64,000 nt of DNA, from the NCBI GenBank assembly GCA_022925895.1, contig JAKSYS010000012.1:1-64000 (forward strand). The letters run 5' to 3'. Of the stretch, positions 1 to 64,000 are shown one piece after another (positions within the stretch are counted from its first letter, which is position 1; every line of letters begins with the position of its first letter). The DNA is from Fragilaria crotonensis (lineage: Eukaryota; Bacillariophyta; Fragilariophyceae; Fragilariales; Fragilariaceae). Below the pieces are notes generated by a model. It saw nothing but the letters and a program-made list of their open reading frames with translations, did not search any database and had not been told where the DNA came from. A program made the position numbers and the translations under genes.

Positions 1-2753
1 GTTGTTGAACGCATGTTTGCACGAGACGCCAACAGAGCACTAGCTATGATGCTGTCTGCAGGATGGACCAAATTTCTACAGGGAAACTGTGGGCGGAAGC
101 GACGAAGACTGCGGCGGTACTCGGGAATACACTACCCAATACCCGCACAGTACCCCCCGACGAACTGTTCTACGGTACCCCGCACGATATACGGTAGCAC
201 AGTGGAGTATGGCCGAATTGGCTATGTTACAAACAGAGGAACAATGAGAGGGAAGTTCAAGGAGAAAGCCACCAAAATGATCATGGTTGGCTATGCTGAG
301 AACCATGCAAGAGATGTGTACGGATGTACAATCCTTACAGTGGAAAAATTGTTGAAACAAGAGATATTCATGCATGGGCTGACTTGACAAAGGCTGAAAA
401 TGACATCAGATTGACAATGGACGATGCCTTTGACCGTCAGATGGTCCTAGGCGAAGATCTGGAAGAGGTGGAAGCTGAATTGGCGGCAGATGAAGAGGAA
501 TTGACTCCCCAAATTCATCTCATTCCAGAGTATGATGAGGAAATCGCGACCATGACTGCATTGCAACCGGCTGAAACTCCCATGTCTTCAGCAGGGAGGA
601 TAGAGTCGATGATTGAGCGAGAGAGAACGAAAGAAGACGAGGTACACGACGAGAACGAAACGAAAATGGACGTGCCTCCGAATTCAATTCTTTTCGATTC
701 CGACTCCGATGACGACGAAGACGTCATCATATTGCGAAAGGAAGGCGACAGCGATGAAGAGCGAATCGTGGAGTTGCCTATAGAACAAACAATCATCGAG
801 AATGCCGAAGAAATGGTCGAGGAACAGCAAAAACAGAGGACAACACCATTGGAAAGAGAATTGAAAAAACTTGGAATTGAGAGTCCAGTTGTGATCGAAA
901 ACGACGAGCCCGGGACGCGTACAAGAAGCAGAACTCGAATTGCGCATCTGGTATTTAATACCATGCTTACGTCGGACCCAGGCGAACCTAAGACATTTCG
1001 TGCAGCTGTGACCGGATCGAAGAAGCAAGAGTGGATACCGTCCGCTAAGTCCGAAATTAATAATTTCATATCACGCGACGCATGGAAGAAATCCCAAGGG
1101 ACAAGTTGAATGGACGAAAACCTATACCTGTTAAGTGGATTTTCAAGATCAAGGAGGAACAGGACGGCACACTACGGTACAAGAGCAGAATCGTACTGAA
1201 GGGCTACGTGATGGTACCTGGTGTGGACTATACAGAGTCATTTTCACCTGTTGCAACGGATACTACGGTCAGACTCGCAATTACTATCGCGCTGTACAGG
1301 CAAGACGAAGGTTGGACGATTGAGATGATTGACATCGAAGCAGCGTTCTTAAACGCGGAACTTGAAGACGACAAGCCAGTATTTGCAGAGTGGCCGGAAG
1401 GTATTGTTGAATTGGGATATATAACGGAAGACGAATTGAGGCGTTATTGTATTATGTTGACTCGTCCGATGTATGGAGGAGTGGATGTCCCAAGACTTTT
1501 TATGAAGACACTACGTAAGTACCTGACGGCACATGAAAATGATTCAAAGTCTGGTTGATCCGTGCATGTACTACTGGAAAGACACGAAAGGGCGTATGAC
1601 CCTCATGGCAGTTGTACACGTGGATGACGTAATTTTGGTTGGATCGAAGAAGGCGATTGAGGAATTCAAGACGAAGCTTAAGGAACGATTCAATATATCT
1701 GATCTCGGAAAGTTGAAGAAGCACTTAGGAGTATGGTACGATTGGAGCGTGGACGAAAATGGAAATGTCATTATCACTGCGAAGATGAACAAACTTGAAG
1801 ATGAAATCGTGGAAACCTACGAGAAGATTACTGGTAAAGAAGTCAAGACCTACGACACGCCCGGATACCCGAACAAGTACCTAAGTAAAAACGAAGGACC
1901 TACGGTTAATATGACGGATTACAGGTCAATGGTTGGAAAGATCATGTATTTAACGACGAAACTGGCACCGGATTTGGCCAACGCAGCTCGAGAACTGGCA
2001 CAGCACCTATCGAACCCAGGTGAGGATCACTGGAAGGCATTGGACAGAATGGTCGGTCATATCAAGTTACGACCATACGAGGGGCTTACGTACAGGAGAC
2101 CCAAGGAACTACGACCTATTTCTATGGTGGATTCCGACTATGCCAAGAATACGGACAATCGCAGAGTATATCTTCGGGACTGCATACGTTAGGTGGAACG
2201 TTGGTACATTGGGAATCAAAGACCCAACACGTCGTTACACTATCAGTACCGAAGCGGAGTATATCAGTTTGGCGAGAGGTGCATGCGAGAACAAGTTTAT
2301 CATGATGTTACTCGACGAAGGCATACGAAGACCGGATGAGAAACGTCATATGGGAAAAGTGTACGAGGATAATCTTGGAGCGATTTATTTGGTCAAGAAT
2401 CAACATGTCGGAGCCAGAACGAAGCATATCGATGTACGTGCTCATTTTATCCGTGAACTGGAAGATAACGGTTATTTGAACGTGCAGTTTATTCGATCGG
2501 AAGAGAATGCAGCGGACATATTGAACAAGAACTGTCCTGAGAAATTACATACGAAACACGCGAAGAACATACGAGATGGAACCCTGATTGTTGGAGGGAG
2601 GATGTCGAGGATAGTAGGCTACTGGATAAGTCCAGTACCGGTGAGACAGTGAATACTGTCGTTGGCGAAGCTGAGAGATTCGACGTTTGGACGGAATGTC
2701 AGATTCGAGTCAGACGTGAACTCGGAATTGAACGCACGACTGAACTGGGATAA
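1..2753 (+). CDS. Ty1/copia pol polyprotein, partial (integrase C-terminus, RT, RNase H), frame-broken
   Basis: The frames in order are: an integrase C-terminal piece (1-390, 'ERMFARDANRALAMMLSAGW'); an acidic linker (390-1070); reverse transcriptase (1082-2190, with 'PVKWIFKIKEEQDG', 'IEMIDIEAAFLNAEL' and the catalytic box 'VHVDDVILVG', a YVDD variant); and RNase H ('TEAEYISLARGACENKF', 'RTKHIDVRAHFIRE'). The product would copy the element RNA and integrate the cDNA. Breaks near 1090, 1540, 2165, 2250 and 2600 are each explained by one base. For example, one extra A near 1090 gives W-K-E-I-P-R-D-K, and one extra A near 2253 gives L-S-S-T-E-A-E-Y. One extra G near 2600 joins pol to a further coding-like tail ending at TAA 2751-2753. 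The gene may therefore be intact in the organism. Start is outside the window. Confidence 0.85.
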
Positions 2754-2972
2754 AGAATTCGAAATTAATCGAACTACGGATTTCCAAAGAGTCCAACAAA
2801 CCAAGATTCCATCGGAGGACGAAAACTATGGAAAGTTGGAGGAAAACATTAAACATGTAGGAGATTGGACAGAAGTCCACTATAAAAGAACTGGGAAGAA
2901 CAAGAAGGAGACACAAGGAAGGAAGAAGGATGGAGAAGGTTCTGGAGAGACAGAGAAGGGAACCTGGAAGAG

Positions 2973-2995
2973 GAGTTTAGTTAGAACCTAAACTC
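2973..2995. repeat. Short perfect inverted repeat downstream of pol
   Basis: GAGTTTAG and CTAAACTC are perfect complements separated by 7 bases. They lie immediately after the purine-rich tract of the copia element. It could be an LTR-internal or 3' UTR hairpin. No function is demonstrated. Confidence 0.4.
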
Positions 2996-2999
2996 ATAA

Positions 3000-4299
3000 C
3001 TTTTACTTTACAGATTTTGTCAAGGCCTGACAACCGCAGTTATCACCCCATAACCAGAGCAAGTACTGTGGTACCGCGCTCACGATATCTGGGATTCTCA
3101 GGTAGTTGCATACCGTAGCCGTAGATTTTATGTTGATGTTGATGTTCCTCTTGACGCCATCCAAAACCAGAGACTCTCTTCAACTTTCGACGAACTAATT
3201 TTGTCGAACACGTGTTTGATACTCGAGTATAGTATGCACAATGTTCTACACAACGGTACTAGTACCAGGTACATGAATGTAGCGTATTCCAAGTATTGGA
3301 GTAGTGTACGGCGCTCTTCATATGATATATTCTGGGTACACATAGCTCACGCTATGAGTGTGCAGATTGGAGAGCGCCGACTTGTCAAGAATGAGAAACG
3401 CGAGGGGTTGCAAGTTTGATGTCCAATTCTGCTTCCTAAAACAATGCCACTCATAGTAGACATGATGGACAGTGGAGCTGCATGATTGTGAACTATGTCA
3501 AGTTGAGAAACCACAATTATGGATGGGTCGCTCTAGAGACTCATTACTGGACACGGATCCGACCATCCTGCGGGCATTGTTGCCACACATATGCAACCAT
3601 AAAATAGCTTCATCACTCATCATATAAGAACAGAGGTGAAGCTGGACAGCGTCCAGATAGCTGCTAGTTTATATATTCGATCATACTCACTGCCCAAATA
3701 TCAATTTGTATGACTACAGTGGAAGGTGTCTTGAAACAGGGTTCGCCAACCACGAATGTCACGAACGTGTGATTTTGAGACCTGTTCGGTTTCAAAACAT
3801 GTGAGTTTCCACATTGCATTTTATTAACTGACGCATTCATCTGTCACCTCGGTTCTCGATCGTTTGGCTTCTCGTTTCATACCTTCCGAACGTAGACCAC
3901 AACAAACACAAAAGACACGGACTATCAATCTCGACAAGGCACGAGGGTTTCGCAAAGAATGCGATGGACGAGAGTGCCGTCATGGGTTCTTCGCTTTCAA
4001 CTCCTTCAACGATCTAGAACGATTCAGAAAACTGCGGTATCTCCGCTACCGTCTGGGGCTGCCATTTCGTCAAGCCAGATGACTCTACTGGTGAACTTTC
4101 CTCGCGACGTCGTCATACCATCACAGAGCGCAGGAGTGGCAAAACTTGGTGCTTGTGAAAGCATTTGAAATAATTGTGATTGGAGAATTCAGACATTCTA
4201 AGCATGAGCCTCGTGGTTGAGAGTTGGCTAGCTAAAATAGACTTCTGATATTGGATGTACACTACATCACTCAACGATAGAATGCATCGGTTCCAACGA
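3000..4299. other. Intergenic region, no gene recognised
   Basis: No ORF with coding character or recognisable motif is seen. The region probably includes the unrecognised 3' LTR of the copia element at its left end. The short open frames here lack ATG starts or family motifs. The right end would contain the 3' UTR of the minus-strand PPR gene. Confidence 0.5.
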
Positions 4300-7200
4300 T
4301 CAATATCCTCGCGAACCCCGGACAAAGGACGAGGATGGATTAATGTCATAGCCTCGCCTCTTTGCAGCAGGGCGTTCGCCACCATCAAACGGACGCTTGC
4401 CAGCAACTGACGAATCACGTTGCTCATTTTGGAAGTTTGGCATGCTTCGTTCGTCCTGACTTGGATATTCGCCTATCTCCCGTTGAGCAACGTTTGCGTT
4501 GTTGGTGGCGTAGTTCCTATGTCCTCCATTACGGTTGGCATCCCAACCACTTCCGTTCGAGGGCGCTTGACTGCGTCGCCGTTCCGAGTAAAAATCATTC
4601 GGCTGGCCGTCCCATCGCTCCACGTCGTTTCTCGGATTCGTTTCGTTTCCTCGTCCTCCATAGCCGTCAACACCATGACTTTGATGTCGCCAATCATTTC
4701 CATCCTCATGTTTTGTATGCTGCATGTTTTGCATACCGCCTTCGCGGTGACCAGAGTTACGCGGCTCTTCTTGTCTTCGGTACACGCCTCTGTGTTGGCT
4801 TCCGCTTCTCCTTTCAGCCTTAAAGCCGAGATTTGTTTCGTTTAGTGCTTGTGAAACGTGAGAACGGTCCATCGCTGGCTGTTCGGGGTGCTCGTGAGAA
4901 CGAATGCGCCGCTCGTATTGATTCTGATACGCATTTTGTTCGCTTTTTGTGTCGCTGTGGAAATTTGCGTTTTCTTCATATTGAGCAGCGCCATTTGCTC
5001 GTTCCCAGCGTCGAGAAGGAAAAATTTCGGAACGATTGTCGGGGTAAGCATCATGAGAGTAACAGATTTCCTGATCTTCTTGAATAACTTGGCGTTCCCC
5101 GATGTTAAACGTATTGCCGGATCTACGGTCTTTACCTGGATAATGATTTGAGTTGCGAGCCTGGGTTTGATCTTGTTGTTGCCACTCACGATGAGCGCCT
5201 ACATTGTGATCGTATGAGTCTTCGTGGTTGTGGCGATGACTCAACCCGTGGTGCCAATCCTTAGCGCTTTGACCATCGTACTCGGCGCCTTGCGAGTTGC
5301 CATGGCTTCCACGATTGAGACTGTGATTACTTGACTGACGCTCGTTCTCTCCATGATTCGACTGCCCCTTCTGTGCGGTGTTTCGATCGCTGCCGTGGCT
5401 GCCATAACCGTCGAACTTGCCACGATGCTGGTTACTGCCATTGTTGACACCACGTCGACCATGTCTGTCACCGTAGCTGTTCGCCGCTGGCACACTGTGA
5501 AATCTATTGTGCGAAGTCGAGTCATGATTTGGCGTGACTGGCCCTCGGTGGGCGTGGCTGCTTTCCCGACGAGGGTTGTCGAAGCTTCGTCGACGATCGT
5601 GGCCGTCAAGTTGATTAACTGGCGTGCGTCGATCCACCTGAATGGGGAGGGGGCCTGAATAACGAGGACGAACGTGCTGGATCACGTCCGGCGTATGATT
5701 TGCAGTTGTATTCTGCTCCTTGAACTTATTGTACCCTTCATGGTCGAACAAAATTTTCCCACCGTTCTTCTGAACCTCTCGAATGAGGGCCTCCTTGTCG
5801 ATATGAATCCTGCCTTTGTTCGGCTGGTCGATTTCCACGATTCCCATGAACTCCAGCATGGCGCGAACTCGTTTTCTCATTCCATCATCCCCATGTCGGA
5901 CGCCGCGCATTCTCGTTTTGCCATAACCTGTGACAATATCAATCGACGTGACTGCGGCAAGCTTCGACGTATTAACTAAATATGGCACCAGACATTCTTC
6001 AAACCACCATCCTAGAGCTATTTCGCCTCCACCAAGCGAGAGGAAATGCAAGTCAAGCTCTAGCCACTGTGTGCCCAATCTCGAAACTCGCGCATAGAAA
6101 CCTTTCTCAATTCCCAGCTCAAATAAACGACGACCAAGTTGTACCTGTGAGCTGACTGCATCGAGCACTGCGTTAAAGGAGACAACGTCGTGAATCACAC
6201 CAACCGTCTCCATTTCTTCAAAGAGCTCCAGCCCCTTGTTCCAGAGATTGCATCGCGCGCAGGCAGATATGGCAGAGTTGAAGATGTGAACATTCGGTGC
6301 AACGCCCTCCATTTTCATACGATCCATAAGCTGAAAGGCAATATCGGCTCGACAACACTTTTCCATACACGACATCGCAGCGCCAAAGATGATGACATTT
6401 TTCTTGATCCTAAAATGGGCGAACGGTGAGCACCAACTAGTGTGCAATGCGTTCAGCACATGCAAGTACCTACCCCAATTCAGTCATCTCGTCAAGGTAC
6501 TCCAGGCATTGGCGGTACTGGAGCCCCTTTTAAGCCGAAATTGCCGAGCCGTAGCTGACTACAGTGATCGGCAGTCGTTTTGCTTTCATCTCGTCAAATA
6601 GATCCAAAGCCCTCTCCCATTGAAGGCCTTTTCTAGAGCTGTCATCGTTGCGTTGTAGGTAACAATGCTTGGCGTGTTTCCGGATCTTTCAATTTCACGG
6701 AAAAGTTCTAAAGCCTTCTCCCACATTTGTCCTTTCGACAAGGCAGAAATTGCAGCAGAGTAAGCAATAACATTGGCCCCATGTCCTGAAGCTTTCATTT
6801 CATCCAGCACTTCCAGAGCAAGCTTCCACTGCTGGCCTTTTTCCGCTGCACTAATCAATGCGGAGTAGGTAACAACTGTTGGAACCACCCCTTCGCTCTT
6901 CATCTGTTCAAACAGTTCAAGTGCCTTGTGAGGCACGAGACCCTTTTCACAGGCGCTAATTGCAGCGTTGTACGCAATTGCAGTTCGGCCTATTCCTTCA
7001 CGCTTCATGCGATCCAGTAAATCAAGTGCGACCCGCCACTGACCTGCCTTTTCACACGCCGAGATGGCCGAGGAAAATCTGAAGGTAAAGGTTAGTCCGT
7101 CGTCTAATGGAGACGAGCTGAAAATTTCCAGCACTTACGTGACTTCATTCTTCTGGATACCTCTGCGATCCATTTCTTCCAGTAGGCGCAGCGCTCGGTG

Positions 7201-7875
7201 GTTGTCTTTCATCTTTTCACATACTGAAATGAGCGAATTGAAATGGTATACATTCTTTTCGATGCTACGCTCCTCCATCCATTGCCACACAGAGAGAGCA
7301 ATACCCATCTTCCGACGGCGAGCAAGGTTTGAGAGAATGGCCGTTAGTGCTTTTCCAGACTGAAAGCTGGCAGCAAAGTCATCCTTGGCGTGATCTAGTG
7401 TTCCCACCAGGTCGCAGCCTGGACGACAGAGCGCTTCGACGAGCCGGACAGCATCGAACCCAACCGAACTGCGAAAGCTGCCCCTAGAGTCCGAATAGTT
7501 TTGAGTTGGTCTGTGTTGTCGTGTTTCTATTGGAGGAGGCGGGGTTGGGGCTGGAGTGGTTGATGGTACGCCTGGATGGGTCATGGGGGCGGTCCCATTA
7601 TTCCTAGTTACTTCAGGACAAGGAGGCTCCACCTTGGGGGACGCTTGTGACGAATCCGAGTTTGCCTGTAAATCGGTTTCACGGGCCCGCAAATCGGCTC
7701 GTTCTTTATAGCCTCGTTTGAAGTGATCTAAAGGCTGCGGTGCCATATGACCTGGAGCCGTCTCAGATCCAGGGACAAAATTTTCCCCGTGATCAGGTTT
7801 AAGCGGCTCCTGTTTGATAGCAACTTGACTGATTGTCGTGAAGAAGAATGAATTAAAAGGAAATGAGAATTGCAT
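4300..7875 (-). CDS. PPR-SMR protein with long disordered tail, two frame lesions
   Basis: Three exons: 7875-7139, 7078-6474 and 6409-4300. Introns of 60 and 64 nt (GTAAGT...CAG and GTAGGT...TAG) both keep the PPR frame. The first ~250 residues have a Pro-rich N-terminus and the first PPRs. About ten 35-residue pentatricopeptide repeats follow ('YNAAISACEKG' and 'ALELFEQMKSEGVVP' type), then an SMR domain ('LELDLHFLSLGGGEIALGWW', 'TGYGKTRMRG'), then ~465 residues rich in H, G, N, R, S, D and Q. PPR-SMR proteins act on organellar RNA in plants, and SMR domains can have nuclease activity; the compartment here is not clear. The start at 7875 is the first ATG of the frame. Two lesions lie in one repeat: a one-A contraction at 6629-6632 and an in-frame TAA at 6530-6532, where two residues are expected. 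The conceptual product is ~1150 aa. It may be a young pseudogene. Confidence 0.85.
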
Positions 7876-9379
7876 ATAGATGAACGCTCGAGTTCGAGAT
7901 CAGCGTAAGGCACATTGAACTGAACGACAAGGCAGTTGTCGTGTCACCTTAGTTTTTATTGCAAAGCCATTGCAGGTCGATACTTGTCGTGTGCCGAAGG
8001 AGCGGTAACGAAACGTACAATGTGAAATTTACAGCTACATCATGGAAATGTTGTCGTATATGCAAAATCAAGCTACCAAATTCGGTCCGGTATCCTTTCA
8101 TATGACAGACGAGCGTCGACACGTGCCTACTCATAGGCATAGGCTATCCAGACTTTGTTGCGTTTGTACATCCTCCCTTCAATCACTCAAGCTTACCTCA
8201 TGATTGTTGTTGTGTATGGAAAGGTGGAATGATATCTATGTTGTGAGTTTGAAGATTGATGTGTTCGAGCATTGGGATTGAAGGGATGTATATGCAATGC
8301 TGATAACTACTATTACAAGGATGTGCGTGCAACACTGCAATGCAAATGAAGATTACGAAGGATCAACTGACACATGGCTACATGTACCTGGTACCTGGTA
8401 CAAGTATTGTACTACTTTGGGCTCCGCACTTTCTGGCTAACGATACTATATTTGTTGTCTATTGCAGTACTCAGTACTATTATTTTGAGTTTTCAGTAGG
8501 TATGTCATACATGCATTCATGTGCATATGCATACGACATACGAGAACGTCAAGTGCATGCTCCGTCCGTTGATGTCTTGACAGGGTTCTCATTTTTCGTT
8601 GAGTGTCTTGCTTTTGCCATGCATGAATTCGCATCTTGTACATGTACAGTACAGTACATAGAGGCAAATTCGAGACTACGTTTTCGTGCCTTCGCACACC
8701 TGCCATCTGCCACTGGGTTTCCAAAATGCTACTCCGAGTACTACGGTAGTACCGTAGGACTAGAGTACTGCTCCAAATACTGAATCCAGAGTATTCGATC
8801 GGACTGCTCGCCTCTCGCCTCTAATCGTATATACTATATACTATATACTATATACTATATACTATATACTATATACTATATACTATATACTATATACTAT
8901 ATACTATATACTATATACTGTATACTGTATACTGTATACTGTATACTGTACCAGGTACTTGTGTACCTTGTACTACTAGAGTTCCAGGTACTGCAGAATG
9001 TTTACAGTATAATAGAATACAGTCTACTACTGCGTTTACTCGGCCTACATTGGGATTCCACCTTACTCCGAGTATGAGCACTATTGATATGACACAACTA
9101 TGACACGAACGGTTTGCAAATGAAGTTTGCGCCGAAACTTTTCTTTGCTGCCGTCATTCCAATAAATCAGTCGAAGAAAATCGTTGGTAGCGGTGGTTGT
9201 GCTTGTTCTTGTGAGTACGCATTGTGGGCCCTTAGGTCGTATTCAGAGTACTAAACTGGAATGCTACCACTATTGAATCGAAACAGCAGAAACTACCATA
9301 AACAGATCAAGTCTGCTCATGAGTTGTAGCAAATCCAAAAAGTCTCTAGGCTTAACGAGCGGGTGTAAAAATTCACGGT
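7876..9379. other. Intergenic region with GTAC-rich DNA and a 7-bp satellite
   Basis: This region lies upstream of the minus-strand PPR gene and downstream of the minus-strand VPS9 gene. It contains GTAC-palindrome-rich stretches (8380-8410, 8730-8770) and the TATACTA array. A 147-codon open frame at 8340-8783 has no motif and coincides with simple sequence, so I do not call it a gene. Confidence 0.6.
8829..8948. repeat. Heptanucleotide tandem array (ACTATAT)n passing into (ACTGTAT)n
   Basis: About twelve to thirteen uninterrupted 7-bp units of ACTATAT are followed by five units of ACTGTAT. The second block differs by one base per unit, so the variant spread as a homogenised sub-array. It is a simple satellite in the spacer between two minus-strand genes. 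It is not a CRISPR array because there are no spacers. Confidence 0.95.
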
Positions 9380-11785
9380 CTAATCTTCGTCGGCGAAGAA
9401 AATATCATTCTCAAAGTCGATGCTAGCATTCAGAAAGTGCAACGATGCTTGAAGGGTTACAAGGGCGTAGCCCTCTTTCCCTTGCAAGAGCCGTTCATCT
9501 CTGGCAAACTCTTCCAGAAATACCACTTCGGCGTTCATGAAAGGGACATTCGCAATAACAAGGTGTAAGCACACCATCTTGAGGAGGGAATCAGCCCCTA
9601 ACGCCTTATGGTTTGGAGCAGCAAAATGATCGGATATTTGCTCAAGGAACTTCACGCATTCCCGAAGCTTATCAACTGGCGAATGTGCTTGTGGGATTTG
9701 TGCTAAGGTGTGAAGTGCCTTCTTTGAAACATCGTCCATTTCCATCAGGTCTTCAGTTTTGCCTTGCGCAAATTTTGCAACCTTAGCCATCAAATCCTCA
9801 TCAACGCACCGAGTCTCCTCCAGGATTTCTTCCAGCACTGAGTCGTACAGCTGTCCGAACACCAATCCCTCGACAGCCGTGGCAGTCATCTCAGTTATCG
9901 TTGGAGATGAGGCGAAGCCTGGCCGTACTTCTAGCAGCGTCGCTGTGACATGTTTAATAACTGCATGTGCATTAAGACGCCGGAATCGAACAAGTTTCGA
10001 GGCAGCTTCGTTGAAATCGCCACTGCCGTCGTCTCTATTTCCGTCCTGTGCCTTTCGTTCCAAATCGTTGATAAGTTTAGCGATGTCGTCAAGCTTTCGT
10101 TCGTTGGCCCTTTTTCGGTGTTCTTGAATCAGCACTCGGTAGACGTGTCCTGGAAGACTTAATCTATCATTGAGAATTCTGCTGACAAGAAGAAGTACCT
10201 TGTCGTCAGTTGGAATCTCGAATTCTGCCGCTTGAACTATATCAACATCTGCCTGGAAACGCTTGTTCTTGGCCCTCTGCTTGCTTAGATTGCGATCCAG
10301 TTATGATACCGAAAATCCCTGGCGCTCGCACAGCAGGAGCTTCTCGCTTGGCCTTCTCGCAGATTTGATCCCACGCTGGATCGATCAAACGTGGGGCCGG
10401 ACCAACAAGACTTTGCGTGTGGAACCTTCTTCGCCCATGGAGATGATTCTTTGTTCAGCGTGATGCTGAATCTGCTTCGCCGTATAGCTACCAGCAGCAG
10501 CCCCGGCGACTAGCACAACAGCGGTCACCGAGCCTTCAATCACAACGCTCATCATGCCACATGCTTGTCCCCATTTAACACCAAAGCAGCCCCGGCGGGT
10601 CCCGCCATGACTAAACCGGCGACTCCACCTGCAATGCCTCCGACAACTGATACCACTCCCATCTTAGTTTGGAGATTAGTCGAGAGTTTTGCTACTTCGT
10701 ATGTTCCGTTGCTAACCTCATCAGCGACGCCAGTTTCGGAGGAGGCTCTGGTGTGACTTCCTTCAAAGCGCGTCCCTCGTTTCCTTCGGCAGTTGAGTGG
10801 ATTCTTTCGTCTGCCGTAATGAAAGTCGGTCCTTCGTCTCGGCAAGAGTCTCCTCTTGAATTGACTCCGTGCATAGGAGCATTTTTGTCATTTGAAGCAA
10901 CATCACAGTTTCTGTAGAATTATCATCGCCAGATTCCGGTTTCGGTTCGGCATCAGCATCCTGAATCGTTGGTCGCGCTCGAAAGTGGACAAGAACATTC
11001 TCTTGTATAGCCCTCGCCACACTGGAAAAACTGCTGTCGGACTCCTCCACCTGTTCGTCGGCTTTGTAGGACTCTTCCTCGTTTGCGACATTTGGTGGAG
11101 GTGATGGCGAACGAGGAGGTGACGGTGAAAGAGGAGGTGATGGTGAACGCCGGGGCAATGGAAGCGTCTCGTCACTCCCCTCACCGAGGCCAATAAATTC
11201 TACTTTGTGTGCCCAATGACTTGGTGGACCATCAGTGGTCCAAACCATCGATGTATCTTCGTTCAACTCGTTTTGAGTTGCTGGTTTGCTTGGTGGGAAT
11301 GGCGGTTGCGATTCGATGACTACGTCGTCGACAGATTCTCTTATAACGTCAGGCGTGGACGATTTCCGGCGTAAATAACGCAAGAGTTTCATCGGCCTTG
11401 CTCCTCCCGCGTTCGTGGACTCACTACTATCGTGCTCCCTTTCTGGTTGGTCTTGTATTCGTTTGGAATTGACCGTGCACTTTTCCTTCCACATGTGCCC
11501 TTCGTTGTCGTGTGTCGCCAGGGCACACGTTCGGTGAGCGTAGACTCCGCAAGCTAAACACCGAACCAGTTGTGAGCTGGAATCGGATTCATAACCCAAG
11601 ATGCTGTGGAGTCTCTTGTCGCATCCACCGCATAGTCGCACGGATCCTGAAATCAGAAAGGAAACTCGTGCGAACGAGTGATGGTGGACGGGGTGGAAAC
11701 ACAGTTGTGTTTCCTCCATCGTGTCTATCGTATATTCTAAGGAGCAAATCTTATCGGCGTCATCTGCGGGGTCTTGTTCTACCAT
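9380..11785 (-). CDS. C1-like zinc finger / VPS9-domain protein (putative Rab5-family GEF), frame-broken
   Basis: From the N-terminus: a His/Cys-rich C1-like zinc finger (~residues 25-105, 'RLCGGCDKRL', 'VRCLACGVYAHRTC'); an acidic Ser/Pro linker; a glycine/alanine hydrophobic stretch ('MGVVSVVGGIAGGVAGLVMA', later 'VVLVAGAAAGSY'); and a C-terminal VPS9 domain ('ADSLLKMVCLHLVIANVP', 'EGYALVTLQASLHFLNAS'). VPS9 domains exchange GDP for GTP on Rab5-type GTPases in endocytic traffic, and C1 fingers bind lipid, so a membrane-attached GEF is inferred. The start is ATG 11785. The frame breaks at 10765-10767, 10695, 10574-10576 and 10387-10389. One added base in each short run restores continuous protein (e.g. 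A-L-V-L-K-W-G-Q, R-P-H-V-L-I-D-P). A fifth break near 10271-10285 needs one base removed. The conceptual product is ~800 aa. I favour sequence error over a pseudogene. Confidence 0.8.
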
Positions 11786-11885
11786 GGTGCGTTTCTGTTT
11801 CCACTTTCTTGGTGGCTTTGATCAGTAGACAAGTAACGGAGTCTTATCCTTGCATTGGGATGAATCGTTATTCTTGAACTGTGAG

Positions 11886-11940
11886 GATAAAGCTTAACGT
11901 CTAGATATTTCGATCTATTTAGAATCTACATCGAAGATAA
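11886..11940 (+). repeat. Left terminal inverted repeat of the Mutator-like MITE
   Basis: It pairs with 13021-13076. The shared core begins AAAGCTTAACGTCTAGAT. One C/T mismatch lies near its inner end and one T/G mismatch at the third base. Confidence 0.9.
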
Positions 11941-13020
11941 AGTAACCCTTCCCGAACAGATGATTATAACGTCATGTGAACGTCATCGATACGAACCCCT
12001 CGGTTCACTTAAAATCTCATTCCATGTGCATCGATTAGTCCAAATATGTCATACTTGGGGTACTTTGACTTCTACGTTGGTGCTTTGAATCATTTGTTCG
12101 TTTTAGCCGCGCCCAAATCCGAAGTTGAAACCAACGGAAGGTCTGGTATACACCTACGCAGGTAAGTAGAAACGGTAGACGATGTACCTGAATGCATTTG
12201 GAACGCCAAATGCACAATATCATCACAAAATTCCACAATTCAAACTTGGACAATGGACCCTCCACTGCAGACAATCTGCTTGTAATATCTCTGTAGTTCT
12301 CCTTCTTTTTCTCTCCAATCTGTGTCTTTAGCACATGTACCAATTGTAGTCAGTAGTAGAGACAATAGGAGTGAACATGTCTGTTTTGATTGACTTTCAA
12401 AGCATTGTTTGAGAAGGGCCTCATGACAAAGAAAGCTCACCGGCGTACCGGTATCGTGATACCGCCACTGTAGTAGTGGAATCGAGTACGCGGAGCACTT
12501 CAGTATTGTAGTGTGCAGTATAAAATCTCGACTGTGCCGCTGGAGCACTCAGAGTACTGGGATGCACGTAGAATCTACGATGAATTCCGAACTATCGTTG
12601 TTCGAATTTTATACTCTCGGGGATGTCCTATGTACCAGTAGTACCAACGCTAACAGCAACTCGTAGACTTTCAGTATTAAACCGTTGTAGGTTTGTCTCC
12701 AAGAAAAATGGGGATGCTCGATTTTGGATGGAACTTTCGTGTTGTACATGGGTATCGTACTTGTACTGGTACCTCGTGCGCGGAGTACTATGATAGCTAG
12801 CACAACCCACTGGAGGCACAACACATGTTTCAACTGTTGTGGTATTCATCAATTTATCACATGTGATCATCGGATGTGTTAACCAAAATTTGGCAACCGT
12901 GCCAGCGCGCACTTGCGAACACCCCTTTCAACTAGCACTCTGATTGGTGAACGAACAAAGCTGATGACGTCCATGGGGCTGAAGGACAAATGAAGATGAA
13001 TGTATACAAAAGTATGTACT

Positions 13021-13076
13021 TTTATCTTCGATATAGATTCTAAATAGATCGAAATATCTAGACGTTAAGCTTTCTC
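13021..13076 (-). repeat. Right terminal inverted repeat of the Mutator-like MITE
   Basis: Reverse complement of the left repeat over about 55 bases. It is followed directly by the second copy of the 9-bp duplication. Confidence 0.9.
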
Positions 13077-13085
13077 AACTGTGAG

Positions 13086-13611
13086 TATTCATCGTGAGAG
13101 CGCGAAATCGGAACCAGAATTTACTCGGAGTATCATACACTTCTACACACAAAAACAGATTGCTCAAGGACCTGAGTAGAGTACCAGTACTCCAATATGA
13201 CGGTACAGAAGTTTTTGCACCCGGAATTCCAGGATCATGGAATTTTGGACCTTTTCTATCATCCGCCGTACTGAGCCTTACAACCACTGTAGGCAATTCA
13301 TTGTCTGCAACGTATGTTAGTCTGCTATCATATTTATTTAGTCTACCTTCGAGTTCGGCAAGATTCTTCAGGCAGTTCCACATAAGCACACACTCGAATC
13401 TGTGGTGGCAAGGTGCATGACGTGAACGATTCGATCTATTTAACGCGCGGCTTGGTATCTTTTTGACATGCGTAAAGGCAGGTCCGAAACGAGTACGTAC
13501 GCCTTTGACATGCGATTACGTTCCGAAGAGGCGTCGTCGAAGAGAATGATCCGCAATTACACCTGTATCCATAATCTGAACGTTAGTCGCATAACAAGCA
13601 TCAGATCCAAC
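13086..13611. promoter_or_regulatory. Upstream region of the transketolase gene
   Basis: About 500 bp lie between the MITE and the transketolase start codon. No convincing TATA box or other defined motif is seen. The open frame that runs into the gene from 13468 is in frame with its first exon, but the ATG at 13612 is preferred because it places a canonical signal peptide at the N-terminus. Confidence 0.4.
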
Positions 13612-16142
13612 ATGAAGTTCTCTATGCTTGCTGTTGCCGCCACTATGTTGGCCGGCGCCAATGGTTTCGGTGTTGCCCCAAGCTTCGCCATTCGTCAGGT
13701 ACGGGAAAGTTGTTGATACGCTGTTGAGGCGCAGCGTTAAGAGGAACTAGGTGCTTGTCTGGTGTCAACGCTTGCTGTGATTGTCTGATGTCAGTGCTGT
13801 GTTCACTTTTGAGTCTTCGTGTATCGTTTCCTTCGTCTGCCATGGGAATATCGTATTTTCAAGTACGCACGTGTACGTGATGTCGGTTTTGTCGTCGTAA
13901 AATCTCACTAACGTTTTTCTTCTCTCCATTCATTCTATGCCATGGCTCTGCTATGACCGCTCTCAATAATGTTGTAACATTGACCACTCTGTTTGTCCCT
14001 TTTCTCTCCATCGTCATACATTTGTATCAACAGTCATCTGCGCTCAAAAGTGCTGCAGTCGATGTTGACACCAAGGCTGCCCTTGCTACCGCTGCCAACG
14101 AGGCTCGTGGTCTTGCCATGGACTCCATCGCCGCTGCTCACTCTGGTCACATGGGTCTTCCTCTTGGTGCCGCTGAGATCGGAGCCACACTGTATGGTCT
14201 TGAGGTGAGTAAATCTTGGATCTGTCGCGCGTCTAACCTACTTGCCTTCTCACTCCATTGATTACTGTTTCCTTCAGATGACATACAACCCTAAGGACCC
14301 AAAATGGATCAACCGCGATCGATTCATTCTTTCAGCTGGACACGGATCAATGTTCCTTTACTCCTGGTTGAACCTTGCCGGATTTGATTTGCCTATCGAC
14401 GAACTCAAGAATTTCCGCCAATACCACTCAATGACCCCAGGTCACCCAGAGTTCCCTAACTCGGAGCACAACACTCCTGGAATTGAGAGCACCACTGGTC
14501 CTCTCGGACAGGGTGTTGCCAACGCCGTTGGACTTGCCGCCTCAGAGAAGATGGCCGCAGCTGTTTACAACACTGATGACCACAAGATCTTTGACCACCA
14601 CATTTACGTCCTTGCCGGAGACGGTTGCTTCCAGGAGGGTGTGACCTCTGAGGCTGCTTGCTTCGCTGCCCACGAGAAGCTCGACAACCTGATCGTCCTG
14701 TACGATGCCAACGAGGTCACCCTCGACAAAATGGCTGAATACACCCAATCCGAGGATATCATCAAGCGTTATGATGCCTACGGCTGGGAGACTTTCGACA
14801 TTGATGGTCACGACCTCGATGTTGTCCAGGCTACCATCGCCGCTGCCAAGGCAAACAACAACGGAAAGCCAAAGTTCATCAAGTGCAACACCATCATCGG
14901 AAAGGGCATGGAAGAGACTGAAGGAACCAATGCCGCTCACGGAGAGGCCGGTGTCCCGTACGTTGACAAGGCCAAGAAGAACATTGGCCTCCCTGACGGT
15001 GAGAAGTGGTATGTCTCCCAGGCTACCCGCGACTTCTTCGCTGACGTGCAGGCCAAGAACAAGGCCAAGTACGATGAATGGCAGGCGACCTTTGCTGCCT
15101 GGTCTGAGGCCAACCCAGCTTCGCCACACAGCTCGACAACGCTGTCCACGATAAGGTACCAAGCGCTGCTGAGCTGATCGCCTCTATCCCTGCCACCGGC
15201 GTCACCAAGCCTGAGGCAACTCGTGTCTCTGGAAAGGATGCCATCCAACAAATTGCCAAGGCAGTCCCTCATTACATTTCTGGATCCGCTGATCTGCACG
15301 GATCTTGCCGTAACTACATTGAGGGAGGCGGCAACTTCGGTGCTGGCTTCGACAAGACGTATGCCGGACGCAACCTGTACTTCGGAATCCGTGAGCACGC
15401 CATGGGTTCCATTCTTAACGGATTCGCATACCACGGTCTTTTCAAGGCCTCTGGATCCACTTTCCTCGTCTTCGTGGACTACCTCCGTCCTACCGTCCGT
15501 GTTGCGTCCCTTGCTGAGCTCGGAGCCGTTTCGTACATTCTTACCCACGACTCTATTGGAGTCGGTGAGGATGGTCCTACCCATCAGCCAGTTGAGACTG
15601 TCTCTGGTCTTCGTGTCATCCCTAACCTTGATGTCTACCGCCCAGCTGATGCGGAAGAGACTGTTGCTGCCTTTGTTCACTCCGTCACCCGCAAATCTGG
15701 CCCAACCGCTTTGATCTTCTCTCGTCAGAATGTTGACCAAAACGCTGACCTTGACTACATGGCCCGACGTGAGGGGGCCCTTAAGGGAGGTTACATCGCC
15801 AAGAAGGAGAGTGCTGACCTCGACGTCATCATCATCGCCACTGGATCCGAAGTCCAACACGCACTCAAGGTTGCCAAGGACCTTCCAGGCGCACGCGTTG
15901 TCTCCATGCCTTGCACTTCCGTCTTTGATGATCAATCTGCTGAATACAAGGAGTCTGTCCTTCCTTCCTCGTGCACCAAGCGTGTCGCCATGGAGGCCGG
16001 TGTCTCTGATATCTGGTACAAGTATGCTTCCAAGGTTATCGGAGTTGACCGTTTCGGTTTCTCCGCTCCAGGAGACATTGTCATGGCTGAACTCGGCATG
16101 ACCGCTGACAACCTCGCCAAGGAGATCGCTGCCATGAACTAA
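13612..16142 (+). CDS. Transketolase, plastid-targeted, one frameshift
   Basis: Three exons: 13612-13698, 14034-14204 and 14278-16142. Introns are 335 and 73 nt, both phase 0. Exon 1 encodes only a signal peptide and '[11 protein letters not shown]', an ASAFAP-like motif with Phe at the cleavage point, which directs import into the complex diatom plastid. The mature enzyme has the TPP site '[18 protein letters not shown]' and the transketolase signature '[17 protein letters not shown]'. It transfers two-carbon units between sugar phosphates in the Calvin cycle. The reading frame breaks at the C-run 15114-15116. One added C gives [11 protein letters not shown] and joins the two halves. The conceptual length is 707 aa, somewhat longer than a cytosolic enzyme as expected with a presequence. 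An essential, otherwise perfect gene makes a sequence error more likely than a real lesion. Confidence 0.95.
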
Positions 16143-18502
16143 TTTCGCACTGAAACGGGAAGATAAATCACGCTGTAACCTGACTATTTTTTATTAGACA
16201 CCTTTAACATTTAAGAGATGCTGGTGTACTCAAGTTGGTATCTTCAAGTCCAGGCACGAGCTCCTCGAGCATCTGCGCACGTCATATTGCAAGAACAATT
16301 TAATCTGGAGCTAGTCCTTGGCAGGTTCGGTGGATGAATGTAAGAACCCACGTTGTGTGATAAACTGTAAAAAGGTGCTCCTGGTACCAGGTAGTATTTG
16401 CAACGAGTCGCGCAGTGTCGTCATTCGTCATCATTGGTTTTTATGTTCGGAGTTCGAAGTACTAGTATGACATAGTACCTGGTACAAGGACAATGTATAC
16501 ATTTATTGCTTTTTGCCACCGAAGTGGTATTTTCCATTCTGGTCAGTATGTGTGTACGTGATGTGTCTGTAGACACTTGTAGATACGGTGCCTCTGGTTA
16601 CAGTATCGTTCAAAAATTTTCCAGTTATTTTTGCCACCCTGGTGGCACGTAGGTGGCAAATTTTTACGTGAACGGTGCGTTGATTTGCCACTCGATCCGT
16701 GTTTTGCCACTCGAATTAGTCGATCGCGAATACGGGACTCCGATGCAAAAAAAATGGGGTGTGCAGTACGCAATGCATTGCGCAGTCCCAGAAGACATTG
16801 CTGGTCATGCCCCCTACATTACACAGTATATTCGTTTTGCCACCCACCGGAGTGCGGCTGCGACTCTCCAGTATTGTCGTTTTGCCACCGAGTCATTGCA
16901 CTCGATTTTTGCCCTCTCTACTGCTAGTAGAGTAGTAGAGTAGTAGAGTGAGGTAGTACAGTATAACAAGTACCGTACGGAATAATTACTGGCGGCTACA
17001 GTACTGGAGTCGTCAGCGTGCTCTAGAAGTACTACAGATGATGACAGTAACATACTGTCGCCAGTACTAACAAATCTCTACATGCTGAGTGTTATGTTGA
17101 AAACATAAGAGTGCAAGTAAATTGGATTTTTACAAATATCTGTTACATCTTACATGCAACCTCCTCTCTGTCTTTGCTGCACTAAGAAAAAGATCTACTG
17201 CCAGTATCTTGTTTGCTTCATGACCTCAAGGACAACGTAGAAAATGTCAAGGATTCAGACAAAGTTGACTTTGCAAAACAAAGCAATTTCTATGAATCAC
17301 TCCATGATGACTTGATGCAATCATGGTTGTGTGTGACAGCATATAGAGTGCCCAATCCAGGTTCTGAAGATAAAGCACAAGTTGCCATCAATGTTTATGA
17401 CATGTGTTGTGCTTCTATTGGGCTTACTACTGTTCTCAAAACAATGTGGCAAGATGGCAGGCATCCCAGTCTTTGTGACTACTAAGTTTGTAACAGGCAA
17501 CAGTGATAGATACCATCATGCATGTTGACTGGTGTAGTTGTTCTGTCCAAGAATGCATGCTGATGTCCAAGCAATCCTGTCCCAGCATGCAATGCATGCA
17601 CATATCAAAGATTTCAAGCATAAAACCACATCATCAGCTAGCAACTTGAGCATGTTCTTCCTTCAGCAGAGCATGCCCATGAATCCAATGATAAGCAAGG
17701 TGCTGGCTGATGGATATGCATGGGTATCAGCATGACTTGTTATGTGACATAAACAAGAAGTAATTATTGAAAGGTCACTTTAGTAAATTCCAATTAAGAG
17801 AATGAGATATAAACTGGACTAAGTTGAGGATGCCTTGAAAATTTTCTAGACCATTGAGTGAGCAACATACTAGTTGCTTGCCGTATTGCCTGCCTGCTGC
17901 TGGTTTCGTTTGCTGTCTCCATATTGGAGCTGCCAAAGAAGCATAACTGCACAGACTTCAGTAGAGGAAAGCAAAGGAAGGTTGGTTCTTTTAAAGGCCT
18001 CATATCTTAGCATGACAATGGCATGTGATTACAAGATCAGCATGTCAACAGTCCTCAAGAACTGGATCAATCACTTTGATCACTTGATGATGATTTTTGT
18101 TGTTTGCCTTGTCACATGTCCAATGTCCAGGCGGGACTCCAACTCTGATACAATAACTTCCAGTTCCTTGGATATGCTTATTGCTATTTCTTCTTTCATA
18201 GCAGCAGAGCATGAGGGGTTGTTGAAAAGCCTTCCACATGTCACGAAACCCATACCACTGACAAGAATTCCTCTGGGTTCCAGTTTACTACTAATAGTGC
18301 ACAAAGTGTGTGAGTGCTGACACTCAGAAAATATTTGCACCCCTAGTATTAAGCACAGGCCTATCCTGTACTACTAAGGATGATAAGTGGTACATGGGCC
18401 AATGCTTCTGAGGAGTGGCACTAAGAAATGCAAGATTTCAAGTACTACAGAAGCTGAAAGCTATCATAACTTTCATTCACATGATCTTGAGGACGAGTTA
18501 TA
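16143..18502. other. Long intergenic region with short-motif repeats, no gene recognised
   Basis: The left part holds the TTTTGCCACC motif cluster and a (GTAGA)-type microsatellite near 16920-16950. From about 17100 to 18500 the DNA is AT-richer and poor in GTAC, resembling eroded transposon sequence. Its open frames (e.g. 17213-17485, 17874-18320) show no domain and no ATG-consistent gene structure. Confidence 0.5.
16508..16915. repeat. Cluster of dispersed TTTTGCCAC(C/T) motifs
   Basis: The motif or a close variant occurs near 16510, 16630, 16684, 16702, 16834, 16880 and 16903. An inverted copy lies at 16652-16665 (GGTGGCAAATTTTT). The spacing is irregular (about 20-130 bp), so this is neither a tandem array nor CRISPR. 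It could be a set of binding sites or the remnant of a repeat-rich transposon. Confidence 0.6.
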
Positions 18503-19216
18503 CAGTACCACCAAAAAACTGCTTAGAACCAATAATATCACTTAGAACCAATAAACGCGTTAAAATCCATATCTCCTACACAAAAGTTGCTCAAATTATG
18601 TTTTTCCCAAAGAATATGTATGACAACCTCATTCCTTTATTCATCCTACAGCCTTCGTATACTTGCAGGAAAGTGAGGTTGAGTGAGCGGTCGCTTCAAT
18701 ATTTCACACTGTATTTTGGCAATTGAGCTCAAATCCAGCTCACGATTTTAACACATCGAGGTGGGCTTCCCATGAATGCTCGGAGTATTTTTTTCACTGT
18801 TGCGATTTTTATAGAAACGCGTGACACACGATACCGCGCCGTATTTTTCTTGTGGTCCAACGTTGGTGGTACAAGACACACGTGGCTACCAGCGTAACAG
18901 TAGACCGAAAATTACATCGATTTTGGGCGAACGTGTGAAAAAAAATTACGCGCGCACATATAAATTTTTCTTCATGCATTTATAAATTTTTATGTATCAC
19001 TTAGAACCAATAATCTCAAAATGAGGCGATGAAATCGTTCCATTTCTTGATGAATATCTGCTCCAGTACAAGATTGATTCAATTGTAACATGGAGAACTA
19101 TACGGAGAAGAAGTTGTAACAGAACGGAAATAGAGTGCGAAGCTTGAAGGAATGGATAAATTGAGTCGTAACATGCGTTAAATTATTGGTTCTAAGCAGT
19201 GTTTAAGGTGGTACTG
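18503..19216. mobile_element. MITE-like element with ~30-bp terminal inverted repeats
   Basis: The left end begins CAGTACCACC and continues with CTGCTTAGAACCAATAAT. The right end, read in reverse complement, begins CAGTACCACC and continues with the same CTGCTTAGAACCAATAAT after a short variable stretch. The length is 714 bp and no transposase is encoded. The left flank ends in TA, as for Tc1/mariner, but the right flank reads AG, so a target duplication is not proven. Two extra internal copies of CTTAGAACCAATAA lie at about 18540 and 19001. Confidence 0.75.
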
Positions 19217-20374
19217 AGAACTGGAGTAGTTGTCATGAAGTCAGATGCCTGTTGAAATTGATTTTTCAAAGAAATCAACAAAATTGGACTTTAGTCTGGA
19301 CTTAGTCTGGAGTTTACTCCAATACCTTGTATGATACAGCGTACCTGGGGTACGATCACTGTGTCCGAGTACAAGTACTTCGTAGCCCAGGTACAGTAAC
19401 TGGTACAAGTAGTCCGAGTACTAGGTACCAACCGTAGTAGCGTCGTATCTACATTACTTGTACCAGGTCAATGTGTGGCTACGTGGCTACGTGTATTTGC
19501 TGTCGCTCTGTTGTTCGTTCGCACCCCAAAATTAAAAATTACTGTCAGACGAGGAAGTGACTAGTAACGTACACTTCGTACTTAATTCTGCGACATGTAC
19601 ATTTAATACTACGCCTACTCGGTGGCAAAAATATGAGCACAAAATCAAGATACCGGCACAGTACAGTATATAGACATTCATCAATCCGTATTCCGTAGAC
19701 ACCAGTAGTTCATAAAAGTGTAACCTGTTCTCAAGGGGTACTGTGTACTACCGGTGGTCGTATAAGTACAGTATGATGAGTGTAGAAAAAGTATGCATAC
19801 GTCATACAGTAAAAGGCATGTATCCCAGTATTGTACTACAGTATATGATGTATGCGAGTACTCAGTAGGCAGTAGGGTGTATGGAATACGGTACAGTAGT
19901 ATTAGGAGTACAATGGTACAGCGAGTACAGAGCGAAGGCAAGGTGCAAGTGTAGATACTCGTACATACAAGTATGATACCTGTGTTAAACATTTTATATG
20001 CATCTCTTGTATGATCATATGTCATATGCAATGACAATGTATGTTGTATGTGCAATGTGCATGTAGTACCCAGGTACGTATTGTGTATTGTGCATATCTG
20101 CATATCGCATATGCATAGAGAGAGAGTTAACACGCGACTCCGCTCGTCGGATTTCTTCTTTCGTAATCCATCGCGTTTGCATCTGTGAACAATGTGGCTG
20201 CTTACTAACCTCTACCTGGTGCGTCAAGTTCTCCGAGTGCCCCGAGTTCCTTCGAAGTCCTTCCCTACGTTAACCCATACACGGAAGGCTTGAGCTTCTA
20301 ATCGGACACTCACTCCCATGAATACCCTCCGACACCAAAAGCAAATCACGACTTGGACTACGGCACATTGAAGG
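19217..20374. other. Intergenic region, GTAC-rich simple sequence
   Basis: The region is dominated by GTAC palindromes and TACAGTA-like degenerate repeats (19330-19460, 19730-20080). The minus-strand open frame at 19681-20133 is a product of this simple sequence (Tyr/Thr/Cys-rich) and is not called. The final ~250 bp should contain the promoter and 5' UTR of the BTB gene. Confidence 0.6.
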
Positions 20375-21402
20375 ATGGCTGACAACGGCGATCACCTGGT
20401 GGTCCCAGAACACATGCGCCTGATTGATATTCAGCAATATCTGGAAACTCGTGGATTACTTGATGAACCTCAAGGACTAGAATCTGCTTTGAATGTCTCA
20501 GAGACGAAAAAGCGAGTCGATGAAGAGGCTGCTTACCAAGCTCTCGTCCTCCAGCGAGCCTTCGCCGCATTCGATGGGAAGCCAGATGCCAAGTCAGACT
20601 TCCTGGAAACGATTGAAAATGAAAAGATTGTTCTCACTTCTGCAAATGGATCCGTGGAAGCCGAAATGAAGCTCCTCGCAGCTCAATGTGAAGCAATCTA
20701 CGCCTTTGCATCATCGTACAAACTATTCAAGGACAGTTCATCTCCTGTCCTTTCGTTTTCCCTCGAGGAGTATAGCCTAGAATCTGTCCAGGCATTTGTC
20801 GACACAGTATCTGGATTGACTTATCCTCGGGATCTTACCCCTGACTGCATTGTTGACTGTTGTCAGATTGCACACTTCCTTCAGTGCAACAGCGTTCTGG
20901 GACCCATTGTACAAATTCTGGTCGATGCTGTCGATACTGATAACTGCAAAGCGCTCTTGGAATTGGCGGACCAACTCAGTCTTCCGCTCCTGTTCGAGCG
21001 ATCTCTTTCGCACATGATGCAGTCGTTGGAAGAAACGCAAGAAGTTTGGGAAGATTTGCCTGCAGATTTGCGAGATCGGGTCGACCTGATGAAAAAGGCG
21101 ATGCAATCCTCGATTCTTACTCGTGGCAGTTCCGTCTCTACTTTAATTCATTGGATGAATACCTTGCCATGTTTGCCGAAACGCTCACGTATCATCGTGA
21201 GCGACTGTTGGATGCCAAGCAGCGGCAGGAAGAGGAAAAAGGGAAATATTTTGTTCGATCCAAGGTGTGGCAGTACAACCAGAGCAAGATAGACAGCCAG
21301 GAAAGGCGCTTTCGTCGTCTGGAGCAAGTCATGGAGCTTCAGAAGAAGACCTTTTCTAACAAAGATGGTGCAATCAGCCTGAAGACAGAAGCAAGGGTCT
21401 AG
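20375..21402 (+). CDS. BTB/BACK-like protein with coiled-coil C-terminus, one frameshift
   Basis: The start is ATG 20375. After an N-terminal helix-rich part there is a BTB-like segment (~residues 95-175, 'FSLEEYSLESVQAFVDTV', 'CIVDCCQIAHFLQCNSVL') followed by a BACK-like helical region ('NCKALLELADQLSLPLLFER'). BTB domains usually mediate dimerisation and often recruit cullin-3 ubiquitin ligases; the role here is inferred only. The frame shifts near 21105-21115. The downstream frame is plainly coding: 'LDEYLAMFAETLTYHRERL' is a motif typical of the C-terminal half of this family, then a Glu/Lys/Gln-rich coiled coil to the TAG at 21402. A one-base deletion explains the break. The conceptual length is ~342 aa. 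Confidence 0.7.
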
Positions 21403-21805
21403 GTGAAGTGGTAGAGCCAGTCGTCATGATTAAATACAACAGCCCTTCTGGTTTGCATTGTCAACTCCAACGAGCTGTGAAGTTGTCTCCTGTCTTAGTA
21501 GTAGGGAATAGTAGCGCAACGCGCGAACACATCTCGTGCATTAATAAATAAGGTATAGGGAGAACTAAACACCTTTGAAACGAAGTTGACTGAATTACAA
21601 TCCATGATGGTCATTAATCTAGGTAGGAGACGGTTATCCACGCACAGGGGTCCCTCCATAGACTGTAAGAGAGCGACCTAAAGTGGACCGTGTTCCGCCA
21701 ATGCTATACCAATTATTGCAGGGTTGCTGTTATCAGCATATCGTCAACCTTGCTAGCAAACGCATCACAATGTCCATACGTTTCGAAACGCGGATTGAAC
21801 GAACG
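21403..21805. other. Intergenic spacer between convergent genes
   Basis: About 400 bp between two gene ends, holding both 3' UTRs. A 75-codon plus-strand frame at 21683 overlaps the peptidase gene antisense and is not supported. Confidence 0.6.
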
Positions 21806-22837
21806 TCAGACTTCGTGTTGATGGTGATGTTTACCACTTCCGTCCAGTTGGTCCTTTTTCAAGGGATTTACGTACAGATTGTACTTTCCGGAAAGAGCCT
21901 CTGCAACTGAGAGCGGGGAAGGCCTGGACTTGGACAGTCGCTCACCACCCCAAGGCCAGATACGTCCCACGATGCGACCTCGTATCCATTCGACAGGAAT
22001 CGGACCATACTGTCTGGAGTCGAACGAAAATGGAGGAAAGTCTCCTTCCAGCCAAACGTGATTTGGCGGCACTACAATCTTTCTACTATAATCTCTCAAT
22101 ACCTGGCTCTCGTCTTCGAATGTGGGAGTTGCATGTTCCACTGACTTGACGATGCCCCAATCAGATCGATCAAGATACTGATGAACATACTCTCCGTAGC
22201 GCAGTACTTCATCTCCTTCAACACCAATGATGCGCTTTCCCGCATAACGCCCATCTTTATCTCGAAATACAACCACATCGTACTTGTTGTATTTGATTGG
22301 AACTCCGAATAGTCGAGACCAAGCACCAGTCTCTCGAATGTACACACCGCCCAAGGTTGGTAGGGTTGGGAGCATCGATGGGCCTAGTGACATGTCAGTA
22401 ACATAGGGTGAAATGTCTTCGTTCTCAATCAAGAAGTATAGCACAAGTGCCAACGAACATCGGGTAGCCAGATGATAACGGTAACGGCTGTCGAATAGCA
22501 ACCTTGTCCCACCGCTCATGCGAGGACTTGGAATCCATGGTCGTAAAACAGATCGAACGTAGTCATACGACCAACGGCTGCGTTCCTTTTCTCCGCCAGA
22601 GATCTGTTGCTTCGTAGGCTTCACAGACTGGTTTTGATTGGTTTGTTTCAGAGCGTCGCGCTCCAGTCGCCGCCGCTCCTTCCTTGGCAAATTGGAAGTT
22701 CGGTTGGCAATCTGTGATTTCCATCGTTTTTGTTGGCTCGTTTTTGAAACAGCAGTGCTACAGCCCTCAATACATCTTTGAAGTGATACCGATCGAGAAA
22801 GTCGTAAAGGCCCTTGGAATAGTGAACGAAGTATCAT
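21806..22837 (-). CDS. Mitochondrial inner membrane protease-like signal peptidase (S26)
   Basis: 343 aa, single exon. The basic, Ser/Arg-rich N-terminus ('MILRSLFQGPLRLSRSVSLQ') fits a mitochondrial presequence. A hydrophobic stretch near residue 135 ('YHLATRCSLALVLYFLIE') can anchor the protein. The S26 boxes follow in order: box with the nucleophile Ser ('MSLGPSMLPTL'), box with the general-base Lys ('RYAGKRIIGVEGDEV'), and the 'PPNHVWLEGD...SFDSRQYGPIP' box that closes the active site. Members cleave the sorting signals of intermembrane-space proteins. It is longer than fungal Imp1/Imp2 (roughly 170-190 aa) because of the N-terminal ~130 residues and a polar His/Gln-rich tail. The frame is intact. 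Confidence 0.88.
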   Translation of the reverse strand: MILRSLFQGPLRLSRSVSLQRCIEGCSTAVSKTSQQKRWKSQIANRTSNLPRKERRRLERDALKQTNQNQSVKPTKQQISGGEKERSRWSYDYVRSVLRPWIPSPRMSGGTRLLFDSRYRYHLATRCSLALVLYFLIENEDISPYVTDMSLGPSMLPTLPTLGGVYIRETGAWSRLFGVPIKYNKYDVVVFRDKDGRYAGKRIIGVEGDEVLRYGEYVHQYLDRSDWGIVKSVEHATPTFEDESQVLRDYSRKIVVPPNHVWLEGDFPPFSFDSRQYGPIPVEWIRGRIVGRIWPWGGERLSKSRPSPLSVAEALSGKYNLYVNPLKKDQLDGSGKHHHQHEV

Positions 22838-25056
22838 TTTTAGAGCGATGTCTGCACTTCACATCCAGTTTGCACATTGCACACTTTCGTCATCAAAAGA
22901 ACGGTTTGTACGGATATCTTCATACCCCAACCTCGGCATCATGAGGAGTGATGATGAGTCTTCCAAGACTCCAACACAATACAAAACAACCGGTACATTT
23001 ACCGGTAGTTACAAACAGTAGGGTACTGGAGTAGTACTGTAGAACCAGGTTAGCTACTAACGATAGTCATATGCAGGAGCTCAAGAAGGGTTGAGATTTT
23101 GATCTATTTGTTAGTTGATTCCCAACATCTACTGGTATCTTCTGCAATGAGGCTTGGGCTCTGGGCACCCATTGCTGACTCCTACTCTGATGCTTGTTCT
23201 GCCACTTTGCTTGGCCAGCATGGTATATGATGTGATGAAATGATGTACTACTAGTAAAATCTAGAATTTGTCGTTACGGAACTAGGTGGTCATGATAGTG
23301 CGTACTAAAATCTCTCAAGACATTGTTGCATTTGTCCCTCCCACCAGGAGGATGCATGACTGAGAACAAACAGAAAGTTGCAGCTGCTTTATGAAAACAT
23401 ATTTGTCACCAGCATACGTGATGACATGATGTTGCTTGCTTGCAGCAGCGCAGATGGTTGTGGGACTCAACCAATTTTGTTGGTTACTGATATACCAACA
23501 AACATGAACTAATTATCGGGTTCTGAATGAAATGCCTCAACATTGTCTGCTTACGCAGTGGTTGTGATAACATCTCGGGATGATTGTGAAAAGGAATTGA
23601 TGCAGGTATGTTATTTCCTACTGAACTTGGTGAGTTGTTCTGGTGGTAAGAAAGATCAGCCACTGTCTACACCAAGAAGGCTGATGGGGGTGTAAAGAGT
23701 TCCAGCCAGCATGTTGGGAAGGATGTTTCAACACCAGAACAAAAGGCGCAAACAAGGACCTCATGAATTGGAGGAAGGCACCAGCACTTGTTGTATTTGC
23801 CATCCAAAGGTGCAGATAGTGAATACACGGATGTTGAACAACTCCTGCGCCTCTTGAAAAAAGTAGGCTAGTATCTTTCTTGATTTGAGAATATATATGT
23901 TAAAATGTTACGGTTCCACTTTTGAATAGTAGAAAGTGGTTGTCAACATGTACTATGACAGCCAACGTTGATGACTAAACAGATAATCAGCAAGTTGCGG
24001 CTTTGATTGAAAGCAATGTTTTCTAAATAGTAGACTGCTGGGTTCTGGTTTGGCCTTCAAGTTTTGTCCTTGATAAGGGAGTGGCTGTAAGGCCGTGGGA
24101 GCCTGGTTGAAAACAAAAACAAAAATTTCGTCTCTTTTTTTGTCCCGTAAGCATAGAGAGGACATGGGACTTTCGACTGACAACGGTTTCAATTCTATTT
24201 TGTAGAAAAATTGAACGTGAGTATTCTACGATAAAACGATACTGTGGTATTTATACTGGAGTACTGGAGTACCATTCCAAACACTAAAAATTCATTAAAT
24301 TTATATCAACGCGACTCGCCAGAAACAGCGAGAACTGAGAGAATTTAACACTTTCAGGGAAAGATGGTCGTGGTTGAGGGCAGCAGTTTAAATCGTTGAG
24401 CGTGATGAAGTCATTCTCGCAGTTGTGTAGACGATGCTCGTGGATGACTACGACATCTGGTAGTCACATTGACGATTTCATCCGCCCTGACGCTTTATAT
24501 AACATCGATCGTCCTATATGATAAATGATAAGTATTCGAAATCGTATTGCCCTAACGACGGCGCGAAAAGCATACGCATTTTTGTTATTCGACCACGACC
24601 AGTGACATCCGGTCTGTATAGACCTTCCACGTCAACCTTATTACCAGACAGAGGTGCTTTCCCGGATGTCCATACGTACAAGTGAAAAACTGATAACGAT
24701 ATATATAAAGGCATTTAACACCTCAGCCACGGCTAATCTTAATCCCGCTTCCTCCGTGACCCACAAAAATACTTAGGATAAAGTGTTTTAGTATTACTCC
24801 GATTTGGAATTCCCATGAGTTCGGATCAAGACCACGAGCGCCGAAAAGTCATGAGGCCCAACTCGCTTTTGCTGTTGGGCTGCAGCGACAGGTAACAAAC
24901 GAACACGTGAGTTTATAAACACGAGTTTAGATACATAATTCATTCGTATCGGGCCTGAACTCTGCTGTGAGGAATCTACTCTATATTACTATCGTCTTGT
25001 CGCGTACAAGACTCTCGTCGACTCATTTCGCGCTCCCGTCACTTCGCACAAAAGCC
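22838..25056. other. Long intergenic region, no gene recognised
   Basis: About 2.2 kb. 23000-24200 is AT-richer and without GTAC excess, with no conserved ORF, and looks like decayed repeat DNA. A TATATATAAA stretch lies at about 24700-24712. The last ~100 bp form the 5' region of the following basic protein. No TIR, LTR or RNA gene was recognised. Confidence 0.5.
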
Positions 25057-25989
25057 ATGATCCGCATTGGAAGAAAGAAAAGTGACTGCCTACAGCTCGA
25101 GGCACTGGTGCTTGATGTTGTCCTGGATCCACCGGCGCACGACTCCTTAGCCGGAAGTCAACGCCGTCGTCGTCGTCGTCGTCGCGGTTCAACGGGTATG
25201 ATCGAAGAGGTTGAGGCGGCCGAGATTCCCGCGGCGCCGAGACGACCTCTTCCTTCAGATTCGGATCCTTCGTCGCGTCACCGTGGATTACAACGTCGAG
25301 ACAAAAATGCACCGCGGAGGAGTCGTATTGACAAGAGCCACCTCCAAATCAATCGAATGGGTCTACCGAGGACGGCTGCGGCATCAACGGCCAAAATGAC
25401 TGATCTGCAACAGGAATCACCGGGTCTTACAGCCGACCTTACTCCCAACGATCTAGTAGAAGATGAAACGTTGGACATTTATTTTGACGTTATGAAACGG
25501 AGGTCTGATTTCCGGCGAAAGTTGCTTGACCTAAACGATCCCGACTTTTTTGGTACTACCGATCACTGTGCTCAAACTGTGTTTGCACCCAGTGGTAGTG
25601 TAGCGTCCGGTGCCATGACAGTTCGCACTGAACCGGCAATCCGACGATCCAAGAGTACAAGTAAGAGGAAGAAAATTACTGGTAGAAAGAAGGAATCGAG
25701 CTGGAGGAATGACGACTCGTCCAAGCTACCGCGTCGAGTGTATGCACAAATTGAATTTGAGCAAGACAGATCGGACGTGAAGTTTTGGAAACTACGTTCC
25801 AGCGGCAACGACGAAAAGACTGAGCTACCGGGAGATGACAGTTTTGGCGACAACATCCAACCACACGCCAAGTACATTCCTTCTGAGAAGAAACGCGATT
25901 ATGAGCCGGAAGATGCATCGAAAATGTCAAAGCAATCACTGCAAAAATCAAAACTGGCATTCAAGAGGTTCTCAAATTCAGCGGCTTGA
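25057..25989 (+). CDS. Hypothetical basic, low-complexity protein
   Basis: I do not recognise this protein. The open frame extends upstream from a GTG at 24967, but the first ATG is at 25057, giving 310 aa. It carries a run of eight arginines encoded by CGC/CGT repeats (25160-25186), several Lys/Arg-rich patches ('RRSKSTSKRKKITGRKKES') and a more conserved-looking central part ('DETLDIYFDVMKRRSDFRRK', 'DLNDPDFFGTTD'). It has no membrane segment or catalytic motif. The basic patches resemble nuclear or nucleolar localisation signals, so a nuclear protein is a guess. Codon use and the absence of stops over 1 kb support a real gene. Confidence 0.6.
   Translation: MIRIGRKKSDCLQLEALVLDVVLDPPAHDSLAGSQRRRRRRRRGSTGMIEEVEAAEIPAAPRRPLPSDSDPSSRHRGLQRRDKNAPRRSRIDKSHLQINRMGLPRTAAASTAKMTDLQQESPGLTADLTPNDLVEDETLDIYFDVMKRRSDFRRKLLDLNDPDFFGTTDHCAQTVFAPSGSVASGAMTVRTEPAIRRSKSTSKRKKITGRKKESSWRNDDSSKLPRRVYAQIEFEQDRSDVKFWKLRSSGNDEKTELPGDDSFGDNIQPHAKYIPSEKKRDYEPEDASKMSKQSLQKSKLAFKRFSNSAA
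25160..25190 (+). repeat. Coding (CGT)n trinucleotide microsatellite
   Basis: Consecutive CGC/CGT codons encode a poly-arginine tract in the hypothetical protein. It is likely length-polymorphic. Confidence 0.85.
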
Positions 25990-26464
25990 GGTGTAAGGTG
26001 TAACGCTACAATCTAACAGTCCCTTGTAGCTTTCTTTGTCACTGTGACTTGACACATTTAAAAAAAAACACTCATAGTACAGTACACTTTAATACGGAGT
26101 ACTCGATTAACTTGACAATCAGCAATGCACTACTACATCCCTCTATTGCATGAAGTGATGAAGGTACCCTAGAACCAGTGGTGTTGTGCTTTGCCACAAC
26201 AAGGCTCCAGTTGGCGAATCCTCCATCAATATCAGAAGACCCAAGACATTGGTTTGGCACATCTGTGAATTCAGAAGATGCGCTTGTTATCCGGATGCTT
26301 TACCCTGCTTACCTGTTGCATCTGTCTGTCTTCTTGGGGGGGCACCGTCGAGCTCCGAGGCGGAGTGAAAAATGTGAATTAGGGCTGTAAACACCAGAAT
26401 CAGATTTGTTAAATGATGTCTCTCATCTGGAAGAAGGTTCATTCGATAGTCATATCCAGTAGCC
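25990..26464. other. Spacer between convergent hypothetical genes
   Basis: About 475 bp between two gene ends. It includes an A-run at 26060 and short GTAC-containing stretches. No gene is seen. Confidence 0.5.
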
Positions 26465-26929
26465 TTAGTACAAGTCATCGTCCCAATCTTCCAAGTCGCA
26501 TAGGAATTCCGATGCCACATGTTCTCCTGCGATCCTCCGTTGCCCTCCCACAAAATCACTGTTCTCGCTGGACGCACTCGTCACAGACTCACGATCGTCA
26601 TCATTTTCCACTTTTTCGTTCTCAAGAGAATCAATAATGCGCGCCAATAATGAAGTGCTTGGGTTTGTCGGTCCTTTGCCTGGTTCCCACTTCGTCGCGC
26701 ATTCGGCATCAAGATTGTCCACCAGCGATCGAGTGACAACAACCGTCATCATGAGATATTGCGTCACTTTGTTTGTGTGAGATGAAAGCCGCCACAGCAT
26801 CGTTCCAAGCTCTGACACACAGCGCTGAAGACTCTCCCGCGCGTTTGCGTGCGTCGGCTTTCGCATGTCTTGAAGAGACACTTCTTCCAAATCGTTGTCA
26901 GAATCCAGATTCAGCCGATCCGGAGTCAT
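26465..26929 (-). CDS. Hypothetical small acidic protein
   Basis: 154 aa from ATG 26929. Not recognised. An acidic N-terminus ('LDSDNDLEEVSLQDMRK') is followed by a likely amphipathic helical part ('ESLQRCVSELGTMLWRLSSH', 'TQYLMMTVVVTRSLVDNLDA') and a disordered acidic C-terminus ending 'LEDWDDDLY'. There is no signal peptide and no clear membrane span. It lies in convergent orientation to the basic protein at 25057. The absence of simple repeats and the coherent helix pattern favour a real gene, but expression evidence is missing. Confidence 0.5.
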   Translation of the reverse strand: MTPDRLNLDSDNDLEEVSLQDMRKPTHANARESLQRCVSELGTMLWRLSSHTNKVTQYLMMTVVVTRSLVDNLDAECATKWEPGKGPTNPSTSLLARIIDSLENEKVENDDDRESVTSASSENSDFVGGQRRIAGEHVASEFLCDLEDWDDDLY

Positions 26930-27847
26930 TGTTCAAAATCTTGCACAGAATCTTGTCTTCTTGGAACGAGGCAGTGGCTTAAGGTTATTGCGCTGTTGAT
27001 AGGCAGGATGAACAGCTTCACCTTGCGTGATGGAATATTATTATTGAGAAAAACCTTTAAAGGTCTATCGTTATCCGCATAGTACTGTATGTGCTGGATA
27101 TCCACTCAATGTGGGTCTTCCACTTCCCTTCGAAACGGGACACCAACAGATGCGTGTGCAATGCGACCACAGTCTCAGCTACTGGAGTTGTACTGGTAGT
27201 CGGACAGATGCCATCTGAATTCGTGACGAACTCTATTATTGCCTCCTCATTCCTGATTCACGTTTCCGATGCTCGTGATGAAACCCTCAGTAGTGTATCA
27301 TAGCAACAGGATGTCTACAGTTTACTGCGGCACTGGGATTCGAAAGAATGAGATACGAACTGTATGCACGCAGTATCAAGTTTTTCTCGGAATGCTTCAA
27401 GTTCGATATGTTTAGTACTGCACGTGGTACCATTATGCGCAGAACGCCCGTCGCACTACTTCGCAAAATTGGGCTTTAATCAAGCATCGAAAACGTCCAA
27501 CACTTTGACCGCTGACGACGTGTTTCATAATGTTGTCACGGTTGAACAAAAATTCGGCAAAGCAAAAAAATGTCAATCACGGAGGTGTAAAACGTACCAC
27601 TATGAGTAGTACGTGGCATACGGACAGTGGGACAGGAGTTGCTGTGTACTCAGTACTCGGAGTACGGCGTAGTAGTACGAGTACCCGGTACTCCAGACTC
27701 CAGACTGCAGTATATACTTGAACGCTTGAATGATGAACTTTGAACAAATCGACGCCACATGACATGCATACGGTAGACTACACCAGCAAGTACTTTGTAC
27801 TTTGTACTATCGTACTTTCATATTGTTTATACTGTAATACTGGTGTT
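26930..27847. other. Intergenic region left of the copia insertion
   Basis: No gene is recognised. GTAC-rich stretches occur at 27650-27720 and 27785-27840. The copia element is inserted at the right edge of this DNA. Confidence 0.5.
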
Positions 27848-27852
27848 ACCAT

Positions 27853-28151
27853 TGTTGATGATAAGGAGCGTACTGGCACTGATGACGGTGTTTCTACGGA
27901 AGAAGACAACAGTACGGATATCGTTTTACTAAATGAATTACCGAGCGAGACGTGGGTAGACGTCGTAAAGAAAGTAAGGCTCGGAGCGCGAGTAAGAAAG
28001 AGATGTGTTTCGAGAGATCATTCTCTCGAAACAATCCAATAGTAGAAGACTAGTTACATTGACTTTCTTCCTCTCCCGTTGTAGCGCCCATCGCATCAAG
28101 GTTACCATAGGTTCAACGCCTACGGGGTGCGGAGTAGCGAACAATCTAACA
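27853..28151 (+). repeat. 5' LTR of the copia element
   Basis: 299 bp, TG...CA termini, nearly identical to 33547-33844. It contains a perfect 12-bp-arm hairpin at 28006-28033. Confidence 0.95.
28006..28033. promoter_or_regulatory. Perfect LTR hairpin (12-bp arms, 4-nt loop)
   Basis: TGTTTCGAGAGA and TCTCTCGAAACA flank the loop TCAT. The same hairpin is present in the 3' LTR at 33699-33726, so it is conserved between the two copies. The right arm plus the next bases (28022-28034) is the exact complement of the sequence immediately after the LTR. Confidence 0.85.
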
Positions 28152-28164
28152 TTGTTTCGAGAGA
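28152..28164 (+). promoter_or_regulatory. Putative primer-binding site, complementary to the element's own LTR
   Basis: The 13 bases TTGTTTCGAGAGA directly abut the 5' LTR, where a reverse-transcription primer must anneal. They do not begin with the usual TGG of a tRNA 3'-end complement. They are a perfect complement of LTR bases 28022-28034 (TCTCTCGAAACAA). Including LTR base 28151 the match is 14 nt. This is the arrangement expected for self-priming. Confidence 0.55.
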
Positions 28165-28199
28165 AATTAGCCAAGAAATCGACTCGATATTAAGTATTT

Positions 28200-28609
28200 A
28201 TGGACGAAGAAGAGGAACGAGATCTCATCAACGAACTTGAAGCCTTGAACCTCCGCACCGCTGAAATCATCGAGCAATTGGCAGCGAGGGACGTCGGTAA
28301 GCAGAATCGCAGGGGAGCAACGAAAACTCACCACGAGGTACGCGCCGTACCCGTCACGTCGGTATCCGCTACCGGGAACCCAACCAACCCGTCCGTCAAC
28401 GGGCTGAGGAAAGGGACCGCGTCGGATCAAGAACAAGGTTATCAAACCCGCGACCTGGCCCGTCGAGAGGCCCTGGATTAAGGAAGAGGCGCGACGAGCA
28501 ACCATAACTCGAGTCACCAGGGATCAGATTCACTTCGTGACCGATAACGGAACCAGAACTTGGAGGCCCCAAACAACCTCGAACGAATCGAGTAACACGA
28601 GAAAATGAG
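28200..28609 (+). CDS. Short 5' ORF of the copia element, frame-broken
   Basis: An acidic, coiled-coil-like N-terminus ('DEEEERDLINELEALNLRTA') is followed, in a second frame, by 'IKNKVIKPATWPVERPW' and 'ATITRVTRDQIHFVTDNG', then 'RTWRPQTTSNESSN' and a stop at 28607-28609. The second part resembles the small SH3/tudor-like module that precedes gag in some diatom elements; this is inferred from its pattern only. One missing C near 28420 (CC read as C) accounts for at least one of the breaks. Confidence 0.5.
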
Positions 28610-29611
28610 TGCCTCAGTAAACACGGGAGCAGCCTCCGCTGTTAGTAGCATCACCGATGCCACCAGGACAAGCGGACGATCCACTGGAGGTCGAGGCCGC
28701 GGCGGACGGCGCAATCGCACTAGTGGCGCCGGCGGCACCAGTCGAAGCTCCACGAGTCGGAGAACCAGCACCTTCAAGGGTGCCACCGCGGACATGAATG
28801 CAAACGTCTTCGAGTGTTTTGAAGAACACGGAGACCGCCGCCAGTACGCGAGAACCGTCGAGGCGCTGGAAGGATACATGAAGAAAACAATGAAGTATTC
28901 GGAAGACTTGGCCCCATTGTTCGCACCGGAGATGTCCTTGCCGCGAGTCGCGTACCCAAGGGACCCGGGGCCTAACCCCAGCAAGGTGGAAGAAGCCATT
29001 TGGAACGAAGAGACGCGGGAGTATGTGAAACGTGCTCGGGCCCTCATCGGAAACCTCGCGACAGGCATGGCCGTCATCTGGGGACAGTGCAGTGAAGCAA
29101 TGAAGTCCAAAGTCAAGTCACACGGCCAGTTTGCCGAGAAATGGGCCGAGAACGACTGCGCGTGGTTACTTCACGAGATCAGAGCCGTCACACTCCAGTT
29201 TGACGAAAAGAAAAACCCATTCATCTCCCTCTTGGATGCGAGAGCGAGTTTCCTGAACTGCAAACAGGGGCAGACACAGTCTGCGGACGAATATATGGAA
29301 GAGATGAAGACGTGGATCGATAACATTGAGTATCATGGTGGGACAATCTCGGAAAGTCCCACCCTCATTGCCGATGTCGACCCCCTTGGCAACGCCCGTT
29401 CTGTTGAGGTCCGATCCGCGATGGCAAGGGACCGCACCATTGCCACCGCATTCATACGTAACGCCGACCCAACGAGATACGGGACACTTATCACGGAGCT
29501 GGCCAATCAATACGCTCGTGGAAAGGACGAGTACCCGACTGACTTAACCTCGGCATACGGTCTACTTGTGAACTACACGACCCCACAAATGCAGCGAGGG
29601 GCGAAATGAAA
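28605..29611 (+). CDS. Gag capsid-like protein of the copia element
   Basis: From ATG 28605: a Ser/Arg/Gly-rich basic N-terminus ('GRSTGGRGRGGRRNRTSG'), then a mostly helical gag domain ('CAWLLHEIRAVTLQFDEKKN', 'QSADEYMEEMKTWIDNIEYH'). It would form the virus-like particle that packages element RNA. The open frame stops at 29609. Adding one G to the run at 29598-29601 fuses it to the next frame carrying the zinc knuckle and protease, giving a gag-pol polyprotein as in other copia elements. Confidence 0.85.
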
Positions 29612-30350
29612 ACAACTGTCCAAACTCGTACTGCTCCGAACCCCGAAACCAGCGCCATGACCTTTGTGCAGCGCAACGTTGTGGCCGGCACCAACGGAGT
29701 CACCCATGAGGGCATCACGTGCTTCAATTGCAACAACATGGGACACTATTCGGTTGACTGCCCCGAGCCGAGGAGCACTGGCACGGCTACGGGAACCACG
29801 TTGACTCAAGCGGCCTATGTACTCGCCCAGGCTGGTGCCCCCGGGATCCATCCGGACTGGGTCCTGTTGGATTCCCAATCGACCGTATCGGTGTTTAAGA
29901 ATGCATCCATGCTCACGAACATCCGACGCAGCCCGAATGTACTTCGTGCTATCACCAACGGTGGTCATCAGGACTCGTGCCTACTCGGTGATTTCCCGAA
30001 CCTCGGCCCGGTGTGGTATAACAGCGACTCCATCGCCAACATCCTCTCATTGTCCGAAGTACGCAAGGTGTGTCGCGTAACGATGGACACCGGGCTGGGC
30101 TGCCATGTGCGTGCATCGCCTGGATGGGTCCGTTATGAAGTTCGTTGAGCACGACAACGGTCTGTATGTTTTTGTGCCTAATTCTAGTGCCGACGTTACT
30201 GGTTACACCCTTGTCTCCACCGTAGCCGAAAACAAGCGCATGTTTACTCAGCGCGAGATCAGGAATGCCGACCTTGCCCGCGAACTGTATCGGAAGATTG
30301 GCAGACCCAACGAGGCAGAGTTTCAGTCTATCCTCCGCGCAACCTGATTC
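29606..30350 (+). CDS. Zinc knuckle and aspartic protease region of copia pol, frame-broken
   Basis: CX2CX4HX4C knuckle at 29720-29761 ('CFNCNNMGHYSVDC') followed by a protease core with 'VLLDSQSTVSVFKN', where D-S replaces the usual D-T/S-G. The frame changes near 30110 to continue as 'VHRLDGSVMKFVEHDNGLYV' and the pre-integrase segment ('TQREIRNADLARELYRKIG'). Confidence 0.75.
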
Positions 30351-31540
30351 GGAACTGCCCCGTCACACCTGATGACGCTCGACGAGCACTGATCATCTAC
30401 GGGCCGGACATTGCCGCCCTCAAGGGAAGACGACACACGCGCCCCCGGCTCCGCGTGCTCCAACCTTTGTTGCCGTGCCCCTACCGGCACCAGTCCTCCT
30501 TCACCACCGCAACGTTACCCTTTGCGTTGACCTTTTCTTTGTCCAAGGTCTCCCTTTCTTTCACACCATATCGCGCGACATTGGGTTCCGCACCGTTGCC
30601 CCGATTACGGACCGCCGCCAACCAACTTTGTGGCGAGAGTTACAGGCCGTGCTTCGCGTTTATCGCGACCGGGGCCTTACGATCCGTGACCTTCATTGCG
30701 ATCACGAGTTCGAATGCCTACGTCCTTCGCTGCTGCCTATCGTCATGAATGTTGTCCCCACCGATAGTCACGTTGGGGAAATTGAACGCTCCATCCGCAC
30801 CATCAAGGAGCGGTTACGGGCATGTGCCCACGGCCTCCCGTTCAAACGCCTACCGCGCCTCCTCATTACCCACATGGTTGCCGACGTCGTTCGTTGTCTG
30901 AACCAATTCCCTTTCCGACACGGCGTTTCCGCCACGCTCAGCCCGACCATCGTCACAGGTATCGGCCTTCGGACTATCGCACACTTACCCTTGAATTTGG
31001 GTCCTACGTGCAAGTGTTTGAGGACAATTCGCCATCGAACACCACCCGTGCCCGGTCCCTCGGAGCCATTACGCTGACGCCCACGGGTAACGCTCAAGGC
31101 GATTACTATTTCTTGTCCCTTGCCTCTGGCGCTCTCATCTCGCGACATCAATGGACCGCGGTCCCCATGACCGACGCAACCATCGCTCGTGTCGAAGCCC
31201 TCGCCAAGCACGAAGGGCTTCCCCCCCTTCAGGCCCGCGGTCTCGTTGTTGAATGGCGGCCGGATATGCCCATCGATGACGACGAGTATGATCGCGACTA
31301 CGACAGCGACAGCGACGACGATGCAAGGGACGACCCTTTTCCCCTCGACGACTATCCTGCAGTCGATGCGGCCGAACTCGCCGACCTCCTTGCCGATGCC
31401 CCTCCGCTTCCAGATGCGGCCCTCCGCGGCTCCCCGCGTTGGTGCAAGGAGCGCCGGACGCTTACGAGGACATCGATATCGAACTCATACCTCCCGGGGA
31501 CGCCTACGATGAAAACGACGACGACATGGTGTTCGAAGAC
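30350..31540 (+). CDS. Integrase region of copia pol, frame-broken
   Basis: DDE integrase core: 'NVTLCVDLFFVQGLPFFHTI' carries the first Asp, 'GLTIRDLHCDHEFECLRPSL' the second, and 'SHVGEIERSIRTIKERLRA' the Glu. It is followed by 'LEFGSYVQVFEDNSPSNTTR', 'GDYYFLSLASGALISRHQWT' and an acidic tail. It inserts the cDNA copy. At least two frame changes (near 30350 and 30990) separate the segments. Confidence 0.8.
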
Positions 31541-33518
31541 AACGACGAACGAGAGGACGCCGACAACTTGGATGAAGACCAAGGAGCGCCACTGCAGGAC
31601 GCCGACAACTTGGATGAAGACCAGGAGCGCCACTGCAGGACGACCAATACGAACGCGAGGACGTCGACAACTTGGATGAAGACCAGGAGCGCCACCGCAG
31701 AACGATCAACCCACGGATGCAGACCAAGGAGCGCACGAGAATCAAGGAGCGAACCACGCGCACTACCAGCTCCGACCACGAAACGACAGACAAGCGAATA
31801 GTTTTCGAAGTGCCATCGACCAACCACACAGCAACCAGTCGTACTACCCGCCGGTTCAGCTTTTTCAGAACGGACACGTAAACCGACAGGTCATATTCCG
31901 CTACGTATTGGCGCAGATGTCAGCCAAGGCAGCCATCCGACAACATGGAAAAGTTGCGGAGGACGCCCTTCTGGCCGAATTTTCTCAGATGAAGGACCTC
32001 ACAGTTTACGAACCCATCGACCCAGCAACCTGACCAGGGAACAAAGCGAATGGCACTAGAGCCATCAACCTTGTACAACAGAAGCGATGCGGGCGTTTCA
32101 AGGGAAGGACTGTGGCGGACGGACGCCTACAACGGAACCTCTACGACAAATCGGAAACCGCATCGCCTACGGTAGCTACGGACGCGCTCCTCCTCACCAT
32201 CCTGATCGATGCGTACGAGCGTCGTGACGTCGGAACGGCGGACATAGTCGGGGCCTATCTTAAGGCTCAAATGGATGATTTCGTGCTAATGAAATTTACC
32301 GGTGAGTCCGTCGACATTTTGTGCAAAATGGACCCGAAATATTTGGACTTTGTAACCATGGAAGGGAACACGAAGGTTGTGTACGTTCGATTGGTGAAGG
32401 CTATATACGGATGCGTGAAGTCCGCCCTACTATGGTACAACCTGTTCAGCTCCACCTTGGAAGAAATGGGTTTCGTGTTGAACCCTTACGATCCATGCAT
32501 TGCCAATCGAACCGTTAACGGAAAACAATGTACTATTGCCTGGTACGTGGACGACACAAAGATCTCGCACGTGGACCCGGAAGTGGTTACGTCTGTTATC
32601 TCCGCCATCGAACAGCGTTTTGACAAAATGAAAGTTACCCGAGGCAGGGAGCACACGTTCCTAGGCATGAACATCAAGTACACCGACCGCGGGACTGCCA
32701 TAATTTCGATGAAGGACTACCTGTTGGAAGCGATCGATGAATCCGGATTGGAGGTCGTACACACCGCGGCTACCCCCGCGCGGAGGACTTTGTTTGAGGT
32801 AAACTCGCGAGCTACCCCTTTGAAACCGGACCGTTTTGAAACGTTCCGAAGCGTGGTCATGAAGCTACTGTACGTGGCTCTGCGCGCACGTATGGACCTC
32901 CTGCTCGCGATTTCCTTCTTATCAACGAGGATATCCAAAAGTACAGTTGAAGACGAGGGCAAGCTCAAACGGGTGCTGGAATACATCAAGGGAGCTGCAG
33001 ACCTAGAGTATGAACTCGGTGCGGACCAACTTGGCAGTTTCACGACCTGGGTGGACGCATCGTATGCGACACACCCGGACATGAAGAGTCACACCGGCGG
33101 ACTTCTTTCGTTTGGGACCGGGGCACTAATGTGCAAATCAAACAAGCAAAAACTGAACACGAGGAGTTCAACGGAGGCTGAGGTGGTCGGCGCAAGCGAT
33201 TACCTCCCGAACACCCTATGGGTACAGCTTTTTATGAAGGCACAGGGATATCCCATGCAAAAGACGTATTTCGAACAGGACAACGAGAGTGCGATAAAAT
33301 TGGAAAAGAATGGTCGCGTATCGGCCGGCCCCAAGTCCCGCCACATCGACATTCGATATTTTTGGATCAAGGATCGAATTAAGAGCGCCAACGTGGACAT
33401 TCGTCACTGCCCAACGCTACGTATGATCGCTGATTTTTTTACGAAGCCGCTCCAAGGCAACCTTTTCCGACTTTTCCGCAGCGTGATCCTCGGACATGAA
33501 CACACCAACTCCTCCTAA
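31540..33518 (+). CDS. Reverse transcriptase and RNase H of the copia element
   Basis: The main open frame is 32112-33518. RT motifs: 'DIVGAYLKAQMDDFVLMKF', 'VKAIYGCVKSALLWYNLF' and the catalytic 'IAWYVDDTKISH'. RNase H: 'WVDASYATHPDMKSHTGG', 'NTRSSTEAEVVGASDYL' and 'RHIDIRYFWIKDRI'. It ends 'MIADFFTKPLQGNLF' then a short tail. The upstream part (e.g. 'EDALLAEFSQMKDLTVYEPI', 31950-32040) connects through two one-base contractions near 32045 and 32057. Confidence 0.92.
31557..31700 (+). repeat. Tandem repeat in the acidic linker of copia pol
   Basis: Three imperfect copies of a unit encoding 'DNLDEDQGAP' lie between integrase and RT. The first two units are directly adjacent; the third is separated by a short insert. 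Run-length differences between copies throw the frame. Confidence 0.85.
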
Positions 33519-33546
33519 ACATCGCCATCGCACCGTCCGAGGAGCG

Positions 33547-33844
33547 TGTTGATGATAAGGAGCGTACTGGCACTGATGACGGTGTTTCTACGGAAGAAGA
33601 CAACAGTACGGATATCGTTTTACTAAATGAATTACCGAGCGAGACGTGGGTAGACGTCGTAAAGAAAGGTAAGGCTCAGGCGCGAGTAAGAAGAGATGTG
33701 TTTCGAGAGATCATTCTCTCGAAACAATCCAGTAGTAGAAGACTAGTTACATTGACTTTCTTCCTCTCCCGTTGTAGCGCCCATCGCATCAAGGTTACCA
33801 TAGGTTCAACGCCTACGGGGTGCGGAGTAGCGAACAATCTAACA
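33547..33844 (+). repeat. 3' LTR of the copia element
   Basis: 298 bp copy of the 5' LTR. It is preceded by a short purine stretch (GAGGAG) and followed by the second ACCAT. Confidence 0.95.
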
Positions 33845-33849
33845 ACCAT

Positions 33850-34956
33850 GATTCTCAAATGTGGTGTGAGGTGTGAGGTGAGAGATGTACGTATAGCGTT
33901 TGCCTGTCCTTTTTGCCCCGTCATGGTGTCATGGACCATTTGCATGCTTGCATGTAGTGTTCGAAGTTTGAACTACTCAATTGAGGTGATTGAACCTTTC
34001 AACTCAAGGGTATTCCATACTTTGACATGATGCTGATGACTAACATTTGATACGTATTTGTATTGTGACATTGTTTTCTCTTTCAATGCTGGTTTGCAGC
34101 TCAATGGGATAGCTAGTTATTACATGTATGGATAGAAAACTAATTATTGCATTGTCACCTTCTTCGATCTTTCTTCAAGACCGAAGTGTGTACAGTGCAC
34201 TTTCTCAACAAATAAATGTTTGAGGTAGCACCAGTTTGTATTTTGGCAATAGTTGCTTTAGAGAGCAGTACACCAATTAACAATGCTCGCCTAACATCAT
34301 CATCAAGGATATTATCATCCGTTGGGTTTTGTCTAGCTACTAGACAAGGTTCTAGAACTTCTAGGTCTAGGGTTGTTGTTCTGCTCCCAGACTCATTGTA
34401 ATTGCTGCTGGGGATGATAGGGTATTCCAATCCTGCTCACACCTCAGAATGTTGTTAAATGTATTCATCTAGTGTGACCTCAGTGATGTTCAAGTCCCAT
34501 CTGCAGGTTGACCACAAGCGGTTCACCGTGACACTGAATGAGCTTCGTGATGAGCCAAAAGTTTTTAATAAACTCAATCACAATACGGCTGACGATGATC
34601 CTAGCCTTTCAAGCAAAACCATCGCAACTCAATGAACAGTGCGTGAAAGAATTATGCCTATTATTCATTCTCTCCACGTGTAAGAGCATTGTACGCCGAT
34701 GTTTATATGCAATACCTGAATCGACGTGGTGACAACTCATTCGGTGTTGATGGTTTGGTAGATCTCGGAGAATAAGTTCCTCAATTATAAATTGAAAAGA
34801 AAATACTAAAAATTTGATTGGGGTTTGCTTGTGCGTTCGGGTGTTCGACGGGAAGTGGTCCTTAACTTCACCCTGGAGCAGATTTCTGACTCCTTGTCGC
34901 CTTTATCAATGTGAAATCAGTGAGAAGTCACATGATCATCTACAATTTGGCGATTA
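33850..34956. other. Intergenic region right of the copia insertion
   Basis: AT-rich DNA without recognisable genes, similar in character to 17100-18500 and probably eroded repeat sequence. The right end contains the 3' UTR of the TspO-like gene. Confidence 0.5.
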
Positions 34957-36078
34957 TCATCGATGGCCATTCCAGAACGAGGAGCGTGATAAGGTTGCTC
35001 CGTCTTCCTCGTTGAAGTTAATGACTCGAATCGTACAGTATTCGTTGCAGAACCAAACCATAATTCGAGGTCCAAGCAGAAATGAGACAATTCCGATGAA
35101 AAAGTAGAGTGACTGGCGGACCGCCGAGACAACCATACCACCGTAATCCTCCAAAAGCTTGTCGCTGGGATGGAGTAGCCGCGTCACCATGCCCACATAA
35201 GACCAGAGGATGACACCCGGTACGATAAAGTTTGGTCCTTCGGCTCTCAACATGAAGAAGCAAGCCACTGGGAGCAAGATCCCCATCGCGACTATATCCG
35301 ACGTCAACTGTGTGTCCATCTCGTGCCTAAACTCGTAGCGAATGAGTATAGCAAAGTCATTGGCAGCCATAACCACCATCCAGGCAAAGTGAAGGCAAAA
35401 CGGAAATCGAAAGAGCCAGAATTCTTCCAAAGAAGCTCGTCCTCGTGTTTGTGTCAAATGTTGTGATGTCAGCAAGGATGCCAAGGAGATAACGACCAAG
35501 ACCACGCAGACAAAGGAAAAGATGAATAACTTGAATGCGAAAAAGAGCGTCCACCCAGTCTGCAACAGACAAGTGTAGAAAAAGAAAAATGACGTTCCTT
35601 GCTGAATGATGGGTCTGGAACGATAATCAGGAAAGAGTTGTGCCGTCACGAAGATGGTTTCTGTCATGAGGATGGGAATCCAAATATAGTAGGCCCATGG
35701 AGATGGTGTCACGAGAGTTTCGTATTTCTGAGCAATCGCCACTCGCGTATCCACGAGGCCATCGAGACCCCAAACTCCGACACCGTAGGACACAATTAGA
35801 TGCATGATATAGGTTGCTACATTGAGCAAGTTCAAACCATTCAGTCTTGTGGGGTGCCTTGAAAGCAGAAAAGGCGTCAGATCGTCGTCGTCGTCATGGT
35901 CGTCAAGACGAATGATAGGGGTTACTATTTTGTCATTCATGAAGTGTCCCGAGTCACGAAGGCGCTGATCATTGACCGGAGTCAAACTCATTTCTCCTCC
36001 CTCTTCGTCTGCCAAGACCATGTACGACGTGGACTGGAAGGAGTCTTCTGTGAGTATTCTGTCGCGACCTGGGGCCAT
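34957..36078 (-). CDS. TspO/MBR-like multi-span membrane protein
   Basis: 373 aa, single exon, ATG 36078. A ~90-residue acidic cytosolic-like N-terminus ('DDHDDDDDLTPF') precedes about eight hydrophobic segments. These include 'WAYYIWIPILMTETIFVTAQ', 'FFFFYTCLLQTGWTLFFAF' and 'FWLFRFPFCLHFAWMVVMA'. The W-A-Y/F-x-I-W-x-P/I pattern and the Gln-Thr-Gly-Trp helix resemble the TspO/MBR (tryptophan-rich sensory) family as expanded in diatoms. TspO proteins bind porphyrins or sterols and respond to stress; substrate and membrane are unknown here. It is longer than bacterial TspO (roughly 160 aa, five spans). The frame is intact. It is divergent from the Trp-motif gene. Confidence 0.7.
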   Translation of the reverse strand: MAPGRDRILTEDSFQSTSYMVLADEEGGEMSLTPVNDQRLRDSGHFMNDKIVTPIIRLDDHDDDDDLTPFLLSRHPTRLNGLNLLNVATYIMHLIVSYGVGVWGLDGLVDTRVAIAQKYETLVTPSPWAYYIWIPILMTETIFVTAQLFPDYRSRPIIQQGTSFFFFYTCLLQTGWTLFFAFKLFIFSFVCVVLVVISLASLLTSQHLTQTRGRASLEEFWLFRFPFCLHFAWMVVMAANDFAILIRYEFRHEMDTQLTSDIVAMGILLPVACFFMLRAEGPNFIVPGVILWSYVGMVTRLLHPSDKLLEDYGGMVVSAVRQSLYFFIGIVSFLLGPRIMVWFCNEYCTIRVINFNEEDGATLSRSSFWNGHR

Positions 36079-36650
36079 GGTTCAGATTTCAGATTTCAGA
36101 TGTTCTCTTTGTTCTGGAAAGAAGTGCAATTCTACTACTCGCCGAGTATCTGTGTGTTCCTGGGACCTTCACAACCTGCAACCTCTGGGATGGGCGCGGG
36201 GCTGATGGCTGATTGAATATGAAATTATATGACGGAATACATACACGCATTTTGTATTCCAAAACCTTCCTCGATTTTTGACGGAGGCACGTTTTGAATC
36301 TGGCACGAGCGAACGTGCACAGACATGAGGACTCGGGTGCATTTCTTCGAGCGTGTGCAGTTGGTACCTTTCTCGAGCACATAATCCACACAGACAAACG
36401 GCAATAGTGGTAACCGTTCCACATGAAAATCAATATCTGTTTAGTTGTCTTTGTCGAAGGACCCAAAAGAGCGATTTCTCGGGTTCACATTTTGGCGTCG
36501 CCTCATATAATCAACAAAAAGAAACGAAACGTTGAAACTTACTCAACAATTCAGCAAGTTCTTCTCGGACAGCGATTCCATTCACTCAACCATCTCCAAG
36601 TATAAACGCTACTCCAACTGTTCTCTGGAAATCTGTGGTCAACTCGCAAG
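36079..36650. promoter_or_regulatory. Divergent promoter region between the TspO-like and Trp-motif genes
   Basis: About 570 bp separate the two divergent transcription units. A TATA-like TATAAAC at 36601-36607 lies ~40 bp before the proposed first exon end of the right-hand gene. Confidence 0.45.
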
Positions 36651-36769
36651 GTAAGAATGGACTTACTTTTCGGTTGATCGGAGATTGCACCATTGTTTTT
36701 GTGAATTGCACGTTGTTGTGGTAAAATAATCGTGCTTGATGGCGTCTAATAGCTTTCTCCTTCTATCAG
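36651..36769 (+). other. Putative 5' UTR intron of the Trp-motif gene
   Basis: A strong donor CAAG|GTAAGA at 36650/36651 and a pyrimidine-preceded acceptor TCTATCAG at 36769 lie just before the ATG at 36775. Removal would leave a short leader. Confidence 0.6.
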
Positions 36770-36774
36770 CTATC

Positions 36775-38320
36775 ATGCCAAATACTCCTCCCGCATCGAC
36801 TAGCCATGAACCCGTCCGCAGGTTGACGACCCCCAAGAAGCTCAAATTTGCAGCGACGGACGCCTCGTCGTCGAAATCTGACACTCGGCGACAAAGCTTC
36901 AATTCTCAATTCAATGTCGCTAAACAGGAGTTCCAACCCATCAGGCTCGCAATACATTAACGATGAACCCTTCAAGTGATTCCGAATGCGAGTCAGAGTA
37001 TCTGTCACGAAGTTGAAGGGTTGGCTCGACGACTTTGGAAAGAAACAAAGAAACCACTTTGAAAAGGTCACTATGATTGGTCACGTTCCTGTCGACGTGA
37101 GCCTCCAAAAACCAACCCGACCCAGAGTTCAAGTTGCGCAGCCGCTAACATCAAGGACCATCAAACGCACCACGGAACAAATGAAGGAGGCTCGCAAGGG
37201 ACCCACCATGACGCCCGTTCGTTTCAAGTCACGATTGGAAGACAAGGTGCAGGCGACGGACAATGGATACGCGTCCGTCAAGGAGCTTTCGGCATGGCTG
37301 GCCGGTGATCCTACAACCAAAAAAGCGGTCAGAGGCAGCGTTCGACGAGGAGTTAACGTCATCAACAAGTCGCGCATGTTTGAAAAGGACTTGGAAGATG
37401 TCATTATCGAAGAAGTTGGTTTGCATCGCGGCGACGTCACCAACAAGAAAGAATGGCTAGAGCATCAAGCTTTTCAAGAAAACAACTGCGACAATGACTC
37501 TGATTTCGATCGTCGAAGTGCAGTCACTGAACTTGTTAGTGTCCAGGACAAGAAGAAGTGGCTTCATAGCGCGTTTGGTGGCTCCAGCGTCGTCAACGGT
37601 GGCTCGGTCGTTGACGGGGGTCGAGACAGTCGAACAGTAGTCAGTGTGACAGACAAGCGAGAATGGTTGAATAAGGCCTTCAAGAAAGGCTCTGAACGAA
37701 TGATGGAACTTGGTGCTAATGAGCATGATTCTGCAACTCCTGCCAAGAAAAAGTGGCAGGCGCACGCCAAACGACGATCCAGTAGACAACTAGGGGAAGC
37801 CACGAAATCTCCCGTCCCCAGGTCTGTGAAGGACCCACAGACGACATCTAAAGAATCCACGCATCGCGAGACTATTCTGCAAACTGCTGCAGCCGCATCC
37901 ACTAACGGCGCAAACCAGTTACAACCCGTGGTCAAAGCTGTCGTAGCTCCCATTGACTCTTCTGCTGCAGCATCTCGAAGCATCGAGGCTACTGAGACGA
38001 TCAACAACGATGCAAATAACCAGAATCAACACCCGCAACCCGGCAGCGAATCGCCAGCATATGATTTCAAAACAGCCCGACAATTGCTTGTACAGAGAAG
38101 CGCAGCAAATGGAAATCCTGTTAAGGTGTTGACCAAAGTCCAAATGAAAAAGAACAAGTTTGAACGGTTACAGAAGGAAGTCATGAAGGGAACTGGACCG
38201 AAGGGTCTCTTGAAGCCATCCTGGGAGCAGGGATCTGGAATCGAAAAGCCCGCAGACCAGTACGTCAAGACATTCATACCTGACATTGCTCCTAAGAAAT
38301 CATTTGAAGAGCTACCGTGA
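36775..38320 (+). CDS. Protein with repeated S-V-x-D-K-x-x-W-L motif, frame-broken near N-terminus
   Basis: Not assignable to a named family. From ATG 36775, the frame passes through three single-base breaks (near 36911, 36972 and 37002) that are each corrected by one base in a dinucleotide run, e.g. restoring E-P-S-S-D-S and S-E-V-S-V-T-K-L-K. The protein is then open to 38320, ~515 aa. Five short repeats each centred on Trp occur: 'SVTKLKGWLDDFGKK', 'SVKELSAWLAGD', 'VTNKKEWLEHQAFQ', 'SVQDKKKWLHSAFGG' and 'SVTDKREWLNKAFKKG'. Between the second and third lies 'GSVRRGVNVINKSRMFEKDL'. The rest is Ser/Ala/Gln-rich and probably disordered. The motif could be a peptide-binding or scaffold repeat; function is unknown. 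Confidence 0.7.
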
Positions 38321-38750
38321 TCAGTTTCAGGAGCGGAAATCTTTCAGTATACAAGTAGGATAAAATGATGGACGTGTGAATAAAACCGAAGTGCACTCAG
38401 AAGCATAGTTGCATAGTTCCTCTGCATTACAGTTGCCAACCACCATCCTCGTTGCTATCCATTTCAAAACGGTGGATGGAAGGGAAAATCTTAGAAAGTT
38501 GTCTTCGTCGCATCTGACGCCTGGAGAAGCCAAACGGAGAGGTCGCGGTCCGTTTCACTGGTACAGCCACGACGTATACGCACGGGCACATCATTTCGAA
38601 AGCTACAACCAATGTAGCACAGCGTTACCCAGAGAGAGCAAGGAGCAAATTGCTTTCAAGTAACTATGATGTCACCTGCACAGGTTACTCAATCAACTAC
38701 ACAGTCACACTCTTGGACTGCAGTCCCGAAATTGTTGCATTAAAATTGGA
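38321..38750. other. Spacer between convergent genes
   Basis: Holds the 3' UTRs of the Trp-motif and J-protein genes. No gene is seen. Confidence 0.6.
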
Positions 38751-40241
38751 CTAGTATCCTCTGCTTCGTTGTTGCTGCTTCCTCTGAGCCGGAAAGAGTT
38801 CTTGGAGCTCGACACACCGTGATAACTCGAACTCAGCAGCCTTCTTCAGGGATCTCTCCCGCGCGTCCGATTTAGGCATTCGCTGCGCTGCGGTTTGAAG
38901 CTGCTGTTTGTACATTTTCTGCGACTTGCATTCATCTACCAAGTATTGATTATACGAACTCTCCACCATCCGTTCTACTTGCGCCAACTGATATCGGTCC
39001 CGGTAATAAGTTTGCATGAATTTTGGTGTAACATAATAAGGAATGTCCTTGACGGTTGTAAGCTTAGTGACCAACGGATTAACGTACGGATGTGTTTGCT
39101 GAAGATGAGACGTTAGTTGGCTGCAGCAAGCAAGCAATACATGAAAGCAATATGCGTTGAAAGAGACGTACCGTCAGGCTGAAGTACTTGTTTTGGGCGT
39201 AGCTTTGTCCGCTGTCACCTTTCATGTTCATGAAGGACAACGCCATTATCAGCAAGAAAGGCAGCAACTGAAGGAGCGCCCCGATACCAGCATTCGCCGG
39301 ATCCTGGTGTCGAGCACCAGCGGCTTGTTGTGGACGGGGTCTTGCGCCTCCGAACTGCACGCCGTGACCACCAAATCCGTTCGTGTAAACATGAAAACCT
39401 CGACCACCCGCACCATGCATCGGCATGCCGCCAAAGAACATATTAAAAATATCTTCTGGATTAACTTCACCACCAGCACCAGGTCGGAAATGAACGCCAC
39501 CAGGGCCTCGAGCAGCAGCAGCACCGCCACCGCGATTATCAGGGTCTTCTTCGCCGTACGTATCATATATCGATCGTTTCTGAGGATCCGACAAAGTTGC
39601 ATAGGCTAACCCCACCGCTTTGAAGGCCTCATCAGCATGAGGCGCCGAGTTTTTGTCGGGATGAAGCTTCAGAGCACGTTTTCGGTAGGCTTTTTTCAAA
39701 TCACTCTCCGACGCTGTTGATGGCACACCAAGCACTCGATAATGTGCACCACGTCCTCCCTCTTTTGCTCGCAAAATCTCCTGGACAATTTTTGACTGAT
39801 CATCTGAAAATGCCCTGCCATCCGAACCGGTAGTCGAGGACGCTGTGGATGCAGATCTAGATACGGAGGGTCGCTGCGATGCCTCTGGTTCTGATGAGGT
39901 GCCCGGTGGTGGAGCCGATGCCATTCGTTCGGCTTGACGTAAAAGTGCTTCCACTCCCGGCAATTCATACATACTTAGTGACTTCTTGAACATTTTGATA
40001 GCCCTATCGAATTGGCCACGACGGAGGGCCTCTGCGCCTATCTCGCGACATCGTTCGGCTTCTTCTTTGTTCACCTGGAGCAGATCATTTAGACATGGCT
40101 GTTAGCATTCATAAATTGTTGATATTAGGATTCCCCCCCAAAAAAAGGGTTGGTATGCCAGCCACGTTAAACAGGAATCTCCGATACGACGCAAACAACA
40201 GTAGCCTACCATCGATTTGCGACGAACGTGCTCACCTCCAT
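38751..40241 (-). CDS. DnaJ/Hsp40 co-chaperone, ER membrane type (DNAJB12/B14-like)
   Basis: Three exons: 40241-40236 (just ATG GAG), 40074-39172 and 39098-38751. The splice donors GTGAGC and GTACGT and their CAG acceptors keep the frame. The result is [11 protein letters not shown], the N-terminus typical of this family, where the frame alone would begin at a non-ATG codon. Domains of the 418-aa protein: an N-terminal TPR-like helix pair; a J domain (~residues 115-180) with 'ALKLHPDKN', including the HPD that stimulates Hsp70 ATPase; a Gly-rich segment; a hydrophobic span '[15 protein letters not shown]'; and a C-terminal DUF1977-like region ('[20 protein letters not shown]'). Family members sit in the ER membrane with the J domain in the cytosol and aid ER quality control. 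The frame is intact. Confidence 0.9.
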
Positions 40242-41410
40242 GTTCGTTCTCAACGGAATAGTTGTTTGTTGAGCTTGATGCTATAATTTACTAGCTCGCA
40301 AGGTCGGAGGACTCAGATCCTTTACGTGATCCTCAACTCCCGCTCAATTAGGTGAATGGCAGTATGACCAATGCCGATTCACAACACCAATCGACGACAA
40401 AGTCGGTTTTCTTTGGAGATCGTCGTCGCGTTTCTTCATGGACGTGGGGCGTGCGGATTCCCCTGTACCTTCTACGAGTACTCCAGTACAAATTGCACTC
40501 AGAGTACATCCAGTACTGACGTACAGTCTGCATATAAGAACTTACTTGTTACCAGCCAGTACTAGTACCGGAATGACACACACGTACTCGGGTTGCTAAA
40601 ATAACTATAGCAGCAAGTCGGTACTAGAGTAGGCCACTGTATGCATACAACAATACCGAGTATGCATACAACCGGTAGTACTGGAGTACTCCACTACCTG
40701 GTAATGATGAGCAGGCAGTGACACCGGAACACTATGGTAATACGGGGGAAAGATACGTTGTTATCGTACTCTATATCGGGCTACAGGGTACCGGGTAGTA
40801 CTTGTACCTCGTACTGTATGGTACAATTGTTCCTGAAGTCTACGAGTTTATTTAACGTTTCCTGATAATCTACTGGATGTTCTATGCTAAGGTGTACCAC
40901 GCACCACGCACCTGGTACTAAAACTACACAGTAAAAGGTATTAGTACCAGGTACCATATGATCACCATGTCAGCATGTCGATATGCTTCGAAATATGCAT
41001 ATTTCAGTGATATTCATAGTCGAAGCATTCCTGAATATGCATATTTCCGAAATATTCATAGTCGTGCGGATGACATATATGCATATTCAAGAAATATGCA
41101 TAGTCAAGCAATCTAAAAATATGCATATTTCGAAAATATGCATAGTCACGGCTTTCCTTTATGTTGACTATCCAAAATAGTCGAAAAACCCAGTGACTGT
41201 CGACCTCTGCTTGAGAAAGTTTCAATTTTGCGCGTTGAACGCGGAAGCAATCCAGTGTTCCCCTCGTGTACAGTACACGTATTGCATGATAGTACGTCTC
41301 TTCGGATGATATGTGCAGTGCTTGTCCGGAGTCCAGAATAAACGAATAAACCCAATGCGCTGGCGTGCGCCCTGGGACTGGTACCAGTACCATGTACCGG
41401 TACTTGAGGG
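40242..41410. other. Intergenic, GTAC-rich, with a 42-bp tandem array
   Basis: Spacer between the J-protein promoter and the gag-only retrotransposon. Dense GTAC palindromes occur at 40470-40560, 40680-40700, 40790-40830 and 40910-40960. The tandem array occupies 40991-41155. Confidence 0.65.
40991..41155. repeat. Tandem repeat of ~42 bp, four copies, palindromic core
   Basis: Each unit contains the near-palindrome AAATATGCATATTT followed by a second, related GAAATATGCATAGTC-type half and a variable GC-richer tail. The copies begin at about 40991, 41034, 41076 and 41118 and differ at several positions. Confidence 0.85.
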
Positions 41411-41415
41411 AAGGT

Positions 41416-42316
41416 TGACAGACTTCCAGTATCGCCCTACATATTTTTACATCTATCCCGATCCCTAATTACTGCCGCCCGTGTGCACAGTAAAACATTA
41501 CATCCGTGCTCCAGTAACCAGTGCGACACTGCACGACTGGAATCAAAACTCTCGTCGATTCAAATTCATGTTCATCTCATCCCATGAGCATGAACACTCG
41601 TTTTCAAACGAGACTCAACGCCTCGTATACGGACGACCACGCCGCGACACGAAACGACGTCTCCGAGAAACGAGGAGTGTTCCTCATTGTTCCCAGGAAC
41701 ACTCCCCTTCATTCAGACCTCTCATCTGTTGCACCTCCTCACTCTTCTCACAATTGTCGAAATAATTCATTTTTAGTGCCACTTACCTTTTCTGCACATA
41801 CTGCACATATTTGCACAACATGAATGAAATTGACCATGACGAATTTTTTACCGCCGGTCGTCAAATTGTCAACCTCACCATACTGTACATATATCAGTAG
41901 TCAGTACGACGGTACTCACTATAATGACAGCACACAACACGGCAAACAGTACAGCAGTACTTTTTGCACATCACTTCCTCTGCCCGGCCATAGTCCGTGC
42001 ACGTCTGAGTCTATCGTTACCGTACATAACGATAAACTATTAGACAGTGCCCACTATGACCAAAGCGATATTCTTACTAGTCAGTCCCTCGCACATTTAT
42101 GTAGCGATAGACCGACAGATAGTATACGTATCGTTGTCTGTAGCGGTAGACAGCATTGTATTGCTGTACCGTTTATAGACACACTAAGCAGTAGTCAGTG
42201 TCGTACTAGACACTTACCTACTGGGGGCGTACCCCGTAACGGTTACGTCCTGGTTCTTAACCCGAACCTTATGCCGACATGCGCGTCGAAAGGTTCCGTT
42301 AACCCGAACCATATCA
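41416..42316 (+). repeat. 5' LTR of the gag-only element
   Basis: 901 bp, TG...CA termini, essentially identical to 46495-47394. Long open frames inside it are duplicated exactly in the other LTR and have no motif. Confidence 0.95.
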
Positions 42317-42328
42317 TGGTTGCTCGCC
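42317..42328 (+). promoter_or_regulatory. Candidate tRNA primer-binding site
   Basis: TGGTTGCTCGCC begins at the first base after the LTR. It starts with TGG, as expected for a complement to a tRNA 3' CCA end. The donor tRNA would end GGCGAGCAACCA; I cannot identify which it is. Confidence 0.6.
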
Positions 42329-42383
42329 AGGCTTCTATCCTGGCCGGTCGCCGGGTTCCCTCCCCGGAAACTCAGACCACTTT

Positions 42384-42419
42384 CAATTTAAATTTGGTGC
42401 CTAGCACCGATTTAAATTG
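42384..42419. promoter_or_regulatory. Leader hairpin between PBS and gag
   Basis: Outer arms CAATTTAAAT / ATTTAAATTG (10 bp, perfect) and inner arms GGTGC / GCACC enclose a CTA loop, with a small internal mismatch. Its position is that of packaging or dimerisation signals in retroelement RNA; that role is inferred. Confidence 0.6.
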
Positions 42420-42581
42420 TTCTAACCTTTGTTCTTTTCTATTCCAGACCTCAATCAATACCAGCAGTACATGTTCCTACTGCCTGAGAATTGAAATTCT
42501 CATTCCTTGCGCTCACTTTTTTTTTTGCAAAACTTGTCTAACCCAACTCACCCTTCATCCTCAAACTTTGCAACTCTCACC

Positions 42582-45500
42582 ATGGTCAACCCAGAACTAA
42601 CCCATTTGCCTCCAACTGAGGCCAACCACCCACCCGCCCACTGTGTCAAACCAACAAAGCACATGGCGAACTATGTTGCCGCCGACGGCGACATTACAGC
42701 TCCTTTTGATGCACTCAAAAATGCTGTCCTACCTTTCAAGAAGCATTCCTTTTCCTATGTTGCAACTTCTAACACTTCTTCCATTGCTGAATCTAACACC
42801 TACAGGCCCAAGAAGAGCCCCAAGCAAGCTCCAGGCCATTTTCAGCACACCTCAACGGCCCTGACTCCTGAGCAAGAGTCCGCCGTCATCTCGCGTTTTC
42901 TTGAAACCATCGATCAAGAACGCCTCCAAGACACCAACACCAACAACAGAGTTAACTACGCCTGCGAACTCTCCTACGAAGCAGGATCTACCGATATGGG
43001 TCGCTCCCATTCTCTTTCCATCGAACCAGGCGCCATCAACGACATCGCAGCCGCCGAACTCCAAGACAACCAAGACAATAATACGCGCACTACCTTTGCT
43101 TCCACCTCCCTCCCGCGCCAAGAACACCCCCTACTTGCCTCCTACGAAAGGCCTATCAAGAACCAACGTGTCAGATTCGATTTTAATGTCCAAATTTCCA
43201 AGATCAAGAACTACAATGAAGTTGCGAAATGCGACTCTTTCAAGATTCCGGCGACGAACGCCGAAGACCTCCACTACGACAAGAGGGGTATCATCCAAAC
43301 CGCCTTGAAAAAGGCTCTCCAATGCATGTCCACAATCAAAATTCCGACGAATACTCGAGGAGAAATCGTCCGAACAGTGGACTGCATCAAAGAATTAGCG
43401 CAGAACGTACGTTTTACTACGCCGTGCAAGCGCGAAGCTCGCAAGAGCGATTCTGACGAGGACATCACTTCAAGCGAAGCCAGAGCTTCTCACAACATGT
43501 CTACTTACCTTCAGGCACCAAGAATTGGCGGAGAACAAGCAAAAACAGTAATGGCAATAATGGACAAGTTCCATGGCCTAAATTGCAAATTCTCCTCTGA
43601 GTGCCTCTCCAAGTCTCCAGAACTGCTGAATCCACCTCCAAGTACTACAATGATGCAGCTTCCTATGAGATTGGAAGAACTTCACAGAATTTTCTTCCCA
43701 ACTTCACCTGAGAATGTCATCCCATTCCTCAAGCACCATATTAATGTGGTCACACACGATGGCAAACTCACTTTCCCTGTGACCCCTCCGGTTACAACTT
43801 CCCATCAAACTGTCAGCACTTCAATTGCTACTCAGAATGATGAGAACACCCCCTTCCGCAGTGACGCCATCAATGGCCCCGTTCCGCACGACGGAATTGG
43901 TCCGATGTCTGCACGCAATCCCGCATTCGAAAATGCCGTTAACCCCAACTTCAACGACGACATTTCCGAGAACGGCCTTGACATAAGTAACATGTCATGC
44001 GGAATCCGACAGAAACGAACGATGACAGAAATTTTCATCAAGACTCCCCCGGACGAGAAATCAAAATTCCCTACGTCGAATTCCCCTCCCACGCCGCCCT
44101 ACACAGACAAGACTCCCGCGGACACCACCTACGAATCTGTGGACATACTGACGACTACGATTCCAGCACAGCCACAGACAACGTCCGCCACCCGCCACCC
44201 GCCGGACACCAAGATCTACCATGCTTCAGACATCAAGCACAAGAAAACTACCCGATTCTCAGTCACACTTCCACAATTTTCAAACAGAAAGCCTGCAGCT
44301 TTTGAAAGCTGCAATCCCTTCAGTTTTCTGTCAATTGCTGAGAACTCTCACAATTTGCATCCCACCACCGCCAGCACCTCCAATTGCCTTCTATCTCCTA
44401 CGACAGGCCTCACCAACTTGATCAAGACAATGTCACACAATCACCCAGAATACCCATACACAAACAAGACACCAGAGACACTCCTTCATGTCATTCCTGG
44501 TGAGTCTAGTTCTGTGTGTTCAAACAATGAAAACAAAGAAAAATCTATTACTTGCAACTCACTTACTCCTCCTGGCCACAGACACAATGATGTGAATGTA
44601 GCAACAGAGGATTATTGCAATGTGATAAGATATGAATTGGAAAAACAACACAGCCCTTGCAAACACAATGCCCTTGCTGTTTTCACCACTCCCAGATCAT
44701 TACAGACATCAACAACAAACGCTCCGTCAACTGAAAATGCACCTCCAGAAGGAGCAAATGCTCACCAAGAAGTGCACCACCCAATGTTTGCAAACACGCC
44801 AACTAATTGTGAAATATTTCTTGATGACAATGAGCATGAAAACAATGATGATGATCTACCTCAAACTCCCTTAACCTCCCCAGATGGTGCCCTGACATCA
44901 TCAACCAGAACCGACTTCACATATCCACCGATTGAAGACCTCACAAGGACGCTCCTGAAATATGCCAAGATTGCAAACCTTCAGGAACTTAGCTTCCCAA
45001 CTGACCTTCTCTCACGACGACGACAATTCAATGCCTTCATGGATAACCTCCGAATCATATGCAGCATATCACCATGGACACGCCAAGTCTTTGACCTTTG
45101 GCCGAGACAAATCAATTACTCTCATCCATGTGTTGGTATTGCACTCTTCAATCTGATTTTCACCAACATCTGTGAGCCCTGCCAGACACACATTATTGAC
45201 TGTTCCCCAGATGCCAGAACAGCCATTCTGACTCTACGACGTCACTGTGCACCGCTCACCCAAGATCACATTGAACGCACGCGCGAATCCTTCTACTCCA
45301 TCAAGCAAGGACATCAAGAAGTTGCAACATCCTACTTGAATCGCATTCGGACAGTATCGCGCGACTGTTATCATGCCGGAATCACAAACACCGATGCTGA
45401 TATAATCAAACGAGCCATTCATGGCGGCAGCAATCACCACTTTTACGCTGCTTCCTACCAACGCTTTGATGCCGACATCCGTCGAGCAGAATTACATGAC

Positions 45501-46271
45501 AAAGAACTACCAACATTTGCGGAACTTGAGAGCCACTTATTGAATATTGATGATTCCTGTGGACTTACTCTCCCTTCCCAAAACCAACACAATTACAACC
45601 AACATGCAAATTCTGCACACCAACCTTCATCAGCAAGTCTGCCTTTTCAACATCAAGGCACAACTTATGATGATCTTCCACCGCACCAACACCAAGCCTT
45701 CACCAGTTCTTCAATGATGCAACCAAGTGCAGCCAAAATCAATAACAGGCCACCACATAAAGTTGAAAATCTAACCAACACTCTGCTGGCCTCCGCACAG
45801 CATCCAAGAAGACAAAACAATGACAATGATTGCAGTATTGCAATTCAACATCCTCAACCTTTTCAAAAGCAACATCGCAACGCAAGACCTCATTTCAGAC
45901 AAAATTCTTCAACCAATGCAAATCAAAGGCGTCCTCCAGATAACTTCAGCTCACCCAATGCTGCAAATATTACATGCTACAATTGTGGACAACTTGGCCA
46001 CTATGCTAATCGATGCATAACCGTCAACAGATCACAAAACAGCAACCACGGAGGACTCCCAAACACAAATCCAAACAATGATGAAACTGCACCCCACAAC
46101 CAACGTGCTTATTACATCACTGATTCAATTCCATCTCAATCACATGCTTTTTACCATCAAGCATTCATTGCATCCTGCAATGACCAGGGCAACTTCAACT
46201 GCCCAAAACCAGTTACTTCATGGCCTGGTGATATCAACACCCCAGAGCAGATGGCAATCAACAGAGTCTAA
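42582..46271 (+). CDS. Long Gag-like protein with C-terminal zinc knuckle
   Basis: Starts at ATG 42582 in a good context (CACCATGG). The open frame extends upstream only through a non-ATG codon. The product is 1229 aa, very long for a gag. The first ~780 residues are Thr/Pro/Asn/His-rich, low-complexity and probably disordered. A retrotransposon gag domain follows (~residues 800-1000: 'RQFNAFMDNLRIICSISPW', 'THIIDCSPDARTAILTLRRH', 'ESFYSIKQGHQEVATSYLNR'). A Gln/His/Asn-rich linker leads to a CX2CX4HX4C knuckle at 45974-46015 ('CYNCGQLGHYANRC') that would bind RNA. There is no protease motif. The frame is intact over 3.7 kb, in contrast to the older copia elements, which argues for recent or continuing selection. 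Confidence 0.9.
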   Translation: MVNPELTHLPPTEANHPPAHCVKPTKHMANYVAADGDITAPFDALKNAVLPFKKHSFSYVATSNTSSIAESNTYRPKKSPKQAPGHFQHTSTALTPEQESAVISRFLETIDQERLQDTNTNNRVNYACELSYEAGSTDMGRSHSLSIEPGAINDIAAAELQDNQDNNTRTTFASTSLPRQEHPLLASYERPIKNQRVRFDFNVQISKIKNYNEVAKCDSFKIPATNAEDLHYDKRGIIQTALKKALQCMSTIKIPTNTRGEIVRTVDCIKELAQNVRFTTPCKREARKSDSDEDITSSEARASHNMSTYLQAPRIGGEQAKTVMAIMDKFHGLNCKFSSECLSKSPELLNPPPSTTMMQLPMRLEELHRIFFPTSPENVIPFLKHHINVVTHDGKLTFPVTPPVTTSHQTVSTSIATQNDENTPFRSDAINGPVPHDGIGPMSARNPAFENAVNPNFNDDISENGLDISNMSCGIRQKRTMTEIFIKTPPDEKSKFPTSNSPPTPPYTDKTPADTTYESVDILTTTIPAQPQTTSATRHPPDTKIYHASDIKHKKTTRFSVTLPQFSNRKPAAFESCNPFSFLSIAENSHNLHPTTASTSNCLLSPTTGLTNLIKTMSHNHPEYPYTNKTPETLLHVIPGESSSVCSNNENKEKSITCNSLTPPGHRHNDVNVATEDYCNVIRYELEKQHSPCKHNALAVFTTPRSLQTSTTNAPSTENAPPEGANAHQEVHHPMFANTPTNCEIFLDDNEHENNDDDLPQTPLTSPDGALTSSTRTDFTYPPIEDLTRTLLKYAKIANLQELSFPTDLLSRRRQFNAFMDNLRIICSISPWTRQVFDLWPRQINYSHPCVGIALFNLIFTNICEPCQTHIIDCSPDARTAILTLRRHCAPLTQDHIERTRESFYSIKQGHQEVATSYLNRIRTVSRDCYHAGITNTDADIIKRAIHGGSNHHFYAASYQRFDADIRRAELHDKELPTFAELESHLLNIDDSCGLTLPSQNQHNYNQHANSAHQPSSASLPFQHQGTTYDDLPPHQHQAFTSSSMMQPSAAKINNRPPHKVENLTNTLLASAQHPRRQNNDNDCSIAIQHPQPFQKQHRNARPHFRQNSSTNANQRRPPDNFSSPNAANITCYNCGQLGHYANRCITVNRSQNSNHGGLPNTNPNNDETAPHNQRAYYITDSIPSQSHAFYHQAFIASCNDQGNFNCPKPVTSWPGDINTPEQMAINRV

Positions 46272-46494
46272 CTCAATGATTTCTAACCATCAGTTCCAAT
46301 ATCTCCATACAGGCCAACAACAAGACACACTACACATCAACTACACTGAAAACCTTGTGAATCACATTTCACAGACATTCCCAAAAAAATGCAAGTCTCA
46401 AAAAAAAAAACAATCTTCAGATCAAAAGATTCTGTATGTTTCCAAAGCAAATGATACAACATCAGAAATCAACAGAGATTTGATTCAAGAGGGG

Positions 46495-47394
46495 TGACAG
46501 ACTTCCAGTATCGCCCTACATATTTTTACATCTATCCCGATCCCTAATTACTGCCGCCCGTGTGCACAGTAAAACATTACATCCGTGCTCCAGTAACCAG
46601 TGCGACACTGCACGACTGGAATCAAAACTCTCGTCGATTCAAATTCATGTTCATCTCATCCCATGAGCATGAACACTCGTTTTCAAACGAGACTCAACGC
46701 CTCGTATACGGACGACCACGCCGCGACACGAAACGACGTCTCCGAGAAACGAGGAGTGTTCCTCATTGTTCCCAGGAACACTCCCCTTCATTCAGACCTC
46801 TCATCTGTTGCACCTCCTCACTCTTCTCACAATTGTCGAAATAATTCATTTTTAGTGCCACTTACCTTTTCTGCACATACTGCACATATTTGCACAACAT
46901 GAATGAAATTGACCATGACGAATTTTTACCGCCGGTCGTCAAATTGTCAACCTCACCATACTGTACATATATCAGTAGTCAGTACGACGGTACTCACTAT
47001 AATGACAGCACACAACACGGCAAACAGTACAGCAGTACTTTTTGCACATCACTTCCTCTGCCCGGCCATAGTCCGTGCACGTCTGAGTCTATCGTTACCG
47101 TACATAACGATAAACTATTAGACAGTGCCCACTATGACCAAAGCGATATTCTTACTAGTCAGTCCCTCGCACATTTATGTAGCGATAGACCGACAGATAG
47201 TATACGTATCGTTGTCTGTAGCGGTAGACAGCATTGTATTGCTGTACCGTTTATAGACACACTAAGCAGTAGTCAGTGTCGTACTAGACACTTACCTACT
47301 GGGGGCGTACCCCGTAACGGTTACGTCCTGGTTCTTAACCCGAACCTTATGCCGACATGCGCGTCGAAAGGTTCCGTTAACCCGAACCATATCA
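46495..47394 (+). repeat. 3' LTR of the gag-only element
   Basis: 900 bp copy of 41416-42316, preceded by the polypurine tract AAGAGGGG at 46487-46494. Confidence 0.95.
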
Positions 47395-47619
47395 AAGGTC
47401 GTACGTAAGTTCTCATTTTGTCTGTACCTACAGAACAGTACTGGAATACCAGGTTCTGCACCACAGGTACAACAATGAGATGGCTTATAACCCTTTCGCT
47501 ACGCCAACCAACGCAACACGACGAAATCGGTGGCAAGGTTTTCGGGAGCTCAATTGAGAAATTTCGCTTCAGACACCCTCTCATCACAGTCCTGCCGAGC
47601 GCTTATCTCGAAGTGAACC

Positions 47620-48114
47620 ATGGCAAAATCAATCCGCTCAAAGATCAAGAGAAAGCACCGGGCTGAATTCCGTAGGACTATTGGAACGGTATGGATTCTG
47701 ATTGCGGCAGTGTGCTGTCAGCCTCGTTTCGTGCTGTGATGAGTAATGTCCTGTTGTTGTTTGACGCTCACATTCGTACTTTTCCGCATTTAGGATGCTC
47801 ACAATAAGGCCATGGAGGTAGTGCAGTCGAAACTGCAGGAAGTTGTTAAAAAGGGGAGTATGAAATCGTTTGACAGACTTGCGGACATGCTAGATACGGA
47901 TGGCGAACCAATGGTGGACGACGCTACTAATGTCGACAAATCAACGGAGTCGCCTGGCCCAGTTGTGGCTTCGGGAGAAAATAAAGCGCCCGCGAAGGGT
48001 GGTTTCAAAAAGACAGTCAAACGCAAACACAAGATGCGAGGAAATGGAGCTAAGGAGCTGCCACCAAGCACGAAGAAAGAAAGACCCAAGCCAAAATTCT
48101 TTTGTGAATTTTAA
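47620..48114 (+). CDS. LLPH/UPF0642-like nuclear protein
   Basis: Two exons, 47620-47688 and 47794-48114 (105-nt intron, donor GTATGG, acceptor TTTAG, phase 0), 129 aa. The N-terminus 'MAKSIRSKIKRKHRAEFRR' is the conserved signature of the LLPH (learning-associated protein)/yeast YBL028C family, small basic nucleolar proteins linked to ribosome biogenesis. The middle is a helix, then an acidic/Pro segment and a basic tail ('KKTVKRKHKMRGNGAKEL') ending 'PKPKFFCEF'. The start codon lies only 220 bp from the end of the retrotransposon, so the insertion is in or next to its promoter. It is convergent with the Ku80 gene. Confidence 0.82.
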
Positions 48115-48197
48115 ACTGAATGGGGCAATTTGTACAATAGAATGTTTCTAGGTCTATCTTTAACAACACAAAATGTTTCAAATCGTGACCACGGCGA

Positions 48198-49944
48198 CTA
48201 CTTCCCGTTCGTCTTCACGGTCTTGATTGGAAAGCACTCGCGAAACCTTTTCAGAGCCGGTTCGGCTCTTTCCAAGTTCGGTACGTCAAACCATTCGCCT
48301 CGCACCTCCACGATTGGACGTTTTGTTCCTCCGTCAATGGCACGCTGCACCAAAGTTCGGCGAAAGCTGCGAATGGCTGGGTTTGGGATTTGTGTGGAAT
48401 CCAACACATCCGGAGGCAGGAGTAAGGCATCGATCAAATCGTCGCATGCGGATTGTTTCGCCGGAGTCACGTATTCATTTAGAGGCAGAGTCGTCAGTTT
48501 CTGCACATCACCACAAAAAGGAAGCTGAAGCAACGCCAGTCGATGATGTTCCGAAGTAGAAGCATTGCGTTCTACCAAAGGAAACAACGCTACCAAGATG
48601 GGATCTGCATTCTGAGTCTTTACAAATGTCCCAATCGCACATGATTTGAGCCGATGCATTGCCTGAGCCAACGCTGACAAGGCTGCGCATGCACGTATCG
48701 AATCGCCCCCGGATACACCATACGACGGCCCCATGCAATACGCTCGCCCAATCTTGCTCTGATCCGTGTAACCTAGAATCGTGATGTTGATGTCTGATCG
48801 CTCTTTCAATCCTTGCAGATCAAAGTCATTGAGAGGAATCCAATCTGTTCCAAACTTGACTGCTCGAGTGCGCTCCGTCTCGTCAATTCCGATCGATTTG
48901 TTGATTGCGTCGAAATGATCCGTTGTCCGTTCAAGGTCCGAAGTAACATAGTTTCCCAGGCCATCCTTCAGAGGTTCATCTGATTCATCCAACAGTATTG
49001 CTGCTCTCTTTAGCGTTGGGACATTTGTTTTCGAAACAAGCAATGAAACGCGGACCGAGAGTGGATCCATCGTCGGCGCGACACGGAGTTCACATTTGCG
49101 CCTCATGGAAGTTGGAATTCGTCTGCCCAGCTTGTGATGTAGTATTTGATGCAGCGAATGAGCTGCTTGAACGCTTCCACCGGTCAAACGTGCGACAGAA
49201 ATGAGGAATCGTTCCGTCTCGAGACGGGAGTCCGTAGGTTCGGCACTGCCCTCGTCGTCATCGTCGTCAGTGTCATCATCGTCCATCGTGTCGTCCGATT
49301 CATCATCGTCACTTCCTTGATCTTCTTTCCTAGCCGCAGCTTCACTTTCTGGTAACGCTTCTTCAAAGACAGCAGATTCGGTAAAATCTAATCCTATAAC
49401 GTGCAGTTGACACTGGACATCCCGCAATGCATCTATAACTTGAAGTACTTGTTCTTCATCAATAACAATATCATGACACGCATCCGTCAAAATGACAATG
49501 GATCTTCGATACGATTTTCCTAGCGTCCGTCGTCGCATGGCATCCGCCGCCACGACCAGTCCATCCATGAGATCGCCTCGGAGTGGGGAATTGTTGTCGT
49601 CTGTCTCGTTCACGACTGGTGAGCATTCCAATCCTTGAATCGCTCGCAGGAGGGGAAATCGTTGGCCTCGTAACTCCTCCGTTCGATGGAAGCAAGGTAA
49701 GATTTGGAAAATGGTCATGATCCAAATGATGGTCTGTTTCAACAGTCTTGCATACGACGACAGCAACTTCATGTTGCTTCGACTGAATCATGAGATCTGA
49801 TATCCATGATTCCAGGGCTTGTTTTGCAGACGCCCATCGAGTCATTGTTTTTGATGCCCCGTAAGGATTCATCATGGAAGCCGATGAATCCAATATGAAG
49901 ACCACTGCTTCTTTCGCAGAGGAGGAGGACGACGACGATGCCAT
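48198..49944 (-). CDS. Ku80-like DNA end-binding protein, one frameshift
   Basis: ATG 49944 is chosen because it directly precedes a Ser run and the vWA strand 'EAVVFILDSSASMMNPYG', as expected for Ku80; in-frame upstream starts exist. The vWA domain continues in a second frame ('GDLMDGLVVAADAMRRRT', 'RRSIVILTDACHDIVIDEEQ', 'CQLHVIGLDFTES'). A Ku core beta-barrel follows ('AVKFGTDWIPLNDFDL', 'SCAIGTFVKTQNADPILVAL'), then a helical arm and a short C-terminus. Ku70/Ku80 rings thread onto broken DNA ends and start non-homologous end joining. The frame changes at 49684-49700, consistent with a one-base insertion. An unusual acidic Asp-rich insert lies in the vWA region (49255-49330). The conceptual length is ~580 aa, shorter than animal Ku80 because the C-terminal DNA-PKcs-binding region is missing. 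Confidence 0.8.
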
Positions 49945-50295
49945 GGTGTGGGGCGGTATTGTACAACAATTCTTGCCTCCGACCAACATATTGTCGCCTG
50001 AGGAATTCCTTGTTCTACGACGTAACCGGTTTACAAACATGATGTCGGAATAACGGCATTTGACTCAATTCGTGAGTAATTTAAAGGATCTCATATGGCT
50101 GGATTCACGAACAGGATTCGCGAGGTAGAGCTCTACGTACTAGTACCACGATTTTTTTTAATGCGTGCGCATCGAAAATAGATTTATGCGTCGAATCACT
50201 TGCTTCTCAACCCCATTGACCTTGACAGTCCATACCTTCACCAATTCTTGATATTCCGTGGAGCTTCTTGAAGATATTTCATCTCCTTGTTCATC
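49945..50295. promoter_or_regulatory. Divergent spacer between Ku80-like and transposase-like genes
   Basis: About 350 bp. It contains one GTACTAGTAC motif and a T-run at 50152. No TIR of the transposase gene could be recognised. Confidence 0.4.
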
Positions 50296-53200
50296 ATGAG
50301 TGAAAACACGCTGAAGCTCCACAGAAATCGGATCAGGTATCAGTTCGTTAGAAGTAGTTTCAACGCTGTTTTGCAAGATTCACGACTTCATGAAGTTTGG
50401 TGGCAAGCGGACACATTGCTGGATGAAATCAATACAAGGTGCCAGCTTCAAGATGATTTGAAGGTGAAAAAGTCAGAGCTTCTACGTGTTGTGGGAAAGG
50501 AGTACCATGAGAAGTCCATTGAGGGTAACATCTTTGTCGGTGGTGGCGGCGAACAACTGAAGCTTTTTCGACACGACTTCAAAGCAAGGGAAGACGGAAA
50601 GCAACAGAAGTACAATTTCTTTCAGGTTTCTGTAAAGGATGTCCCCCAATCCTACCCGACCGCATCCAATTCAGTAGCTTGGAAAGAGCAAAATGCCTCA
50701 CACCCGCTGCCTCCAAGGACTCGTCAACATGTTGACTTCACCACATCATCCTCCTCGCAATTTTTTTCGGCTGTTCCTGGACCTGTGAATACTAAGAAGC
50801 GTAAGCTTGCTTCTGACCAAGCAAACGAAACTCAGATAGAGGAAACAACCCCTACTAGTTCCTTGTTGATCCTCACCGCTCAAGAACCGTCGCTGCAATT
50901 ATCCTCGTATTGGGAATCTGGCGATTCCAGAAAGCTCTTCGCACCAAAGTTGTATTATGGCACTGATTGCGATGTTCGGAAAGCTGTCATGGATCGAATT
51001 GAAAAATTGGAGATGGTTAACAGTATTGCTGCAGATTGGAGGACACTTGTAGATGGTGGCGATCAAGAGGATTTGTGTTCAGAACACGACATCTTTATGA
51101 TCAGGCATCGGAGCATGTACCTTGCATGTGCCTTGCGAAAATTTGTCGACGAGGCGAGCAAAACATCGAGGTGGACATGGCAGCAATGTATCGAGTACTC
51201 AATTGGATTGATGAATGATGTCGGGTTGAAAGCTACTCCCATTGGCGACCACTGGCAAGGTGGCACAGACGACTGGCCTACAGCCCGAAAGGCACCTTTA
51301 TCAAATCACCTGTACCCAAAAATTGCTTGCCACCGTTCTTTATCGAGAATCCAGACGCAATGGATGCTTTCAGGAAACATGGAGTAAGCATTCTGAAAGA
51401 ACTGTCGGTGGAAAGAATGCACACGTACGTGCTTGAAACATTGATTCCAACGATGATGGCAAGAGTTGAGCGAGGCATCGAGGAGACTTCTGACAATTCG
51501 CAAGAAAATGACCTTGTTACACCGCCAGTGCTGGAGCTATCGCAAGAGACGAAGAGCTTCCTTCAAAGTTACCGTTTATCTAAGATATCCATTGCCACAG
51601 TTGTTCGATGGATGCATGCCACGGGTTTCAGATACAAAAACCGCAGCAAGCATTATTTTGTTGATGGACACGAGAAGGCGGAAACACTTGCTTATCGGCC
51701 TGTCTTCACAAAGCGATACATCGCTCATGAAGTTCAAGCTCATCGGTGGGTTCAGCTTAGTCTTGTAGCTTCTAAAATTCTAGAGGCACAAGATTCGGTT
51801 GCAAAAAACTGTGGCTATCATTACGTAGATCCTATCAGTAATGTTGAGATGGTGGAATATCACGTTGACGCCATTTCGAGTGAAGCAGTGGCGGATATAG
51901 TAGGGACGGCGTTCTTTGGAGCACACTTAAGCATACGACGGGACACAAGCAAGCCAATAGTCATCTTTGTCGGGCAGGACGAGGCCATCTTTAAGCAGTT
52001 CTCGTTTCTTTCAAAGATGTGGACAGGTCCCAAAGGCGAGCGTCCTCTCCTCCCCAAGGATGAAGGAGCGGGGGTGATGATATCATCATTTATCTGCAGG
52101 GAATATGGTTTGATCCAAGAATTAGATCAAAACACACTAGACTCGGTGAACGAGATACGGCAAGGAACGAGATATGCCGATGAAGAAGCAGCAATGGAAG
52201 TCTTAGGCTCTTCCCTTAAGCCCCTTCTATTAGCTGGCAAGTCGCCATTCTAACATACTTCGACTACGGGGAAAACAAAGAGGGCTACTGGGATTATAAT
52301 CACATGGTGCTACAGTTCGAAGATGTCGTTGATTGTCTAAAGGTTATGCATCCACAGGTCCATTTTGTATTTCTATTCGATCATTCATCAGGACACGCAA
52401 AGCAGCGCCCCGATGGTCTCAATGCAGCTAAAATGAATAGATCATTTGGTGGAAAATGCCCAGTCATGCACCCGACTGTCATTGAAAGGGAATCCGGCTT
52501 CCTCGGTCCATATGCACGTATCCTGGAGCCCGGCCAAACTCAGCGATTGACATTTACCGAAGTTGATGTTGGACCTTTCTGGATGATACCAAACGAACGC
52601 ATTCTCAGTCGCCTTGATCAAGTCGATGGCGATCCGTCAAATGTCTCAAGAAACAAATCCGAATTAATCCTCGAACTACGTCGTCAAGGCATTAACACCA
52701 AAGGAAAGAACAAAAGAACTGATCGCTATTTGTATCGACAAAAATATCCCGATCAATCGCGAAGTTCCTAAAATAAAGGAAGGTTGGGTGGGAAAGGCAA
52801 AGGGTTTGCTTCAGGTGTTGTGGGAGCGAGGATATATTGATATGAACAAGCTGTCAAGCTATACACTTACCGGCAGGAAGGATGAGCTCGGAAACGTGGA
52901 CTTGAGCTTGAGTTTGCGCCATCTAATGGCGATGTGTTCTGATTTCTTGAACGAAGAAAGCATGATGGAGCATGTCGGAGCAAAATTGGCGTGGAAGTCA
53001 TGCTAACCCCAAGTGTCATGCCGAAATAGCAGGTGAAGGCGTTGAGTACATGTGGGCATGCAGCAAAGGTGCATACCGCAATCTCACCTTAAAAGAAAAG
53101 AAAGGGAAGGAAAATTTCATGGCAGGCGTTAGATATTCTTTGTCGGAGAAAGTCCTTTCAATTGAACGCATTCGAAAATTTGCGAAACGAGCTCGTCAAT

Positions 53201-53364
53201 ATCTTCTTGCTTACCACGCCATTGATAGCGGGCAAGTCAGTGCTGAAATACAGCAAGACTGTGCAAAGTATGGTCCTGTTGCATTGGAGAAACTGCTTCG
53301 GGAGTTCAAAACACATCGATGTGTAATGGACTTCGATTTCAAGTTTGTGATGAATCCAGATTAG
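50296..53364 (+). CDS. Large DDE transposase-like protein (IS630/Tc1-like fold), frame-broken
   Basis: From ATG 50296. The open frames join through one-base corrections: C added at 51277-51278 (W-P-Y-S-P-K-G), T added at 52248-52249 (P-F-L-T-Y-F), A removed at 52712-52715 (K-E-L-I-A-I), A added at 52982-52985 and C added at 53007-53010 (M-L-T-P-K-C-H-A-E). The result is a continuous ~1020-aa protein. Catalytic-type motifs: 'VIFVGQDEAIFKQFSF' (first Asp, 51978), 'GENKEGYWDYNHM', 'FLFDHSSGHAKQRPDGLN' (second Asp, 52379) and 'KCHAEIAGEGVEYMW' (Glu, 53044). These match the D...DxSxxH...VExxW layout of large IS630/Tc1-like transposases. The N-terminal 350 residues may hold the DNA-binding part. 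No flanking TIRs were found, so it is either an active element with unseen ends or a domesticated gene. Confidence 0.7.
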
Positions 53365-53834
53365 AAACCTCGATCCATTTGCGTTTGCGTAGACTTAGTA
53401 TACTTTCTACGTCTGAACAAAAACATTGAATACTACGACCTACGTGGGGCTACCTCGTGTACCCAGAATATGCATCCAGCCATACACTGAATACTGAATG
53501 CACACATACTTCTTTCTGTACGCGGAATACTGGCATGTGGGTGCAATTTTTCATACTGGTGAAACGAACTACGAGCATGGATGCAAGTACTCGTACTATG
53601 CATTATACCGGTAGCGTACTCCAGAAGTACCACGTACATGTACCTCGTACCGAATTACTTGTTCGTTCGTCCCCCACAACCATCGTACGATCGCCCACCC
53701 CTCCAGAATCTACCGAATGTGCACAAGTGCCAAGCCACCAAAATCCCTACAGTCCTCCTATTGGATTGATGGGATGGCGTGTCTTGTTTGAATACCGACC
53801 AAGTTGAAGGCTACGGTTGCCCACTTGTCGAGCG
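53365..53834. other. Intergenic spacer
   Basis: About 470 bp. A short inverted repeat (CGTAGA/TCTACG) lies near 53389-53412. GTAC-containing sequence is at 53590-53680. No gene is seen. Confidence 0.5.
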
Positions 53835-55221
53835 ATGCTCTCATCGTTCCTAAAGACGCTACGACGAAAATTCAAGACTGTGTGGCGGTGGCAAAACCTC
53901 ATCACAGCATCAGTATTGATCGGCAAGATCCAATCCCTCTCAGATCCCCTCACGTTGCGACGGGCAATGGGGACTCCTGACTTCTTTTCCCGAACCATCG
54001 AAGTCCCCCCATTGTCACCTAGCGACGGGAAGTATGGTGCGTCGATTCCAGTATGTTACACGAACTCGCCGGATGCACTAGAGCTCTGGTTACGAGATTG
54101 CCTTCCGACGGACGGGGCAACGATTGGAGTGGATGTCGAGGTACGTTATCGACGTTGTCGATCATTGTTTTACGTGAGAGCACTGATATCAAAATGATTA
54201 TAGAATCGAAATGTCAGCAATGACTTGACGACTCAAAATCACGTCCAATTCTTGAGCTTTCTGCATTGTTGGGACCACACAGTTTTTTTCGTTTCTGGCA
54301 ATGATGATTTTAACCAGCTACACTGAAAGAGGTTTAGTCACCTCGCAAAACCGTGTAATGAAATCGTTTCTTGTACATAGGGTGCAAGCATGAGCTTTGA
54401 ATGGAGCATCCTGTGGGTCCTAATGGTTTCCTCGTTACGAGACAGTCTTGTCCAAGCATCAACTTTCTAACTCGTTCTTGTGCACGATCTCCTTTCTTCA
54501 CAATCCCCAGTCAGTACCCAATGTACCATGGTTGAAAACAAGATTTCAGGGCCCGGCCACAGTGCAACTTGCTGTAACGCACGCGGCGGTCGTGGTGCAT
54601 CTTGTCGACGCCCACGGAAATCCAAGCGATGCATCGGCTTCGGTCCTGCAATCACTATTTGCCGACAAATCGATTGTCAAGGCTGGTGTCGGGATCGATC
54701 AAGACATGCTCGAACTTTACCGCATGTGGGGCTGTTCCGGAGATATCGTAAATCGCTTTGATATGGGTGGTATCGGAGCCACAAACGGCGCATCTGTTTC
54801 CTTGAAGGCCTTGACGAAAGCTGTCATTGATATCGAGTTGCTCAAGTCTCGCAAGCTCGCCATGAGCAATTGGGGACTGGTGCCTCTCAAAGAAACGCAG
54901 CTTGCCTATTGTGCGCGTGATGCATGGGCCGCAGCTGCAGTAACGACAGAACTCGCAGAACGTGATCCAACGACATTTTCAACGGCGGCGCTGACTAAAA
55001 TGTTGGAGAGCGAGTTTTGCATATCAGAATTGGACGAGAGAGCGAAAAAGAGAAAAGAAGCAAAGGCGAGATTGTTTGAAATTGTGGGGAAGGGACCGGA
55101 TAGAGTGCCGAGAAAGGATTTGACTGATGAATTGCGAAGGGATGTTGACGAACTCGATGTTGTCCTACGAGCGCTAGCGCCGCAGTCCTTACTTCGCTAT
55201 GACATCGACACCTTGGGATGA
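53835..55221 (+). CDS. 3'-5' exonuclease, DEDDy type (WRN exonuclease-like)
   Basis: Two exons, 53835-54140 and 54511-55221 (370-nt intron, GAG|GTACGT...CCCCAG, phase 0), 338 aa. Exo I motif 'GATIGVDVE' (Asp and Glu metal ligands) ends precisely at the exon border. Exon 2 continues 'PWLKTRFQGPATVQLAVTHA', exo II 'IVKAGVGIDQDMLELYRM' and exo III 'LAYCARDAWAAAAV' (Tyr-x3-Asp). These define the DEDDy family of WRN-type exonucleases that degrade DNA or RNA from the 3' end. The first 60 residues are basic and hydrophobic ('LSSFLKTLRRKFKTVWRW') and could be an organellar presequence. The C-terminal ~70 residues are a charged helical extension. There is no helicase domain. The frame is intact. Confidence 0.88.
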
Positions 55222-55700
55222 CTTGAGCGAGGAGGGTAGAACATGTCACAGCAAGAATTCTGTATCGAACAAATCATCTTATCCGCAACATATCATTTAT
55301 AAGTCTCATTCCAGTGTCATCGGTTTTTGGTGTTACAGTAGGAGTCCTGAGTAGAATTAGTCCCGTTCGAGCACAGGAGTGGAGTACCGTGGTGTCATGT
55401 CATACAGATTTTCTCAGACGCATTATAACCTCTTGGACTGTTTGCGAATAGATCGATATCGTAGTCTACTTCATCCTTCATCTTAGTATTCATACATGCC
55501 CACCTTGCTATCACTACATACATGGAAGACGACGGCAGTCAGAAAAATGTAGCATTGTGTCTAATTTACTCAATTGCGAACAGGGTCCGACTCGTGTCCA
55601 AACGACGCTAGTCACACCCCAATAGTTCACCCCCTCACCCTGGTTTGGCATTGGTTTGATTGTGATTCCAACTCATGAGTCGCGTAAGCGTTGGCACTCA
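55222..55700. other. Spacer between convergent genes
   Basis: About 480 bp holding the 3' ends of the exonuclease and H2B genes. No gene or hairpin typical of animal histone 3' processing was recognised. Confidence 0.5.
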
Positions 55701-56057
55701 TTATGCCGACGAGAATTTGGTCACAGCCTTGGTTCCCTCGCTCACTGCATGCTTGGCAAGTTCACCAGGAAGCATCAGGCGAACAGCGGTTTGGATTTCT
55801 CGGGAACTGAGAGTAGCCTTCTTGTTGTAGGTGGCCAACTTTCCGGCTTCACTTGCAATACGCTCGAAAATGTCGTTGATGAAGGAGTTCATGATGGACA
55901 TGCCCTTTTTGGAGATACCAGTGTCAGGGTGGACCTGCTTGAGGACCTTGTAGATATACGACGAATAAGTCTCAGTACGCTTCTTGTTCTTGGTGCTGGT
56001 GGAGGCCTTCTTGGGGGCCTTCGCAGATTGCTTGGAAGGAGTTGGTGTCTTCGCCAT
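55701..56057 (-). CDS. Histone H2B
   Basis: 118 aa, intronless. ATG 56057 is chosen because it starts '[19 protein letters not shown]', a normal lysine-rich H2B tail; the longer open frame upstream is untranslated. The histone fold is clear: '[20 protein letters not shown]', '[20 protein letters not shown]', '[20 protein letters not shown]'. It ends '[14 protein letters not shown]', with the Lys of 'AVTK' corresponding to the monoubiquitylated residue (K120 in human). It forms nucleosomes with H2A. The H2A gene 1 kb away is divergently oriented. Confidence 0.97.
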
Positions 56058-57105
56058 TGTGGAAACGTTGGTTGCCGCTGTTGTTAATAATAGAAATCGA
56101 ACCTGTCGTGGTTTTATGTCCTCATGAATCGAATTGGGAAGTTCGACAGAGGCGGCATCGATTCTCCGTCGAAACGCTGGGGACACCTTTGGAGCAACGC
56201 GCCGCTTTGATCCACTTGACTCAAACTTGACTCGCTCGACCCGTCTGATTGCGTCCGTTTCGTCCTCTGTGGCGCGGAGATCCTTTCTACCCGACTCGTT
56301 GGACTACAGATCCGTTTTCGTTGAGGCAGGTGCCAAGCGCGCTACGCCGTACTTGTACCAGGTACCAAGTACGTGTACTGGAGTTCTCGTTGCAGTATGT
56401 CATCGTAGTGTTATCGTACCCCCTACGTACAGCTGTAAAAATCCTACTGAGTACTGTAGTACGTGATAAGTACTGTAGACTGTAGACTTGTACTCGGAGC
56501 TCCACGAGCACAAGGCACAAGTGCGACCGTTTGCGAGATACGCTACTGTCTACTGTGTTACGAACCTACGGTATGGACAGAAGACAGAAGTCGGCACGTA
56601 CTTTACCGTCGCCGCCTCCACAATGCAAACGTGAATGAAGAATGAAGTGTTTTATGCTTTATTATCCAACCGGCACTCGATTCATCCTTCGCATCCCATT
56701 CGTTTGCCATCACACTTTGATGTTTGTTTTCATTGGATAAAAGCGAAAACACACGACCCGTCGTTCACACTTCTACGGCAGTCCGTAGCGAGGCTACTGC
56801 AACAATTAACTCTTTCATATCTAAGATACTACTAGCTAGCTAGTAGAGTAGAGCTTAGCAGGTTTCAATTTACCTTCTACAATCTCACACAATTATTCAT
56901 CACCTTTTGCATAACCGCCAACAAAACGAAAGCCGTATCTTTGTTCTCACAAAGACATCTCCTCGTTCCTCCCTCGCTCAACCGATCGCTCCAGTTGTAT
57001 CAGTCAAGGGCACGCTTCTCCAACATAGCCCTTGTTACCCCTCTCGTCTCTCAAGTTTCACGAAACACCACATTGTTGCGACCCTCAAGAAAACAAACAA
57101 GAATC
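56058..57105. promoter_or_regulatory. Divergent intergenic region between H2B and H2A genes
   Basis: About 1.05 kb. The centre (56340-56600) is GTAC-rich simple sequence. The edges should hold the histone promoters. No clear shared bidirectional motif could be defined by eye. Confidence 0.45.
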
Positions 57106-57562
57106 ATGTTTGGTGGGTTCAACTCTTGCTAATGAATTCATCATCAGTGTTTCTCATGGTAATGTTTTCTAACATATTTTACCATTCCTTCCTTCAGGAA
57201 AAGGGAATGGCGGTCGCGGCAAAAACAAGGCCTCCACAACATTGTCCAGCAAGGCTGGTCTTCAGTTTCCCGTCGGTCGCATTGGGCGATACCTTTGTCA
57301 GAAAAGATATACCAATCGCATGAATGCAAACACTCCTGTATTTATGGCCGGTGTGTTGGAGTACTTATGCGCCGAAATCCTGGAATTTGCCGGGAATGCG
57401 GCGCGCGAAAACAAAAAGTCGCGCATCGTACCTCGACATTTGACATTGGCGATTAGGAATGATGAAGACTTGCATCAGCTGTTGGGGAATGTAACGATTG
57501 CATCGGGTGGTGTTCTTCCCAACATTCATGCTGTGCTCCTTCCCAAGAAGAGAGCAAAGTGA
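57106..57562 (+). CDS. Histone H2A, divergent, intron-containing
   Basis: Two exons, 57106-57112 (7 nt, ATG TTT G) and 57198-57562. The 85-nt intron has donor GTGGGT and acceptor CTTCAG. The 123-aa product begins [13 protein letters not shown], and the fold '[20 protein letters not shown]' is unmistakable. The L1 region reads '[20 protein letters not shown]', unlike canonical 'AQRVGAGAPVYLAAVLEY'-type sequences, with Cys and Met at normally Ala/Leu positions. The acidic-patch residues are kept (E in LEY, CAEILEF, D-E-D). The C-terminus '[16 protein letters not shown]' is short, without the SQ motif of H2A.X and without H2A.Z features. It is either the ordinary H2A of this organism or a minor variant. 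Confidence 0.92.
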
Positions 57563-58333
57563 GTGAATGCAGGAATGGTGATAGGGGTCCTTGAGTGAAT
57601 ACAATAAGTGTATAGATTTGACAAGCCGTTTCGACACTCGCATTAGTCCATTCTTGACACTCTTGAAGCTGCGACTTCAGCTTATTCGCGGTGCTGCTGT
57701 TGAGGTATTCTGTTTGTAATTTGTTGTATACATCCGGACTACGGGATACTTGCGGATTGCGATCTTGCATCATAGTACGTTGCTATCAGTGATCTTCTTC
57801 TCCACGTGTCCTTGACCATAATCCATTGACACCTTTGAACTGATCCACGGCGGGTGCCTTGTAACCAGCATGGGTCGACTCATGCGATTTGTCTCATCGA
57901 ATGGATGTCGATCGTCTTTTCTTGTCACAAGTCGATGTCGATCTTCAGGGGAGTGTTGGGCCTACACACAACCTGCGTTTGTGCTGAGTGTGGTTACGCG
58001 CGTAACAGGAATCGTCACGATACCAAGATAGACCACCGACTCAGATGTAATCAAACATTACTTCACTCAACCAACATGGAGCACGGATGACGATAACGCT
58101 GCACATGAACGATGAATTCATGAACTTGCTTTTGGAGTCCAGTTGCTCTCTGGACTCCGGCGCATTTAAACTTCAAACTCAGGAATGGTACTGTAGTACT
58201 GCAGTACGATACTCTACACGCTTTACTGTTGTACCGTTGTACCTGGGACCTGGGACTGACGAATTCAGATCCATCAAAAATTCATGACACATCTCACATC
58301 TCATATCCCTCATATCTGATTAGGTGATAAGAG
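57563..58333. other. Intergenic spacer
   Basis: About 770 bp, no gene recognised. GTAC palindromes occur at 58190-58250. Confidence 0.5.
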
Positions 58334-59227
58334 ATGAGAGTGCGTGTACGGTCTACTGCCACCCTTCTCCTTGCCTTCCTCTCCGCAGCGGAGACATTGC
58401 AAGTCTTTGATAATGTCCTTATGAAAAAGACGCGCGAAGGCTTGCACCTGGTAGCATCGGAGGGTGGTTTGTCTCACAAGCTCATGGATCGCTCACGACA
58501 GCCTGCGTCTCCGCTGGAACGTGCCTTGGTGGCGATATTAGACGAAATGGGCGATTTCTCGCCATACATTGAATACTGGTGTAGGCAGGAATGGCGTCAC
58601 ATCGAAGCCCATGCTGATGTCGACGAATTCTTGGCAAAGTCTGGATGTAACCAATTCCGATATCCGAAACACGGCCACGTGCTTTACCTGCAGGTTGGTG
58701 AACAAGTGAAGGGTCCAACCTGCATTTTTGAAGAATGCGTCAGTGGTGGAGATCTTGTAGCCAAATCAGAAGTGTCGTTGTTGACAATTCCCGCTGTGGA
58801 AGGGCGCTTGTTAAGGTTTCCAGGAAATCTCCTACATGCGGTTCCACGACCTACCGATATCTGGCTTCTTCCATTTGTGCAGGGATCGCCTGGTTTCACC
58901 CCCATGCTCTTCGAAAGAAGTGTTGTTTTGTTTAATACTTGGCATGAACCGCCATTAGACGTGCCGAAACTGGAGGAAAAGTTTGAATGCCTGCCCCAGG
59001 AAATCTCTGTCACGCCACGCAACCATTGGGACGAAGTTCCAGTTTTCGAGAGAGCCGCCTCGTATTTGGAAGCCTCGTCGACACGCGCCAAGATTTGGCT
59101 ACTAGGTGATTTGACACGACGCAATCACACCATGCGCACTGTAAACCTTTATGTCAACCAAGAGGAACTACGAGAGGCTCTGGAGCATCCTGAAAAACCC
59201 TGTCGAACTATCCTTCACTCAATGTAA
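58334..59227 (+). CDS. Secreted 2-oxoglutarate/Fe(II) dioxygenase-like protein
   Basis: 297 aa, single exon, ATG 58334. The first ~22 residues ('RSTATLLLAFLSAAETLQVF') form a signal peptide, so the protein enters the secretory route. The middle carries a double-stranded-beta-helix pattern: 'EWRHIEAHADVDEF' with an H-A-D metal-binding triplet, 'PKHGHVLYLQV' and 'GPTCIFEE', and a distal 'RLLRFPGNLLHAVPRP' with the second His. This order matches the HxD...H facial triad of prolyl-hydroxylase-like 2OG oxygenases. The substrate is unknown; a Golgi or ER hydroxylase is one possibility. The C-terminus after 'NTWHEPP' is less conserved. The frame is intact. Confidence 0.65.
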   Translation: MRVRVRSTATLLLAFLSAAETLQVFDNVLMKKTREGLHLVASEGGLSHKLMDRSRQPASPLERALVAILDEMGDFSPYIEYWCRQEWRHIEAHADVDEFLAKSGCNQFRYPKHGHVLYLQVGEQVKGPTCIFEECVSGGDLVAKSEVSLLTIPAVEGRLLRFPGNLLHAVPRPTDIWLLPFVQGSPGFTPMLFERSVVLFNTWHEPPLDVPKLEEKFECLPQEISVTPRNHWDEVPVFERAASYLEASSTRAKIWLLGDLTRRNHTMRTVNLYVNQEELREALEHPEKPCRTILHSM

Positions 59228-60837
59228 AATCCTAAACAAAGATTCTAGCTACGCCACGGCGAGATTTCGTGCGGTTTGAGGAGGACACCCTGATTGGTAT
59301 CTCTAGTATGTGCTGTACCTATTTCAGCCCGAGGGTGAAGTTCATATGTCTACTGGTAGTCTTGTCACATTTGGGCAAGGTCCAGGTCCAAATCTCTGGA
59401 TTGCAACGTGACACGTGACACATACGACTAAATGCGTCCCGGAGACTGGAGTGAAAGCCACTTCTGTACCTTGTTCTGTAGGTACTCAGACTACAGTACA
59501 GTAGGCATTTGGCTCCCACGTCTCACACGTACCAGGTACATCGTACAGTGCTATTATGCATATCATATGGGACTCCAGAGACTCAACCAAAAATATGGGT
59601 GTGCTGTGTGCTGTGTGCTGTGTAGACCGTAAACGATCCTGGTTCAAGTACTGTGGTACTCGGTGTACGCCATACCGTATGTGAGCGCCCGACCGGAAAT
59701 GGAATGTGCATATATTGATTGAATACTGAGTACTAGAGCTAGGTGAAGTAGAACATCGTACTGTAGCATATCACGCTATCACGCGAACAACAACCTGCGT
59801 GCAATATGCATACACACTCCTGTACGGAGTACAACGTAAACACCAGTATAATCTATGGTGTATGGGAGTGGGGGGTGCTATACGTCGTAGGACACAGATG
59901 ACGACCAAGAAATATCATACAGTGCAGGACACTTATAAACGACACAAATTTGTTAAGAAACATCTCCCCTTCCCTGGATGAAGATAAAAATATTAATCCG
60001 ACAAAGTGCTTCTTGATCAGATTGTTGAGTGTTTCCTCGGATTACTTTTTTTAATTTTTGAGAATTGAAAGTTTTATTAAGCTCGGAAGGTGCAACATTT
60101 TTTCGCAATGGTCACTTTTTATTACATTTCTGGACGATTCAGAGAAATCTAAAATTTGGATCAATAATTTGAAACACATTTTTTTCGAAAATACTGAAGC
60201 CTACAAATCACCCAAACTCGATCGTTGTGTAGGTTCTACAGAGGTCTCAGTATAACACTGCTGGAAGACCTACTGTATCGTACAGTACTAGTACGCACTG
60301 TAACCACTTTCTAGATCACTACCGTAGTATAATGGTACTGGAATGGTGAAGACGGGCTGACAGGTTATGAGCTCAAACGTGAGTGTAGTACAACAATTGC
60401 TGTACAGTACTACAGTGCACACTAGTTGAGAATTTGAAACAAAAATAATAATTGTCGTTTATAAGTGTCCTGCACTGTAGCATCATGATGAAGCAGAGTC
60501 TTACGGTAGCTGAGCACCAGTCGTACAGTATGACACGTATGGACATATCATATTGTTGCATGATGGCACAAAATACAAAATACCTGATACTGTACTCCAG
60601 TAAGTGATACTACCGTTAGTAGACATCGAATAAATGATAAAAACATATAATTGAATACTGTACATTTACGTATCTACCACGTACAGTACTGATGGATGAC
60701 AGTCCTTACATGTAGTATTGTACTGGCAGCACAGCGTTTAATTACACTCGTATGCCTCCTACACCAACAGTAAGGCCTTTTTTCACATACCCTGCGCGAG
60801 TACATTTTTTAAGTTCAGCAGGAAACCTCCGACGATC
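59228..60837. other. Intergenic region carrying a Tc1/mariner-like MITE
   Basis: GTAC-rich DNA on both sides of the MITE (59470-59760, 60265-60420, 60520-60720). No protein-coding gene is seen. The last ~100 bp are the E(z) upstream region. Confidence 0.6.
59918..60479. mobile_element. Tc1/mariner-like MITE with TA target duplication
   Basis: The element is 59920-60477 (558 bp). Perfect 25-bp terminal inverted repeats lie at 59920-59944 and 60453-60477, starting CAGTGCAGGACACTTATA. They are flanked by TA at 59918-59919 and 60478-60479. CAGTG-type ends with a TA duplication are typical of the Tc1/mariner superfamily. The interior is AT-rich and encodes no transposase. Confidence 0.9.
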
Positions 60838-63132
60838 ATGCCAATGATCGGTAGTGGTCGTGTTGCTCGCGCCACGACCCCTCTCGCCCCATCTTCGCCC
60901 AAGAAGAAACAGAAAATGAGATTACAAGCACAAGAAGAAATCGAAGACTTTGTCAAAAGCGCACATGCTGCAGTGATGGAGCAATGGCACCAGAAGCAAG
61001 CAAACCTACTTAACAAGCACTTGGTGATATCGCGAGATGCAGTGTTGGCTCGCGCTGATAAATCAGTCCAGAGGACGTTTCCCCGCCTTTTGAGCAATGC
61101 GGATGATAGCCCACAGATCTTGAAGAGCCTTTTGTGTCAACCCTGCGCCATAGCACCTGCATCTTCAGTTACAGCAAACGAGAGGAGAGCTATGAGCGGA
61201 AACCAGAAGGATGATGTTTCGGACAACAGCTTGTCGCAGGACGATGAACCGAAGGCCAGAAATGGAGCCTTGTTTACAGTGAAGATGAGAGTGGACAAAG
61301 GCCATAGAAATGTATCCTTGGGCCCTCCCTTGTATCTGGAAGGGTCGCACTCACCTCGCCCTAAATCGTCCGCTACTATCTTTCTCAAGACACACTATGC
61401 GACAGAGGATGAACAAAATCTTAAATATGTCCCCTACTTTGGAGACGACGACAAGGATGATGTCGTCTCGGATTTGTACAATCTGGAAGATCGAGAGAAG
61501 CAAATGGAGTTTGGACCGGAGTATCGTGAACGAGCAACGAATGATATTCTAGATGATGTGCTGCTCCTCCTGCAGAAGCGTCTCCAAGAAAACAATGTGG
61601 AATCAACGCCAGAGTTGAATCGTGAATTTCATACGATCCTAGCAGAAATCATGGACGAATACTTGGATCGAATTCATGAACGATATGAATTGGTGATTTC
61701 GAAAACGAAGGCTGCGCCGCCTGCACCACCCGCTAAGCCAACCAAGCATGAAAGGAAGTTGGAGGACTATTTAGATGCCATGGATACGTACCGGCCCATC
61801 TTTTGTCGACGTTGCTTTATTTACGATTGCAATATTCACGGGAATCTTGGCAAGGCTTCCTTAGAGTTGCAAGGCGAGCTTGCCGTTCAACGAGAACGGG
61901 ACGGTTTCTGGAATCAACCGGAAGAAACCAATGCCACTGATGATGACGATGAGAAGAAGCCGTCTGCAATTGAAAATTCATCATCTGACGACAACTATCT
62001 TTCTTGCGAGGAGCTGGAGGAAAATCTTTCAGAGTCGCCTGAGCAAGGGATATCCATTGTTACGGTTCCTGGCAAAGAAATAGGCGATGGAGGGACAGCC
62101 GACGATCTCACTCCGCTGCAAAAGGCTATCTGTGAACGTACATTCTTGATATTTCAAGGTGACACCAAAAAGATGGCGATCACCATGGGAGCATCGTCAG
62201 ACGCAGTAGCAGATTACTGTCGGCTCAAGGGTTTGAAACTAGAGGAGTTCAAGCATTTGAAAGAAGAGCACGTTCAAATGTTCAAGAACAAGAAACGAAA
62301 AAAGGGATCTGGCAGCCTATGGCAGTCCATGAACAATTACAATCCCACATGGTTGAAACGCGTCGAAGACTCTGAAATCCACCCTGTCTTTGTGCCTTGC
62401 GACCACGACGAACCCTGTTCAGAAGAGAGTTGTTCCTGCGTTCGAAATGCCTTCTTTTGCACAAAACACTGTGCATGGGAACGTCGGAGCAGAAACTTTT
62501 TTCGGGGTTGTGCCTGCAATGGCAGGTGCATGACGAAGACATGTTCTTGCTTTGCTGCCAAGCGCGAATGCGATCCAGATTTGTGCAAGGCATGTGGTGC
62601 TTGTACGGACCCACCAAACCAACCGGCTACAACTCAGCGCTGTCTGAATGATCAAATTGGGATGAGACGTCACTGCCATTTGTTGTTGGGCAAGTCTTCA
62701 ATTGAAGATGCCGGATGGGGTATCTACACTCGGCATGCGTTGAAGAAGGGGGATTATGTGCACGAGTACGTGGGTGAAGTCATATCACAGGAAGAAGCTG
62801 AAAGAAGGGGGCGGATCTATGATAAGGTGAATCGCAGTTATTTGTTCAATCTGAGCTCTGACTTTGTCGTTGATGCGTCAAGAAAGGGTAACAAGTCACG
62901 ATTTGCGAACCACAGCAACAAACCCAATTGTTATACCAAGATGGTAGATGTGAATGGAGACATTCGCATTGGACTGTACGCGAGGGAAGACATTGAGCCT
63001 CAGACGGAACTCTTCTTTGACTATCGCTACGATGTTGCCATGGACAATGATCTCATAATTAAACCGGGAATGACTGTCGATTGGATGAAGAATCCCAAAA
63101 TGGCAAACAAGATTTCGAAAAAGTATGCTTGA
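60838..63132 (+). CDS. E(z)/EZH-type histone H3K27 methyltransferase (PRC2 catalytic subunit)
   Basis: 764 aa, single exon, ATG 60838. The N-terminal ~480 residues contain a basic start and acidic/helical parts expected to bind the other PRC2 subunits, including 'DAMDTYRPIFCRRCFIYDCN'. A SANT-like segment follows ('PLQKAICERTFLIFQGDTKK'). The Cys-rich CXC domain (~515-595; 'CSCVRNAFFCTKHC', 'GCACNGRCMTKTCSCFAAKR', 'CDPDLCKACGAC') precedes a complete SET domain (~605-730). The SET domain carries 'AGWGIYTRHALKKGDYV' (cofactor), 'RFANHSNKPNCYTK' (NHS active site) and 'TELFFDYRYD' (catalytic Tyr). CXC directly before SET and no post-SET are diagnostic of E(z). It silences genes and, in unicellular algae, transposons through H3K27me3. 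The frame is intact. Confidence 0.95.
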   Translation: MPMIGSGRVARATTPLAPSSPKKKQKMRLQAQEEIEDFVKSAHAAVMEQWHQKQANLLNKHLVISRDAVLARADKSVQRTFPRLLSNADDSPQILKSLLCQPCAIAPASSVTANERRAMSGNQKDDVSDNSLSQDDEPKARNGALFTVKMRVDKGHRNVSLGPPLYLEGSHSPRPKSSATIFLKTHYATEDEQNLKYVPYFGDDDKDDVVSDLYNLEDREKQMEFGPEYRERATNDILDDVLLLLQKRLQENNVESTPELNREFHTILAEIMDEYLDRIHERYELVISKTKAAPPAPPAKPTKHERKLEDYLDAMDTYRPIFCRRCFIYDCNIHGNLGKASLELQGELAVQRERDGFWNQPEETNATDDDDEKKPSAIENSSSDDNYLSCEELEENLSESPEQGISIVTVPGKEIGDGGTADDLTPLQKAICERTFLIFQGDTKKMAITMGASSDAVADYCRLKGLKLEEFKHLKEEHVQMFKNKKRKKGSGSLWQSMNNYNPTWLKRVEDSEIHPVFVPCDHDEPCSEESCSCVRNAFFCTKHCAWERRSRNFFRGCACNGRCMTKTCSCFAAKRECDPDLCKACGACTDPPNQPATTQRCLNDQIGMRRHCHLLLGKSSIEDAGWGIYTRHALKKGDYVHEYVGEVISQEEAERRGRIYDKVNRSYLFNLSSDFVVDASRKGNKSRFANHSNKPNCYTKMVDVNGDIRIGLYAREDIEPQTELFFDYRYDVAMDNDLIIKPGMTVDWMKNPKMANKISKKYA

Positions 63133-64000
63133 CGAGTTTGTTGGTGTTCCCAGTACGAACCCACCCACTCGATCGAATGGTGGGATCCATACTCACCTTT
63201 GTCATCGTGAGCGCCGCGTCAGTGAGGCTGCAATCGAACAAATGGCATTGACAGGCTGATTAATCAATAATAAAATCATATGCTAAATTGGGGACACTCG
63301 TTCGAGCCCCGGTCACCACTGATAACGACACGGACATTACTTCGATCCAGTTATAAATACCAAATAACTGCATTTTTACGTTCCTGTTCGAAACCACAAA
63401 TATGGACGACACAGACGTGACCACACAGTGCCAAAAGGGCACACTCAGCAAATGCACCCTTCCGCGGGATGGAGGACTTGACGAACGGTGGCTTTATGTG
63501 TGGATACCCCATTCAGATCTGTTGATCGTTGATCCTTTCTTTTGTCCCCCTTCCTCCGGCAATCTGTGCGCAACTTCTTGCTTCTGTTGTACACGCGAAC
63601 TTTAAAGGCTATCCCTTTGAAAACGAAGACAACACCATAATAAACCCTCCTGGAACCCTCGTGTAAGGCTACGTTCGTCCTCAGTGCCCATGAGGGCATG
63701 TTGCAGAATGATTGGACGAGGTATGCCCTTGCACACTGTTGTCGGGGTTCTTCAGACAGCCGTCTGGACGAGGTAGTTGTAGTGGACTACCACCGTCACC
63801 GAGACAATGCCAACGGTTTTCGACCTTCGACAGGTGGTGGACGACTACTAGCCTTCTGCCCGTGTCTCAACCGTGGTCTCCATGAGCTTTTCGGAATACT
63901 ATCTTGTGTCTCATGGCTAACGCCATATGCAAGTTCATTGAAGGACTGGCATCTTTCGGGCACGGACGCTAGCCTGTTCATTCTCATTAAAGCAATCACT
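63133..64000. other. Intergenic region at the window end
   Basis: No gene is recognised in 870 bp. A short inverted repeat GGTAGT/ACTACC lies at about 63771-63790. Small frames on both strands have no motif. Confidence 0.5.

What the first reader, a model, noticed from the sequence alone, without database searches (positions are those of the whole stretch)
27853..28164. Copia element with a primer-binding site complementary to its own LTR: candidate self-priming
Directly after the 5' LTR, where the minus-strand primer must bind, lies TTGTTTCGAGAGA (28152-28164). It is not a TGG-type tRNA complement but the exact complement of LTR bases 28022-28034. Counting the last LTR base, 14 of 14 match. 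The same LTR segment is one arm of a perfect 12-bp hairpin kept in both LTRs. Self-priming, in which the RNA 5' end folds back on the PBS and is cleaved to give the primer, is established for Tf1 of fission yeast and its Ty3/gypsy relatives. I know of no accepted case in Ty1/copia. Inference: the RNA would start near 28022.
Basis: partly seen in the sequence, partly recalled or inferred. Interest (0 to 1): 0.8.

Follow-up and report, generated by a model that had tools for sequence, protein, structure and literature searches.

The report
Diatom retrotransposon that primes itself
A family of diatom jumping genes very probably starts its own copying with the front end of its own RNA instead of a borrowed transfer RNA, a trick shown before in a different superfamily (fission yeast Tf1) and only predicted for one plant group of this superfamily.

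Summary
In this diatom genome the primer-binding site (PBS) and the LTR arm change together. In the window's clade 32 of 38 loci pair perfectly over 15 nt, with nine different arms. In a sister clade picked by reverse transcriptase alone (39-51% identity), 20 of 21 elements have unrelated PBSs that still pair over 14-16 nt with their own 5' LTR. In one lineage a 1-nt length change is shared by arm and PBS. The arm usually begins right after an initiator-like TCA, so the RNA would start at 28021. No matching tRNA was found among 29 presumed nuclear tRNA genes (an incomplete set), while other copia elements here match tRNA-iMet 14 of 14. Best explanation: Tf1-like self-priming in a diatom Ty1/copia lineage. 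RNA start, RNase H cleavage and priming remain inferred. The claim of no precedent in copia is too strong: self-priming was predicted for the plant TAR lineage. The U3/R hairpin covaries too, but only in the window's clade.

The parts
27848..27852 (+). 5' copy of the 5-bp target site duplication ACCAT (3' copy 33845-33849)
27853..28151 (+). 5' LTR, TG...CA, 299 bp
28006..28033 (+). Perfect 12-bp hairpin across the presumed U3/R border (28006-28017 with 28022-28033, loop 28018-28021). Covaries between families of the window clade; no comparable hairpin in the sister clade
28018..28022 (+). TCATT, fits the diatom initiator-like motif TCAH(+1)W; predicted RNA start at 28021 (inferred)
28021..28035 (+). 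Self-primer arm. Bases 28021-28034 would be the 14-nt primer, with RNase H cleavage between 28034 and 28035 (inferred); 28035 pairs with the last LTR base
28152..28165 (+). Primer-binding site TTGTTTCGAGAGAA; with 28151 it is complementary, 15 of 15, to 28021-28035
28605..29609 (+). Open frame in the gag position, 334 aa, no Pfam match
29606..30148 (+). Open frame with CCHC zinc knuckle
32112..33518 (+). Open frame with RVT_2 reverse transcriptase (YVDD) and the RNase H region; acidic residues invariant in 10 aligned sequences (their assignment to RNase H is recalled)
33539..33546 (+). Short purine-rich stretch next to the 3' LTR, possible polypurine tract (inferred)
33547..33844 (+). 3' LTR, 298 bp; its arm copy is 33714-33728, its hairpin 33699-33726

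Best explanation
The window holds one copy of a self-primed Ty1/copia lineage of a diatom. The RNA starts at the base after TCA (28021). Its first 14 bases fold back onto the PBS next to the 5' LTR, RNase H cuts after base 14 (28034), and the freed 3' end primes minus-strand DNA, as in Tf1. When the plus strand is made, the PBS is copied from that primer, which would keep PBS and RNA 5' end matched through evolution. In the window's clade the copy of the arm in the 3' LTR lies in a hairpin with U3 and so would not compete for the PBS. Shown: the complementarity, its covariation, its usual position after TCA, the lack of a match in the tRNAs examined, and conserved acidic residues. Inferred: RNA start, cleavage, priming, copying of the PBS from the primer, and the role of the hairpin.
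For: (1) Covariation in the window clade: of 86 loci fetched by resemblance to arm or PBS, plus the window, 38 held both within 3 mismatches; 32 of 38 pair perfectly over 15 nt, with nine different arms. Over 14 distinct combinations there are 9 mismatches in all, against a minimum of 16 in 100,000 permutations. (2) A sister clade picked by RT alone: 20 of 21 elements with readable ends have a perfect 14-16-nt arm in their own 5' LTR; in the 21st (C220), where only 32 bp of the 5' LTR were found, the 3' LTR holds it. (3) C501 and C685 differ by one base in length in both arm and PBS. (4) The arm follows TCA and fits TCAH(+1)W in 31 of 38 window-clade loci and 11 of 11 sister elements counted, C220 and C685 left out, and TCA precedes it in 7 of the 8 added; motif from PMC4686930. 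(5) Four other copia elements of this genome show no exact self-match of 9 nt or more at the PBS; the PBSs of two of them match a tRNA-iMet gene 14 of 14. (6) RNA begun one base before the arm folds arm to PBS with mean pair probability 0.95 (31 distinct window-clade sequences) and 0.93 (10 sister); begun 39 bases further upstream, 0.43 and 0.79. (7) Acidic residues D147, D148, D315, E355, E357, D390 and D441 are invariant in the 10 aligned sequences.
Against: No RNA 5' end is mapped. Six of 38 window-clade loci carry 1-3 mismatches (L012, L036, L040, L044, L049, L055); for L012, L036 and L040 the 3' LTR arm still fits the PBS, which suggests decay after insertion. L017 (only 109 bp of its 5' LTR left) and L052 have a PBS but no arm. 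Seven of 38 window-clade loci, and C112 of the sister clade, lack TCAHW. The 29 tRNA genes seen leave out many isoacceptors, and 35 tRNA matches on contigs C880 and C881 (presumed organellar) were not compared. All matched elements come from one genome, and elements of a clade share descent, so permutation figures are not strict probabilities.
Confidence: 0.88

Rival explanations
1. A tRNA or half-tRNA of the host primes this element, and the match to the LTR is incidental.
For: Half-tRNA priming is known in Ty1/copia (PMC6317226), and other copia elements in this genome carry a tRNA-iMet-type PBS (104 exact sites of GGTTATGAGCCCAA). The tRNA set examined is incomplete.
Against: PBS sequences differ completely between clades and follow the LTR. 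For 21 self-type PBS strings the best exact match in 27 tRNA loci is 9 nt, in a flank; for 20 of them the match anchored at the primer 3' end is at most 7 nt. ARAGORN finds no tRNA at the 43 exact 13-mer sites.
Confidence: 0.03
2. The RNA 5' end pairs with the PBS for another purpose, such as circularisation, packaging or control of translation, and the primer is some other RNA.
For: The data show pairing, not priming. Long-range folds that involve the PBS region exist in tRNA-primed elements (recalled).
Against: The pairing covers exactly the PBS, from the last LTR base on, leaving no free site there for another primer. The sharp boundary and the matched length change fit a PBS copied from the primer.
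Confidence: 0.06
3. Self-priming in trans: the primer is the 5' end of another copy's RNA or of a solo-LTR transcript.
For: Sequence cannot tell cis from trans; arms without a PBS nearby exist in this genome.
Against: Matches are family-specific, and folding predicts strong pairing within one RNA. This is a variant of the main explanation rather than a denial of it.
Confidence: 0.1
4. The hairpin is a palindromic protein-binding site or DNA inverted repeat, and the PBS match is a by-product.
For: In the window family the palindrome is perfect, 12 bp.
Against: The hairpin changes sequence between families while keeping its pairing, unlike a fixed protein site, and the sister clade keeps the PBS match without a comparable hairpin.
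Confidence: 0.03

Closest known systems
Tf1 of Schizosaccharomyces pombe and the Tf1/sushi group (Ty3/gypsy)
   Same: PBS complementary to the presumed first bases of the RNA and lying at the LTR edge; no tRNA match found. Tf1: first 11 bases pair with the PBS and RNase H cuts between 11 and 12 (passage of PMC7175516).
   Different: The RT here is of the Ty1/copia type (RVT_2); about 14 paired bases plus the last LTR base instead of 11; a covarying U3/R hairpin in one clade. RNA start and cleavage not shown here.
Plant Ty1/copia TAR lineage (Houba, Osr-1)
   Same: Ty1/copia elements for which self-priming was predicted from sequence (PMC6317226; passages, section 13).
   Different: Plant hosts; relation to the diatom lineage not tested. 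Covariation between families as was not described in the parts I read.
Half-tRNA-iMet-primed Ty1/copia (plant Osser, Bryco and others)
   Same: Same superfamily; elements with such a PBS live in the same diatom genome.
   Different: Their PBS matches tRNA-iMet and shows no exact match of 9 nt or more to their own LTR in the three examined.
Fungal GalEa copia with a Conserved Hairpin Site (PMC5445492)
   Same: Copia elements without a tRNA-type PBS but with a hairpin.
   Different: Its authors detected no sequence complementary to that site (passages); here there is one.
Diatom CoDi copia groups (PMC2806351)
   Same: Ty1/copia of diatoms.
   Different: A term search of the main text found no 'primer binding' and no 'tRNA'; the single 'PBS' is a buffer. 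Placement among CoDi1-7 not tested.

Membership tests
Ty1/copia (Pseudoviridae) | Reverse transcriptase of the RVT_2 type | tested here: met
   57.2 bits in the window, 62.6 and 46 bits in two sister-clade frames without stops; curated cut-off 31.6
Ty1/copia (Pseudoviridae) | Integrase before reverse transcriptase | tested here: inconclusive
   No integrase domain matched in the two frames scanned; RVT_2 lies in the last third of each
Ty1/copia (Pseudoviridae) | TG...CA LTRs with 5-bp target duplication (usual, not exclusive to this family) | tested here: met
   ACCAT on both sides
Self-primed LTR retrotransposons (Tf1 type, by mechanism) | PBS complementary to a segment of the element's own LTR, not to a tRNA | tested here: met
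   32 of 38 window-clade loci, 20 of 21 sister elements; tRNA set incomplete
Self-primed LTR retrotransposons (Tf1 type, by mechanism) | That segment is the very 5' end of the RNA | tested here: inconclusive
   Initiator-like TCA usually directly before it; no RNA data
Self-primed LTR retrotransposons (Tf1 type, by mechanism) | RNase H cleaves the duplex to free the primer | not testable with these tools
   Only conservation of acidic residues seen
Tf1/sushi group (by descent) | Ty3/gypsy-type reverse transcriptase | tested here: not met
   The Pfam RT match is RVT_2, the copia type
Half-tRNA-primed copia | PBS complementary to an internal tRNA segment | tested here: not met
   Within an incomplete set of 29 tRNA genes: at most 9 nt, in a flank, and at most 7 nt at the primer 3' end; positive control 14 of 14
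Plant TAR lineage (by descent) | RT/RH/INT group with TAR elements | not tested
   No TAR sequences fetched

The most novel reading that the evidence does not exclude
A diverse self-primed copia lineage in a diatom in which the PBS is rewritten from the RNA 5' end in each cycle, so that start site, primer and PBS evolve as one unit and turn over completely between clades, while a U3/R hairpin in one clade hides the 3' copy of the arm so that only the RNA 5' end can prime.
Probability: 0.35. Interest if true: 0.75.

Novelty: new variant of a known kind. Interest (0 to 1): 0.62.

Why it matters
It would carry self-priming, shown in a Ty3/gypsy group and only predicted for one plant copia lineage in the papers I could read, to a very different host and lineage, with comparative evidence from 18 distinct primer/PBS pairs. 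Self-priming frees an element from host tRNAs, and the question whether it arose more than once in LTR elements becomes testable. The same diatom genome also holds copia elements with a tRNA-iMet-type PBS, so both modes can be compared in one host.

Tried and rejected
tRNA priming: ARAGORN on the 31 loci and the window that hold the 43 exact 13-mer sites found no tRNA. Then 20 self-type PBS strings were compared with 27 loci holding 29 presumed nuclear tRNA genes, flanks included: best 9 nt, which lies in a flank; C112's PBS, added later, gives 7 nt internal. Positive control: the PBSs of L091 and L094 match tRNA-iMet 14 of 14, L093 10. The genome-wide tRNA search scored only 63 of 2258 candidates, and the 35 matches on C880 and C881 were not compared, so this is not a full tRNA set.

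Hairpin as the essential part: rejected as general, because the sister clade has no comparable one (mean -6.3 against -14.4 kcal/mol).

Rows dropped before the window-clade count: 49 of 86 loci. I take them to be 3' or solo LTR arms without PBS, chance hits, or PBS without arm (L017, L052); one search found no further matched pair of LTR arm and PBS in them (one unrelated 12-nt inverted match in L029). L072-L074 are upstream regions of three similar gene copies; L022-L025 gave no match to the window LTR.

Sister clade: of 27 places that I count at 38-51% identity, 23 were fetched; C225, C12, C385 and C626 were not. C398 and C125 could not be tested, for contig ends, leaving 21.

Relatives in viral contigs: 39 pattern matches, none confirmed.

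In one search the sister elements C685 (arm one base shorter) and C220 (5' LTR mostly missing) were scored in a wrong register; their true state is. The permutation (14 mismatches against a minimum of 70 in 100,000) includes them as scored there.

Full report
Observation. The element lies at 27853-33844 on the + strand between ACCAT duplications, with a 299-bp 5' LTR and a 298-bp 3' LTR that differ by 2 substitutions and 3 one-base gaps. Its reading frames are interrupted; a CCHC knuckle and an RVT_2 reverse transcriptase are recognised. The series 28151-28165 is complementary to 28021-28035, 15 of 15. Base-shuffled LTRs gave at most 10 in 2000 trials. The hairpin is 28006-28033 with loop TCAT. 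The host fits a diatom: 19 matches to silicon transporters, 18 of them over the curated cut-off.

Window clade. The exact 13-mer occurs 43 times in the 62.1-Mb assembly; by position 27 of the 43 form nine sets of LTR arm, PBS 130-145 bp further on, and other LTR arm. Away from the arm the LTRs are poorly alike. Two searches with mismatches, one for the arm (138 places, 100 listed) and one for the PBS (75 places), were run separately, and a choice of the places was fetched. Of 86 loci plus the window, 38 held an arm and a PBS each within 3 mismatches of the window's. The pairing itself was not a criterion. 32 of 38 pair perfectly over 15 nt, with nine different arms; six have 1-3 mismatches. 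Examples of paired change: TTATCTCG with CGAGATAA, CTCGCG with CGCGAG, CTTGAAATAAT with ATTATTTCAAG, CTATCGCAACAAT with ATTGTTGCGATAG. Permuting the PBSs of the 14 distinct combinations never reached the observed 9 mismatches in 100,000 trials; the minimum was 16. The loci share descent, so this is not a strict probability.

Sister clade. A search with the window's reverse transcriptase gave one group at about 55-80% identity over longer stretches and one at about 38-51%. Elements of the second group were picked by RT position only, and their LTRs found by comparing the two ends. Of 21 with readable ends (39-51% identity), 20 have a perfect arm of 14-16 nt in their own 5' LTR; in C220 only 32 bp of the 5' LTR were found, but the 3' LTR holds the arm. 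Their PBSs are unlike the window's: for instance AAATTAAATTAAAG, GTTTTAGTAAAGTAT, GTTAATTGAGATTGT. Nine distinct pairs here and nine in the window clade make 18. C501 and C685 differ by one base in length in arm and PBS alike. This is what one expects if the PBS is copied from the primer, though selection for pairing could also give it.

Contrast within the genome. Four other copia elements show no exact self-match of 9 nt or more at the PBS. Three carry GGTTATGAGC at that place; two of these match the tRNA-iMet gene at C37 (L167) over 14 bases and one over 10; the fourth (L092) matches neither. The 14-mer GGTTATGAGCCCAA occurs 104 times. A tree of 28 RT pieces separates the window and sister clades (19 pieces) from nine other copia pieces with support 1.0; support for the sister clade as one group is 0.88. 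For five of those nine pieces the tRNA-type label rests on a site of that 14-mer upstream by position only.

Place of the arm. In 31 of 38 window-clade loci and 11 of 11 sister elements counted (C220 and C685 left out) the arm begins at the H of TCAHW. In the eight sister elements added later TCA precedes the arm in seven; C112 has TTA. PMC4686930, of which I read passages, proposes TCAH(+1)W as a diatom initiator-like motif and cites CAY(+1)A for P. tricornutum FCP genes. The motif is short, was first picked by eye, and occurs in 67.9% of the 80-base upstream sequences its authors searched, so this is support, not proof. The oomycete INR, YCAYTYY (passages of PMC3599244), fits 33 of 49; there the start is taken to be usually the A, one base before the arm. 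Either way the arm would lie at the RNA 5' end, as in Tf1.

Folding. RNA begun one base before the arm pairs arm and PBS with mean probability 0.95 in 31 distinct window-clade sequences and 0.93 in 10 sister sequences; begun 39 bases further upstream the values are 0.43 and 0.79. I ascribe the drop in the window clade mainly to the hairpin. It covaries: own hairpins of 10 families, one per distinct arm, sum to -124.1 kcal/mol, not reached in 200,000 permutations, though the best permutation came to -124.0. L051-type and L047-type families have weaker ones. That it hides the 3' LTR copy of the arm is inferred, without test.

Mechanism and limits. Self-priming as in Tf1 is the best explanation (0.88). 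Shown are pairing, covariation, usual position after TCA, and lack of a match in an incomplete tRNA set (best 9 nt, in a flank; at most 7 nt at the primer 3' end). RNA start, RNase H cleavage and priming are inferred. Cis and trans use cannot be told apart.

Known and new. Tf1: first 11 bases, RNase H cut between 11 and 12 (passage of PMC7175516). For Ty1/copia, PMC6317226 predicted self-priming for the plant TAR lineage and cites an earlier proposal for Houba and Osr-1 (passages and section 13). Searches for self-priming or self-primed with copia, diatom, Houba, Osr1 or Pseudoviridae, and for diatom copia with primer binding site, gave no paper that I recognised as reporting it for diatom copia. 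I saw passages of PMC6317226, PMC5445492, PMC3601003, PMC7175516, PMC5006619, PMC7466962 and PMC6934838; the other listed papers I judged by title and start of abstract. Most subscription journals are not in that library. The finding is therefore a new variant of a known kind.

Noticed in passing
G000 C97:29749-33762: Three silicon-transporter matches in a row within one 1456-aa open frame (and two in a 1008-aa frame at C771), i.e. fused transporter repeats. Fused SIT genes are recalled from Synedra-type diatoms; not checked.
   Followed up: no
L072, L073, L074 (G000 C109, C416): Three similar gene-like copies share CACATTCCCTCGAAACAAT upstream of a presumed start codon, close to the self-primer arm by sequence but with no matching PBS found.
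   Followed up: partly
L092 (G000 C207:79350-89300): A copia element whose PBS (GTTACTTTGCCC) matches neither its own LTR nor the tRNAs fetched (best 8 nt internal); its primer is unknown.
   Followed up: partly
L087:1457-6571: The long open frame of this sister-clade element runs on into the 3' LTR (6342-6693), so coding sequence and U3 overlap.
   Followed up: no
window 31554-31709: Three near copies of a 52-bp unit inside the element's internal region.
   Followed up: no
L036, L040 (G000 C327, C445): Elements whose 5' LTR arm differs from the PBS at two neighbouring bases while the 3' LTR arm fits; the 5' hairpin is intact in its own version, which could be a recombinant between families.
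   Followed up: no
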